A stretch of DNA of 64,000 nt from NCBI GenBank assembly GCA_037043015.1, contig CM073327.1, positions 12,816,727 to 12,880,726 on the forward strand, read 5' to 3'. This document shows, one piece after another, positions 1-64,000 of this stretch. A program made the translations under genes and the position numbers. Position 1 is the first letter of the stretch, and the number at the start of each line of letters is the position of its first letter. Source of the stretch: Bryum argenteum (lineage: Eukaryota; Streptophyta; Bryopsida; Bryales; Bryaceae). The notes under the pieces were generated by a model. It was not told where the DNA came from, did no database searches, and worked only from the letters and a program-made list of their open reading frames with translations.

Positions 1-470
1 CTGCTGAAATTTAAATAGAAAGCCCCATTTCTTACTATTAAATAGGCATGTAAAAAATTATTGGATTTAAAACCCAAAGTGTGAGATCATGCCTTATCAC
101 CTTTTCTACATGTGAACAAAAGAAAACTTGAAAAAAAGTGAAGTTTTAATTTTTGGTGAATTTTTGAAGTACCTGTGTTTTAATGAATTTTGGGCAGATT
201 TTGAGATTAAATGAGCATATACCTCATCTTTGGCAATTTTGAGCAAATTTCAAATAGTGTTTTCAAACTTTGACATCGAATATCTTTTAGAGTGTGAGGT
301 ATTTTGGAGCTTGAGATGACTATTCGGAAAGGTATGGAAAAACTCTACAATATGCTAAAGGTTCCGACTTCGTGCAATCTACAAAGAGTTAGAGGTTAAC
401 CAAAGCCAAATTGGCCCAAAACAGGCCTCTTGGAACTTTAAGATTAAATCCATTGTTACTCTGAAGAGCA
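1..470. repeat. Dispersed AT-rich repeat, copy 1
   Basis: This stretch has a diverged second copy at about 12,775-13,105. Both contain the phrases 'gagatcatgcctta', 'acttgaaaaaa', 'gagcatatac' and 'caaatagtgttttcaaac' in the same order and orientation. No coding potential is visible. The left end lies at or beyond the window edge, so the element type cannot be decided; it may be the interior of a long non-autonomous DNA transposon. Confidence 0.6.
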
Positions 471-683
471 GATACGGTGCTATCTTTTTATGAGTTGCTA
501 AGAGTTTAATATGAAGTACAATCTAATTTTATCGAAATTAGTTAAGGTGAAGGTTTTCTGGTCAATGTGGGTCACATTGACGACATTTGAGAAATTATTC
601 TTTAAGGATCCAACTTTTGCCCAACATTAGCAAGTTAATGAATGACTTTTCAGATTTTTCAAAGACTTGTAACTGTAGGATTA

Positions 684-1037
684 GATGAAGAAGAAAACTC
701 CAACCTATTTAGAGGCTGACGTGAATACAGAGTTCGTTCGACCTATCCTTGGATGTATGCATGCTCGGAGGTCATTACACCAATGGCGGGACTACTAACC
801 CCTCTCGGGGTGAACACTATGCTAGTTCCTATCTTGCCACTAGTGTAGTGCCTTAGAGATATACCACATGGTTTCTCCCCAAAGGGCTTTAAGGTACCCA
901 TACGACGAGGTTCAAGAACCTCCCACCATAGATGGGTGGACTAAGGTGGTGGGCACTACGCTGGCATGGGGAGTAGAACCTACGACCTCTTCATTGGGGG
1001 CCATGAGCCCTAACCATCAAGCCAAGGTTTGTGGTGC
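684..1037 (-). mobile_element. tRNA-derived SINE, copy 1 (full length)
   Basis: On the minus strand the 5' end at 1037 reads GCACCACAAACC, followed by a box A-like TGGCTTGATGG and a box B-like segment, as in RNA polymerase III promoters. The 3' part carries the 'type A' tail that ends near AGGTTGGAGTTT. Flanking direct repeats of about 15 bp with two mismatches (GTAACTGTAGGATTA at 669-683 and GTAACCATAGGATTA at 1038-1052) show retrotransposition. It has no protein-coding role. Confidence 0.85.
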
Positions 1038-1401
1038 GTAACCATAGGATTATATATATTCATTGTAGTACTAGCATGAGAACTTTTACAACAAAATTCA
1101 AAACTTTTGTGCTGCACATAGGGGGAAATCCAAGCATTTACTGAAAATGATCACTTAACCTCTAAATGTTTCGACTCATAGGTAGAAAATAGAATACATC
1201 CTCAAAAAAGTGTTATAAATGGAATCGAAGGTTAGTTACTTCAGATCTCAAACGTATAATCTTGTAGTAAACTTATTGTACATCATGCTATCATGTATGT
1301 CAGATTTTGAGTCATGAGGCCTCATAGATGCAAGATCGTTACATATTACTACTCAAAAAACATCACAAAATCTCAACATTTTCACTTCGAAGTGAAGATG
1401 C

Positions 1402-1445
<44 letters not shown>

Positions 1446-1446
1446 A
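1402..1446. repeat. (GATA)n microsatellite
   Basis: About eleven GATA/TAGA units sit exactly at the 3' tail of the SINE at 1404-1793. A shorter GATA tail is also present on the SINE at 38,059, so this is the simple-repeat tail of that SINE subfamily. Confidence 0.9.
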
Positions 1447-1793
1447 ACTCCGGTCCCTTTTTAAGGGGCCGGCGTGAATGAAGTGTCCGTTCGTAATGCT
1501 AATATCCCGATGGCCACCGGACAAGGGGAAATTGGAACAATACTACTTCCCCCTCTCGAGGGTGGACACTATAACTACGCTAGTTTCTAGCCTAGTTAGA
1601 AGTGCCTTGAAGATACTTGACATAGTATCCCCCCAAAGGACTTTGAGGTACCCATACAACAAGGTCCAAGGACCCCCCACAATAGTTGGGTGGACTATAG
1701 TGGTGAGTACCACGCCGGCATGGGGAATGGAACCCACAACCTCCTCATTGGGGGCCTAAGCCCTAACCACCAAGCCAAGGCTTGTGGTGCCTT
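1404..1793 (-). mobile_element. tRNA-derived SINE, copy 2 ('type B' tail, GATA-tailed)
   Basis: This is a full-length minus-strand copy. The head ends with TGGCTTGGTGG (box A-like) near 1785, followed by a box B-like GGGTTCCATTCCCC. The tail is the second subfamily ('ccggtggccatcgggatat') and ends in (GATA)n. A perfect 12-bp target duplication, GTGAAGATGCTA, flanks it at 1392-1403 and 1794-1805. Short open frames on either strand recur with the repeat at 38,105 and are artefacts. Confidence 0.92.
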
Positions 1794-2539
1794 GTGAAGA
1801 TGCTACCAATATACTTATTGAAATTAAAAAATCACCAAGCACAAAGATGTTTACCTTCATCTCAAAAACACCCTTGAACAAAAAAAATCCATGAGCAAAA
1901 ATTCTTTGCGCAAATAGAATGACCTTGCAATGGTGAAAATGCCAAAAAATTTACAAAGGAAAAATAGTCTAAAACTTAACCCTTTGCACTCAAACCTATG
2001 CCTTATCTTCAAAACGTCATTAATTTTTTTCAAGGTTTCTAACACTAGAACAAGACTCTAATTGGAATCCATCCCAAAAATAAATTCAAAATCTAACAAT
2101 AGATGAAGTATAGCTCCACAAAAATCATCCATTATCTCACTTTTTTTCAAAGATAAAAATCGTTGCAAATCCAAAATTGAAAATATTTGGATCAAAATAA
2201 TTCCAACTAAAAAGTCGTAAGTCTTTATCTTAAGATCATGTCAATAAAAAAAATGTCATGAAAACATCTTTTTGATTTCCCATAATTGCCTCACATTGGT
2301 AAAACACGCCCCATGTTTGAAAACTCAAAATCAAGAGCTGATTTCACTAAAATGCATGCTATTAATTCATACTTTATTCTATGGGTCTTAAGATTTCACC
2401 GCACAAAGTAGACTTGACTTGGACACAACTCAAGTGATTTGATCTAAAATGGACTCGGGATGAAGATATTATGGCTCTTCAAAGTTGTTGCACTCATCCA
2501 AAGTGTTGTTTTTCGACATTTGGCCCGATTACAAGGTAA

Positions 2540-3776
2540 ACTAATTATGGATAGTTTATTTTGGGCAAGCATTACAACTTTATACTAAGTTAAAGTACAC
2601 TTACAGTTTCTCTTGAACATGCATTCCATAATGGTTACCTAGCATCCTCATATTCATTTTTGAATGGTTTGAGGTTTATGAAATCATTATTGAAGCTTGC
2701 AATAGGCAAAAGTACACAAGAACTTAAGAACTCATCTAAGAAATGAAAAACAAGATCATGATTTGGGTAAGTTTGACATAAAAGTTCACTTAGAAGGACT
2801 CTTTGTTTGAACCTTCTCATAATTAGGACCTTGAGGTCTATATAGATTTAGGGATTCTATAATTGCTATCGCTTCAAAAATATTTGTTAGATTTAGATAA
2901 GAAAGGCGACCAGTTTGACTCCTCATGTCGAATGACATTTAAAACTGGTGACGCAAAATAATTTTAGATTTGATGTTGGGTTTATTTGGGACCTCAAGGG
3001 TCTCTCCATAGGACCCACTTGACCCTTACTCTAACATTGTGAACCAATTAACAACCATCCTTAATTACCATCTCTATTTTCGCTCTAAAGCTAGTATAAG
3101 CGTTTTTGACTAAGATAGAAGAGATTGACTTAAGAGAATCATGTGTAATCTTAGACCCTACTAGCCCCCTCTAATGAATAGAAATTAAAGTTGTTGCCTA
3201 CCTTGTCCTAAAGCTCAATTTTGTGATTGTTTCAAGTTAGTGCATTTCAACTGCCCATAATTTTTTTAATTTTTTTTTCCATATTTCTATTTGGAAGCTT
3301 AGAGGAAAATAATTATAGATCAAAATTAAGTTTTGTATACCGCATATAGCTCTTGACTCACCAAAATTTTAGTGAAAAGTTTAAACTTCCAATACTCAAG
3401 TCAATTGGTTGGTTTTACCCTACTTTTCACAAAAATTCTATCGCTGAGTGGATCCAGCTTTTGCAAATTGTATCCAGCTTAAACACAATGCTATTCTATT
3501 GGGTGTGAGAAAGTGAACACCCCTTCAAGCACTTCAATAACCCTATTGGAGCATGAGAAGTGAGAGCTCAAAGTTGAGTACCAATAGAGATGTGCATGCC
3601 TTTTTGTAGGAAAATTTAACACCAAAAATTTTTATTTTAGTTTTAAATAATCACCAGTAATGTATTAGTGTAATATAAAAAACATATAAAAAAATCAAGA
3701 TGCAATACAAAAAATATAACAAGGAAAGACATGACCATTGTTGTATTTTGAGTATTTTTGAGGCACATACAAACTA
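2540..3776. other. No recognisable feature
   Basis: AT-rich DNA with many stops in all frames. I see no gene, splice-supported exon or terminal repeat here. Confidence 0.5.
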
Positions 3777-3780
3777 TTAA

Positions 3781-4039
3781 CCCCTAACTCTCCTTAAAAC
3801 CCGAAACGGGTTTGGAGGTTCCCGCAGGAGAAAAAGTCAGCCAACTTTGACCATTATAATCTCACAAATGAGGAAGAATGAACGGTTCAAATTTGGTATG
3901 TGAGAAGAATGTCAAGTGAACTTCGAGATCTTACAGTTGAATCTTTTAAATAATGCTTATATTGAGATTTTTTGAGCTTAATCCAAAGGAAGGTCAAATT
4001 TTGTGACTTAGACCATTTTGCAACAAGGAGAGTTAGGGG
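3781..4039. mobile_element. TTAA-flanked MITE (CCCCTAAC ends)
   Basis: A 259-bp element with 15-bp perfect inverted ends (CCCCTAACTCTCCTT on the left and its complement on the right), flanked by TTAA at 3777-3780 and 4040-4043. TTAA duplication and CCC-starting ends are typical of piggyBac-superfamily elements. The interior resembles part of the larger elements at 16,413 and 44,747 ('tctcacaaatgag', 'caagatcttac'-like phrases). No coding capacity. Confidence 0.8.
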
Positions 4040-4043
4040 TTAA

Positions 4044-5512
4044 AAAGTGATCATCTTTTGTTTTGAGTGACTTTATGGCACATACAAACTACCTATCAAT
4101 GGTTGTATTTCGAATATCCTTGACCCAATTGAAGATCTCTAAGCTGCTACCATCTTCCTAGATTCCCTACTCAACTTTTCCAAAGTCAAATTCTCATAAG
4201 TGAAATTCCGGATTCGCTTGGTCCAGGATTGGTGCTCTTGCTTCAATTTCTTCACTCGAATATTGGTTGTTAATGTACCATATCTAAGTTTGATACTCAT
4301 ATATCTTGCATTGATCACAAAATGACCAATTGCGGCGCATAGGGGTTAACTTTAAAAGTCAAATCGACCACAAAAGATATGTTGTTTTTCGTAAAACTGA
4401 ATCTAACTAGAGATTCGTACGGTGAAAATTGGTGGATAGACTAATTAGACAATCATAAACAAGATACTACGGTTAGAACCAAATTCAAAGAAACTTTATT
4501 CACAAATTTTAGATATGGCCTTATCAATGTAAAGCTTCTCTTTAGGGGTTAACATCCTTGGTACCTTATCAAGTATTTCACTACTTCCAATTTAAACAAT
4601 AGTATCTTTCTCGCTTAAAAAAAAGTAAAACTTTTGGGTTAAAATTGAACCAAAAGCGAAAGGATAAGGGCATGACATAGGTACCTTCTCCAAAAATAAT
4701 GTGATTCTTAAAAACTACCTTTTTGGTAAAAAAAACAACAATATTGAGAAATTATTCTAAAAAGATGGTATTATAGGTGACATGGCTGTAGTTGTATACA
4801 TGGGATTATGAAAGGAATTTCTGTCACATATTCCACATAATGAGACGCATCTTAGTGGTACCCATATCATCAAAAATTACGACAATTTCTAAACATATTA
4901 TTTATACACTTAAAACTAATTTTAGCTTTTAGTGATACCCTAAACAACAACTAGAGGGGGCAATTTAAAAATGCAATAAGCAAACAATGAAGAGGTCAGG
5001 GTACAGCGGTGGGGGAATGCTGAGTCATATAATCTACAAGGCTGACCCAAGATTAGACTTGGACAACTATTTTAAATTTTTTAAATTTATAATTAAGCTA
5101 TGGCGACCATTTGGAAATTAAAATAAATTCTAAAATAGGGCAGACAAAACAATTTGGGGCTATAATAATAATTCACGATGGCCTTATGGCCCCATGATTT
5201 TGTCTTTTCCTGTTGAACCCCCATTTCGGGGTTGTGCGTTTGACCACAATGTTGAGCATTTTTGGCAACCTTGGCCCCTTCCATTACAATAATAACCTCC
5301 CCAATTTAGTGAATGGAGACAACCTTCTCCTATGGAAATAGTCTCCTTGTAGGTGTCTTTTGATTATTAGAGTGTTTGTTTCTAGTGTTGTAGTTTGCGA
5401 TTGAATGTTCTATACATAGAAGTCCACATTTGCCAAATGTTACACTTATAAATGTTACTTTGTTAACAAAATCGTACTACCCTCACGTTGCTCACTAGAA
5501 TGTTAAATATGT
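4044..5512. other. No recognisable feature
   Basis: AT-rich, stop-rich sequence. No gene or well-bounded repeat was recognised. Confidence 0.5.
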
Positions 5513-5522
5513 GAATAATAAT

Positions 5523-5874
5523 GAGGCACCACAAGCCTTGGCTTGGTGGTAAGGGCTCGTGGCCCCGAATGAGGAGGACGTGGGTTCCACTTCGCATGTC
5601 GACGTGGTGCTCACCACCATAGTTCACCAAAGTATGGTGGGGGGGGGGGGTTCTTGGACCTTGTTGTATGAGTACCTCAAAGCCCTCTGGGGGATACCAT
5701 GTCGGATATGTTTAAGACACTAGTGGCTAGGTAGGAACTAACATAGTGTGCACCGGGAGAGGTGTTTGTAGTCCTGCCATTAGTGTGATGACCTTCAGGC
5801 ATACATACAAGGATAGGTCAAACAAACACTCTATTCACGTCGGCCTCTAAATAGGTCGGAGTTTCTCCTCTTCT
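5523..5874 (+). mobile_element. tRNA-derived SINE, copy 3 (full length, type A)
   Basis: The plus-strand head GAGGCACCACAAGCC is followed by the box A-like TGGCTTGGTGG and a box B-like CGTGGGTTCCA. The tail ends at GGTCGGAGTTTCTCC. Flanking repeats GAATAATAAT (5513-5522) and GAACAATAAT (5875-5884) are a target duplication with one mismatch. A run of ten or more G at about 5641 lies inside. Confidence 0.9.
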
Positions 5875-6165
5875 GAACAATAATTTACTCCCCTCTTTGT
5901 TGGTTTGCTTCTTATGAATGTTGACCTACAAAATACATCCAATAGTGTCTCATGACATTGATTATAGTACATTGACTCACTATATGCTTGAGTATCATTC
6001 CAAAGGGCTATTGATTCTTATTTTTTCATAAATATGAAGAATGATTTAAAACACATACTTTCTATATGATAATTTTACGAAACTGTCCCTCCAAAATTGT
6101 GATGGTTTTATATTTGTTAAGCATTCAAAAATTTCCCTTTATAATTGTTACGATCTTAACTCCTT

Positions 6166-6651
6166 AACCTCAATTCCGTTAAAATGGCGTTATTATGCTA
6201 AAATGACACTTTTTGGGGTGCTTAAAATGAAAAAAATGATGCTGGTTTTTGTCGAGTTTTTGTCGAGTTTTGTCATGATAGGGTAAATATTTCTGAACTG
6301 CCGTTCAAAAACAACAATATTTCTAAACGGCCGTTCAAAAACAACAATATTTATGAACGGCCGTTCAAAAATATTGCCCTATTACTGTGTCCAAAGGTCA
6401 AAAACCATGAAAAATGTGTGATATTATGGAAATTTTGGTGATATTACAAAATTTTGGTGATATAACATAAATTTTGGTGATATTACGGAGTACATGTGTG
6501 ATATTAATAAACATGCCATTTTGTACTAGGCTTAAAAACTTATGAACTTCAGTTTAAAAATATGCTTGTAAAATGGCACGTTTGCACAATATGGCACTTA
6601 GCTCCGCCAAAATGGCACATGGAAAAGTGCCATTTTAACTGAATTGAGGTT
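6166..6651. mobile_element. Unassigned MITE family with 4-bp target duplication, copy 1
   Basis: Inverted ends of about 25 bp start AACCTCAATTCCGTTAAAAT and end with the near complement. CCTT flanks both sides (6162-6165 and 6652-6655). Inside, a 34-bp unit holding the palindrome ACGGCCGT is repeated about three times (6290-6375), and 'ttttggtgatat' motifs recur. A shorter relative lies at 24,177-24,413. Confidence 0.75.
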
Positions 6652-7329
6652 CCTTGTAAATGTAAGGAAAATTTTACTTTAGAGCCTAACATTTATAGAG
6701 GGTTGACTATAGTTATCATTAATTTGTTTCTGTTCACTTGAAAAAATCAATTGAGAAGAATGCAATCATGAATTGAAGTACAAGTCATGCTTTGAAATAG
6801 TTATTTGACTACCTTGGTTCTTGTTGTATTTCTCAAACGGTTAATGCATTAAAAAAAAGAACATAAAAATAAAATAAAATAGCGGTAAATAGCTCTTAGC
6901 TTTTTGAGTTGTAGGAACAACAATCTTTCTCCATGATCATTCTTTGAATAGCAAGAATAGAGCGTAAAAATAGAATTACATGGTATACTTTCTAAGAGGC
7001 AACTAATAGTTTTCAAGAGCGAAAAAATAGGGAGAGACGTTAAGAAATAATAATTTTAAAAAATAAAAAAATAGAAGGAAATGGTCAATGCTAAGGTTCA
7101 TTCATATACCAGTGAATCTTTTTGTTTGTACATGAGTTATAAAGAGAATATTGAGGATGGGACTCTGGTCACTAGTACCCCTCCTATTCTCTAAGTTTGG
7201 AAGGCTTCCTATACCCAATTGTATGCTTAAATGCCTCTTGAAGGTAATGACCTTACTAATCATCTTTTTGATATGTCTAATATTCTCTCTAAAATCCAAC
7301 CTAGAGTGACTACGTTCCAAAAACTAGAA

Positions 7330-9545
7330 CCTAACAAACCTTTGACCAATAATGAGTTTTTAAAGGGTGCGAAGGCTCTTCCTAAAGGCAAGAGCTCTTG
7401 ACATGATGGAAACCTAATTGAGTTTTATACCAAAATTTTGGTCCCTTATAGACCATGACTTCCTAACTTCCTAACTATGGTCCAAGAATAGCTTGCTCGA
7501 GGTTCTCTACATGTGGTTGTCACCTGAGGGTCTCATCACTCTTCTTCATAAAGATAATGAGAAGAATAGTCATATGTAAGTGGAGGCCCATCACCCTCCT
7601 TAACTCATCTAAAATAATTGCTAAAGCTCTTCACACTAGACCCTAGTTGTTTCATCATGAGTTGATTGACTCTGACTAAACTACGTTTGTGCCTAACATG
7701 TACATTATAGACAATGCATTAGTCACCCACGAAGTTATTGATTCGACTAAGATTTATAACTAGGATTTAGTTTTGCTTAAACTAAAAGCATATGACACAA
7801 TTGATCATTTGATTTTGTTTCAAATCCTTGAGGCCATTGGCCTTCCTCCTACTTACATTACTTTGGTTTGCCTTTTATTTACTTATGCCTTTGGTTTTAT
7901 CTGCAATAGCGAAGTTTCTCAATCCTTTTACCTGAGTCAAAGGAGGAGACTTGGATGCCCCTTAGCACCATATCTCTTCCTCTTTACATGTGAGGCCCTT
8001 AATGCTATGTCTAAGTCCCTTCTACTAGAAGGTCACCTCCATGGCATCAAACTCCCTAACTCTTGATAGCCAGGAATTGATTATACAGTACACAAGATAA
8101 TACTAACTTCACAGGCTGTAGGGACGAAAACCAATTTTGCTTCTCTCACCTCTCTCTTAGAGCACTTTAAACTTGCTTCTAGCCTCCCATTGAACCATAC
8201 CAAAAGTGTGGCTTATTGGCTAGCTAACTCTCCTCCTCCCCCTTCGCTTTTTCAGCTCTCCTTGTAAGTGGGCCCAAGAGCATGTAATCCCTAAACTTTT
8301 AGGTACACCGTTTAGGCTCAATGCACAACTTGCTTATGTCGAAAACATCTTATTTGAGAGATTAAACAAGAGAATGACCTACTAGCTGGTCGTAACATAG
8401 TTATTAACATCGTTGTCCTCTTCTTAACTCTATTGATTCCTCCGAGTTGTTGCTTATTTCCTCAGTCTCCCTCTTTTGAAACTTAACCTCGTAAACTTTT
8501 AGGTTTATACAAGAACTTCCTCCTAGAGCTCTCCATGTGATTTTTCAGATTTACTAGAACTTTTACTCTCCTTTTAACAGGCTTACAAAATGACATTCTT
8601 CTACCTCCTAACATCTCTCCTTTTGAACTTGGTTCATCACGCCTCTTATGCATATGTGCTCACATGCTTTCTACTAATCCCCTATTTAGGTTATCTAGCT
8701 AGAGTTAGAATTTCCTCTCTTTTTATCCAAAGCCTCCTAAGGAGGCTTCTACTTCTTCTATCAGTTCTATCACTTCTATGTGGTTTGCAGTTGCGATTGT
8801 TGGATTGAAGGTTGATCATAGGAGATGAAACTCGGACAAAAAGACTCTCCTACTGAGCCAAGAAAGGGCGTCTTCTCTTAGCTTCTTTCTCCCAGCTCCA
8901 CTGCTTCATCCATGAGAAGTGGCATCTTAGTCTTACTTCGATTGCAAGTAGATTGAAGACTGGGATAAGGCCAAGCGACAAATAGAGTTTGCTTTGATGT
9001 AGCTAGTGTACCATAGCTATCAACATTTCGAGATGGAAGATGAGCCCATTGCTTGATTCTATCTGCCGCCACCTAAGACGTTTCTATACAGTTTTTCAAA
9101 TGCCCCAAGACCTTACATGCGAAAAGGTATGCTCAAACTATTCTTTACCACCTCATGCAAGTTCGGGAGTCACACGGGCCATGCGTGGGCACCTCTCTAC
9201 TAGTAGCAATGTTTGTTTGGCTCTCCATTCACTCCTAGAGTGAGAGATGCCTCCAAACTCTAAACAATGTTTAGAGGCTCTTTCCTCGGGCTTATCTCGC
9301 TAGAGAAGCACGCAATGTGCTTCTCTGTCAATAGATCGCTCGACCCCCCACTTCAGAGAAATCAAGATCTCGGAAGTGGGTGATAGTCTGGTTGGGGTAC
9401 CCAAAAAGGCTGTCCCATGAACAATTGCACTCTATGCTGGTGTGACATACATATCCATTTTTAAGCTGTAATACAATAAGACTTCATTAGATGTAGTTTT
9501 AGTTGTCTATACTTATAATGTATCAAGAAAAAAAATTAAAAACTA
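7330..9545 (+). pseudogene. Dead L1-type LINE (reverse transcriptase remains)
   Basis: The plus strand keeps a recognisable L1-clade reverse transcriptase order broken by stops and frameshifts. An LPKGKSS-stop-HDG...IEFY block lies near 7370-7430 (normally KGKSPGPDG..EFY). FVPNMYIIDNAL lies at about 7686-7722. A KAYDTIDH motif begins the 97-codon open stretch 7773-8066, followed by LGCPLAPYLFLF (normally QGCPLSPYLF). The catalytic YADD region just downstream is degraded. An A-rich tract at about 9526-9545 may be the 3' tail. The element cannot encode an active enzyme. Relatives of it could have supplied the machinery that moved the SINEs here. Confidence 0.75.
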
Positions 9546-9559
9546 AAAAAAATATTTTG

Positions 9560-10375
9560 AAGTAATTTTATTTGATTGTTTAGTTGAAAAAGTAAGTCAT
9601 GTCCCAATAACCTAAAAGCCATAGAATCAAGCAAATGGAATATCAACCATTTTTATTTTAATATAATTTTTGAATATGACCTACATCTTCTTGTATAGAA
9701 TACAAAATAATTTATTTAATAATAAAAAAATTAATTCATTGTGCACTATAATGCCTGCAAATCCCCAAATTCAACACTTTTTCCCTCATCTATGAATGGA
9801 TCCAAAAAAAATAAAAAATCTAAAAGAAAATCTATAGGCATATATACTTTGATTTCAGTGAGGTGCATGATATTTTATTTTCTATTTTAGGGTCTTTTTA
9901 CTTGATTAAAATGACAAAATTAGACAAACTTTGGAGGCTTTCAATAAAAATAACCTAATTAGTGTGTCCAAAAAGTGATACCTCAAGCTTACCATTGCCC
10001 AAGTGTTTCTGGACAACATCAAGACAACGTAGCTACAAACCACCACGACCCTTATCCGTCTTCATCCTCAACATTTATCTCTTTACTTAGATGGATATGA
10101 CCTTTAGTGGCTGCTAACCACAGTATATATATTGTAGGAGAGTAGCCCTCTCACTTGAGTGGCATGGCTTGGCCACCACCATTACTTGGCACCTTTCAAT
10201 GAGCTCAGTTGAGTAGTTACCCTCTCCTAGCTCCTTACATCTCTCCCCCCAAGTATTCTTAAAAAAGCTGTAGACTCTCTAGGCATGTGATGTCGTGGAC
10301 ATGATGTAATGTTCTCATTCAATAATACATCGATCGTTTAAAAAAATAAAAAATAAAAATCAAGAACAAGGAAGT
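9560..10375 (+). other. AT-rich DNA ending in a possible LINE/SINE 3' tail
   Basis: Nothing coding is seen. The segment 'ttctcattcaataatacatcgatcg' followed by an A-rich run near 10,340-10,370 looks like the 3' terminus of a plant non-LTR retrotransposon. No reverse transcriptase remains are visible upstream of it, so this is weak. Confidence 0.3.
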
Positions 10376-10938
10376 GATATTGTCACATAATTTCACATAA
10401 AAAAACAATTTAGTATACTACTAGTAATACACCCCTGCTAAAAAGAATGTAGTACATCATGTGTGTAACACAAATTTAAACAAGACCAAATTCTAAACAC
10501 TATCAAAACTAATAAAATATCGTCACATGTGGACGGCTTTGTCTTATTCATGCGGCAGTAAGAAAATCTGAAATTTACGCAAAGATGTTTAGATTCATCT
10601 TTGCATGTACAGAGAGGTAACAGTTTCACGTTTTAGCATTTTCTGGAATGAGAGCTTCGTCTCGCTTCCTAAAAAGGGAGGAGCACATCATGTGTGCAAC
10701 ACGAATGTTGAACAAGACAAGGAAAACGGAAGCTAAAGATATCCACACAGTTAATTCCCTCACTTCAGTTTCTAAATTCCCAACAAGTGGGTCATGCATA
10801 TATTCAGCCGCTTGCCAAAACTTATTCCGGGCTCTATCGACAAATTTAGCAACAAACATTCCCCTATCCACGCTTGATGGCGGGCAGGAGGAGCGGCCCC
10901 GTATTCGCTCCACTGCCCCACTGCCCGCACCGGAGCGA

Positions 10939-10946
10939 TATAAATA
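10939..10946 (+). promoter_or_regulatory. TATA box of the metallothionein-like gene
   Basis: TATAAATA lies 173 bp upstream of the ATG at 11,119, inside a GC-richer stretch. This leaves a 5' leader of roughly 140 bases if transcription starts about 30 bp downstream. Confidence 0.7.
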
Positions 10947-11118
10947 CAAGCTCCAGCATCGACGCCGCCCTCATCTGCCTCTTCTAGCTTCTCGAAGATC
11001 CCTTCCTTCGCTTTCTTCGATCTCTGCTCTCCGGGACATTCTTACTGCGGATTTTAAGTGTTTGTTATCATACATTCAACTTGTTTTCCTGGTTTGCTGC
11101 ATCGATCAATCGACGATC

Positions 11119-12014
11119 ATGTCTTGCGGTGATGGAGGCTGTGGCTGTTGCCCCAAGTGCGGCTGCCGAGCCACTTGCACGTAAGTTCTTTGTTTGCTTG
11201 TATCGAGTTTACTCTGTTGAGTCGACTGATCGAAGTACAGTTAGGGTCCGGTCTCGTTAACAAGCTAGTCGAGGTCTGAATTCAGTGTCAGTGACCGAGG
11301 TTTTTATATCATGCTGTGAGACAGGAATCTCTAGGGTTTTGAATTGGGGTTACAGTGGGAGCGATCGACGTGTCTGGTTCATGATTCAGCTAGCTCATGG
11401 TTCTTGTTTGTTTTAAACAATGTAGTGAGACGATCTACGAGAATGATGAGATACTAGTAAGGTTTCTGAAGAGGAGATCGATCGAGATACTGACTTGATT
11501 TTGTTAACTTACAGATGCAATCAGAAGTTGTGGTTCGACGAAGTTGGGGAGAACATGAGGTACAGTACTGATTTTGCTACCTGATCGATGGTTGAGAACA
11601 GCCATAAGGGCGTGGCTTTTCAGTAGACTTAGACGTGTCGCTGTTTTCGGTGTAGCTCTTTCCCTGACTGCGGTGCCTGTTGGGCTCCCTGGTGTGCCTT
11701 TGGCATTCCGGTGGGTTCATGAACCATCCTGGGTTTTCAATGGCGGAGATTCTGTCTGTGTTGTTTGATGCTTCATTAGGATCAATGACATTCTTGCGAT
11801 CGGCCATCGTTTATGCTCTGTGACCAGATCACTGATCTGAACGTGGATTTCACTAGATCTCATGTGGAATGGTGTTTTTTGCAGTTACAATGTCATGGAA
11901 GTAATGGCGAAGAGCAGGCAGCCTGGTGCCGCCTGCAAGAAGTGTAGCTCCACGGGAGAAGCCTTCACTGGGTTCGTCTCCGAGGCCGCCGCATTCAGTG
12001 CCTACTACGGTTGA
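11119..12014 (+). CDS. Metallothionein-like cysteine-rich protein
   Basis: Three exons (11119-11180, 11515-11559, 11885-12014) with GT/AG introns give a 78-residue protein. The first 22 residues (starting MSCGDGGCGCCPKCGC) hold eight cysteines as CxCC, CxxC, CxC and TCTC groups, as in the N-terminal metal-binding domain of plant metallothioneins, which chelate Zn and Cu in the cytosol. The middle (CNQKLWFDEVGENM) resembles the cysteine-free linker of that family. Unlike ordinary plant metallothioneins, the C-terminal part has only one CKKC pair and ends FSAYYG, so the second metal cluster is missing. The TATA box upstream, in-frame splice joins and AATAAA downstream support a real gene. The alternative is a lineage-specific cysteine-rich peptide that is not a metallothionein. 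The exon model looks firm; the family call is moderate. Confidence 0.8.
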
Positions 12015-12122
12015 TCGATCGACCAGTTCCATCGATCGATCGATTCCACGAAGTTTGTGAGAAGACCTGAGACTACACAAGACAAGCGGTTTGTACCATA
12101 TGGAGCAATCTACGAGTGATCC

Positions 12123-12128
12123 AATAAA
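12123..12128 (+). terminator. Poly(A) signal of the metallothionein-like gene
   Basis: AATAAA lies 109 bp after the TGA stop, a normal distance for a plant 3' UTR. Confidence 0.6.
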
Positions 12129-12774
12129 ACAATCAGCTGGCACTACAGACAGACATCTAGACTGATCGATGCCGGAACTTTTTGCTAGCTAGTTTTTCTC
12201 AAGTGTGTTGTTTACCCCTAAAGTGCCAAAAACTACCCTCTTTTGGTGCAAGGTGAAAATTTTCAAATTTTGGCGTATGTTTAGGTGTGTGACCGTAGGA
12301 TCTAGTACCTAACTTGTATGTGTATGTTTATATCAAATATTAAATTCAAATTAATTATTGATTCTGAGATTGTAATGTTCAAAGTTGTATAGTTACAACT
12401 TTGAGGGCCAAAACACTATTTCGTTACAACATTTGATTTGAGGCTCTTCAAATTCTTGTTCCTCTAAGGTACATTGAATAGGTAGATTAGTGTTAGATTT
12501 TTATAAGATTTGAAAATGCTGTAAGTTTTTACTTTTGATAAAAAAGAGAATACCAAGAGTACTGATTCCAATACTCTAGAAGGATCCCCATCTTGACAAA
12601 TATAGAGGGTAAAAATATTGATCAACAACAAAAACTTATAACATGTTTAAATATAAATTAGTGTATCTAACACTAATCTACCTATTTAGTGTAGTTCGGA
12701 ACATACCTATGCAATTTTTACCTTCATGCGGCCTATAAATCCCAAGGAAATGCTTGATTATTCACCTAGAGCTA

Positions 12775-13105
12775 TGCTGAAATTGAAATACGATCTTTGA
12801 CAATAAAAATGGCATGCAAAATAATTAGCTCAAAAATCCAAATGGTGAGATCATGCCTTAAGACTTTGACTACACGGACAATAAAACAAAACTTGAAAAA
12901 ATTTGCGATTCAATTGATTATGGGCAGATTTCGAGAATTAAAGAGCATATACTACAGTTTTGGGCAGATTCCAAATAGTGTTTTCAAACCGTTTCGGGGA
13001 TAGAAAAACTCTATAACCTACTTTACTACTTCAGTTGAGCTCAAAATAGTAAATCAGAGGCTGCCCAAACCTCAAACGACCACAATCTGGCCTCAGTGTA
13101 GGGTA
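12775..13105. repeat. Dispersed AT-rich repeat, copy 2
   Basis: A diverged copy of the sequence at 1-470, in the same orientation. See that entry for the shared phrases. It has no coding potential. Confidence 0.6.
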
Positions 13106-13263
13106 AAGGACTTGTCAATTCATCTTCGTAGTCATGGAACTACATACAGTGCAGCGATAGATCGAAGAGAGTTTGCCAAGCACATCCGGGATGATACTTT
13201 GATAACCTATCAATATTCCTATTTTGTTTTTGGTTTTGGATCGGTCTGAACCGGTCTTCTTAA

Positions 13264-13626
13264 CCCTTAAACGCCCATGGGGTCTGAAACGGGCAGCCCA
13301 AAATTGGATCACAGCATCTTTTGGACTTGGGCATCATGAATAGTGCACTTTTTGAACTTGGGCATCATGAATAGGCCAATCAATGATGAGCTTGCAACCT
13401 CCTACAAGGTTATGTACCACCCCAACCTACCTACCACAATCCTTTCAAAGCACAAAATCATTCATACAAATAGTGATTTGAATTGTGAAATTTCACTTTT
13501 TGAATGCATCAGAAGAAGGTGACCAGTTTGACATCAAAATATGAGTGAAATGTTGAGTACAGTGAGAGCTACAGGGAAGATTCTGTTGGAATCATGCCCC
13601 TCGGGCTTGCTTGGGCGTTTAAAGGG
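13264..13626. mobile_element. TTAA-flanked MITE (CCCTTAAACGCCC ends)
   Basis: A 363-bp element flanked by TTAA (13260-13263 and 13627-13630). The ends are CCCTTAAACGCCCA and, inverted, CCCTTTAAACGCCCAA, differing by one inserted base. The ends match those of 61,275-62,247. A right-end fragment of a relative lies at about 55,586-55,624. Non-coding. Confidence 0.8.
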
Positions 13627-13630
13627 TTAA

Positions 13631-14621
13631 TAACAATTATTGACCCGACTTCATATCTTGCTTGTGTCACCATCTGTACAGTACTTTGATATCTGCGAGA
13701 TCAGAGACATGCGGTAAGCATACCGAGTTTTGAGCATGAATGTTTGTTTGTTCCTTACGTCATCGATAAAAATGTCGATAAAATTGGAACGTGCGTGCGG
13801 TTGCATCGTAGACAAGAACAGTAGCTAGCTCTTCAACGCATGAACAGTTGCAAAGTTTCGGAACCTGCGCCAGCTTGCAATTTGGCCTTCTTCCTGCGGT
13901 CGACACCTCTCCGGATACCGTTGGCGGCGCAGTCTTTTTATCAATTTTTAGATTCCGCGCAAGTTCACGGATTTCTCATTCATTCATTTTAATTTAATCA
14001 GTCCGGCAACAATCATGCAGCCCGTGATCGAGCTCGAGGTTGAAGGATTTGCTGCAATGAGGTTTTTGCACACGATAGCAATTACAAGGGAATGATTATG
14101 GAAGTTGACATTTTATTCTAGTGCGATATTGGATTTTTCATTCTTTCTTTTTTTTCTTTTCAAAACAATCCAAACTTCCTCTTGTAGATTGACTGAAATG
14201 GTGAAGCCATAGTCAATAAACTGCGGCTGCTCCCTTCGTCTCAGTAAATGCCAAAAATAAGGGAACAAATAATGAGAGAGGAGGAGTTGTAGCCAGATGG
14301 TGAGGGTGGTGCGGAATGGAAGGTTCGATCAGTCTGTGCTTTGTCGCCTACAAAATCTGTGCTACAGGTGGAAACATTAAATGGTGGCAAGATTCAAAGT
14401 CAAATCATTCTGTGCTTGCTAACAATGCGGCCGAACCCGAATCGGGCTGAATGATGACATGATTTTTCAGGTTCCGTTAATTTCTTATGAGATGACACGC
14501 AAAAGTGTGCAATACACTTCTCATGGCGGCCATTTTTGGCTTCTTCACGCGCCCCTTCCCCATCGTACGTCGCCACTCCATGCTCATTTTTGTTCATTTT
14601 CCTCTAATCAATTGAATGTAT
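13631..14621. other. Low-copy DNA, no gene recognised
   Basis: Slightly GC-richer than the surroundings between 13,780 and 14,060 but without a convincing exon. Short open frames at 14,400-14,690 lack family resemblance or splice context. Confidence 0.4.
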
Positions 14622-14631
14622 TATCAAGTGA

Positions 14632-15300
14632 CAACACCATAGTCCACCCAATTATGGTGTGGGGTTCTTTGGACTTGGTTGTATGAGAGCATGCCCAGCC
14701 CTGTCCGTCAGGCCGGGCCGCTGGGCCGCTCTACTGCAAGAAAACCTCGCAGGCGCCGCTTGGCCGGGCTTAGCCGCCCCACCCCAGGCCACGACACATG
14801 CCACAGCAAAAGGCCTCTAGCCAATCACATGATAGAGGAAAAGGCCTGTCACCAATCACATTTGATGACAAGCAAATTAAAATAGAAATTATTTTTGCCG
14901 ATCAAATCTATGCCATGTGTCACTATTCCATTGGTTAATTGGAACACTAAAATGTGTGTGAAGGCATGGGATAACTTAGAGTTATAGCGTTCTAGAATTT
15001 GGGAAACCCCAACCCTCTCGACTGGGTTACAGGGATAGTGTGGGCTGGGGCTCCTCACACTCCAAATTTGGCTCCACTCCCCGGCCCATAGTGCGGGCTG
15101 GACATGCTCTAAGTACTTCAATGCCCTTTGAGAGATACCATATCTGGGTACTAGTCGCTAGGTAGAAACTAGCATGGTGTTCACTCCAAGAGGAGTTAGT
15201 AGCCTTGCCATTTTTGTGATGACCTGTAGGCATACATCCAAGGATAGGTCGAACAAACAAGGATAGGCCTTTACATAGGTTGGAGTTTCTCTTTCTTTAC
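14632..15300 (+). mobile_element. 5'-truncated SINE interrupted by a MITE
   Basis: The tRNA-like head is missing; the copy begins in the middle of the SINE (ACACCATAGTCCACCC). A perfect 10-bp target duplication TATCAAGTGA (14622-14631 and 15301-15310) flanks it, so truncation happened on insertion, as in LINE-driven reverse transcription. A 423-bp MITE (14687-15109) later split it between GTATGA and AAGTAC. Confidence 0.88.
14687..15109. mobile_element. GAGCATG-end MITE inside a SINE
   Basis: Inverted ends GAGCATGCCCAGCCC and GAGCATGTCCAGCCC (right end, inverted), flanked by TGA on the left and TAA on the right; the uninterrupted SINE sequence here reads TRA-like, so this fits a 3-bp TWA-type duplication with one change. 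The interior ('ttctattttaa', 'gtgattggtgacagg' when inverted) matches the MITEs at 39-40 kb and the left terminal region of the 13.7-kb transposon at 40,364. GC-rich near both ends. Confidence 0.82.
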
Positions 15301-15738
15301 TATCAAGTGAGATAGAGCAAAATATCATTTGCAAGATCAATGAAATTTACTACGCAAGGGAGTTAGTTAGAGTGCTCAAAATCATAGCGGTAGTAATAAT
15401 GGAGCACTAGGCTTCTTCAACCATAGGTATATAATAGCTTCCTCACTCAACACTAGCATGTACTCATAACAAACATTTTAGGGTGCAAAATTAGGGCAAC
15501 GTTTAAGAAGAAAAACACGTGTAAGACCACCTTCAAAAATTTAATTGCAAATTGTACAAGAGTCCAAAAATGATGAATCCACTTCAACTATTTACTCATT
15601 TACTTTTCCCTCGCACGTAAATTGCTTACAATAGTTACTTCTGAATTAGTGCTACAAATTAGAAAGTTTGAAATTTCAACCATTATTGAGCACTCTACCT
15701 TATATTTTGTGATTTTTGGAATGATAGCACATACCTAA

Positions 15739-15872
15739 GGCCCTCTTTACATTAGAGTTGAGAACCATGAAATGAGAAAAACCAGATCGAATCAAAACAA
15801 ATCTCAAATTTCAAGCTCTCTTATTAGCTAAATTTACTGTCTTCATGGCTTCTCACCTATGGTGTAAAGAGG
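15739..15872. mobile_element. Small MITE with GGCCCTCTTTA ends, copy 1
   Basis: About 134 bp with imperfect 30-bp inverted ends (GGCCCTCTTTACATTAGAGT at left; the right end inverted is close to CCTCTTTACACCATAGGTGA). The second copy at 26,019-26,382 shares the ends. No clean target duplication was found, so the superfamily is open. Confidence 0.6.
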
Positions 15873-16412
15873 ACATGAATATGGAAAATTTGTAGAGAAG
15901 TGGGAGCCGTGTGTAAGCAGTTAGTGTGCATTGGCAAAGGGAAAGATTGGACGAAGTGGAAATATCCTTTTGCAAATTTTTACAGAAATTTCAAAAGTTA
16001 TTGAAGTTGAATTTGTAATTGTTCAAAAAATGGCACACCTCGGGGTGTTCACTTTGAGTACATTGAAAACTTAGACTTTAGAGCAATCATGTACATCTTA
16101 AGTAGTTAAGTCTAGTAAGACATTAGTGATTATGGGCCAATTTTGGGTAGTTCATCTAATTTCAAGGTGTCCTCGGCCACTTCTTCCTTTTTCAAATAGG
16201 ATCTTTATAAAATAGTAGGTTAATATCTTATGACTCCATTTTGCCCAACTTTGTATGACTACTTTGTACTTCTATTTTCTTCATTGGACTATTATATGTG
16301 CCATAATGAGTCATTAGGCTACCATAGATACTTAAACATAGAGTCTTACGTAGGAGGACTCCTGTTTGTATACTCAATTAGAAAAGGTAAGACCACACAT
16401 TTAAAACCTTAA

Positions 16413-17346
16413 CCCCTAAACGGCCATGGTGTTTTGAGAGCTCCGAACTCCAAAACTGCGATTTCATACCAACTTGTAAACTTTGGTGTATGAGAATTTT
16501 TTTTCACAATCTTTTGAAACTATTAACCATAGGATCTTAAAGATAACTATCATGAGAGATAGTGTTCAAAATTTCACCCGTTGGATCTTTGCCATTTCTA
16601 AGATCATAACATTCAAAGTTGATGCAAACTTTTTTTCAGCAGACATAGTCTACTTTGTGCAAAGGTTAACGTGATGCTTAATACATCAAACATCTTGCTT
16701 AAATATTTTTTTCCATGTAGATAACTAAGTTGAGCATTACCATGCAAAATTCTAGACACTCATTTGGCTTTTTGAACCTTCATGCAATTTATTTACTAGA
16801 AGAAGGTAGAAATCAAGGATTCGGTAAAACATGCACCACATTTGTTGTATTTGGTTTAGGGGGAAAATGAATGGTGAGTAAGTGCCTTCATGAGTTTGTG
16901 AATTTTGAGAAAAAAAGAAATTCAAAAAATTCCTAAATCTCAAATTTTAGCAAATTTCAAAAGAAAAAATTGTAATATTACAGAAACTTTGGATCTAGTA
17001 CTTGTAATTTTTTGAAGGGTGCCCTTGTAGAATTGGTAAAAGTTTTTGACTTGGGTCACTTGGAAACCTAAGTAGGAAATCACTCAAGAAAAGAAAATTT
17101 TAAAACAATCTAAAAAAAAAGTTAAAAATAAAAAGTTTTTTTCCTGCCCGCCTCAAAGCCGAAAACGATAATTTGCGTTTAAAGACTCCAAAAGTGGAGT
17201 TTGACTTTGCAAATTTTCCCACATACACCTTGTAGTATAGGAAACAACCAATAAAAACCTTAGGCAAAAATATTGATTCTAACCCTTTCATCTAGGCTGC
17301 CCGAAATAGCAAAACAGCCAAATCGGAGGCCTTGGTCGTTTAGGGG
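16413..17346. mobile_element. TTAA-flanked element, 934 bp
   Basis: Ends CCCCTAAACGGCCATGG and (right, inverted) CCCCTAAACGACCAAGG, flanked by TTAA at 16409-16412 and 17347-17350. Read in reverse, the right part matches the left part of 44,747-45,676 ('atttcgggcagc', 'atttttgcctaag'). It has no transposase frame and is therefore non-autonomous. Confidence 0.8.
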
Positions 17347-17350
17347 TTAA

Positions 17351-18499
17351 AAAAAAAAGGAAAGTAAATTTGGAATGAAGTATGAGGCAACCATTAAGTG
17401 ATCACTTGAAAGAACGAATGGCCATTCTTTTGATGATTTTTTTTTTTACCGAGCAAATGACAATATATAGTACTCGAAGAAAGCCATTATGCAATGCCCC
17501 CTCGCCGGACACTAAATCCAATCCATGTTCCCCCTTGGAATTTCCAAATATGGAGGGAGGCTAATAAAAGGCTGCCCGGTATTTTTTTGTGTTTAAGGCC
17601 TTAAAATTCCAAGAAGAGGCCCCCTAGGGTAAAATGGTGGTGCAGACCCCAAATTTCAAAAAAAAAATTCAAAAAAATGACCTTAAGGAGGTCAAAAATG
17701 GAAAATAAAAAAACTGGGGCGCCCCCCAAGTGGGGAACATGGATTGGATTTAGTGAGCGGCTGCCCCCTCTTACTTGGTCCACAACAGACAAAACATTTA
17801 TGCAAATTACTGTGGGTGCAATTATTCTTTAACTCCTGGAATGTCGAATATACAGCCAAATCTTTTACAGTGAAAAGAATTAATTGGGAACATGGGCGAC
17901 AAATTTGAGTAAATTAGTGTGGTTACCTTATTTCATGGTCCTTAGATATGGTATTACCATTTTACTGTATAATTGGAGACGGACCAAGTGGCTTGCATGA
18001 TCTGTCCACATCAGCAAGTTGTTCTTGGACTAATTCCTATGCCCCAGTAAGTTATTTGTTGTTTTATGACACTATGTAATAGTTTAATTTTTAAGAATTT
18101 CTGTAAATAATTTCAATGAGTATTTGACAAGCAACAAGTAGATACTAAAATGGATGAAATTTGACCCGGATTGTTTTTGCATGAGTAAATTGCAACTTAG
18201 TTACCGGAGGACATGAATATTCCTGTACTTTCATATTCAATTACATATTTCTGCCCGAAATAAGTAAATAAATATATATATGAAAATTTTCTGACAAAAA
18301 ATATGGTATATTCCCTGTACTCTGGTAACCACATCTGCAACTCAATAGAGAAATTCACTAAGTACAATAGACTAGGTACCAAAACACCCAGTTTTGGCCA
18401 AACTAGGGACCAAACGTTGAACAGGGCACCAAATCTAAGATCGAATTGGGGACTAAACTCAGAAATGCATGATTTTGATGGTACGTTGATTTTGATTCC
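17351..18499. other. No recognisable gene
   Basis: AT-rich. The segments near 17,500-17,540 and 17,705-17,750 are short inverted echoes of each other ('actaaatccaatccatgttcccc' on opposite strands, about 200 bp apart), suggesting a small fold-back element. Nothing coding is seen. Confidence 0.4.
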
Positions 18500-18770
18500 A
18501 TGAATTTCATTTGTAAAAGAGTGTTGCTGAGATGAATTTGAACAACTTTCTTGTTGGTGAATTTTTCAGTGCAATAGGTTTGTGGATAGCATTTTCACTT
18601 CAAAGTGAAAATGATGAATTTTTGTGGTCTGATTTCAATACTACTATGTCAAGATCTCACAATCTATGAGGCCTCAAATCTGATCCACATGACCTAAAAC
18701 AAGTTTAATGTAGGATTGTATGATGGAGATCTAAATAGCTCACCTTCATTTTCATTTATGGCACTTTGGA
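18500..18770 (-). repeat. Fragment of the 61,275-type TTAA element
   Basis: Read on the minus strand it matches the left half of the element at 61,275 ('ttttcactttgaagtgaaaatgct'-like and 'gaggcctcatag'-like phrases). No ends are preserved. Confidence 0.5.
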
Positions 18771-19179
18771 AAAACTTGTGTATCTAGGTTCCAGATCCCT
18801 CTTGTGCATTAAAAATTTAAAAAGGTTTATCTCAAAGTTTCAAGTCCTCAATTTTGGCATTGCTATCTTCCAATGTAAAGTGAATTTTTTTTTAAATATT
18901 TTTATTCCGGATTATAATGACTATGCGGACAATCACATTCAATACTTAAATTATATACATGTGTCAAATTTTAGATTCAAGTTCCTCAGCTCATTTGAGA
19001 TCCAAATATTTAAAATTGGAATACTGAAACAAATATCTTCAATATTAAAAAGAGAAATCAATAATTTGAGGCTTACAAAGATTGTTTAATGAAATTCATG
19101 TTCTTAGAGTCATGGAGGGAGCCCTTGATGTGTTACTTTTGGAGTGCTCTCAGTCTAGAAGTACTAAACTCCTATACAG

Positions 19180-20517
19180 CCTTGGGGTATTTTTAGCCAA
19201 AAACTCATTTTAAAGAAAAACTAATAGAGATAGAAATAAAGATAAGCTTTTTTGATCTGAACCGTACAAACTTTTAATAGATTGGTTGTAGATCATGTGA
19301 ATCAAAACTTGACTCTTAAGACCTCATTGATTGTACAATGGTAATGTATCAGTGCACAAAAAAGATCACAAAAAACCATCATTATCACTTTGAAGTGAAA
19401 TTACTTCCAACAAGAGATCTACAATAAAAAATCACCAATTAGAAAGTTTTTCATCTTCATGTCAAAAAATGTCTTGTACCAAATATACTCATCTTAAAAA
19501 AAATTAAGCTCAACTGATAGCCTTGGAGTGGTGAAAACTGCCAAAAAATTTACAAAGGAAAAATAGTCCAAAAGTAGACCCCTTGCACTTAAAATCATGT
19601 CTAATCTTCAATAATACTTTGATTGGGTCAAGGTTAGTACCACTAAGACTATGATAAAATTAGAATAAATCCCAAAACATAACTTCAAGATATATAGCTC
19701 CTCAAAAATCATCCATTTTTTCACTTTTTACATTGTAGAAACATCATAGCAAATCCAACACCAAAGTTATTTGGATCAAAAATCTTCCGACTAGAAAGTT
19801 GTTGGAGTTCATCTAAAAATCACACTTGCTCGGAAGTTTTAAAATTAAAAATATTCAAAAAAAAAATAAAAAATATATATATATATATACACATACATAC
19901 ATACATACTAGTATTTTTAATTTCACATAAATGGCTAGCTTGCATTGATAAAGCATGCCAATGTTTGAAAGCTTAAATACAAAATTTGCCTTTACTAAAG
20001 TGCATGCCAATTACTCATACTTCATTTTATGGATTTTCAATTTTTACCACACAAATTAGACTTGATCTATGACCCAACCTAGGTAATCTCATCAAAAACA
20101 ATGTCCGTATGAAGAAGTTATGGCTCTTCAAAGTAGGCACCACAAGCCTTGGCTTGGTGGTTAGGGCTCATGGCCTCCACTGAGGAGGTCATGGGTTCTA
20201 TTCCCCATGCCGGCATTGTGGGGGCTCCTTGGACCTTGTTGTATGGGTACCTCAAAGCCCTTTGGGGGGATACTATGTCAAGTATCTCCAAGGCACAAGT
20301 AACTAGCTAGAAACTAGCGTAGTTATAGTGTCCACCCTCGAGAGGGAGAAGTAGTATTGTTCCAATTTCCCCTTGTCCGGTGGCCATCGGGATATCAGCA
20401 TTACGAAATATCATCATTCACACCGGCCCCTTAGAAAGGAATTAGAGTTTCTATCTCTTCAAAATTTCCACCCTTCATCCAAAATGTCATTTTTCGTCAT
20501 TAGGGACGTATAGGGTT
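19180..20517 (+). mobile_element. Decayed TTAA-family element carrying a nested SINE
   Basis: Similar throughout to 61,275-62,247 ('ctgaaccgtacaaactt', 'tcaccaattagaaag', 'tatggctcttcaaag'). The right end, degraded to 'tagggttga', falls after the nested SINE (20133-20454). A TA/CATA microsatellite lies at about 19,870-19,910. Non-coding. Confidence 0.6.
20133..20454 (+). mobile_element. tRNA-derived SINE, copy 5 (type B tail)
   Basis: Head AGGCACCACAAGCC followed by TGGCTTGGTGG (box A-like) and GGGTTCTATTCCCC (box B-like). The tail is the subfamily shared with 1404-1793. A perfect 9-bp duplication CTCTTCAAA flanks it (20124-20132 and 20455-20463). Confidence 0.92.
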
Positions 20518-20737
20518 GACTCTAACATTTCATACCTTGTTCCCTATTCATGGCCTTGAAATTGGCCTTGAAATAGATTCAAGACCTCAATTTTTTTGTG
20601 AATGTTGGAAATTTTCTCCGAAATGATTTGTTTGGTACATTTTGTGAATGTGATATTATAAATTTCTGGGGAGAGTTTAGCAATAGGGTGCCCATGTTGC
20701 CTTTCAAAGTTTGCAATAAAAATTGTGCCCCACACTT

Positions 20738-20838
20738 AGGCTAAGTTCCAATATGGAAAAAGGTTAAGCGAGCCTAACCAAACTATTTTTAAAATGGAAA
20801 GTTTCTTGTTCACTTTATGAATCTCTTTTTTTTAAAAA
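20738..20838 (+). repeat. Left arm of a 100-bp inverted repeat (arm A)
   Basis: Starts TAGGCTAAGTTCCAATATGG. Its inverted copy is at 23,295-23,391, across the 26-bp satellite, with few differences ('ttcttgttcactttatgaat' is shared). Together with arm B (21413-21530 and 23395-23510) it marks two inverted copies of one element. Confidence 0.85.
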
Positions 20839-20914
20839 AAAAATATATAATCTATGAGTTGTGTATTTATCCACTACCATAAAAAATTGCAAGGAAGATT
20901 TTTACAAACTATAA

Positions 20915-21341
20915 CCCCTAAAAGCCAAAAGGAATATTTTGTGGTCAATTACACAAAACCTTGAAGCATTGCCATGCTTGAAATTGAAAGGTTTTTAGAT
21001 ATTTTTTTGTTTTCATAAAGCAAAATTTGGTGATTTTCCTTTCAAATGTAATCAACATAACTTCTTTGGAATTAGATATTATTTGTTATAATCCTATGTA
21101 TACACTTGTAGTGCTTGCTTAAAGTTTGCTACGTGAATCGTTATTATTGCCGTTGTTCAATTGAAATCATGAAACTCCAAATATGTGTGGTAAAAATCTC
21201 CGAGACAATTCTCATACTATTATCCTACAAGATATTACAGTTATAAATTTTGGATAATCTAAAAATAAAATAAAAATCATTAAATGGCTTGCCGAGTTTG
21301 GAAAAAGTAGAAGGTTGCTACCCCCTTGAGGTCTTTTGGGG
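20915..21341. mobile_element. Possible degraded TTAA-family element
   Basis: The left end CCCCTAAAAGCC is preceded by ATAA, and the right end GTCTTTTGGGG is followed by TTAA. The ends are only partly complementary and the left TTAA has a mutation, so this is tentative. Confidence 0.4.
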
Positions 21342-21511
21342 TTAACTCTAGCTTTCTAATACAACAGGATATTCATTATATTGGGAAAATTCCATGATTT
21401 TGGAAAAATTCAGTTTAGCTCGAGTTGAGCTAAATTGTACCAGCAAATAGGGTACTTCACTGAAATTGCACAAAACAACAAATTGTCAAAACTTTCAATT
21501 GGCCATAACTT

Positions 21512-23252
21512 ACTCAAATTTTGTCCAAATAGGGCATACTCAAATTTTGTCCAAATAGGGCATACTCAAATTTTGTCCAAATAGGGCATACTCAAATTTT
21601 GTCCAAATAGGGCATACTCAAATTTTGTCCAAATAGGGCATACTCAAATTTTGTCCAAATAGGGCATACTCAAATTTTGTCCAAATAGGGCATACTCAAA
21701 TTTTGTCCAAATAGGGCATACTCAAATTTTGTCCAAATAGGGCATACTCAAATTTTGTCCAAATAGGGCATACTCAAATTTTGTCCAAATAGGGCATACT
21801 CAAATTTTGTCCAAATAGGGCATACTCAAATTTTGTCCAAATAGGGCATACTCAAATTTTGTCCAAATAGGGCATACTCAAATTTTGTCCAAATAGGGCA
21901 TACTCAAATTTTGTCCAAATAGGGCATACTCAAATTTTGTCCAAATAGGGCATACTCAAATTTTGTCCAAATAGGGCATACTCAAATTTTGTCCAAATAG
22001 GGCATACTCAAATTTTGTCCAAATAGGGCATACTCAAATTTTGTCCAAATAGGGCATACTCAAATTTTGTCCAAATAGGGCATACTCAAATTTTGTCCAA
22101 ATAGGGCATACTCAAATTTTGTCCAAATAGGGCATACTCAAATTTTGTCCAAATAGGGCATACTCAAATTTTGTCCAAATAGGGCATACTCAAATTTTGT
22201 CCAAATAGGGCATACTCAAATTTTGTCCAAATAGGGCATACTCAAATTTTGTCCAAATAGGGCATACTCAAATTTTGTCCAAATAGGGCATACTCAAATT
22301 TTGTCCAAATAGGGCATACTCAAATTTTGTCCAAATAGGGCATACTCAAATTTTGTCCAAATAGGGCATACTCAAATTTTGTCCAAATAGGGCATACTCA
22401 AATTTTGTCCAAATAGGGCATACTCAAATTTTGTCCAAATAGGGCATACTCAAATTTTGTCCAAATAGGGCATACTCAAATTTTGTCCAAATAGGGCATA
22501 CTCAAATTTTGTCCAAATAGGGCATACTCAAATTTTGTCCAAATAGGGCATACTCAAATTTTGTCCAAATAGGGCATACTCAAATTTTGTCCAAATAGGG
22601 CATACTCAAATTTTGTCCAAATAGGGCATACTCAAATTTTGTCCAAATAGGGCATACTCAAATTTTGTCCAAATAGGGCATACTCAAATTTTGTCCAAAT
22701 AGGGCATACTCAAATTTTGTCCAAAAGGGCATACTCAAATTTTGTCCAAATAGGGCATACTCAAATTTTGTCCAAATAGGGCATACTCAAATTTTGTCCA
22801 AATAGGGCATACTCAAATTTTGTCCAAATAGGGCATACTCAAATTTTGTCCAAATAGGGCATACTCAAATTTTGTCCAAATAGGGCATACTCAAATTTTG
22901 TCCAAATAGGGCATACTCAAATTTTGTCCAAATAGGGCATACTCAAATTTTGTCCAAATAGGGCATACTCAAATTTTGTCCAAATAGGGCATACTCAAAT
23001 TTTGTCCAAATAGGGCATACTCAAATTTTGTCCAAATAGGGCATACTCAAATTTTGTCCAAATAGGGCATACTCAAATTTTGTCCAAATAGGGCATACTC
23101 AAATTTTGTCCAAATAGGGCATACTCAAATTTTGTCCAAATAGGGCATACTCAAATTTTGTCCAAATAGGGCATACTCAAATTTTGTCCAAATAGGGCAT
23201 ACTCAAATTTTGTCCAAATAGGGCATACTCAAATTTTGTCCAAATAGGGCAT
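21512..23252 (+). repeat. 26-bp satellite, 67 head-to-tail copies
   Basis: The unit ACTCAAATTTTGTCCAAATA plus GGGCAT repeats with almost no variation. The array length, 1741 bp, equals 67 x 26 minus the single base lost in one 25-bp unit near 22,722. The unit derives from the end of arm B: the sequence 'ggccataacttactcaaattttgtcc' runs straight into the array, and its inverted single copy is at 23,396-23,422. The uniformity points to recent amplification. Confidence 0.97.
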
Positions 23253-23294
23253 ATGAGGTGTTTTTTGACATTTTTTTTTTTTGTACATGCTTTT

Positions 23295-23510
23295 TAGAAA
23301 AGAGATTCATAAAGTGAACAAGAAACTTTCCATTTTTAAAATAGTTTGGTTAGGCTCGCTCAACCTTTTTTCATATTAGAACTTAGCCTATTAGGACAAA
23401 ATTTGAGCAAGTTATGGCCATCTTGAAGTTTTAATACTGATTAGTTGTTTTGGCCAGTTTCTGTGAAGTATCCAATCTGAGGGTGTAGTTTAGCTCGACT
23501 CGAGCTAAAG
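23295..23510 (-). repeat. Right arms A' and B' (inverted copies)
   Basis: 23,295-23,391 is the inverted copy of 20,738-20,838, and 23,395-23,510 is the inverted copy of 21,413-21,530 ('tttagctcgagt', 'ggccataacttgctcaa'). On this side B and A are adjacent, so the ancestral order was probably B-A with the satellite grown out of their junction. Confidence 0.8.
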
Positions 23511-24176
23511 TGTCATTAAATTGGGAGATTGAAAATCTCCCAAAATAACAAATATCAAGTTATACACCTCTACTCTTTAGGATATCTTTTTGACACTTTG
23601 GACTCTTGAAGAACCATAGGCTTTCAAAAAGCCTTTTTTTTGTGATTCATTTTGAAAACCTTATACTCCTTAAGGGTTAGCCATGTAGTGTTCCTTCGCT
23701 GTGTACGAGAAAATATATTCTAAATGAGTAACACGTTGGCTTTCCACACCCTTTTCCAACAGACTTGCTAAATGACCTTATTATATTTCACTTTCCACCA
23801 TACTTTGACAAGAATACAAAAGTACTTGCACTTCAAAAGTTCCGAGGTTTTCAAGGACGAAATCTCCCAAATTTACTTGAAGTAAACGACCCCTTTGTAT
23901 GGAAGGCCCTAGCTACATCTCGCCCGCACGTCTAGAGCATTTCTGTGGCGGGCCGCGAAAGGTGGCAGGTCATATAGCTAGTTCCTTGGGAAAAGAAAAT
24001 GACACTCATGTCCAGTTAGATCCTTGGGAATGCCCTTTGAGTTTAGAGGGGAGTTTGTAGAGTAAATCCCCAAGTTGATTGAGTACAAGGTGTTTGGATT
24101 GCAACGACATTTCTCCAAAAATTAAGAAGTATGATCCTCAAAAAAAAGGAAAATCTGGTTAAAGAAATCTAAACTT

Positions 24177-24413
24177 AATCCCAATTCCGTTAAAATGGCA
24201 CTATGCCATGTGCCATTTTGTCACACTAGATCTTACATTTGTGCTCATATAAAATGGTATATTCTGTAATATCACAATTTTTTTGTAATATCACTTCTTT
24301 ATATACATTTTCACTCATTTTCCCTAATATCACCTTAAAATTCTGTTATGTTACATGGTTTTTGAACTAAAGTTCAGAAAGTTGAGGTGTGCCATTTTAC
24401 CGGAATTGGGGTT
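24177..24413. mobile_element. Unassigned MITE family with 4-bp duplication, copy 2
   Basis: Ends AATCCCAATTCCGTTAAAAT and (right, inverted) AACCCCAATTCCGGTAAAAT, flanked by ACTT on both sides (24173-24176 and 24414-24417). It is a shortened version of 6166-6651. Confidence 0.78.
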
Positions 24414-24417
24414 ACTT

Positions 24418-25370
24418 GTGGTTTTACTTACTGTGATCGAACTTTCAAGAGCAAGTTTTGAGTGGGCACGGAGCTCGCATTAGTTCGTTCCTAGAGCCAA
24501 CGGTGGCCTTCCCTCCAAGTACATCCGCAAAGGAGATTTTCCCATTACAGAGAGCCGGTGCCGATGCTCAAAGGTGAGACACAGAGTTGACGAGTTCATG
24601 AGTCTCCTTCGAAAGGGCAGGCGAAGGGTAGCTGTCGAAACACAATTGCGGAATCGCCACTCCGAAGCAGAAATGACGACTTCGATCAGTAAAAAGTACT
24701 CTGCCGGTCGGAGGCCTCCGACAAGAGAGATGAGAAGAAAAAGGTGGAGTTTCTGATGTTGGCAGGAGCTCGCCGGGCAATGATCGAACATCAATCACCA
24801 GCTCCGTGGCGATCATGATGGTGAACAAACAAGTCATTTCTGATCGAAGGAGGCTATAATTACAGATACCGTGGTAAGGAAGTGAGCACTTGCGAATCAA
24901 TCGTATCTGCTCATCAATTAGTTGTTCATCCTGAATATCATGAGAACGAATTCATCCCCAGCCTGTAAAATCTGAGTTGCGATGACTATTTCTTAGGACC
25001 ATTGTTAACATTTTTGCCCGTTCAAGTTCATACATGGCGTTCCTGTCCTCTGCTTTAGACTACTCCGTCTCCAAGCATGTGCCGCTTCGATCAGGACTTG
25101 TTTGTGTGTTCTCTCTGGCATAGTCAAACACATCGATTGTGGCCATGAACCTCATTCTCACGCTCAACTCAGTACGTTTCAACCAGGTTGATTAGAATCT
25201 CAAAAGCCACTAATAAAATGTCCAGGGTACCAAGTCTCGCAAAGAGAGAGATCTACCACAACTTTGAAAGCTATGGAGCTGTAAAAATCTAGCTCACTAT
25301 GAACAAACTAGAAAAGAACAAAACTAGTCAGAAGTCTAGTTAACCGTCAATTCGAAAAAGCCTGAGCTTG
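24418..25370. other. GC-richer low-copy DNA, no firm gene
   Basis: Open frames on both strands between 24,480 and 24,900 have no recognisable family and no clear splice context. The stretch could be UTR or intron of a decayed gene whose possible last exon is at 25,377-25,550. Confidence 0.35.
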
Positions 25371-25376
25371 AACATC

Positions 25377-25550
25377 TTCAACTGATTGCGTAAAGCTCCT
25401 CCTCATCCTCTTCAATAATTTCTCTTGTTAACTGTCCATCCCACAATTGAGCAAGAATCTCCTCCACACCATTTGCTTCAACTTTGTTCTCAGTGTCTGA
25501 GTTGTATTGTAACTAGTCATAAAGTGTTCTCTGCACATGAGTAAAATATT
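25377..25550 (-). pseudogene. Possible decayed terminal exon, unknown protein
   Basis: On the minus strand an acceptor-like 'catgtgcag' is followed by RTLYD, an in-frame TAG, then LQYNSDTENKVEANG...LWDGQLTREIIEEDEEELYAIS and a stop. The acidic, helical C-terminus reads like real protein, but the internal stop argues for decay. A further in-frame block with two stops (GQPVHVV ... RTVV ... EYFLENMFA) lies upstream near 25,660-25,760. I do not recognise the family. Confidence 0.3.
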
Positions 25551-26018
25551 GTTGTCAACAGTCACGACAGATAATTTCTAGTGTTAATTCGAAATACATT
25601 GGCATGAGCTTTGCTGACTGTAAAAATCATGATAATCGATTATTGCAGCAAACATGTTTTCCAAGAAGTATTCCTACACTACAGTCCTTTGTAAGCCATT
25701 GTCCAATGTGTTCTATACCACATGAACTGGTTGTCCGTATGTAAGTTTTCTTCTCTGCCGTGACATTCCAGGTCAGTGATTGTTAACTCATAGCAAGCAG
25801 ATTCATTAAGTTTGTTTTATCGTCATTGCTTTCTAAAAATTCAGTTTATGAATTTAAAGGAAAAACCTTCCTTCATTCACTTCATGGAAAAACAACATGG
25901 TTTTCTTAACATTGATAATTTAGTCATAATATTGTTCGACAAGAAGATTGGACTTTCATGATAACTTTTTATTTAAATATAGAAGTAGTCATATTGTTCG
26001 AAGCTATGATCAATCTTA

Positions 26019-26382
26019 GGCCCTCTTTAAACTAGAGTTGAGAAGCTATGGAGAAAGAAAATACCACTAGTAGGAATTTCATCAAAAATGTTGTTTGGAA
26101 TAACATGTCCATAATGACTAAAGAAACTTGTATCTCAAATTACACAAACCTATGTCCTTATAAATATGATTATATATATACAGTGACAGATGTTTATGAA
26201 CATATTAAATCTCTTATGTCATTTGAGTTATTCCGGACAAACATTTTTGGACGCTATTCCCACCCATCAGTGTACGTTCAGCCTTTAGGAGGGCTCAAAT
26301 TTTTACTTGATGAGCATGTAAGATTCACCTATTGGTTGGAATTGCTTCCTCAAAGACTTCTCAACTCTAGCATAAAGAGGGT
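26019..26382. mobile_element. Small MITE with GGCCCTCTTTA ends, copy 2
   Basis: The left end reads GGCCCTCTTTAAACTAGAGT and the right end, inverted, CCCTCTTTATGCTAGAGTTG. The 364-bp interior has an open frame (26048-26398) that spans both ends of the element and has no family resemblance, so it is not called a gene. Confidence 0.65.
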
Positions 26383-28950
26383 TTTCATGTTTGACTGAGT
26401 ATTAACCGATATTTATGGATGTTTCCATGACAGCCATGAAATATGATGGGCATGTTGATGGCCATAATGATCACATACATACAGCTTTGCTAATGTCGCT
26501 CATAGCAACCATCATCATAGGGAAGGAGCCTATTATTGGAGAAGAGGATGTGTCCTTTTTGTTTCCAATGAGTCTACCCTTGATAATATCACACCATCCG
26601 TTTCACCAAAAAAGAGTGATATAAACAAGGTGTGACATCTTTGGTCATGTCACATATTGAAAATCTGTGCAGAATGTGATACTATTAATAAAATAGGTGG
26701 AAAATAAAAATAGGTGAATACAAGTGAGGGGAGGTCGAGTCTTGACATGAGGGTCATGCGTTGCCTCTTTCAGGGTTGTGAAAAGAAAAGCCCTTCGACG
26801 TAGTGTATCTGAGGGTTGGTGACCGATCAAGCTGCGTGAATAGTATTGCATTTAGTGCACGGACGGCCCATGACAATCCGTCCGTGCTTGATATTATTAA
26901 ATCTACATTACGGATTTTGGAAAGAAATAGTGACATTATTGAGGGTGATAGGGATAATAACAAGGGAGTTTTACACCATAAATATTGGTTTCAAATATTA
27001 GGTGACAATATCAAGGTGTTCTTATAACAAGGGTGACATTATCAAGGTTAGACTATAGCGATGCTACTTAGAATACAACAATTATGACAAAAAGTTAGCG
27101 TATTGGGGTTTGGTTTTTTTAAGAAATTTATTTTATATATATAAACAGAAATAGCATTCTTGGGTTTGAGATGCATACCTCCCTGAAAAATTGAAACTTG
27201 CCAAGTAGATCGCCAATACCATTCATCATGATTAATGAATTGTTAATTAATTCAAATAGTATGGAAAATGAATGGTTTTTTGGAGGAGAACACCTGAGTT
27301 TGTAACCTAAGTTTTTGTGCTCCTCTAACTATTGTTTCTAAAAATGAACCAACTAAATCATTATTATTTGTTTTCATGCACTCACAGCTATGAAAGTGTG
27401 GTTGTACACTCTAAATGTATACATTGACGAATAATTTGTGATGCATCCAGCTAGAAGGCTCTAAGAGACATAGGTTAGAGGTTGTAAGAGGCAACCAACA
27501 TTGAGGAGATGTTACATGCATTTCTTTTCTATAGTAATGAATGTGCACATTGAATGCTCTCACGATATCAAAGAGTGCTCCACATAGATTCAAGACTTTA
27601 TCTATAGAGGTTGAAGTTTCAATAGCGATCACTAAAATCTTTAAGATGTATAAACTAGTGGTCTTTAAGATGTATAAACTATAAACTAGTGGTACATGCG
27701 ATGCATGAATGCAACAATATTTTAATCTCCTATTTGTGATAAATGATTATTTGTGAAGATATTGTTGTTTCTACAAGGAATAAATGGAAGTACTTATACA
27801 ATTTTTATGTGGTTTTTTGAAACTTTATGAATCATACAAGTTTTGTTGCGTTTAGAGTTTAGTCAATGAGATAAATAATGCAAAAAGTTCTGGTATTTGT
27901 AATTGATTTCTCACACCAAACGAGGGCATAGTAGCACAACATGTCGTACCATATTCCTAACTTATTATAAACAAGAGCATGAGATCCAGACTACCACCAG
28001 AAATGAGCATGATTTCACTTTGGAGGTGTGTGTTGAAGCAAGTAGCACTTGAATATAAAAAGGAATCAATTGCATGCGACATATTTTTTATTAGAGAGAC
28101 CATTTCCTGTCACCCCTTTTTATCACCTCTTTTGTTTTATTGCTTCACTTCTAGTTTACATGACTTGACACAAGAGGTGGTATTTCAAGCCAGAGTGGTT
28201 TCCCGATGTGAGTGTTCACATTTTCTTTTCTCAATTACCCCATAAAAGAATTTACAAGAGATTACAGTGGGGATGGAACAGGCAGTTTGTTTTAGGATAA
28301 CTCTAATGTAAACTACCTTTATTCCTCAGTTTTCCGTGAACCAGTAACTCTTCTTAAAACTTTAATGGAACGTCACCTTCAATGAAGCATCTGAATTGGC
28401 TTTCCCCTTTCCAGATTTTCGGTGAAGGTAGGGAGTTCTAACATGTGTAATTTTCACATTGAGTTGACTTGCATCACTAGATTTTGAGGTCCTCCACTTC
28501 ATCTGCATCTGCCCTACGAAGAGTACATACTCTCATTCGACAATCGAAATGCTATGTACTGTACATGATCTTCCAAGTCTAAGCCTCTCTCTTTCATTGC
28601 CGAATTCCATGACTACCACGGCAGTACACAATCCGGAAGTAGCCATGACATAATCTGGAGAACTCGAGGTATACTGTAGTTTATTCTTTTCAAGTTACAC
28701 ACTCCGTATGCATCAAACCAACTTGAGAAATGGCCGATCGGGAAACTCCACGTAAGTCCATTAGTGTTTTTCTCATCATTCATCTCTACAAAATAAAGGA
28801 CAAATACTCCCGTCCTCAGTAATGACTCTTCGAATTCCCGCAAACTACACACTCACTCTAGTTGAGGTCAGACCTCGTGATGGAAGCTGAAACTAAAAAT
28901 GAAGCTGAAATTGAAACTAATGAAAACTGGGGAGCAGATCCACGCATCGT
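26383..28950. other. No recognisable gene
   Basis: AT-rich DNA. Short open frames at 26,803 and 27,979 lack conservation cues. The last few hundred bases before 29,109 may include the 3' UTR of the LBD gene on the minus strand. Confidence 0.4.
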
Positions 28951-29108
28951 TGTTAGATCATGAGATATGATTAGTTGGAGCCATTCGGTGAGCTCGATCT
29001 CTTCTAAGCCACTTGTGTCTCTCAGACGTAACAAAGAGCCTTGAAAATTCTTTGTTCAAAGTGGTCTGCGTACAGGAGGGGAGGAATGTCGACATCTTTC
29101 GATTGCAG

Positions 29109-30313
29109 CTACTGTAGAAGGGGCAGAAGCTTCCGGGAGGGTGCTGCCGTATGAGTCGTATCAAATGCCCAGCTCGGTGCCCTTGAGGGTTCACGAAGTG
29201 TAGTATCAAGACTGGTGACGGATCCTTCAGAGTTTACAGAGTCGCATGGACTGGAAAGCCTCTTCACTCCGGTCGTCTTGCCCCCCTTCACTTTCAAGGT
29301 CAAGTCTAGCTCAAGCTGTTCACCTCCATCGGATGGCATCAGAAACTCCTCGTGTGCTCTGTCGCCAAAGCCTTGCACTGCAAGGGATTCTACTCGGGCC
29401 CTCACCCTGCGGGGAACCACATGGGCCGGACCTTCAAATTGCACACGATCCCTCTGATTTGGCTCTCCATTCAAAAGTGGTTCGTTCCAGCACTGTTCAC
29501 CGTTCGCTTCACCTCGCCATTCGTTACTGTGACGTTCATTCGCTGCACGTTCTTTAGCCTCCGTGGCTTTCGGTTCTGACATGTCCACACCGAAGTTCAT
29601 ATCTTGTCGAGGTGCAGCATTCTCGTTTGCAAAAGGTATCTTCATCTGAGTATGGTCGTCGACTCTGCCAGCCATGGGAAAAGGGAAGTTCCCAGAAGTA
29701 GGAAAGGCTGGGATACATGGAGCAGTGGCACCCAAGTTCGCAGGTAGACAAGTGGACGGAGATCGGGGGCGGGGTTGACCGCCTTTCAGGACTGTGTCTA
29801 CAGCTGCCTGACAGACTTGCCAGTTTCCATTCCAGAGCAGACCAACTGCACCAAACACTGGGTTCACTGTTCGTCCACAGGCCTCGTACAGAAGAGACTG
29901 AAACAACGCTGCACAACAACAAAAAAAGATGAGTGCCATGGAACATGTGTTTCAACTCGGACGGCAAGTAGGAGAAGAAAGACAAAGCTGCAGAACTTCA
30001 ACAGACTTCCATGGTGACTGCTGAGAATTAGAAGAAAAATTCTAGATAAAGAATCATTCTTTCCAAATACCATCACATTCCAACATGAAAATCTTGCATC
30101 TGTGACTCTTGTGCAGGATCGAGACATACCAGGCCGCTGGCTATCCGGCACGGCACTGATGAAACCCATGAGGCCTGCGCGGCCGAAAAACTTGGCCACA
30201 AACACAGTAGCGTACCCTTGAGATTCGGAGCTCTCAATCCATTGAAGGCAAGGACGGAGGACACAAGTGTCGCTGCAACCTTTGCGCAGCACACGACACC
30301 CATTGCAACTCAT
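29109..30313 (-). CDS. LBD (LOB-domain) transcription factor, class II
   Basis: Two exons (30313-30130 and 29908-29109) encode 327 residues. The protein starts [17 protein letters not shown], giving the LOB zinc-finger spacing CX2CX6CX3C, followed by the GAS-block sequence [12 protein letters not shown] at about residues 39-50. The intron splits the codon before [17 protein letters not shown], exactly where class II LBD genes are spliced. The LOB domain ends near [17 protein letters not shown]. The class I leucine zipper is absent. This matches the LBD37/38/39 type, nuclear proteins known in Arabidopsis to repress anthocyanin synthesis and nitrogen-responsive genes. The C-terminal half is unconserved but holds LDLTL at residues 262-266, an EAR-type repression motif. 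The ATG at 30,313 is chosen because the family begins with MSCNGC; the frame opens 24 codons earlier. Orthology to a single Arabidopsis gene cannot be set from here. Confidence 0.95.
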
Positions 30314-32220
30314 TTTGAATGAAATTCCAATTCCCGCCACCGTCCTTCGCTCTAAGCCTTCAACTCCACAAGGACTTTCCCTCAAATAAAATTTAGCCTG
30401 CTCGATATCTCAAGCTCCTAGACCACGCGGTATCCCAACTCTTCCCTGCATGATAAAGCATCGTCGTCAGAGAAAAATTACTTGATCTGGAAATCTACTC
30501 CGAAAGTACCACTTAAATCTCGAAAGGAAACATTTCACAGTCAAGAAAAACAGTTGACGCACTTCATCAACTGCATGCATGCCGTACACAGTCTCAAGAA
30601 TCAAAGAAAACACGATATCATTCAGAAGGAATATTCCAGAACAAAAAAATTGGAAGTTGATCAATAGGATTTGGATGACGACACCACAATAATACTCGAA
30701 CTACCAGCAAAAGCCTTGAACACATCTCAAAACGATCGTCATTTCTGACAGTCAACAAAAGCGCGAAACCACAGACTCCTCGAGTGAAGATAGACATTTC
30801 TCGAACTTGCCAACCACATCATTCAGAGAGCGTCGTTTGCTGTGAAGGCATTTCCCGTTTGATCACTAATTAGTTATTCTCAACACTTAGCGTATCACTC
30901 AGTTTAATTTCTGTCCCCACACAAATGAAAACAATGAGGGCAGCCGCAGAAAGGTCACTACCTTTGAACTACTCCCAGTACGTTATTTCAGCCTGCATAT
31001 TTGGAGCAGACTGTACGACCGTACACTAGTGAGGTGTGAGGCAACTCAAGACCGAGAATACTCGTGATCCTGAAAACCATCACTGAAACTACCAAACAGC
31101 TAGATTACGTGCCGAATCCTCGCACCAACAACTCGACGTACAAGAATCTTAACAAACAAAACCGTGACTCCGCAGTTCGAATTACAAAAAGGCCAAGAAC
31201 AAGGTGATTGCTACCATCTCAGTCAAAAAAATTCTTCAAACAGTCACTCCAAAACAGAAAGCCGATACTTCCAAAACTCGATCAGCGGAACGTAGAACAC
31301 TTGAAGATAATGATTAACTACCACCGATAACACCTCACAGTCCTACTTATCTCAGTGCATGGCTGTGAAACTAAAATAGACGGTCGTGGGATTCAGACAA
31401 GGAGCGATGGTCAGCAGGATTCGCGGTGCAAGGAATATCAATAGCAGAATTACAAAAAACCAAAAATATCAAACTGATCACAGCTTACGAAACACTTCCA
31501 GCACCGCAACCCTACAGCAACGACATTACCAATAACAAAACCAGCGTATGATCATGTATCGAGTCCCGTACCTCCTAACTTTGTGTCGCGAACCCCTGGC
31601 GAGTCGACACCGTTTCGTGTACAGACACATACCAATTGTATTGCAATACGCCACAACTACGTTATAGGATCCGCCACACTCATTCGCAACCACGGTAGCG
31701 TCTTAAATCAACTTCTAAATCGAAAGAAACTGCTCGTATCCCGCGCTACTTCAGCTTCCTATCCTTGTCTGCAACTCAAACGCTAGCTAACTCCCGCCAA
31801 TCAGTCTACATTCAAATCGAAGAGAGAATGAAATTGCTGGCTGATCGCAGACGTGATGGTTTCGGATGTGTTTGAAGGATCGGAAAGGAGCGTAAGAGAG
31901 GGCTAATTGGACGGTGAGAGGGAGGGCATCAGCGGTGCTGCAGCAGCATTGGAGACGACGAAGGCGATGAAACTTATGGTCGATTGAGGAGAAAGAGGAA
32001 CGGGAGAAGGCTCTCACGGACTGGAAGCGCCAGGGAGCCTATTTCCACGCGAGCCATTTACCGGAAGGGACGGTAATATGGCCCTTTGACCGTCCGGTGG
32101 GACGTCCATTCCCCCTCTTGCCCTGCCTTGTGGGAAACTTCATCCACTTACCCCCCCTGGCGTCATCCCCCTTTGCGTCATGTCCCTCCCCTGCCAACCA
32201 CCCCCGTTTCTTGGTTGTCG
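30314..32220 (-). promoter_or_regulatory. Upstream region and probable 5' leader of the LBD gene
   Basis: Low-copy sequence, GC-richer than the repeats around it, upstream of the LBD start. Between 31,850 and 32,100 the minus strand is rich in C and T, as in a plant 5' leader or core promoter. There is no clear TATA box. An intron in the leader is likely but cannot be placed. Confidence 0.45.
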
Positions 32221-33110
32221 GTGCCTTGACCTCAAATAGTCTTCACTAAATAGAGCATTGGCCAAATTTTCATGAAACTTGAAATTTAAAATGTACCAAG
32301 TTGGTATACTCAACAAACTTGGTTAAATTTCTAGAGTTTTCTTATAAGAAACATCTTATTTTATTAGGTATCTCCAAAAAATTGATAAAATTGCCTTGAC
32401 TAATGCTCAGTCTAAGTTGGCAATTCAAGCAACTTCTTATTGTTATATGAAGCGCCCAAATCCCTCTTGAAATGAGGTTCAAGAAGTAAAATACTCCATT
32501 GGAAGTATCTTGGGTCATTATTTCTTGCTACAGTAATCCTTCCGATAGTGGGAGCTTGACACCAAAGTTGTTGAACACATGCAAATATAACGAACCTTCT
32601 TTGAGTTTTTTGCAGAAACCTTAAGAGTATACACTCCTCTTTGTTGTGCCGCTAGGAATTAAAATTGCTCCCAACAACAGGCATAAATCCGATGAAAATG
32701 AGTTGTCACCAAGTGATCGGTGTTCTTACATCTTCACATCTACTACTTGGTGTGTAGACATCCGAAGTAACAAGGAGGACATAGAATGTTCTCGAAGCAC
32801 AAGTATTTCCCAAACCTTTTGAACTAACAATGCAAGTTGCTAGATACGATGAAATTTAGATTTTCACTTAGGAGTTAACGGTGGCAGTACAATTCCAAGT
32901 CCTGTACGTACCAACTAAGAGAATGCTCATATTAAAGTGAGAGAGTAGTACAAGGACCCACTGGAGATCCAAGAGAGTAAGTAGGTACACAACCTTTACA
33001 TCAGAAAATCAGAATACAAGAGAACAACCGTGGATAGCTTATCATATCCTTCTGAAAAGCACAGTCCTTGTTATATCAATGACTTTACTGATCGATCGAT
33101 GCCTTGCATT
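32221..33110. other. No recognisable feature
   Basis: AT-rich, stop-rich in all frames, with no bounded repeat recognised. Confidence 0.4.
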
Positions 33111-33261
33111 TGTGCGAATCAATTTCTCTGCCTTTGCAGACATATTCTCTGAAAGATATATTAATTACTTCGATGTGATAGTAAATTGTGCGAATCAATT
33201 TCTCTGCCTTTGCAGACATATTCTCTGAAAGATATATTAATTACTTCGATGTGATAGTAAA
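33111..33261 (+). repeat. 76-bp tandem duplication
   Basis: The block from 'tgtgcgaatcaatttctctg' to 'gtgatagtaaa' occurs twice in direct succession (33111-33185 and 33187-33261) without a difference, so the duplication is recent. An open frame of 113 codons starting inside it has no family resemblance. Confidence 0.9.
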
Positions 33262-33702
33262 GAGTATGAGAGAGAGGCAGTTGACAACTTGGTTGCCGTT
33301 CAAGAGTGAGATCCCATACTATGCTCCATCACTCCCCGCTTTTCTGATCAACACATGGTGGAGCTTGCTCTTTCTCAGAAGCCATCAGTGCAGCCAAAAT
33401 ATTGCATGGTTGAGTACCCTCCGTAGGTTGGCCCCTCAGTCTAGAGGAGTAGTGATCGGTAGAGGAAGCACGGCTATCCTCCGAATGAGACACATTCTAA
33501 CGTCACACACCTCGATGCATGAAAGGTGACATCACAGGGACTAGAATATGTAAGTCGTCACCAAATTAATTATTGGTTCCAAACGAGGAGAAGTAACTAG
33601 AAGTTTATTAAGGTCATGCAAGTAGAGTTTTTAGTTTCGTCATAGTTTTCATGTAAACCAAATAGTTTCAATATTAGAAGTTGAATAGAGGTTTGATATA
33701 TA

Positions 33703-33849
33703 CACTAGTAAAAAAATTGTCATGGGTACACCACACGAGTACACCCAAAGTGGTGTTTTACACCCAAGTTGGTGGGGTTAAACAACTGTCACTTTGGGTG
33801 TACTTGTTGATGTAGTGCATGGTGTACCGAGGACACTTTTCTACTCGTG
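33703..33849. mobile_element. CACTA-type MITE
   Basis: 147 bp with ends CACTAGTAAAAAAATTGTC and (right, inverted) CACGAGTAGAAAAGTGTCC, flanked by the 3-bp duplication ATA (33700-33702 and 33850-33852). A subterminal inverted motif 'acacccaaagtg' recurs. Ends and duplication length are those of the CACTA (En/Spm) superfamily. Confidence 0.85.
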
Positions 33850-34128
33850 ATACCAAATATAATTTCTCAAATGTGTTGTTTTTTCTTTGATCATATATTC
33901 ACAGTGTAACCTACATCAAAGGCCCTTCTTGGGGAAGTCTAACGAACAAAATCCTGACACAAGAAGTGCAATTCAAAAGCAAGATGTATATTCAAAGTCT
34001 GAGACATCTAAATTATTGACATTGTTATTATGCATACCTCATTTTTTATATATAAATCATCAATATTTGTAAGGGATTCTAGTGCACGAAAGAACACACA
34101 ATCTGATTTGAAATACTGAATTCTCACT

Positions 34129-34560
34129 TTACATTTTCCAAAACAGGATTGGCAATCCACTTAGGTACGCCACCATTTTAGGTGTGTCTACTTTGTGAGG
34201 CCGGAATAGGCGGTAGCTCCCACGGAGACGCAACCCATAACTCGCGGATGGATGAAAACTCAAACGGATGAAAAACCGGGAGGGAACGGGGGTGACCTTG
34301 AGGAACACATTGACGGCTCTTCCGAGCGCGAAGGGACGGGGACAGGGGCAGCAGCAGCAGGGGGTAGGGTAGCAAATCCAACCCCAAAGGGAAACAGAGA
34401 GGGAGGGGAGCCCTGACCTGACCGGGGGGGGGGGCGGGCCGTAAGCGTAGGGGGGTCGTCGAAGCTCGTCCACGCTTTTCTTTTCCTCAAGAATGGGAGA
34501 CCAATCATTATTCAAAGCCACTGGAACTGACCACACGACTGGCCCCCACCCCCTTTTGTT
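34129..34560. other. GC-rich island without a recognised gene
   Basis: Contains CAG and G-rich runs (ten G or more near 34,425). Minus-strand frames are open for up to 135 codons, but the peptide is proline/arginine-rich low complexity without a known domain. It may be a promoter/leader remnant or a GC-rich transposon end. Confidence 0.3.
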
Positions 34561-34969
34561 AATTATTAAATATCTATTCTGTAATAAGGAGTGGGGTCCC
34601 TCCCCCTTTTGTTTTATCTATTTATTTTATTTTTGTGTTTTTGGCCTTTTTCATTAAATTTATGTTCTGTGTGATGCTGATTCCTTTGATTCCTTGCTCA
34701 AGGTTACCAGGGAGTTGGAAACCCATAATCTGGGGACGATGCGTTCTGTGGATTCCCACATCCTTGTGTAGTTTTTGAGCTCATTAGCACTTGGGTATTG
34801 CCATGCAGAATATTGCTTGGCGATAGAATGTTTACGTTTTAAAGAGAATTTACAAGCAAGACTTTTTTCAGAATACTGACAATGTTGTTGTGAGGTTTGT
34901 GGTTTGCTTCTAGTTTGATACTGTTTTCAATTCCTCATAACCTAAAAATGGGATTCAACCACTTAAAGG

Positions 34970-35800
34970 TGATCAACCTTGAAACAACCAAAGGGAGAAA
35001 ACTTTGAAGAGCCATAACTTCAAGTCTTTTTTGTATGAAATCAATTGGGTTGGGTCCCAAATCAGGTATAGTTTTAGTGGTACAAATCGTAACCCCTTCA
35101 AATGAAGTTCGAACTCAAATAACATGCATTTTAGTGAAGGCAACTCTTGTTTATGAGTTTATCAAATATGAAGCATGTTTTACCAGTATAAGGCAATCAT
35201 GGCAATTCCAAAAAATGATATCATGATTTCTTTTTACACAATCATGATCTTAAGATGAAGGCTAAAACTTTCTTGTTGGAAATTTTTTTGCTCCAAATAA
35301 CTTTGGTATTGGATTTGCAATGATGTTTCTACAATGGAAAAAGTCAAAGAATAGATGATTTCTGAAGAGCTATATTTCCTTCATCCACCAATGGATTTCG
35401 ACTTTCTATTTTGGGATGGATTCCAATTGAGGTTTTCTTCTAGTGGTAGGAACGTTGTGCTAAGCAGAGGTGTTTTGTAGGTGAGGTAAGAATTTGGGTG
35501 CAAGGGGTGTAGTTTTGGACTACTTTTCCTTTATAGAATTATTGGCAATTTTTACCATTGCAAGGCCACTATTTGAGTCAAGAATTTTTTGTAATGTATT
35601 TTTTTGCTACAGGAGTGTTATTGAGATGAATACAAACACCTTTGTAGTTGGTGAAATTCTCATTGCAATTGGTATATTGGTAGTATTTCTACTTCAAATT
35701 GAATATGATTAAATAATCTAGTCTAGTTTGCAATCTATGAGGCTTTGTGACTCAAGTTTTGGTCCAGATATTATCCTGAAAATCACCTTGAGAATTACAA
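34970..35800 (-). repeat. Decayed TTAA-family element (61,275 type), reversed
   Basis: The inverse of the order at 61,275-62,247: 'ctttgaagagccataactt' at the left, then 'gatggattccaattgagg', 'ttggtgaaatt' and 'tatgaggctttgtgactca'. Termini are lost. The short open frame at 35,494 is also found in the 61.4-61.7 kb copy and reflects the repeat. Confidence 0.6.
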
Positions 35801-35819
35801 ATACGTAAAGGCATCTAAT

Positions 35820-36260
35820 CACCATTCACTTTTCTGTAAAGAGAAATATAATTAGTGTGATGCATGCTTTACTATATCAATGTTTTCAAACCCTTCTTCT
35901 AGAAAAAAATATGCATGAAGGTCAAAAAAGAGGAATGAGTCTCTTAAAATTTACATGGATGTACCGAACTTGATCATCTACAAGTAAAAAATATGACTAA
36001 AAATTAAGGGGTAAAAAGCTTCAACTCCCCCTATGCCCCAAGAAGGCAAGGCCTCTGTAGCAATGCCCAAATTAGCTTCTGCACAATGGATGTTACAACC
36101 TCAAAAATGGTAAACATCTAACGGTTAATGTTTTGAATAGTGAATACAAATAGGCTCAAGTACAAGATCTTATAGTATACTAAATATAGTAAATTTAGTT
36201 GGTTCACACTCTTGGAGGTCCATAGAGGTAAAAAGCTGTAGTTTTTGATGTTTCAAACCC
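35820..36260 (+). repeat. Fragment of the 44,747-type TTAA element
   Basis: Matches the interior of 44,747-45,676 ('gcttactatat', 'gaaggtcaaaaa', 'catctaacggtt', 'caagatcttat') with many changes and no ends. Confidence 0.5.
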
Positions 36261-38046
36261 CCCCAAAAAAAAAAATTAAAAAATTAGGGAATTTATCAAA
36301 TATGCATAAGCTAAAGGTTCAAATATTATTTTTAATTTTAAAGTCTTAGTTCTAAAAAATTTGAAGAAATATGTAATTAGTTTTCATTGGAAAAAGAACA
36401 AAGATCTTCCACTTGTTACATTTTCAATATGGGACGATATTTTCTAACTCACTTCCAATTATCATACTCATAATGTTGACATAAAAAATACTCAAACCTC
36501 TATTTTGAAAAGGCCCATCTAGCATCCCGTTTTTGACTTTGATAATAAGTGTTGGATTTTTTAGCACCTCCATCGATTGAAGGCTCATCAACTTTCTTGT
36601 GCACTTTTAATAATTCTAAGACTTTGGAAAATGGTAGGTAATATTATGTAACTATAGGCTACATTTTGACAATGTATGAAGTTGTGATGCCTCCTTGATT
36701 TCATACGCCAAAAAAAAAACGGTTACCCACTTTCCATTAAATGCTTGATTTTTCCAATCCATTTAGTAATAATATTTAAAAATCTGGTGAACCTTCTCAT
36801 ATTTTTACCCTACAAGATATTACAAATTTTATTCCTACATCATCTCTCAAATGCCTTGAATATTGAACTTAGTGCCCCTTGGCCTTAAGGGTTTTTTTTA
36901 CAATTTCATGTATCAAACAACAAGCGTCATTCATATTGGCAAAACTTTTTTATACATTGACATTGACGAGATTGTAATTTCAATCTTCAATATCTTTACC
37001 AATGAAGGTGAATGTTCATGATATTAGCTTATTTCTCTAAGTTGTGGTTTTTTTTTGGCAACAAATTTACATCATAGTTCACTAAATATTTCTCGATTGG
37101 TAATACATTGATTGTTTTTATAGAATTTTTTTCAACAACTAACACCCTAGTCAACTAGTTGAATCATGACGTTCGAGTCCCGACTAAGTGGATCTGGTAT
37201 TTCACTTATGAGGATGGGGTTTTGGTAAAGCGCAATAGGATATCTAGGAGGATGATAGCCACTTATAAATCTTCAATTGGCTCAAGGGTTCTGAGATACC
37301 CATGTTGAAAGGTAGTCATTCCATGTCTTGAAGTCACTCAAAACACAATACGGTAGTGTTTTCTCATGGTTTGTTTGTGTCTTTGAAGTCATTCAAAACA
37401 CAACAATAGTTATACCTTTTTACAATAGTTGTCACTTATACATTTATTGTTACATTCACAAATGACTATTCAACACTAACATCAAAATTTGATGTTGAAT
37501 AGTCCTACAAAAATGCATGCCTACCTCTAGTGGATTCTCAACTATGAGCTCCTACATCTCAGGTTCTAATAGGGTTACTACTACGCCCCGCGGCGTTGCC
37601 ACGCTTGTACAATTAATCACTAGTATTTTTAAGTTCATACTACTATTCGAAATTCAATATCTTGGGATCCGCCGACCCCATCCACGATCCGATCATTGCT
37701 TACACCTCTACAAGAGTACCCCCTTCCTAAGACACCTCATGCGCCCCGATCCATTCGTCCATGCCCAAGGTTATGATGTCACACACGCACATAACAAACT
37801 ACATGACTTATATAATAGATTGAAGTGCTTGAAGTGGTGTTAACCTTCTCACATCCCTACTTACAAATTGAATACAATTTGCAAAAGCCAATTTATCTCT
37901 CAAAAGTGGGGGACTACATGGTTACGAGAAAATCCGTACTTCTTCCAAGAATCTTTCACATACATATCAAAGAACCTTTCGTACTTCTCAAGTGTTTAGA
38001 ATATTTTGATGATAGTTTAAGAATAATCTATAAATAAAAAGAAGAA
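36261..38046. other. No recognisable gene
   Basis: AT-rich. An open frame at 37,517-37,843 (starting MPTSSGFSTMSSYISG) is the best in the stretch, but I recognise no family and no splice partner. Confidence 0.35.
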
Positions 38047-38058
38047 GAGAAACTCCAA

Positions 38059-38419
38059 GATAGATAGATAGAAACTCCGGTCCCTTTCTAAAGGGCCGGC
38101 GTGAATGAAGTGTCCGTTCGTAATGCTACTATCCCGATGGCCACCGGACAAGGGGAAATTGGAACAATACTACTTCCCCCTCTCGAGGGTGAACACTATA
38201 ACTACACTAGTTTCTAGCATAGTTACTAGTGCCTTGAAAATACTTGACATAGTATCCCCCCAAAGGGCTTTGAGGTACCCATACAACAAGGTCCAAAGAC
38301 CCCCCACAATAGTTGGGTGGACTATAGTGGTGAGCACCACGCCGGCATGGGGAATAAAACCCACCACCTCCTCATTGGGGGCCTAAGCCCTAACCACCAA
38401 GCCAAGGCTTATGGTGCCT
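38059..38419 (-). mobile_element. tRNA-derived SINE, copy 6, nested in another SINE
   Basis: Full-length type B copy with a short GATA tail. A perfect 12-bp duplication GAGAAACTCCAA (38047-38058 and 38420-38431) flanks it, and that duplicated sequence is itself the tail of an older type A SINE. It is nearly identical to 1404-1793 over its length, indicating recent activity. Confidence 0.93.
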
Positions 38420-38557
38420 GAGAAACTCCAACCTATTTAGAGGCCAACGTGAAGGGAGTGTTCATTCAACCTATCCTTAAATGCATGCCCTGGAGATCAT
38501 CACACCCATGGACTACTAACCCCTCTCGAGCTGAACATTATACCAGTTCCTACATAG
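38420..38557 (-). mobile_element. SINE copy 7, 3' part only
   Basis: The type A tail half (from 'caacctatttagagg' to 'ccagttcctac') survives. Its own end was split by insertion of copy 6. The tRNA-like head is absent. Confidence 0.8.
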
Positions 38558-38689
38558 CATAAGTACGTACAACCAAAAGTACAAGAATATTCCCGTACAC
38601 TGGTAACCTTGGGGTAAATCCAACTACTTGATTAGAATATTACTTCTTAAATTTAAAAAAAAAATATTAAAAAATTAGACCATGAGACA

Positions 38690-39139
38690 AGCCTAAGGGT
38701 AGTGGGGACGGAGCCTTTAGCCATGACCCCACCGATTTAGTAACGAGCAAGATGACCCATATGCAATTATACTACCTACCAGCGTGTGAGGGCATGCCAA
38801 GTGGGCGGCGTTCGTGGGGCAGGGGTTGCTGATGTGTCCTCCAGCTAGGACGGAGTGGGAGTGGATAGAGGCCATGGCTACCCCCGCAGTTGCTGGCATG
38901 CGCCCTTCGTGGACCCCCTGTCCTTTAAAAGCCTAACAGGCGGATCCTATTGGTCCCCAGCATTTTGTTTGTATTTTTGTGTAGCAGGTTGTCCCCCTTG
39001 AAAACAAAAGTGGGTTTCCTAATTCTCAGCATAATCATGAAAGGACTTTTGTTTCTTTAATTTTTCTAATGGAAGAAGGTTATTCATTGGTTGCAAAATA
39101 TGACGTGTATATAGCTTTTAATTCGTATTTGCAATTCAT
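38690..39139. other. GC-rich repeat-like DNA, unassigned
   Basis: 'gtggggacggagcctttagccatgacc' and GC-rich words resemble MITE subterminal sequence of the GAGCATG family, but no ends were found. No gene is seen. Confidence 0.3.
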
Positions 39140-39779
39140 GTGGGCCGGAGAGCGGAGCCTTGTTTGGAGTGTGAGAAACCCCAGCCTACACACTTGCTGC
39201 GTTTACACTCCCTATTGCGCGTGCTGGGCAGCCCCAAATTTAGTTTGAGTTAAGCAAGCGGATTTCGCGCCCAACAAGTCGCCTTGTAGGCCGGAACAAC
39301 CATCTTCAACCAGCAGGCACAACAGGCAAGACCATTTTTCCACTTCCTACACAATAGGGACCCACAAGGATTGAATCTCATTGGAGAGCAGGTCAGCAGG
39401 ATGTGGGAACGGAATTGCAGCTGGTAGCTGCCTGCCGAAACTGCTGGCCGGTAGTGTAAACAACACAACTATCTCTGTAACCCGATCAAGAGGGTTTGAG
39501 GTCTCCTAAATTCTTGGACATCATAACTTCAAGTTATCTCGTGCTTTCATTCACATTTTTAGCGTCTCCACTTTGTCTGAGTGCCACATGGCAGAGAATT
39601 CATTGGCAAATTACAATTTCTATTATAATCCCCTTGTTAGCAAATGTGATTGGTGAGAGGCCTTTCCCTCTAACCTGTTGCGTGGCTTAGGGTGGGCGTG
39701 CTACGCCCGGCCGAGCGGCGCCTGCAGGGTTTTCGTGTAGTCGAGCGGCTCGAACTGACGCACACGGATGGGCATGCAC
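39140..39779. mobile_element. GAGCATG-family MITE X, left end decayed
   Basis: The right end is GATGGGCATGCAC followed by TTA. The body shares 'gtaacccgatcaagaggg', 'ttcaagttatctcgtgctttcattcac' and 'caatttctattataat' with the neighbour copies and with the left end of the big transposon. A different MITE (39203-39461) is nested inside. Confidence 0.7.
39203..39461. mobile_element. Nested MITE with GTTTACACT ends
   Basis: Inverted ends GTTTACACTCCC and (right, inverted) GTTTACACTACCGG with a shared 'ctg(c)tggGc' inner part. It interrupts MITE X between 'ctacacacttgctgc' and 'aacacaactatc'. No clear target duplication was resolved. Confidence 0.6.
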
Positions 39780-39782
39780 TTA

Positions 39783-40102
39783 GAGCATGCCCAGAGCGCA
39801 CTATGGGCTTGAGAGTGGAGCCTTCTTGTGTGGAGTGTGGGGAACTCTGACGCACACACTATCCTTGTATCCCACTCAAGAGGATTGAGGTCTTATAAAT
39901 TCTAAGACAATATAATTTTAAGTTAACCGGTGCCTTCACTCACATTTTAGCGTCCCCATTAATAAATAGAAGAGTGACATGTAGCAACGATTCTTTTTAT
40001 GTGCCTTGCCTTCTGGCATGGGGTGGGGTATCGACGCCCGCTCGAGCGGCGCCTAGGAGCTTGGGACGCAGCCCAGCTTGGAGCGGAAGGCTGAACATGC
40101 TC
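39783..40102. mobile_element. GAGCATG-family MITE Y
   Basis: 320 bp. Left end GAGCATGCCCAGAGCG, right end (inverted) GAGCATGTTCAGCC, flanked by TTA on the left and TAA on the right. The body is colinear with MITE X. Directly to its right, 40,106-40,360 is the right part of another copy that ends GGGCATGCTC just before the TTA of the 13.7-kb element. Confidence 0.78.
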
Positions 40103-40105
40103 TAA

Positions 40106-40360
40106 ATTCCAAGACACCATAATTCCAAGTTACCCCGTGCTTTCATTCACTTTTTAGCGTCCCCATTAACCAATGGAAGAGTGCCATGCAGTAGAGACTT
40201 TATTAGCAGTAAATAATTTCTATTAAAATGTGATTGTTTGGCTTTTTCCTCTCCCCTGTTTATTGGCCTGAGGTGGGGTTGCGACGCTTAGCCGAGAGTC
40301 GCCTGCAAGCTTTTCATGCAACCCAGCAACCCAGCCTAAAGCACAGGGATGGGCATGCTC
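40106..40360. mobile_element. GAGCATG-family MITE V, right part
   Basis: Colinear with the right halves of MITEs X and Y ('ccaagttaccccgtgctttcattcac' through 'gggatgggcatgctc'). Its left half is missing, replaced at the junction by MITE Y. Confidence 0.7.
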
Positions 40361-40884
40361 TTAGAGTATGCCCAACCTGCATATTAGGATGGAGGCTGCA
40401 GTTGCTTTTGCCGTGGGGGGAACTCCAACCCACACAACAAACTTGTAACCCGGTTAAGAGGGACGACATTCCCTCGATTATAGCTCGTCATAATTCGGAA
40501 TTTTACAGTCTTTTCTCTCACATTTGAAGTTTCTATTATAACACCTGCTTCATTAAAAGTGCACGTGGCATTTGAAAAGTACACATGTCAATATTTTTGC
40601 AATGAGACAAATTTAGAAGGCAATTTGGGGCCAATTTTTTTTTTAAAGATGACATTCATAATTAAAGTATGTTTTAGATAATAATCATATTCAATATTAA
40701 TATCTAATAGGTTGTAAGAGAAACAAATCAATTCATGACATTTGATATCGTTATGAAATTAGAACTTATGTATGAAAATTATCTCTAAACTAAATAAAAT
40801 GCAATATAATACAATGCAATGATATCATATAAAATTCGAGGCTTTTATTAGAGCTCAATGACTTTGAAGATCAAATTTCAAATG

Positions 40885-43851
40885 TCAATCCATGTCAACA
40901 CTCGCCATATGTTGCCATTCTATTGACTCTAAATGCCTATACATAAATAGCTTCTGGGCATCGGGTATCTTCAACTCCTTCTCCGTTCTTATGCAACTAA
41001 CATTTGCAAGGTTTCTAGACCCTACTGGACCTTTCCATGCTGCAAAAATTGATTGTATAGGTACAAAATCATTTGGTTCCCGTGAAGGTTCCCAAGAGCG
41101 TTCTATACAATTTCTATACCGTTTGAAGAACTTCCCGTCGTCATCTCGCAACCTTGGTGGCATTTTTGGTTGGTACCAAAGAACATTAACCTCACCATCA
41201 GCAAATTCTTGTCTAACAATTTTCAATACCTTTCCAACAAAAAAAGGTATATCGTTTGTCATATCATCCTCGCTCGTTCCCATGGCAACAAACATCCCTA
41301 TTTCAACGTCCTTGTGAGGATTTAGGGTTGCTAAAAGTACAGTATTCAAATCTTGTGATGTACTAGTTTGATTACAACTTGTTGCCCCACTCGACCACGT
41401 ACACTATTATTTCCGCGTGCGCGCGATGACCTCTAGGCATTTCGAGCGTGGTCCGAAGTAATCATCACCGATCACGGAGGAAGGGATTGTAGAACATTCA
41501 AGATTGCACAATCTTGCTGTACATCCATATCGTTGTTGGAAGCCTCAATACCAATAGGATTCTCCAAGCCAAGTGGCCAAAATAGCGCTCGAGACTCTTC
41601 ACTTCTATCCTTCAAAGGAAACTCAGTCAAATAAGAAATGAGTTTTGAAGTTTCTTCAATTGCTATGAGACTTTTTTCGACATTCACATGTCGAGCAATA
41701 TGTCGTTCTTTCAAGTGGATGAAATCTTGAAGTGCGCGCAATTCCCTATCATCCGCATGGTGAACTTGAGCCAATATTACCTCGGACTCAATTGGAGGAA
41801 CGGAGTGAAGGCACTCGTGTCCATTTTCTGGCTTCCACAAAGGGGTTCTTGCGTAACTCTTATATTGGACATGAGGCTTATTGTTCCGCATATAAAATCG
41901 AAAATGATGAGGTTGACTTGGTACCAACAAATGCATCTGATTTTAAATAAGGAGTAATAAATTTCTTCCAATCTCTTATGTGCTCAAAGTGCTCGGCATG
42001 CACAAAAGGCTCTGTATGTGTTGGCCTTTCACGAACACATTCCAACAATTCTTGAAGACTATTGATATCTTGTCGCTTCAATGCTGAAGATATGGAACTC
42101 AAACGTTGATCAATATCTTCATGAGTGTGACCAACTATCAAAAAAGATAATTGGATTTCCTTGAAAAAACCCAATGCAACCAACGTTGCACACATTGCAA
42201 GTATATATATATTCTTGTTTTCCCTTCCGCAATTATCTGCTTGAATGCGAAGAAGCGGAGGTAATTTACCTCGACGCCGTTTCACATCTTGGATAACCTT
42301 CATGATTGATGTTACTACCTGGTTGCTATCGTGTTTGTGATGAGAATCCACCCACATATGACAATATAGTCCTATTCCATGCACCAATACTCCACATAGA
42401 TGAGTCTTCACGTATCGGGACTCAATTCCTTTCACATTCTGCTTGATTTTTGGCACGTACGTTGTATTTTGATCCATTCCATCAATAATTATACTCATGC
42501 TCTCATCTGGGCTCTCTATTGCAGCCAATCTTGCTCGAGTATAATCTTTCCGCTCTTCTATGGCCAAATCTAAATGTAGACGATAGGCTGTATCAACGGC
42601 TTCCTTCATTGCTTCGTTGGGTAGCGATTTTCGAGTTTCTTTGTATTCCCAACAATGTTGGCACTTTGAAAACCTTGACTCCGCCGAAACATGCACATTA
42701 GGAAATTCAGTTCTCCACATTTTAGAAAAAGTGGACAACCCTATTTGATTCTCTCCCATTCGAACAAGTGTGGAGTTGATAATTGTCCATACTTCTTGGC
42801 GACGTACACTCATGGGCAAACAAACTACAGGGAGAATTACTCCATCACTTCTTCGGCGAACTTGCCTATGGGGTTGAGTTTCACCAAATATATTGATGTA
42901 TGATTCAAATTTTGCCCTTGCCATGGATATATGCGATGTTTCTCGACGGCTACCTCTGTTACCATGGATAGCTTCATACATATCTATTTCTCGAATATTA
43001 GATATGATCTTGGTCAATCTTCTCCTGCAATATCCAATGGCTAGCGCAAAGCAACTATTGCAAACCGGACTTCCACAAATCTTTGTCTCAAATTTGCATT
43101 GTTCCGGCCTTTCTAGAGAAGTTACCTTGAATGCCCTCAAGGTAGTGAGTAACCAAGTTGCTCTTTGTTTGTAATCTTTACTTTTCCAAGCTTGATAGCG
43201 CAGAGATAAGATATCAAACGAATCGATTGAAGCCAAACACCATTTTGAGCAAATTCTTTGTTCTTTTGCAAAGGTGACCGCCGCCAATGTCACCTTCTCC
43301 TTTCTTGCAACTCCAATGATCCGGGGACCTTTTGTAGCTTTTTGTTTGCGATTCCTAAAAATGTATGAGTTTTTTTAGGAGATGAAGGCAACCCGTCCAA
43401 TGAGTGTACAAACCTTGGAAATATTGTACTATTGTTGCTTCCAACTTGACTTTCATGTGGAATTGATGGTTGTAGGTAAGGAAGTCTTTGCCCCGGATTG
43501 GAAGGTGGATTCGGCCTCATTTCCTTTACTTGAGACCTAGGCCACCTTATAATTCTGTCCAAACACTCTTCCATTCTCGCCATGTGTAATTCGTACACAT
43601 GTGCACTTCCATCTAAAATGCTCTTCACACAAACTACTTCATCTATAATTCGTATTGGACGACCTCCAACAATACTTCCAACTCTCACTTCTTGCACCAC
43701 ACCATGAGCAACCTCTCGTGCCATCAATGTTAAATAGAGAAACAAGTTTTGAATTCTCAAATTCAGACCATGTTCCAACCAATGCCGATCCTTCTCCACT
43801 TGAACTAGGGCCACCACCCGAAGATAGACTACAACGTAAAGCCCCATTCAT
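40885..43851 (-). CDS. DDE-type transposase-like protein (DUF7869 type)
   Basis: The longest open frame (43293-41878) is flanked by continuing frames upstream (43851-43330) and downstream (41936-41472, 41349-40885). The N-terminal region is basic and, after an acceptor-like 'acatttttag' near 43,366, reads RKQKATKGPRIIGVARKEK into the main frame, so at least one intron is likely. The core has an RNase H-fold order: IIDGMDQ (about 42,470-42,492), then HLCGVLVHG, IQADNCGRENKN (about 42,210-42,246) and VGHTHEDIDQRLSS (about 42,100-42,137), giving candidate acidic residues D, D and E/D. Cysteine pairs (SKCQHC) lie upstream. The C-terminal piece has VGKVLKIVRQ...VNVLWYQP, like a BAH/SH3-type barrel. 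I recall this set as the uncharacterised eukaryotic family named DUF7869. Frame breaks near 41,925 and a stop-rich gap at 41,350-41,470 mean this copy may be inactive or more spliced than I can model. Confidence 0.75.
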
Positions 43852-43889
43852 ATCTGCATAAAAAAATTGAATGTCAAACAAGTAAGGGG

Positions 43890-46560
43890 TTAGGCATGTG
43901 CCGACCTATGATAAAACATGTGAACGTACAAATATAAAGATTCATGTTAAAGAAGTAACAAAGAAGTGGCCGAAAATCCAAATCCAAGTCAACAAATTCT
44001 ATAAGGGTGGGCATGTGCCTACCCTTCATGTAACTTACAAATATACAATTGTTGAGGGAGGTGTGAATTTTGAATCCACTCCCTATTCACTAAATGTAAA
44101 ATAAATGATATTAAAGAGTTACAAAGTGTCGGTACTTCGATGAAAGCTCACAAATATAAGTGAATATTTTTATAAGCGTAAGCATGCGCCTACACCTAAT
44201 GGAACATACAAATATACAATTATCGAAAGCGGGGTAGGCACGTGCCTACCTTAGATAAAACATATGGATATATAAAAATAAAATTTCATGTAAAAAGAGT
44301 TCTAAAGAGTAACAGATAAGATACGACTTTAGCAAAAAATCGAGATCCAAGTGACTAAATTCTATCGAGGTTGGCATATGCCTACTCCTTATACAAATTT
44401 ACAAATAACTTACAGATATAAAATTATTAAAGGCAAGGAAGGCAAGTGCATACCACAATTATTCAATAATTTGAGAATGTTAAAGAAAATAATGTAAATA
44501 ATGTTCAAGACCTTAAAGACTCGGTACAACGCAACAACGCAATCCAAAATCCCTAATACAAGTAACCAAATTCCGTAGGGGTTGGCATGTGCCTACCCTT
44601 CATAGAACTCACATAATATTCAATTATTGAAGGCGGGGTAGGCATGTATCTACCGGGCTTCAATAATTTACACATAGATAATTTTCTAGGTAGAAGTTCG
44701 AAAATGGGTACAACCTACTTGACATATTGCAAATACAAGTGATTAACCCCTAAAAATCCAGGAAAGCCGATTCGGTTTTCTGAGATTTCGGGCAGCTCAT
44801 TTTAAGCATTTAAACTGATATTTTTGCCTAAGATTTTTATTGGGTGCTCCACATGCAGTAATGTGTATGTGGTAAAATTTTCAAAGTCAAATTTTAATTT
44901 TATAACCTTCATCTAGAAATTTTAGGTTTCAAGTCCAAATCGGGCAGTTTAAAATAATTTTTTTTAATTTTTTTTTTTTTTTAGAAATATGTTCATTACC
45001 AAATTACTATTCAAATTCCAATGTGTCCGAAGTCAAAAAGTTTACCAATTTTACAAGGGCAGCCTCCAAAACTTTCAAAAACAATCTTCACAATTTCTAG
45101 TAATTTTACAATTTTTTCTTTCAAAAATTGCCAAAATTCGAGATTTTGGATTTTTTCCAAGATTTTTTTTTTCAAAATTCACATTATCATAAATGCACCT
45201 TCTCACCGTCGAGATTTTTCTCAAACTAAATATATCATACGTGGTGCTTGTTTTACTATATGGTTGTTTTTAGACCTTCTTTCATAAAATATTTTACATT
45301 AAGGTCAAAAAGTGGAATTGGTCTCTAAAATTTTGCATGAGCATAACCAACTTGAATACCTACATGAAAAAAAATGAGGGAAAAATATTTGGAATAACAA
45401 TCATCAAGTTGCCCTTGGCACCATTTAGACAATGCCTCTCACGCAGTGGCAAAAAAAAAGTGTTGGTCAAACTTTGATTGTTATGATCTCACAAATGAAA
45501 AACATCCAACGGTTGAAATTTTGACCAGTCCTTTGTATACAAGTTAGGTACAAGATCTTACGGTTCAAAATCTAAAACCAGAAAAAAAAGTTTCTCCATT
45601 TCCCCATCTCCCAACGAAGGTGAAAAATGGCAGTTTTTGGTTCTGGAGGTCGAGGAAACCCCTGGATTTTTAGGGGTTAAATTCTAAATCCATAGGCATG
45701 TGCATACCACAATGATTCAATGATTAGAGAATAAATAATGTTCAAAAGCTTAAAGACTCGGTACAACGCTACAACACAATCCGAAATCTCTAATACAAGT
45801 CACCAAATTCCATAGGGGTTGGCATGTGCCTACCCTTCATTGAACTTACAAAATATTCGATTAATGAAAGCGGGGTAGGCACGTGCCTACCTTAGATAAA
45901 ACATATGGATATATAAAAATAAAATTTCATGTAAAAAGAGTTCAAAAGAGTAACACGTAAAGTACGACTCTAGCAAAAAATCGTGATTGAAGTGACTAAA
46001 TTTTATTGAGGTTGGCATATGCCTACTCCTTGTACAAATTTACAAATAACTTATAGATATAAAATTATTGAAGGCAAGGTAGGCAAGTGAATACCACAAT
46101 TATTCAATAATTTGAGAATGTTAAAGAAAATAATGTAAATAATGTTCAAGACCTTAAAGACTCAGTACAACGCTACAACGCAATCCAAAATCCCTAATAC
46201 AAGTAACCTAATTCCATAGGGGTTGGCATGTGCCTACCCTTCACGGAACACACAAAATATCCAATTATTGAAGGCGGGGTAGGCATGTATCTACCGGGCT
46301 TCAATAATTTACACATGGTTAATTTTCTAGGTAGAAGTTCGAAAATGGGTACAACCTGCTTGGCAAATCGCAAATACAAGTGATCAAATTCTAAATCGGT
46401 AGGCATGTGCATACGACAATTATTCAACAGTTAGAGAATAAATAATGTTCAAATCCCTAATACAAGTAACCAAATTTCATAGGGGTTGGCATGTGCCTAC
46501 CCTTCATAAAACTCACAAAATATCCAATCATTGAAGGCAGGGTAGGCATGTATTACCGGG
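43890..46560. repeat. Array of palindromic GTAGGCAYRTGCCTAC motifs
   Basis: About 18 motif copies, spaced roughly 50-140 bp, each centred on GGCAYRTGCC. The best are perfect palindromes (GTAGGCACGTGCCTAC near 44,234 and 45,873). Others are half-decayed (GGCATATGCC, GGCAAGTGCA, GGCATGTATC). The motifs ride on a larger duplication: 44,160-44,745 and 45,690-46,420 are colinear, with the same order of motif variants. The array starts just upstream of the transposase start. A nested TTAA element splits it at 44,747-45,676. Confidence 0.88.
44747..45676. mobile_element. TTAA-flanked element, 930 bp, in the palindrome array
   Basis: Perfect 16-bp inverted ends (CCCCTAAAAATCCAGG) flanked by TTAA (44743-44746 and 45677-45680). 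An undisrupted copy of the target region at about 46,372 reads TACAAGTGATCAAATTCTAA, confirming precise insertion. It is younger than the host transposon. No transposase frame. Confidence 0.9.
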
Positions 46561-47062
46561 CTTTAATAATTTCAACATAAATCATAAATTACATAGTTAT
46601 TAATGACTGAACTAAAAAGTGTATTTTTAAAAAAGAAATTCAATTTTGAACTAATATAAGTTGTGGGTTATAATGTTACCTTAACAAAATTTGGAGAATA
46701 CTTCGACTTTGTTTAGTTTGAACTATGCATGATTTCCATTTTCGATTTAAACCAACCGGATGTTTTTAAAACTCCACGGGATGGAATGTTTATGACCAAC
46801 CATCACACTCACCAATTGGAAAAGAAATGAACTATGATTTCGTATCCTCTTATAGTTGCTAGGAGCACCTTCACATAGTCACTTTGCCCTAATTTGTGGC
46901 GGCTACACTTTTACTTTTAAGAGTTAGGTTTAGGTATGAGTTAGGTTAGGTTAACCTTAATTCATTTTGTGGATAGCTGAAGAGAGAGAGAGAGGGTTGC
47001 TTTCTCCGTAGCAACAAGTCCACCGTTGATGTAGACAAATAAACGGCACGGCTTTGCGACTC

Positions 47063-48103
47063 TCACAAGAAAACAGGCCCGACGTTGGTGACGATCATCG
47101 GCATTGCAGCTGAAGACTTCAACCTCTTGCTTTTGGCCGCGCTTCTAATCCAGTACTTGTACATCGCCGGCGACCTGCACCGTAAGTAGAAATTCTTCCT
47201 TAAACAACCAAGATGCTCATGAACCTCCAAATGAAGCTCCGTAGCCGAATAAGAGCACAATCGTACCCAGTGACTAGGTGCTGATGAAGAGTTTCTCAAA
47301 TTGGCTGTGGCCTCGGTAACTGTGGCCTCCGTATTTGTTTGCAACTCGGCAGCTAGCTTAGAGGCCTTGGATTCATTCTCTTCCACGACAGCTTTAGGAA
47401 CCTTCTCAGCATAGTCGGCAATGCTTGTTTTCTTCACGAGAGCCTCCTGTTGCCTGTGAACGTTGTCACCCCAACACATCACAATCAATTGAGGTAGGAA
47501 TGATACGAAGCCTGGCTATAATGAGACCAAAGGAGTAAATTACCCGAGAAGGTCGTCACGTTTCTTCGCAACCTAGAAATCTCTACGCTTTGATCAACCA
47601 CATTCCGGAGTAACAAATACACTGTCGTGTTCTTATCCACAACGACATCAGTAGCGTGAGATTCAGCGTGAGATTCGGACGTATGTGATGTGCTGCTCTT
47701 GCCGTCAGATGTGCTGCTCTTGCTAGTGGTCTATCATATCCTTGGAATGCGAAGTGGTTCTTCTATGTGCACATACGAAGAAGAACTCTTTCAATTCTTG
47801 ACCAAATCCTATTGGATGGCAAGTTAATTTTACGCATTCAAAGCCTGAGGTCGATACACAGTTTGGTAGTTCGGTAGGAGTCTATCGCTTGTGCTCTCGT
47901 TTGCATCTCCTAGCACACGGCGTGAATATTCTGTACTTTGACTAGATTAGCATCGTGAACGTAATGTTTGTAGTAATCTTCTTTGGTAGCCACTTTCAAC
48001 GACCTTCCCGATGATTCTAGGTTCTCAATCGACTTTGTATCATTTTGTTTTTCCTCATACCAACCGAAAAGTTGATTCTCGGTTAAATTAGGAATAGCTA
48101 GTC
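47063..48103 (-). pseudogene. Decayed gene inside the transposon, unknown product
   Basis: Minus-strand blocks of protein-like sequence. First AIPNLTENQLFGWYEEKQND...EDYYKHYVHDANLVKVQNIHAVC (about 48,103-47,915), with an acceptor-like 'gactag' before it and a stop after it. Then a Ser/Thr/His-rich stretch leading to DKNTTVYLLLRNVVDQSVEI (about 47,720-47,545). Finally, after an acceptor-like 'ttcacag', QQEALVKKTSIADYAEKVPK...SKLAAELQTNTEA... to a stop at 47,063. The blocks are charged and helical, but the splice phases I can find do not join cleanly. It may be a captured host gene or a third transposon gene. Unrecognised. Confidence 0.4.
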
Positions 48104-48308
48104 AGTAAGTGATATATAACTACAGAGAGAAATGCTTGGTAATAGTATGGTCCAAATTTAGTGGTATTTATGCCCGGATCATCGTAAAGTTCACCTAGCT
48201 GGTAACTAGTAACTGTGTATTCATCATGTCAGGAGGAATTCCAAATTAAAGCCAAACCTTCCCCTTGAATCTAGTTTCCAGAACCTAACCTGAAAGCACT
48301 TGAAATTG

Positions 48309-49540
48309 ACTTAGGAGGGTGGGAACATGCCTACCGTGTTCAAATTCCGACTTTGTTTCTGTAAGTGCAAAGGATGAAGGAAAGGCCCATGCCTACTTCT
48401 TCTTTGTAATTAGATTGGATTTTGGTGACTTAGGAGGGTGGGCACATGCCTACCGTGTTCAAATTCCGACTTTGTTTCTGTAAGTGCAAAGGATGAAGGA
48501 AAGGCCCATGCCTACTTCTTCTTTGTAATTAGATTGGATTTTGGTGACTTAGGAGGGTGGGCACATGCCTACCGTGTTCAAATTCCAACTTTGTCTTTGT
48601 GAGTGCAAAGGATGAAGGATAGGCCCATGCCTACCTCCTCTTTGTAATTAGATTGATTTTTGGTGACTTAGGAGGGTGGGCACATGCTTACCGTGTTCAA
48701 ATTCCGACTTTGTTTTTATGAGTGCAAAGGATGAAGGATAGGCCCATGCCTACCTCCTCTTTGTAATTAGATTGATTTTTGGTGACTTAGGAGGGTGGGC
48801 ACATGCTTACCGTGTTCAAATTCCGACTTTGTTTTTGTGAGCGCAAAGGATGAAGGATAGGCCCATGCCTACCTCCTCTTTGTAATTAGATTGATTTTTG
48901 GTGACTTAGGAGGGTGGGCACATGCTTACCGTGTTCAAATTCCGACTTTGTTTTTGTGAGCGCAAAGGATGAAGGATAGGCCCATGCCTACCTCCTCTTT
49001 GTAATTAGATTGATTTTTGGTGACTTAGGAGGGTGGGCACATGCCTACCTCCTCTTTTGTAATTAGATTGATTTTTGGTGACTTAGGAGGGTGGGCACAT
49101 GCCTACCGTGTTCAAATTCCGACTTTGTTTTTATGAGTGCAAAGGATGAAGGATAGGCCCATGCCTACCTCCTCTTTGTAATTAGATTGATTTTTGGTGA
49201 CTTAGGAGGGTGGGCACATGCCTACCTCCTCTTTGTAATTAGATTGATTTTTGGTGACTTAGGAGGGTGGGCACATGCCTACCGTGTTCAAATTCCGACT
49301 TTGTTTTTGTGAGTGCAAAGGATGAAGGATAGGCCCATGCCTACCTCCTCTTTGTAATTAGATTGATTTTTGGTGACTTAGGAGGGTGGGCACATGCCTA
49401 TCGTGTTCAAATTCCGACTTTGTTTTTGTGAGCGCAAAGGATGAAGGATAGGCCTATGCCTACCTCCTCTTTTGTAATTAGATTGATTTTTGGTGACTTA
49501 GGAGGGTGGGCATATGCCTATCGTGTTTTTTGAAGACTAT
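48309..49540 (+). repeat. 119-bp tandem array upstream of the accessory gene
   Basis: About ten full 119-bp units plus two short ones, each beginning GACTTAGGAGGGTGGGCACA and containing two cores, GTGGGCACATGCCTACC and ATAGGCCCATGCCTACC. These are the same GGC..ATGCCTACC cores as the palindrome array next to the transposase. The array ends about 75 bp before the accessory gene ATG, so it is probably promoter, transposase-binding DNA or both. Confidence 0.92.
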
Positions 49541-49614
49541 GTTTTCTTTTGTGTAAACTTGTATCAATAAAATTTGAAGCTGATATGTTTTTTTGTTGTT
49601 GTCTTTGGTAGAAG

Positions 49615-52600
49615 ATGGAGAGGCAAAAATCACCAAATATTTCCAATCTGGTTGTCGATAGTTTCAAGGATCATGGATGGTGGTTGTCTCGAGCCGAAAA
49701 ATCACCAATTTTGCATATCTCGGAATATGCATGGCTAGACAATGGCCTCTGGTGCGGGTTGACAAATTCTGTTGGCAAAGTAATCAAAATTGTTGAGCTG
49801 GCTTCTACGGATGGTGAAGGCTTATGCGAGGTTTTTTTGCGCGGCCCAAATAAAGATGAGCCTTCGTCTTATATCTTGAAGACCAGAAACATTGTTCGTT
49901 ATGCATTACTCGGAATGCGATTTACCGACTTGCGAAATATTCAAAATGGTGGGAGAGTATTGATATTCACCAACAAGAATTGCGTGAAAGGATTGTGATC
50001 TCCGTGACAAGTATGAGCGAATTGGAAATTGAGAAATTGAGGATTTATATGGAAGAGTACGAAAGGCGAATGCATGGGACGGGATCATCATCAAATGAGA
50101 CTGGAGTATTGGCCGCTGATGATCCTATAATGTATGGACTTTCGTTCGTTTCCGCACGAGATGCTTCTGGATCTGCACAATTATCATCTACTCCATCGTC
50201 GGTTGGCTCCAAATCTAAGAAGAGAAAAGCTAGAAGAAATTCTCGGTTATCTCAAACTCAAGGTGGAGCACAAATTGCACGTGAGAATGAAGGATTAACA
50301 GAGTATGATTTTGTTGAACCTATACAACCGTCTTTGCAAAGTCGTGGGAACACTAATCAGCTTCTTTCTGCTGGTACTACTCTACAGAAAGCTGTCAAGG
50401 ATGATGAATTCATGCTGCCAACTCAAAGCGAAATCGATTCCGGATTTGTATTTGGAAAAGATTTCTCATTTGGAGTAGATGTTGCAAAGATATACGACCA
50501 AAGAAGCAACATTTTAACGAATCAACGGATGTTAAATGTTGCAAATGCAAACTCTGTTTACAAGAGACTTAGGGAAAATCAGTTTCCCGAAGCAAATTTG
50601 ATGACTTTACGACCGATGCACTATGTACCACCTACGAATGATTCTGGAGAGAGTTCAGAACCATACATATTCAAAAAAGGAGAAAGTAGGAGTGATTTTT
50701 TGCGATGCCTTGACTTGATGCCAGGCAATACTCCGCAGGAAAAAAGAGGGAAGTTTTTACCTCTTGTGACCTGGGAACCCGTTGATGGTCAACATATCTT
50801 ACATGCTTGTCAAGTGTTAGCAGAGAAGGATCGGATACTTGGTATACTATCGGATGAAGAGTTTCAAAGGTTGTTTACTAAGCGACCGGCATTGGTTGTG
50901 GTGTACAATGAAGAATTGAACTATCTAGTGGCATCGCATGAGAAGAACGAGGAAAATACAATGAGAAAGTACCATAGTACGGTAGGGGAAACCCTTGAGA
51001 AGATACGTATGGTTTGGAAAGAATTTGGCTCGCCTAATCCGTACAACAATGAAGATGTGGAGAAGAGGCGTTTATTTCTTCAATGTTTACCTAGCATTAC
51101 TAGTAGTCGCCTCGACAATGCAGATAAAAAACTATCTGTTCAGAAGATGAATCTTTTATTCAGAGACTATATTTCTATGGCAACAGTCAATGATGACTGC
51201 TGGATGGCTTTGAAGGCAATGTGTAACGCATATGATCATGGGTTCATATATTTTTCCGAAAAAGATAAGGTTCACGAGTTACAAGGAGTAAAAGGAAAGC
51301 ACAAGAAATCAAAGACTTATGAACGTAAGCGTATGGCCATTACATGGTTAAGACCTTTGCAAGGGACTACTTCAAATGATTTTATTGTATTGTGCCAAGG
51401 AGCTACTGTAACCGCAGCAGGTATGGATCAAAAAGTTTATTTTGGTCCAAAAAGTGTTGATCCTATTCCACACAGATTGTATGCTTGGGCCGAGAAGTCA
51501 AAACTTCGTGCGGGGGTTCGAGAATGCTATGCGATGGCTTGACACTCAAGCAACAGTGGAATACAAGAGAAAAAAAATTGGTTGGATCGTGAGATTACAC
51601 AGTATGGAGACAAGAAAACATTTGATTTTTTGGGGCGCAATGTCACGAATGAGTTCAAAAAGAACTGGATGCACATTAAGGACTTGACTTCATTTGAGAC
51701 TATGGCTAAATACAAGTCTTTAATACCTTTTCAAGATTCAAAATCACGTGAAATTGATTTTGGAAGGAAAACTAGGTTTATTTGCCAATGGAAAAGAGAT
51801 TTTTCCGATTGTGAAGATGGAGTTTGGATGATGGAGTTCGATTTTGGAGAAGGTCAACGGGTGCGTCCTGAGAGACGAAGGTGAAAGTCGGTGGATCCGT
51901 ATTCGAAAGGAAACGGAACATTTTGTCGCCCGCATTATGGACTTTTGATTGTCGAAAGGGTCCAAATGGACTTTTTTGGACCGAGGTTGAGTACAAGTCT
52001 ATCATCCAAAAATTTCGACCTGGATGGGTGATGTCGAGCGTTGGAACGCGATCTTCATGCTTCCAGCTGGTGAGAATGCAGAGTTGGTGATTTCTGCATT
52101 AGGTGTGTCGAACTCACCAGGATGGCAAATTATTACAGGTATTTATGCTTTTGCTCCACAAACACAAGCGCATGGACAAACAATAAAAGATTGTGGTAAA
52201 GTGATTGCAAAATACACTCCACTAGGTCCGATTGTTTTTGTAATGCATCACCCACCAACAACATCAATTGCGGAGAATTTTGCCGAAGATGTTCAGGTTA
52301 TTGATTCTTCATTTATGGAGCCTTTGAATGGTTGGGATATGTGTTCGAAGTACCGGGATGCGCGGTGTCCAGCAGTTGTCGATGAAATCATTTCATCGTA
52401 TTTTCGATCGGATTCGTGGATGATTATTGGTACCGGAATTTCTCATATGATTCATGCTTTAGCTGGCAAAACAACACATCTTGTTTTATTTGAATCCGAC
52501 GAGAACATGACCCTTTGGCTTCGCAAGTGGAAAGCGGAAACGGTAGATGGAATTTCACCGGAAGATGGAGATGAACCGCTTTGGAGAGATATGGAAATCG

Positions 52601-53173
52601 ACTCTTCATCCGATGAAATTGATGAAATCGAGAGCAGTGATGAAGATTGCACTCCTCTACCAAAGAAGATGCGTAGGCAATCAAGAAATGCACCTAATCT
52701 TCAAGGTACAAATACGGCAAAGAAACATTACAAACATGGAAGGAGTTGGAGGAGTTGGAGAAGTTGGAGGTGTTGGAGGAGTCGGAGGCGTTGGAGGAGT
52801 TGGAGGAGTCGGAGGCGTTGGAGGAGTTGGAGGATCTTGTTCTCAAGATTCCTTTCACGTTTCCCCTACCCAAATTTCTCAAGATCAAGATATGAATGAA
52901 GATGGTTACCGTTATTTTTCCGCTTTTAAACTTTGGTTTGATGGTAATCATTGGTATACACGCAAAGAATCACCAAGTGCCTCGAATGAATGCTCTTTCA
53001 TTTATACCCGCACTGAATTACCGTCGTATCATAATACTTCGGAGTTAACTGCAAGGGAACTTGGTGAAGTTGATGTTGGTGTGAATGTAGCAATGGAATT
53101 TGCGGAGAATGCTTTGGTATATCCATCAGACAGAGATCCATTTAGTTTGAATTTACCAAATTCAACAGAGTAG
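49615..53173 (+). CDS. ParB-like / amino-methyltransferase-like accessory protein of the transposon
   Basis: One long coding path in several frames. It starts MERQKSPNISNL at 49,615. It shifts frame near 49,903, where ...NIVRY continues as ITRNAIYRLAKYSKWWESI, and runs to 51,540. Then come two compensating shifts at a G run (about 51,512) and an A run (about 51,571), several shifts at 51,840-52,030, and one near 52,700-52,740. After a Lys/Arg-rich segment (KSKKRKARR), a ParB/Srx-like region has LPLVTWEPVDGQHILHA (about 50,760-50,807; ParB proteins have a GxHR-like signature here). Further on, FVMHHPPTTS (about 52,236-52,265) sits where beta-class N4/N6 methyltransferases have their (D/S)PP(Y/W) motif. 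WMIIGTGISHMIHALAG followed by LVLFESDE (about 52,419-52,500) sits where they have the FxGxG SAM motif. Both motifs are degenerate, so activity is doubtful. The tail has an acidic Ser-rich stretch, a Gly-Val repeat (about 52,740-52,830) and a conserved-looking end. The domain assignment is inference. Confidence 0.65.
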
Positions 53174-53880
53174 ATTCTACATAAATGATAGAGCTTGCAT
53201 TATGTAGAATTATTTCAATTTATGTTGGTTATATAAATATGTACGTGTGTTGCAATTTCCTTTCAATAAATTGATTTGTATTTATTGTGTCTATTATGTA
53301 TTTGAATGTTGTCATTTCATAGAAGTCTTATAATAGTGATGACTTTACTTTGAAAATTTTCAAACACCAAAAGTACAAAAGAAGAATATAGTCTGGGGTA
53401 GGCATGTGCCTATGTCCGATAAGAGCTTTGAAGCAAGAAAACCTAGACTATCAATGAAAGTAGAATAGGCCTACTTTGAATCAATGAGGCACGTTAGCAA
53501 TTTGATGTATCCATGCAAGCAATGACATACCGAGGATATTACACAATCGCTTCGTAGCAGTTGTACATGAGAGGCAAGTATTTATATATAAACTCAGTAA
53601 CAGTAATGAATACAACATCAAGTTAAGGGAAATAATATAATTTATCACATCATACACATTCAACGTTTTTACAAATCTCGAAATTTCTGCCTCTAAATTC
53701 TCAGTTTCATCAAATGTAAATTCCTCTAAATTAAAAATGTGAGAGCAATCGCATGTTTAATAGCACACTATGAAAAAGCTACACAAGTGAAAAGCCATAA
53801 GTTAGACAGACAATATCCAAAAAAGTTACCACTTTGTAGGTCGTTTCTAGAGAAAACGTATTTTACAACAAAAAAAAAAG
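53174..53880. other. 3' flank of the accessory gene, right interior of the transposon
   Basis: AT-rich with a plausible 3' UTR ('tcaataaattgatttg' near 53,262) and one more palindromic motif (GGTAGGCATGTGCCTATG at about 53,399). No gene. Confidence 0.5.
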
Positions 53881-54586
53881 TGCACATGCCTATGAGCACT
53901 TTTAACGAAGCAGGTGTTTAATAAAATGCAAGAGTGCCTCGTGGCAGCCCGTGCCTTGCATCAACCCTTTAAGGGCTGCTGCGGCCCCGCTCACCGGCTC
54001 CCTCGCCAAGCCCCCTTGCCTCCTTCGGCACGCCATGCAGGCTTTCCTTGGACCGACTTGGCGAGCCGAGCTAGGCATGCTCTTAAGTGACATACATCGT
54101 TTTCTTAATTAGTTCATTTCTTTGGAATTTAGTCATAGCGTATTGAATCAGGGTGAAATTGGTGTTGGCCTTCTAAGGTCTCTATTCTTTGCTTGGAATG
54201 TTCCTAACTTTAGTTTTTTGAGGTCTTATTTTCTTTAGATGTTTTCGAAGTTTCTAGCGCGATTGAGCTATTATCCCCCTCTCTTTTCTTTAAGGAGAGT
54301 TTGGCACTCTTTTATTATGCTTTTTACAATAATATCTAGATGATACTCGTATGATATTTAGGTTTGAGTCCAATTTTTTTCAACTTTCTTAAATCAAATC
54401 GGCCATTTGATTACTTCATTTGGATCAAGTAGCTAACATTTTGAAGTAGAGCTAACAGTTTGGTTGTGACTATTAGCTTCTGAGTTTTGAACACTGACTT
54501 TCGAGTATACAGTATATTTGATGCTTCTACTTTACACTCCTTCCGACTATCCACATTCTTTAGACATTGTGGTGTCTACATACGAC

Positions 54587-54739
54587 CAGGGTTGTCTTAT
54601 TAGAAAAAATTCCTATTCATTTGTCAGACACAATTTAGATGAGGTGTACATCTAAGACATTTTCAATGTATCAAATGTACATCTCATCTAAATTTTGTCT
54701 GACAAATGAAAAGGAATTTTGGCTGATAAGACAACACTG
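54587..54739. mobile_element. hAT-type MITE, copy 1
   Basis: 153 bp, almost one long hairpin, with ends CAGGGTTGTCTTAT and (right, inverted) CAGTGTTGTCTTATC. It is flanked by 8-bp repeats CATACGAC and CAAACGAC (one mismatch). CAGG-type ends with 8-bp duplication fit the hAT superfamily. It lies about 245 bp beyond the stop of the LPCAT-type gene, possibly in its 3' UTR. Confidence 0.88.
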
Positions 54740-54983
54740 CAAACGACTGTAAGAAGTCTTTGAAAAGATTTTCCGATGAATAAAAAAACTTAGAACAACA
54801 TAAATACAAATCAGCCACAATGCATACTTGGTAGGTTTCAAGCAACACAATACTCCTGCTGATGTATACATACGTACATCAATCCTACGTACACTCTAAA
54901 TTGATGTGAAAATAAGTGCAAACTATGTACAAAATCAAATTCTTAAAACCTCAAGAAAATCTAAACACTAGAGCCAAGATCAT

Positions 54984-57900
54984 CTACACTTTCTTAGGTT
55001 TTGTTGAATGTCCTGCTCTCCGGGGCTTCAAAAACAGTCCACTTATTATGACAACAATAGGTAAAATGGTTCCCACATAATATACACTCCTAAATGCTTG
55101 CAACGTCGCCTCGTAGCTCAAAAGCTGATGGTCACAAAAACCAAAATGTTAATCAATATCAACAAGGTAATCAAAGTCAAAATTGAAGATTTTTCTTATG
55201 TAGATATAACCACTGTTGTCTTATCGAACAAAACTCCTATTCATTTCTCAAACACAAGTTAGATGAGATGTACATTTGATACATTGAAGACGTCTTTGAT
55301 ATACATCTCATCTAAATTGTGTCTAACAAATGAAAAGGAATTTTGTCTGATAAAACAACCCTGGATAAAACCATGGTAAATAGTATCACTTACCAAAAAA
55401 CCAATGGCAGCATAGTTGTTGACAATTGCAACGAATAGGCCGTTAATTAGGTGCCCAAGAGCCCGAGCTTCTTTGGCCTTCTCAGGTAGAGATAATTGCC
55501 ACTTGTAAATAACTAGAGCAACCACATCCATCCACATATTAGTGCATCACCAAAATTAATCTTGTTGTCATATCATACTAAAAATATGCTAGTCGAGCTT
55601 GCTTGGGCAATTAAGGGTTAAGGAAAGTGACATATGATTATTTTGGTGTGGAAAAATGATTGTTGAAAAGAGAAAACATGGTGAAATACTTAATTTTCCT
55701 CCTTATCCAAATTGGTAAATTTATTTGGAAAATAAAGAGTAACTATGAAATCACTCACTAAAACTAAAGTAGTAATAAAACATGTTAATAAAATTAGTCC
55801 AACTGAAAAGCCATCAATTCCTAATCTCCAATGAAAATCAAGGAAATTAATCCAATTATATTGAATAGGTGGGTTATCAGATTTAAAATGATAACAAAAT
55901 ACATAAATCATTAAAAGAAATTCAAATAAACAAACACCTACGGAAATATAAACTTTACTTTCTCTGTCCCATAATGTCGGATCCATAGATTCCCTCAAAT
56001 CTATCCCTGGGGGTAGATATAAGAGAACCTATCAATATGACATTATGGGACAGAGAGAGTAGTTTACAAAGGAGACTACGAAGATTATATTTCAAACTAC
56101 TAACATAAACCCGACGAAAGATTTAGTTTCAAGGTAGATGAAACGAAAGTAGTACCTTTTGATCCTGAGATCAAGAGTGCAGTATGAATGAAGTAGAGAA
56201 GGTAACCTGTGTATAACCCCTGTCATGCACAAAACATCAAATTTAGCTTCTGAAAAAAAAAAAATTAAAAAATAAATAAATAAATAAATAATAAAAAAAT
56301 CATACTATGTTAAAAGTAGAACATACTTTTTAGTACAAAAAAGTAAAGAGGAAGGGTGAGGTTCACTTACATGCCAAATAGCACTCACAATTTGCGTTGC
56401 AAAGAGTTCCATGAATCCGGGTTTTCCTCCTTTGGGTACCAATCTCTCATAAACATCTGCAAACATTCCACTCCATCAATACAACATCCAAAACCCTACC
56501 AAATACTCCCTCCCCAAATCCTTAGGAAAAAAAACACCATGATTTGGTTCAAACACCCATGTCACTATGATATGAATGATAAACCCATACCATATTCAAC
56601 TACATCAATGAGTAATCTAGATCATCGAATAAATTAACCATCTTCAGCAAATCATGGTGAGATGGAGGGAACTCGTACAAAACATACCATATACTCCCTC
56701 CATGTCTCAAGATTTGGTTCAAACACCCATCTCACTAGATATGAATGATAAACCCAGACCATCCAAACCATATTCAACTACATCATCAATGAGTAATCTA
56801 GATCATCGAAAAAATTGACCGTTTTCAGCAAATCATGGTGCGATGGAGGGAGTACAAAACATACCATATACTCCCTCCTTGTTTCATGATTTGGTTCAAA
56901 CACCCATCTCACTATAATACTGAGATTCAATATGAATGATAAACCTAGACCATCAAAATCATATAGCAATGAGTAATCTAGATCATGATCAACCATTTTC
57001 AGCAAATCATGGTGTTTTTCTAAGACAGAGAGAGTACAAAAATATGAGTCTTTGGAGAGGGGGGGGGGAGAGTGTACAATGACGGAGCCAAGTGCTGACA
57101 GAGATGTTCCAATACACAGGAAGCTCCACGCCACTCCTCGCGAACTCCACTTTCGCGATATCCACATTCTTAGCTCGACCCCAATCGGGCTTCCCATCGG
57201 CATCACCATCCCACCCCGAGAAGCCGAAGCCCGAGATGGTCATGGCGACCTGGGAGATTGACCAGACGAAGTAGTACTTCCAGCGCGCGGTGAAGGCGCT
57301 CATGTACATGTACTCCATGCGCTGCCACATCCCCCGCTTGTTGTTGTATTCGGCCGATGCGAAGGTTGACAGTGGGAAGTGCGGGAGTAATGCCATGTAG
57401 ATCACCATGCACACCATGGCTTGGATCATTGCTCGCGCGGCTGCTGGTACTGTTGATGGTCTCGCCTTCTCCGGACTCCACACCTGCATTGAGAAGATGA
57501 TCATTTTGAGACTTTTGCCCTAACTTTTAGCAACCAATTCGAGATAGTCTTTGACTTTCTTTGAAACTTTCTCGTTTCAGGTTATCGTCGGGTCAACAAT
57601 AACGTTCGCATGTGTAGTAAAAACGTCATTTTTCAAACATGGGATCATCGAGCATTAAATTGAGATTGTCAACGAATCTGTAGCCATGGTGACTCCATAT
57701 GCACTTTGGAGATTTTCGAACTCTAGTGGAAACAACGTTTGAATCAGTTAAAATATGTTCAAATTGGTGGTTCGATTGAGAAAGGTTGGTTTGTGGCACC
57801 ACATGGCTTGGTTTGTGAATAGTTGGTAAAGTTGTAGCATGAATTATGGATTCCCTACGTTTCATTTCATTAGTCCTAGTAATGGTTTAACGAACGTGGA

Positions 57901-59967
57901 TAAAATTGCACGATTACATATGAAGTACCAGTGCTTGAATAAAAGTGAGATTTTTCACTGCATCTGAGAATGGCTTATGAACTAGATAATGTTCATAAGG
58001 AGTGTCATTAGGGTCATAAGGAGTGCCATTAGGGTCATAAGGAGTCCCATTAGGGTGAGTAACCGACATGGAGTTATAAGGTCAATTACTCACCGTAATA
58101 GCACTTTCTATGATCATTATTGTTCACAACCGGCCACGACTAGAAATCGTGACGATGATTGTGGATCATCATAGCGCCAACCTATTGCTACAAAGTGCCA
58201 ATCTCAAGTCGCTTAGTGCCAATCGAATCTTGCAAAGATATATTACTAGGCTTTAGTTTTCTTGTGGTAGCTATACAAACGGTGCTTCGAAATCAAAATC
58301 AATTTTAGATGTGATTGAACCTGATAATTTGAAAAATAAACCATGAATGCAAGGCAAGTAGATTACTGTTCATAATGATGCTATTGTTAGCCAATTTGCA
58401 ATCGCCACATTAATGAGATTTCTGCCCGTGGCCGTCATGAGTATTTTGTTATCATTTGAGGTTGAGAATGGCTTGCACACTCTTACCCCTTTATCTTCAG
58501 ACCAATCCATGTAGTCGGTGATTTCATAAACAGGTCCTGCCAAGTGAGTGCCGCAATTGAAGCAATAGCCCAAGTATTGAAGCAGCGATGGCAAGCTCTT
58601 GAGACGATGCTTTCGTTGAGACGCCCTCAAATCCTCCTCGTTCTTTATCAACCCATCTTGATAGTTGATAGACGCTGATATTACTTTCAATGTCAACACC
58701 ATCAGAGCACCTACAGCCGAGCACAAAAGAAATCATGAAGGTTTTGAAGTCAACTGTACACCATCATCAAGCTACTTATACACTCTGTAGTAGAACGGGT
58801 CTATAATGGTGCAATGCCGAAACTGGAGCTCTATTAATCTTCACTCATAGCTACATGGTAGCTTCTCCATACAACAATACCATGTACTCGCTGCAAACAT
58901 CATAGGGGTGTCACTTCTGGTAACTATTTTAGAAACACCTATATTTCCAACTTCAAAAACTCATAATTTATTGTGGAAAAGTCCAGAACTGATGAAATCT
59001 TCCACTTGCTCTAGGTTCAATCTAATGTATCCTATTTGGATGATGAATTCAAGGATAGCTTCTTGCTTGAGCAACTCGTGAGATTTGAATGAATACCTGG
59101 TGGATTGCGGTCTAGGTCGTACACATCCATGTGCTTCCGGTACCAAGGAAGAACTGGGCCACCATTCAAATCCCTAATGAGCATACAAATATATATACAT
59201 CATCAAGAATAAGTTTTCCAAATAATCCACACCAAAACTTTCGTGAGAATCAATGAGAAGTTAGCACCGCCATAAAGAAAGTACCACTGACAATAGACTT
59301 ATGTTCGAAGTGCTAGTATACTTCATGCGCTTCCTTTTCATTATCTTCACCCACAAACTAGTTTTTAGTCTTGAAATCTCAGTTATGTACCATATTCACA
59401 AATATTGTCAATCTTGACTAAATCGAGGTTTGAGTACTTCATATGTTTGTTTTACATTAGTCTTTCAATGCTCAATAATATGATCTTTTGTGAAAAACTC
59501 TTAAGAGAATAGTATCTGATTGAAATCAAACATAGTACGATGAATATTCCCAAAGTCAAATGTGATGATTCGGTCCAAGACAATTGTATTCCTTTCTGAA
59601 TTTTGAATATATGAATGTGAAATTTGTTTGGATGCATAGGAACCTCCAGTTTCGGAGTGTGATCATACCAAGTGAGCAGGAAAGCGAAAGCCCCAACGAA
59701 GGTGATGACCCCGCAGCGTCGGCGATCGAGGAGCATGCTTCCATAGCCAACAACAAGCGGACCAAAGTAGAAAACATTAGCAACAGGACCGAACGATATC
59801 CACGACAGCACAATTCCGGACGCTGCAGCGTAACAGTTTCGCACTGCTCCTGCAGGCATCCATCGGGCCAAAGCGCTGCATGCTATCGAAGCTACGAAAC
59901 ATAACAGAAACCTCGTCACTGCTACCGACAAGCCTAGCACCGCTGCCACTCCCTCCAACCCCGCCAT
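54984..59967 (-). CDS. LPCAT1: MBOAT lysophospholipid acyltransferase (LPCAT/LPLAT type)
   Basis: Eight exons with GT/AG introns: 59967-59669, 59173-59097, 58710-58487, 57483-57078, 56456-56371, 56219-56156, 55512-55394, 55124-54984. They join in frame to 471 residues; Arabidopsis LPCAT1/2 has about 460. The protein starts [20 protein letters not shown], matching the plant N-terminus, and is membrane-spanning throughout. Family landmarks are [62 protein letters not shown] with the conserved Asn326, and IVSAIWHG with the invariant MBOAT His364. The enzyme re-acylates lysophosphatidylcholine and related lipids in the ER, part of acyl editing. It ends [14 protein letters not shown]; it has lysines near the C-terminus but not a clean KKxx. 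The upstream GTG at 59,970 is in frame but ATG 59,967 fits the family. Exon 2 (77 bp) encodes a loop unlike the Arabidopsis one. The introns carry a MITE pair member, Stowaway-like MITEs and an ndhD fragment. Confidence 0.96.
55211..55363. mobile_element. hAT-type MITE, copy 2, in the last intron of the LPCAT-type gene
   Basis: 153 bp, the same hairpin family and length as 54,587-54,739. Ends CACTGTTGTCTTATC and (right, inverted) CAGGGTTGTTTTATC, flanked by GATATAAC and GATAAAAC (8 bp, one mismatch). Confidence 0.9.
55755..55950 (-). pseudogene. ndhD: Plastid ndhD fragment in a nuclear intron
   Basis: On the minus strand the reading [21 protein letters not shown] and [20 protein letters not shown] then [10 protein letters not shown] matches the N-terminal part of plastid NADH dehydrogenase subunit 4 (NdhD), where plants have a near-identical [19 protein letters not shown] block. 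Similarity stops at FITTL; the rest of the open frame to 55,690 is unrelated. It lies inside intron 6 of the LPCAT-type gene and is a nuclear insertion of plastid DNA, no longer functional. Its open frame is by chance or recency. Confidence 0.85.
55956..56062. mobile_element. Stowaway-like MITE in intron 6 of the LPCAT-type gene
   Basis: About 107 bp with ends ACTTTCTCTGTCCCATAATG and (right, inverted) ACTCTCTCTGTCCCATAATG, the Stowaway (Tc1/mariner) signature close to CTCCCTCYGTCCCATAAT. It abuts the ndhD fragment. Confidence 0.8.
56503..57040. repeat. Three tandem Stowaway-like units in intron 4 of the LPCAT-type gene
   Basis: Units start at about 56,503, 56,689 and 56,869 with TACTCCCTCC, share 'gatttggttcaaacacccat', 'atgaatgataaac' and 'gagtaatctagatcat', and the first two close with GATGGAGGGAG. 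The third ends TAAGACAGAGAGAGTAC. Units are 165-185 bp with a 'tacaaaacataccat' spacer. Confidence 0.82.
57520..58480. other. Intron 3 of the LPCAT-type gene
   Basis: Intronic sequence. A short tandem 'ggtcataaggagtgccattag' repeat (three copies near 57,995-58,055) is the only structure seen. No exon-like frame. Confidence 0.7.
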
Positions 59968-59974
59968 CACTCAC

Positions 59975-60370
59975 ACTCTATCTCGACCGGCGGTGGAGGA
60001 TCGATCAGAACTCTACTTTGAGCTGGGAATATAAATATCGATCAAAACTGGGGTCCAATCGGTACTCTATCTCGACCGGCGGGGAATCGATCAGAACTCT
60101 ACCTTGAACTGGGAGTATATATCGATCAAAACTCACTTTCGACTGGGACCAATCGGTACTCTATCTCGACCGGCGGGGGATCGATCAGAACTTTACTTTG
60201 AGCTGGGAGTACATATCGATCAGAACTAAGTTTCGACCGGGACCAATCGATACGCTACCTCGACCGAGCCGGGATCGATCAGAACTCCATCGGGGATCGA
60301 TCGGAGCTGTATATGTCTCGACCCGGGATCGATCAGGGCTCCCGGCTGGGATCGAACAGAAGTGCTCTAT
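59975..60370. repeat. 94-bp tandem repeat at the LPCAT-type promoter
   Basis: About four units starting near 59,975, 60,062, 60,156 and 60,250, each with CTATCTCGACCGGCGG, GATCGATCAGAACT and a TATCGATCA step. The last is degraded. The repeat starts within about 10 bp upstream of the ATG, so it covers the leader and probably the core promoter. ATCGAT-type palindromes recur about every 45 bp. Confidence 0.85.
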
Positions 60371-60399
60371 TGGGACCGGGATTGATCGATCGATATGGT

Positions 60400-61050
60400 A
60401 GCCATGGAAGTGCCTGAGTGGGGATGTGTGATTAGCTTGGTAGGTGCAGGGGTTTCTGGGATGTTTTTTAAAAGGTTTGTTTTTGGGGGTGCGGCAACAC
60501 AAGCGTGTGGGGCAGATGTCTCGTGCAGGATTGCGATGGTTGGGCTTCATTAACTTAAAGGGTGCATTTTTGCATTGATCAGAATCCTGCTGCGAAAAGA
60601 TTGTCTGACGAGGAAGGGGATTGTGTCATGACAATGAGCAGAGGGTTGAGGATTGGCTGCTGCGACTGCTGATTTGAATCATCATCTTCCGTGGTCCTGT
60701 AATCTGAGCAAGAGAGATGATGGACGTACTTAATTAGCTGTGACGTATGCATGGCTCTTTCTCTTGTCTATTGCAATAGTCGGTCATGATGCTTTGAAGC
60801 TTCGTGCGTAATTAGGGCTCTGGAGGTACATGCATGAGTGGCAAGAGTGGTAACCTGCTGTATATGGAATGTGCCAAAGTACAAAGCTAGTATTGGGTCG
60901 TGGCGAAGATTCATATCAATGTACTCAACACATCGACCAATTTGTTATCATGAGACTTTTTGACTTGTAAGTGACCTTGGACTTGCACCAACTCTCATAA
61001 AAAATTCAGTACATGATTATTACAACGATTGTGTTGACTCTTGAGCACTT
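60400..61050. other. Region upstream of the LPCAT-type gene, no gene recognised
   Basis: Low-copy sequence, part of which may be promoter DNA for the minus-strand gene at 54,984-59,967. No exon recognised. Confidence 0.45.
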
Positions 61051-62340
61051 GGTAGGAGCTAATAAAGTGAATTCTTGTTTTTTAAGGAGTGAAATAAACT
61101 CAAGTCTCTTCGTGGTAGGAGCTAATAAAGTGAATTCCTGTTTTTTAAGGAGTGAAATAAACTCAAGTCTCTTCTTGGTAGGAGCTAATAAAGTGAATTC
61201 CTGTTTTTTAAGGAGTGAAATAAACTCAAGTCTCTTCTTGGTAGGAGCTAATAAAATGAATTTCTGTTTTTTAACCCCTAAACGCCCGAGCCTATTTTTA
61301 GCAAAAAAGCACATTTCCATAGAAATCGTCATAGATGAAAATCAAGAGAAGCTATTAAGATCTCAACCGTACAAACTTGTAATAGACTTATCAAAGATCA
61401 TGTGGACCAAAATTTGAGTCATGAGGCCTTATAGATCGGGAGATCATAACATATTAATATCAAAAACAAACTGCAAAATTTCATCATTTTCACTTTGAGG
61501 TGAAAATGCTACCAATATACCTATTGCAATGAAAAAATCACCAACTAGAAAGATGTTCACCTTCATCTTAATAAGTCCTTTACCCAACAAAAATTCATCA
61601 AAAAAATTTCTTGGCTCAAATAAAAGCCATGCAACGTTAAAAACTACCGAACATTTTACAAAGGAAAAATAGTCCAAAACTAGACCCTTTGCATTCAATT
61701 TCATGCCTTATCTTCAAAACATCTTCGATCTTGTTAAGGTTTCTACCACTTAGACTAGACTCTAATTGTAGGCCATCCCAAAAAACTAAGTTGAAATCCA
61801 ACGGTGGATGAGGGAGATATAGCTCCTCAAATATCATCCATTTTCTCACTTTTTCTGTTGACAAAACATCATTGCGAATCCAATAGCAAAATCATTTGGA
61901 TCAAAAAACTTCTCACTACAAAGTTGTTAAGAATCACCTTAAGATCATGACCATGAAAAAAAAATCATGAAAAACTATTTTTAATTTCACATAATTGGCT
62001 TGCAATGGTAATACATGCCCCATGCTTGGAATCCCAAAAACAAGAGCTGTCTTCACTAAAGTGCATTCCATTAATTCATACTTTATTGTACGGGCTTGAA
62101 AATTTTACAACACAAACTAGACTTGATTTGGAACCTAACCCAAGTGATTTCATCCAAAACGGACCTCGGATGAAGAAGATATGGCTCTTCAAAGTTTGTG
62201 GATGTACATCCACAATGTCGTTTTTCGACATCCTGGGCGTTTAAGGGTTAAGGAGTGAAATAAACTCAAGTCTCTTCTTGGTAGGAGCTAATAAAGTGAA
62301 TTCTTGTTTTTTAAGGAGTGAAATAAACTCAAGTCTCTTT
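61051..62340 (+). repeat. 63-bp tandem repeat, split by a transposon
   Basis: Units starting GGTAGGAGCTAATAAAGTGA begin at 61,051, 61,114, 61,177 and 61,240; the fourth is broken at 61,271 and resumes at 62,252, with one more start at 62,278. Because 63 is a multiple of three, both strands show repetitive open frames, which are not genes. Confidence 0.93.
61275..62247. mobile_element. TTAA-flanked element, 973 bp, best-preserved copy of its family
   Basis: Ends CCCCTAAACGCCCGAG and (right, inverted) CCCTTAAACGCCCAGGA with TTAA at 61271-61274 and 62248-62251. It interrupts the 63-bp repeat unit at TTTTTTAAGGAG, so the empty site is known. Related, decayed copies are at 1.2-2.5, 18.5, 19.2-20.5 and 35 kb. 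Non-coding. Confidence 0.92.
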
Positions 62341-62546
62341 ATCGCTAGTAGTCATGGTGTATAGAAGGCTATACATATGAGGTTGATGTGAGGCATATTA
62401 GCCTCCAGTACAACTCATATCCACCTTTCCATAAGGAACGGGAGTACTCCTTGCCAAACTTGGGAAGGGCAAGCTAAGCTGTTGCAGCCTTGATAGGGTA
62501 TCAGGTGCCAGTAGCCTCTACTAGAGGTTGCGAGCGTGCAAGTTAA

Positions 62547-62713
62547 CCCCTAAAGCTCTGCAATTTTATGCTTCTATGCATTCCCTGGAAGTGATCCAAT
62601 TTTGCTTCCAACTGTAAGATCTTCTATTTAAGACTGTGTTTAGTTATTGTTCCATTGGATGTTTTTTGGGTCACTTTGAAACTTAAGTAGTGATTCAGTT
62701 AAAACTTTGAGGG
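62547..62713. mobile_element. Probable short TTAA-flanked element
   Basis: Ends CCCCTAAAGC and (right, inverted) CCCTCAAAGT, flanked by TTAA (62543-62546 and 62714-62717). The terminal match is short, so confidence is moderate. Confidence 0.5.
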
Positions 62714-62717
62714 TTAA

Positions 62718-63292
62718 ACATTAGATGCAAAGTTCATATATTCTTTTTTGACAACATTAATTCCTCTTATTTGTTGGCTTGAAAAGCCTCATTTAAACAT
62801 CATTCTATGCTTAATCATATACCTCCATTTCCTCCAACATCATCATCACCACTTCCTCCAACATCATCATCACCACGTTCTATCAAAACATCTTACATAA
62901 CTGCATGTTCTACAATGACTCTCATGATGTACAAGTTCCTGCTAAGCCCTCCAAACATTCCAAGCATTGGGGGCTAAAATCACACTTCAGAAACTTCTCT
63001 GACCTTTCAATACCTCTTGCACTTGTTAGAGAAGAAGAATCTTCACATTCAATGATTGATAGATTTCAAAACATCATCAATTATAGCAACCCAAGCACTT
63101 TGTGGGTGCAATATCAAAACTGAGCTCCAAAACTTGATCAGCAAGAACCATGTAATTCTCTCCCCTCTCCTGATGGGTATCTTGTATGAAGTACAATAGA
63201 CACCTTCTAGGCTAAAGAAAATAAGCCTTTCTACCAAGAAAACAAAAAAACAAAATTCAGCAGAACTTAAAGGCTATTACGAGCTGATCCAA
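62718..63292. other. 3' flank of the thermospermine synthase gene
   Basis: Contains a small direct repeat 'acttcctccaacatcatcatcacca' (62,850-62,875). No gene; part may be 3' UTR of the minus-strand gene. Confidence 0.45.
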
Positions 63293-63867
63293 TCACTTAT
63301 TCAAAGCTGTGTTGTGTCCGTGAATGAAGCGTGCCGTCTCCTCAGTGTACACATGTTGCTCTGCTGCTAAGCTATCAAAACCACAAACACAAAAACAGGG
63401 CATGCAAAGGTAAGTTTACAATCATTTCACTAGAAAAGAGCTCTGAAATAAATATCAAAAATTGTACCGAGGATTATACCTTTTGCGAACATGCTTGTTG
63501 AGGGCCAAAATTGCCGTCAAGGTCTGTCCATCCAAAAATTGGAGCTCACCATCGATCCTTTGTTTTAATCTGCTATCGGTCTCTGCTGCACTGATGGGTG
63601 GGATGGGGTGGTCTGAGGCCTGTAAAAACATACATGTTAGAATCATGATCAAAATGTCTAACTTCTTATGGCTAGTAAGAAATAGTGTCTTTAACAATTA
63701 AGATTGTTCTTTGAAACCATGACTCATTTAGAATTAATAAAGTCATAGTAAAGGATGTCAATTCTTACTAGTGTGTACACTAATTTCAATAAGTGAAGAG
63801 TGGCTAACCATGACCCAGCCCCATGTATCAGCATAAGATGGCACATGCGCTGCATATGGTACTACAT
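63293..63867 (-). CDS. ACL5: Thermospermine synthase (ACL5 type), C-terminal exons, gene cut by window edge
   Basis: Three minus-strand exons (63867-63809, 63619-63480, 63371-63293) join in frame. They read DVVPYAAHVPSYADTWGWVM, then ASDHPIPPISAAETDSRL...QRIDGELQFLDGQTLTAIL, then SLAAEQHVYTEETARFIHGH and end NTALNK. This is colinear with the end of Arabidopsis ACL5, which has VPSFADTWGWVMASDH and YSEENARFIHGH. The enzyme transfers an aminopropyl group from decarboxylated S-adenosylmethionine to spermidine, making thermospermine, which limits xylem differentiation in vascular plants. The W-G-W-V-M-A-S-D segment and FIHGH ending set it apart from spermidine and spermine synthases. The catalytic core and any regulatory upstream reading frames lie beyond position 64,000. 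Intact splice sites suggest a working gene. Confidence 0.93.
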
Positions 63868-64000
63868 CTGCAAAATTATTCACATCCATCCAACATTAGA
63901 ATACTTATTTGGATTTGGTGTTAACTAAGTTGTTGCAATTAATAGTCAGAAATACAAAACGGGACACTACACTAATTTACATACTGCACTATTTTATAGG

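Follow-up and report, generated by a model that had tools for sequence, protein, structure and literature searches.

A DUF7869-encoding DNA transposon with a conserved second gene and near-palindromic arrays, inserted in an older MITE in the Bryum argenteum genome

Introduction

The locus described here raises two related questions: (i) where a large transposon in a moss genome begins and ends; and (ii) what its second gene and the repeated palindromic sites beside it contribute. The sequence analysed, referred to as the window, is a 64,000-nucleotide stretch of Bryum argenteum. The genome (259 Mb) gives 39 WRKY-domain matches, compared with none in 14 control genomes, which supports a plant host.

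Results

Boundaries of the element

The initial annotation described a 13.7-kb PIF/Harbinger-like element bounded by positions 40364 and 54082 and inserted at TTA. The inverted outer ends behind this model do exist, with GAGTATGCCC at 40364, GAGCATGCCT at 54082 on the reverse strand, and TTA directly outside both. The second inverted block that it reported is also present at the depths given, at 40540-40562 and 53896-53918; these repeats are 23 bp long, begin AACACCTGCTTC, and are complementary at 22 of 23 bases between left and right.

Other genomic copies, however, begin and end at the inner repeats, and the outer ends are found in no other copy among the matches listed. Nine other long copies start at positions 171-179 of the left-end query rather than at position 1 (40 of 88 candidates scored), while ten other copies stop at positions 768-777 of the 933-base right-end query, which corresponds to about base 53918 (40 of 62 scored). 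Among the 46 other matches listed for the left-end query, none spans the junction between outer piece and element, and 20 matches among those listed are confined to positions 1-175. Furthermore, elsewhere in the genome the outer 175 and 164 bp make up a MITE of their own, and the two halves, once joined, align without a break to the paralogues L026 and L028. These unbroken copies are empty sites at odds with 40363/54083, the observation that the initial annotation had itself named as telling against its bounds. Together with the start and stop points of the other copies, they rule out the outer ends as ends of the element. The transposon split a small Harbinger-like MITE, whose two halves now form the outer ends, and the "second inverted block" is therefore the real terminal repeat of an element of 13,379 bp. 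The features are as follows.

40364..40539, + strand: left part of a Harbinger/Tourist-like MITE with TTA outside; holds the transposon's left 4-bp flank, TTAT, and lies outside the transposon
40540..53918, no strand assigned: transposon proper, subfamily A1; 13,379 bp with the nested 930-bp insert counted in
40540..40562, + strand: left terminal inverted repeat, AACACCTGCTTCATTAAAAGTGC
53896..53918, - strand: right terminal inverted repeat, 1 mismatch in 23
53919..54082, + strand: right part of the same MITE; holds the transposon's right 4-bp flank, TAAT, and lies outside the transposon
44747..45676, no strand assigned: nested insert of 930 bp with ends CCCCTAAAAATCC, flanked by TTAA; a high-copy nonautonomous transposon foreign to the element

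Target duplications point the same way. A perfect 4-bp duplication is present in 13 of the 16 copies checked and a perfect 3-bp duplication in none, the sequences being mostly AT-rich; the TWA target proposed earlier thus fails, its TTA being that of the MITE. The three copies that have no perfect duplication include the window copy, whose flanks (TTAT/TAAT) match imperfectly. Long copies measure approximately 11-17 kb. Short derivatives, including a 3.7-kb type, keep these ends but lack any long reading frame. The element consequently displays what is expected of DDE-type cut-and-paste transposition, namely terminal inverted repeats, a target duplication of fixed length and several copies. 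Ends were also sought for the C family and were not found.

The two genes

Two divergent gene bodies lie inside the element, as initially described.

about 40894-43766, - strand: gene 1, encoding the putative DUF7869 transposase; three frame changes in the window copy
about 49621-53155, + strand: gene 2, the conserved partner with a WEPVDGQH motif; at least three frame changes in the window copy (an intron is possible)

The window copy is decayed and, judging from its disrupted frames, probably yields an intact product of neither gene. Both genes are nevertheless under purifying selection. Gene 1 carries DUF7869 (PF25273; E 1.2e-50), a domain known also from lancelets, mussels, sea urchins and a liverwort, and its reading frame at 41878-43374 is predicted to adopt an RNase H-like fold with a D298/D380/HxHEDxD site. 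The modelled core and its conserved acids indicate that gene 1 likely encodes a DDE-type transposase. In the window copy and three relatives there is no significant Pfam match besides DUF7869, and a Harbinger-type transposase domain was not encountered. What survives of the original description is that a plant DNA transposon is present and that its DUF7869 transposase gene is accompanied by a conserved second gene; the proposed boundaries, TWA target and PIF/Harbinger kinship do not survive, and with the ends, the 4-bp targets and the sole Pfam domain all against it, the 13.7-kb Harbinger model has a negligible chance of being correct. The literature searched for DUF7869 by name returned nothing, and no description of this element appeared among the matches listed.

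The two genes travel together more often than chance allows. With part of the candidates scored, 45 of 68 gene-2 loci have a DUF7869 match within 25 kb, always divergent, where about one would be expected; the other 23 have none within that distance, and 38 of 82 DUF7869 loci are without gene 2. Inverted repeat I1 hinted that gene 1 ends with a domain that also opens gene 2, but a comparison of the two gave this no support. The search for a Myb domain in 11 gene-2 members (some partial) gave no match at E values up to 10.

Gene 2 had been described as a fusion of ParB and an amino-methyltransferase, and we examined whether it is a true ParB-like protein, perhaps with an inactive methyltransferase-like part, of bacterial or phage origin and loading on the palindromes in the way that ParB loads on parS. 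There are reasons to consider this. WEPVDGQH, which is near-invariant among gene-2 proteins, is a DGxH-type motif as in the bacterial and phage fusions; the order of conserved blocks resembles, by eye, ParB followed by a beta-class methyltransferase; clusters of palindromic sites are present, and ParB proteins typically recognize palindromic DNA. In addition, the top Foldseek matches include Noc, ParB and KorB chains, although these are non-significant (best E 0.44) and come from a low-confidence model (pLDDT 45, from a 13-row alignment), so that the fold searches are not decisive for gene 2.

Profile evidence argues against the fusion. Searches of Pfam, PHROGs and NCBIfam gave nothing significant for gene 2, and its Pfam scans showed no ParB family. 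A genome search with ParB_N (PF02195) at E values up to 10 gave one match (E 1.5, at C4:16.7M), which is not a gene-2 locus. The gene-2 profile was compared with 16 viral ParB-methyltransferase fusions, 14 viral methyltransferases plus YhdJ, and 37 ParB domains, alongside reversed and unrelated controls. Positive controls reached 100%, whereas the fusions gave a probability of 0.1%, like reversed controls, the ParB domains scored at reversed-control level, and the beta-class methyltransferases gave at most 0.4% (reversed controls up to 0.3%). DPP[YFW] is absent from all 20 gene-2 rows, the position that resembles DPPY being mostly DCR or similar, and FxG[SAT]G occurs in a single row of the 20, well away from the corresponding position. 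A tblastn search against phages gave a single match (E 5), and the 23 weak PDB matches (best E 0.017) fall at late profile positions and are neither ParB nor methyltransferase. We therefore regard a ParB-like gene 2 as improbable. Still more doubtful is the larger proposal of a new superfamily in which a DUF7869 DDE transposase is joined by a ParB-like, methyltransferase-derived DNA-binder that would spread from parS-like palindrome arrays, protect or activate the element, and follow a protein-palindrome code of each subfamily's own.

Palindrome arrays

Every A-type subfamily has its own near-palindrome array between the genes, a feature newly observed in this analysis. In the window the arrays are:

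43890..46504, no strand assigned: 17 near-palindromic sites GTAGGCAYRTGCCTAC with at most 3 mismatches, upstream of gene 1
48307..49527, no strand assigned: tandem array with a period of 119 bp and 10.3 copies, containing 21 near-palindromic sites, upstream of gene 2

One further site, the 39th, is at 53398, so that 38 of 39 are located between gene 1 and gene 2. Across the genome, 103 of 106 exact palindrome sites are within 10 kb of these elements. A looser 10-bp core occurs 6 times in the window outside the element, compared with 2.2 in shuffles. Many of the A1 sites lack symmetry at one position (GTGGGCA...TGCCTAC), and other 9-mers of the A1 tandem unit are present 12-13 times, a frequency close to that of numerous half-site words. 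GGCAYRTGCC palindromes are absent from the B and C families, and the B family showed no strongly repeated palindromic word. These families have the gene pair without these palindromes, and the arrays are thus dispensable for some members.

Discussion

Our favoured interpretation, which we hold with reasonable though not full confidence, is that 40540-53918 is a cut-and-paste plant DNA transposon inserted in an older MITE, in which gene 1 cuts and gene 2 binds the arrays as an accessory. The DUF7869 protein would cut and rejoin the ends through its DDE-type active site, cleaving the target with a 4-bp stagger. The partner encoded by gene 2 would be an accessory DNA-binder, probably a symmetric oligomer, acting on the arrayed palindromes between the genes. 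There it may assemble the transposition complex, or it may protect the element's promoters from silencing, much as VANC proteins act on VANDALs in Arabidopsis; by that analogy its role is perhaps anti-silencing. Counting against this interpretation are the B and C members that lack the palindromes, the asymmetric A1 sites and recurrent A1 9-mers, the loose cores outside the element, the scored loci where one gene lies without the other, the copies with no perfect target duplication and the missing C-family ends.

The arrays could equally be bound by the gene 1 protein or by a host protein. In one version of the former, the palindromes are the transposase's binding sites, and gene 2 serves another step such as repair or the choice of target. 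Some other plant transposons have subterminal arrays that their own proteins bind, and the short derivatives here retain palindrome sites; however, gene 1 occurs in the B and C families with no arrays of this kind, and nearly all window sites lie between the genes rather than at the ends. We consider this version rather unlikely, though the strongest of the competing explanations. It is less probable still, about as improbable as a ParB-like gene 2 or slightly more so, that the palindromes are a functionless by-product of tandem-repeat expansion. The 21 of 39 sites in the 119-bp array are where sites would multiply passively. Against this, 18 of 39 sites are outside the tandem array, short derivatives retain sites, and near-palindromy is maintained in three subfamilies with differing arms.

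The element, as interpreted here, has parallels among known systems. Elements of the Sola superfamily have 4-bp target duplications, AT-rich in Sola2 (PMC3627910), and a DDE-type transposase, with a mean Sola1 length of 5.4 kb in bivalves (PMC10294476); Sola1 is recorded for the moss Physcomitrella (PMC9033089). The present element shares the 4-bp duplication and, by prediction, the DDE-type transposase; however, its long copies of ~11-17 kb exceed the bivalve mean, and the literature searched described no two-gene Sola with such a partner. PIF/Harbinger elements likewise have two genes, and an unrelated Harbinger-like MITE served as the insertion target here, but the present element differs in its 4-bp rather than 3-bp duplication, its DUF7869 transposase, its ends and a second gene with no Myb match in the members scanned.

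VANDALs offer a functional comparison, although they are MULEs. They carry a short motif densely arrayed in noncoding regions, often in tandem repeats, and varying between related elements (PMC5735166). The present element similarly encodes a second protein and has noncoding arrays of a short motif that changes between related elements. In contrast, the VANDAL motif YAGTATTAY is non-palindromic whereas the arrays here are near-palindromic, and gene 2 has no Pfam family match linking it to VANC, the comparison being at Pfam-family level.

Finally, we note several implications. A MITE split by an insertion can mimic transposon ends, which is a caution for annotation. DUF7869, a domain of unknown function, gains a likely role as a transposase, and a group of plant transposons is described that combines private palindrome arrays with a conserved second gene. 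Because one genome holds three subfamilies with three palindromes and diverged partner proteins, the group provides a natural test of the co-evolution of selfish proteins with their DNA sites, comparable to VANC and the VANDALs.

Boundaries of the transposon

The initial annotation treated the sequence between 40364 and 54082 as a single transposon. The inverted outer ends with TTA flanks, the inner inverted block and the two divergent genes that it described are all present in the sequence; that the outer ends and the genes form one unit is refuted by the ends of other copies and by the continuity elsewhere of the outer pieces, which belong to a MITE. The terminal pieces were searched, as that annotation had proposed, against the host genome of the window (259 Mb, 25 contigs), where other copies end at ~40540 and ~53918 and not at the outer ends. 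With the left 1,137 bases as query, for which the best 40 of 88 candidates were scored, each of nine further long copies (93-98% identity) starts at query positions 171-179 (~40540), 20 other matches (76-86% identity) are confined to positions 1-175, and none of the 46 other matches listed spans the outer piece and the element. With the right 933 bases (best 40 of 62 candidates), 10 other copies (87-100% identity) terminate at positions 768-777 (~53918), 15 other matches are confined to position 776 and beyond, and one runs from 770. The outer pieces, when joined with the 4-bp flank counted once, align unbroken to loci L026 and L028 (80% identity; 270 and 230 columns). Because the joined pieces are continuous elsewhere and other copies of the transposon stop at their inner edges, the outer pieces must be the halves of a single older MITE, within which the transposon inserted. 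The MITE repeat is itself broken by other sequence in locus L027 and further along L028.

Features of the window copy
40364-40539, left half of the MITE, TTA outside
40540-53918, transposon proper
~40894-43766, minus strand, gene 1 (DUF7869)
44747-45676, nested insertion
~49621-53155, plus strand, gene 2
53923-54082, right half of the MITE, TTA outside

The nested insertion (930 bp, TTAA flanks, ends CCCCTAAAAATCC) is matched at 99-100% identity at at least 34 places elsewhere in the genome, and is therefore a nonautonomous transposon of recent origin, from a TTAA-target group.

Ends and target duplication

The element ends read AACACCTGCTTC(A/G)TTAAAAGTGC. Ends were compared in 16 sets from three families: eight A1 (the subfamily of the window copy, which is included), three short A, two A2 and three of the related B family. 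The AACAC tip is common to related families, and the inner bases differ (A2, AACACTYGATTC...; B, AACACARTATTRAGG...). A perfect 4-bp flanking repeat is found in 13 of the 16 sets, and a perfect repeat of 3 bp or of 5-8 bp in none; by chance, 4 bp match in 12 of 240 cross pairs of flanks. The sets lacking the 4-bp repeat are the window copy (TTAT/TAAT) and those at C3:1.86M and C1:17.7M. In the three short copies (3.7 kb, same ends), the longest stop-free stretch is at most 227 codons.

With these target repeats, the suggested kinship to PIF/Harbinger is not borne out, and the element is not of that kind. A 4-bp target duplication is described as a feature of Sola elements (PMC3627910); the target length of the element fits this description. 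Sola1 is recorded for Physcomitrella (PMC9033089), and superfamily characteristics are also described in PMC10045372 and PMC10294476. The host is indeed a plant, since its genome holds 39 WRKY-domain matches, against none in 14 control genomes.

The gene pair

Gene 2 is abundant in the host genome, with at least 68 merged loci (best 78 of 267 candidates scored). A DUF7869 match (best 86 of 1625 candidates) lies within 25 kb at 45 of these, where about one is expected, and all 45 pairs are divergent; one DUF7869 locus is common to two of the paired gene-2 loci. No DUF7869 match was found within 25 kb of the other 23 gene-2 loci, nor gene 2 at 38 of 82 DUF7869 loci; both searches scored part of the candidates, so that unpaired loci are no evidence of absence. 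Copy pairs give dN/dS values of 0.23-0.33 for gene 1 (three comparisons) and 0.19-0.37 for gene 2 (four comparisons), an indication that both proteins are under purifying selection. The window copy itself is decayed: relative to an open relative, gene 1 has three frame changes and gene 2 at least three, among which an intron is possible.

A 9-bp simple repeat in gene 2 (52741-52834, AGGAGTTGG, 10.4 copies) encodes repeated glycine-valine when read in one frame, tryptophan-arginine in another. A compact 609-codon relative of gene 2, without the long acidic tail, lies at L054:816-2642. The C family (L035 and L036), a more distant two-gene family, has single open frames of 1402 codons for gene 2 and 1125 for gene 1.

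Identity of gene 2

Searches of Pfam, PHROG and NCBIfam gave no significant match to gene 2. At least 10 homologues (six, then four more; best candidates scored) were found among 5.8 billion proteins, all named no further than 'hypothetical protein'. By eye, WEPVDGQH and the blocks after it are reminiscent of a ParB domain and then a beta-class methyltransferase, and gene 2 had been read as ParB plus METHYLTRANSFERASE. Profile comparison, a ParB_N search and motif counts give that reading no support. In hhalign, gene 2 was compared with 16 viral ParB-methyltransferase fusions (of 17 found, the one with a truncated row was left out), 15 methyltransferases (14 viral and YhdJ) and 37 ParB domains, and its probability never exceeded 0.4%; reversed alignments reached at most 0.3%, an unrelated control (gene 1) at most 0.2%, and positive controls 100%. 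The ParB_N model found none of the gene-2 loci in the host genome. DPP[YFW] is absent from all 20 gene-2 rows, the look-alike position being mostly DCR, DYR or ECR, and FxG[SAT]G occurs in one row, far from the matching place. The best Foldseek match of the gene-2 model (low confidence, pLDDT 45) is the ParB relative Noc (E 0.44), with other ParB-family chains ranking below it; such matches may be taken as a hint, not as support. With profiles at the level of reversed controls and no DPP[YFW], the ParB-methyltransferase identity is not supported.

Palindrome arrays

With up to three mismatches allowed, the 16-bp near-palindrome GTAGGCAYRTGCCTAC occurs at 39 sites in the element (0.2 in shuffles) and at none in the remaining 50 kb of the window; a looser 10-bp core occurs six times there, against 2.2 in shuffles. 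All sites except one lie between the genes: 17 are toward gene 1, and the other 21 form part of a tandem array ahead of gene 2 (10.3 copies at a period of 119 bp). In many A1 sites, a single position breaks the symmetry. The palindrome is replaced by GTGGGCAYRTGCCCAC in A2 copies and by GTGAGGCAYRTGCCTCAC in A3 copies. Exact sites number 39 (A1), 18 (A2) and 49 (A3) genome-wide, of which 39, 18 and 46 lie within 10 kb of any of 54 reference points, which cover 0.3% of the genome and are gene 1, gene 2 or element-end matches of this transposon group drawn from the searches with the two ends and the two genes. Across the genome, no locus has exact sites of two of the three types, and the reversed patterns do not occur. 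Short derivatives retain 8-10 core sites, and the B and C families have none. The three lone A3-type palindromes (host genome C3:28364178, C4:13935257 and C9:12237558), which lie away from the gene 1 and gene 2 matches used, may be left over from lost copies or may be host sites.

Possible mechanism

The ends, target length, gene pair, selection and private arrays are shown by the results above; beyond them, a division of labor can be proposed. Gene 1 would cut and paste the element, and gene 2 would bind the arrays, where it might either aid assembly of the complex or block silencing. The best precedent for gene 2 acting in this way is VANC21, which is described as binding a short motif that is densely arrayed, often as tandem repeats, in the noncoding sequence of VANDAL21; such targets vary between related elements (PMC5735166).
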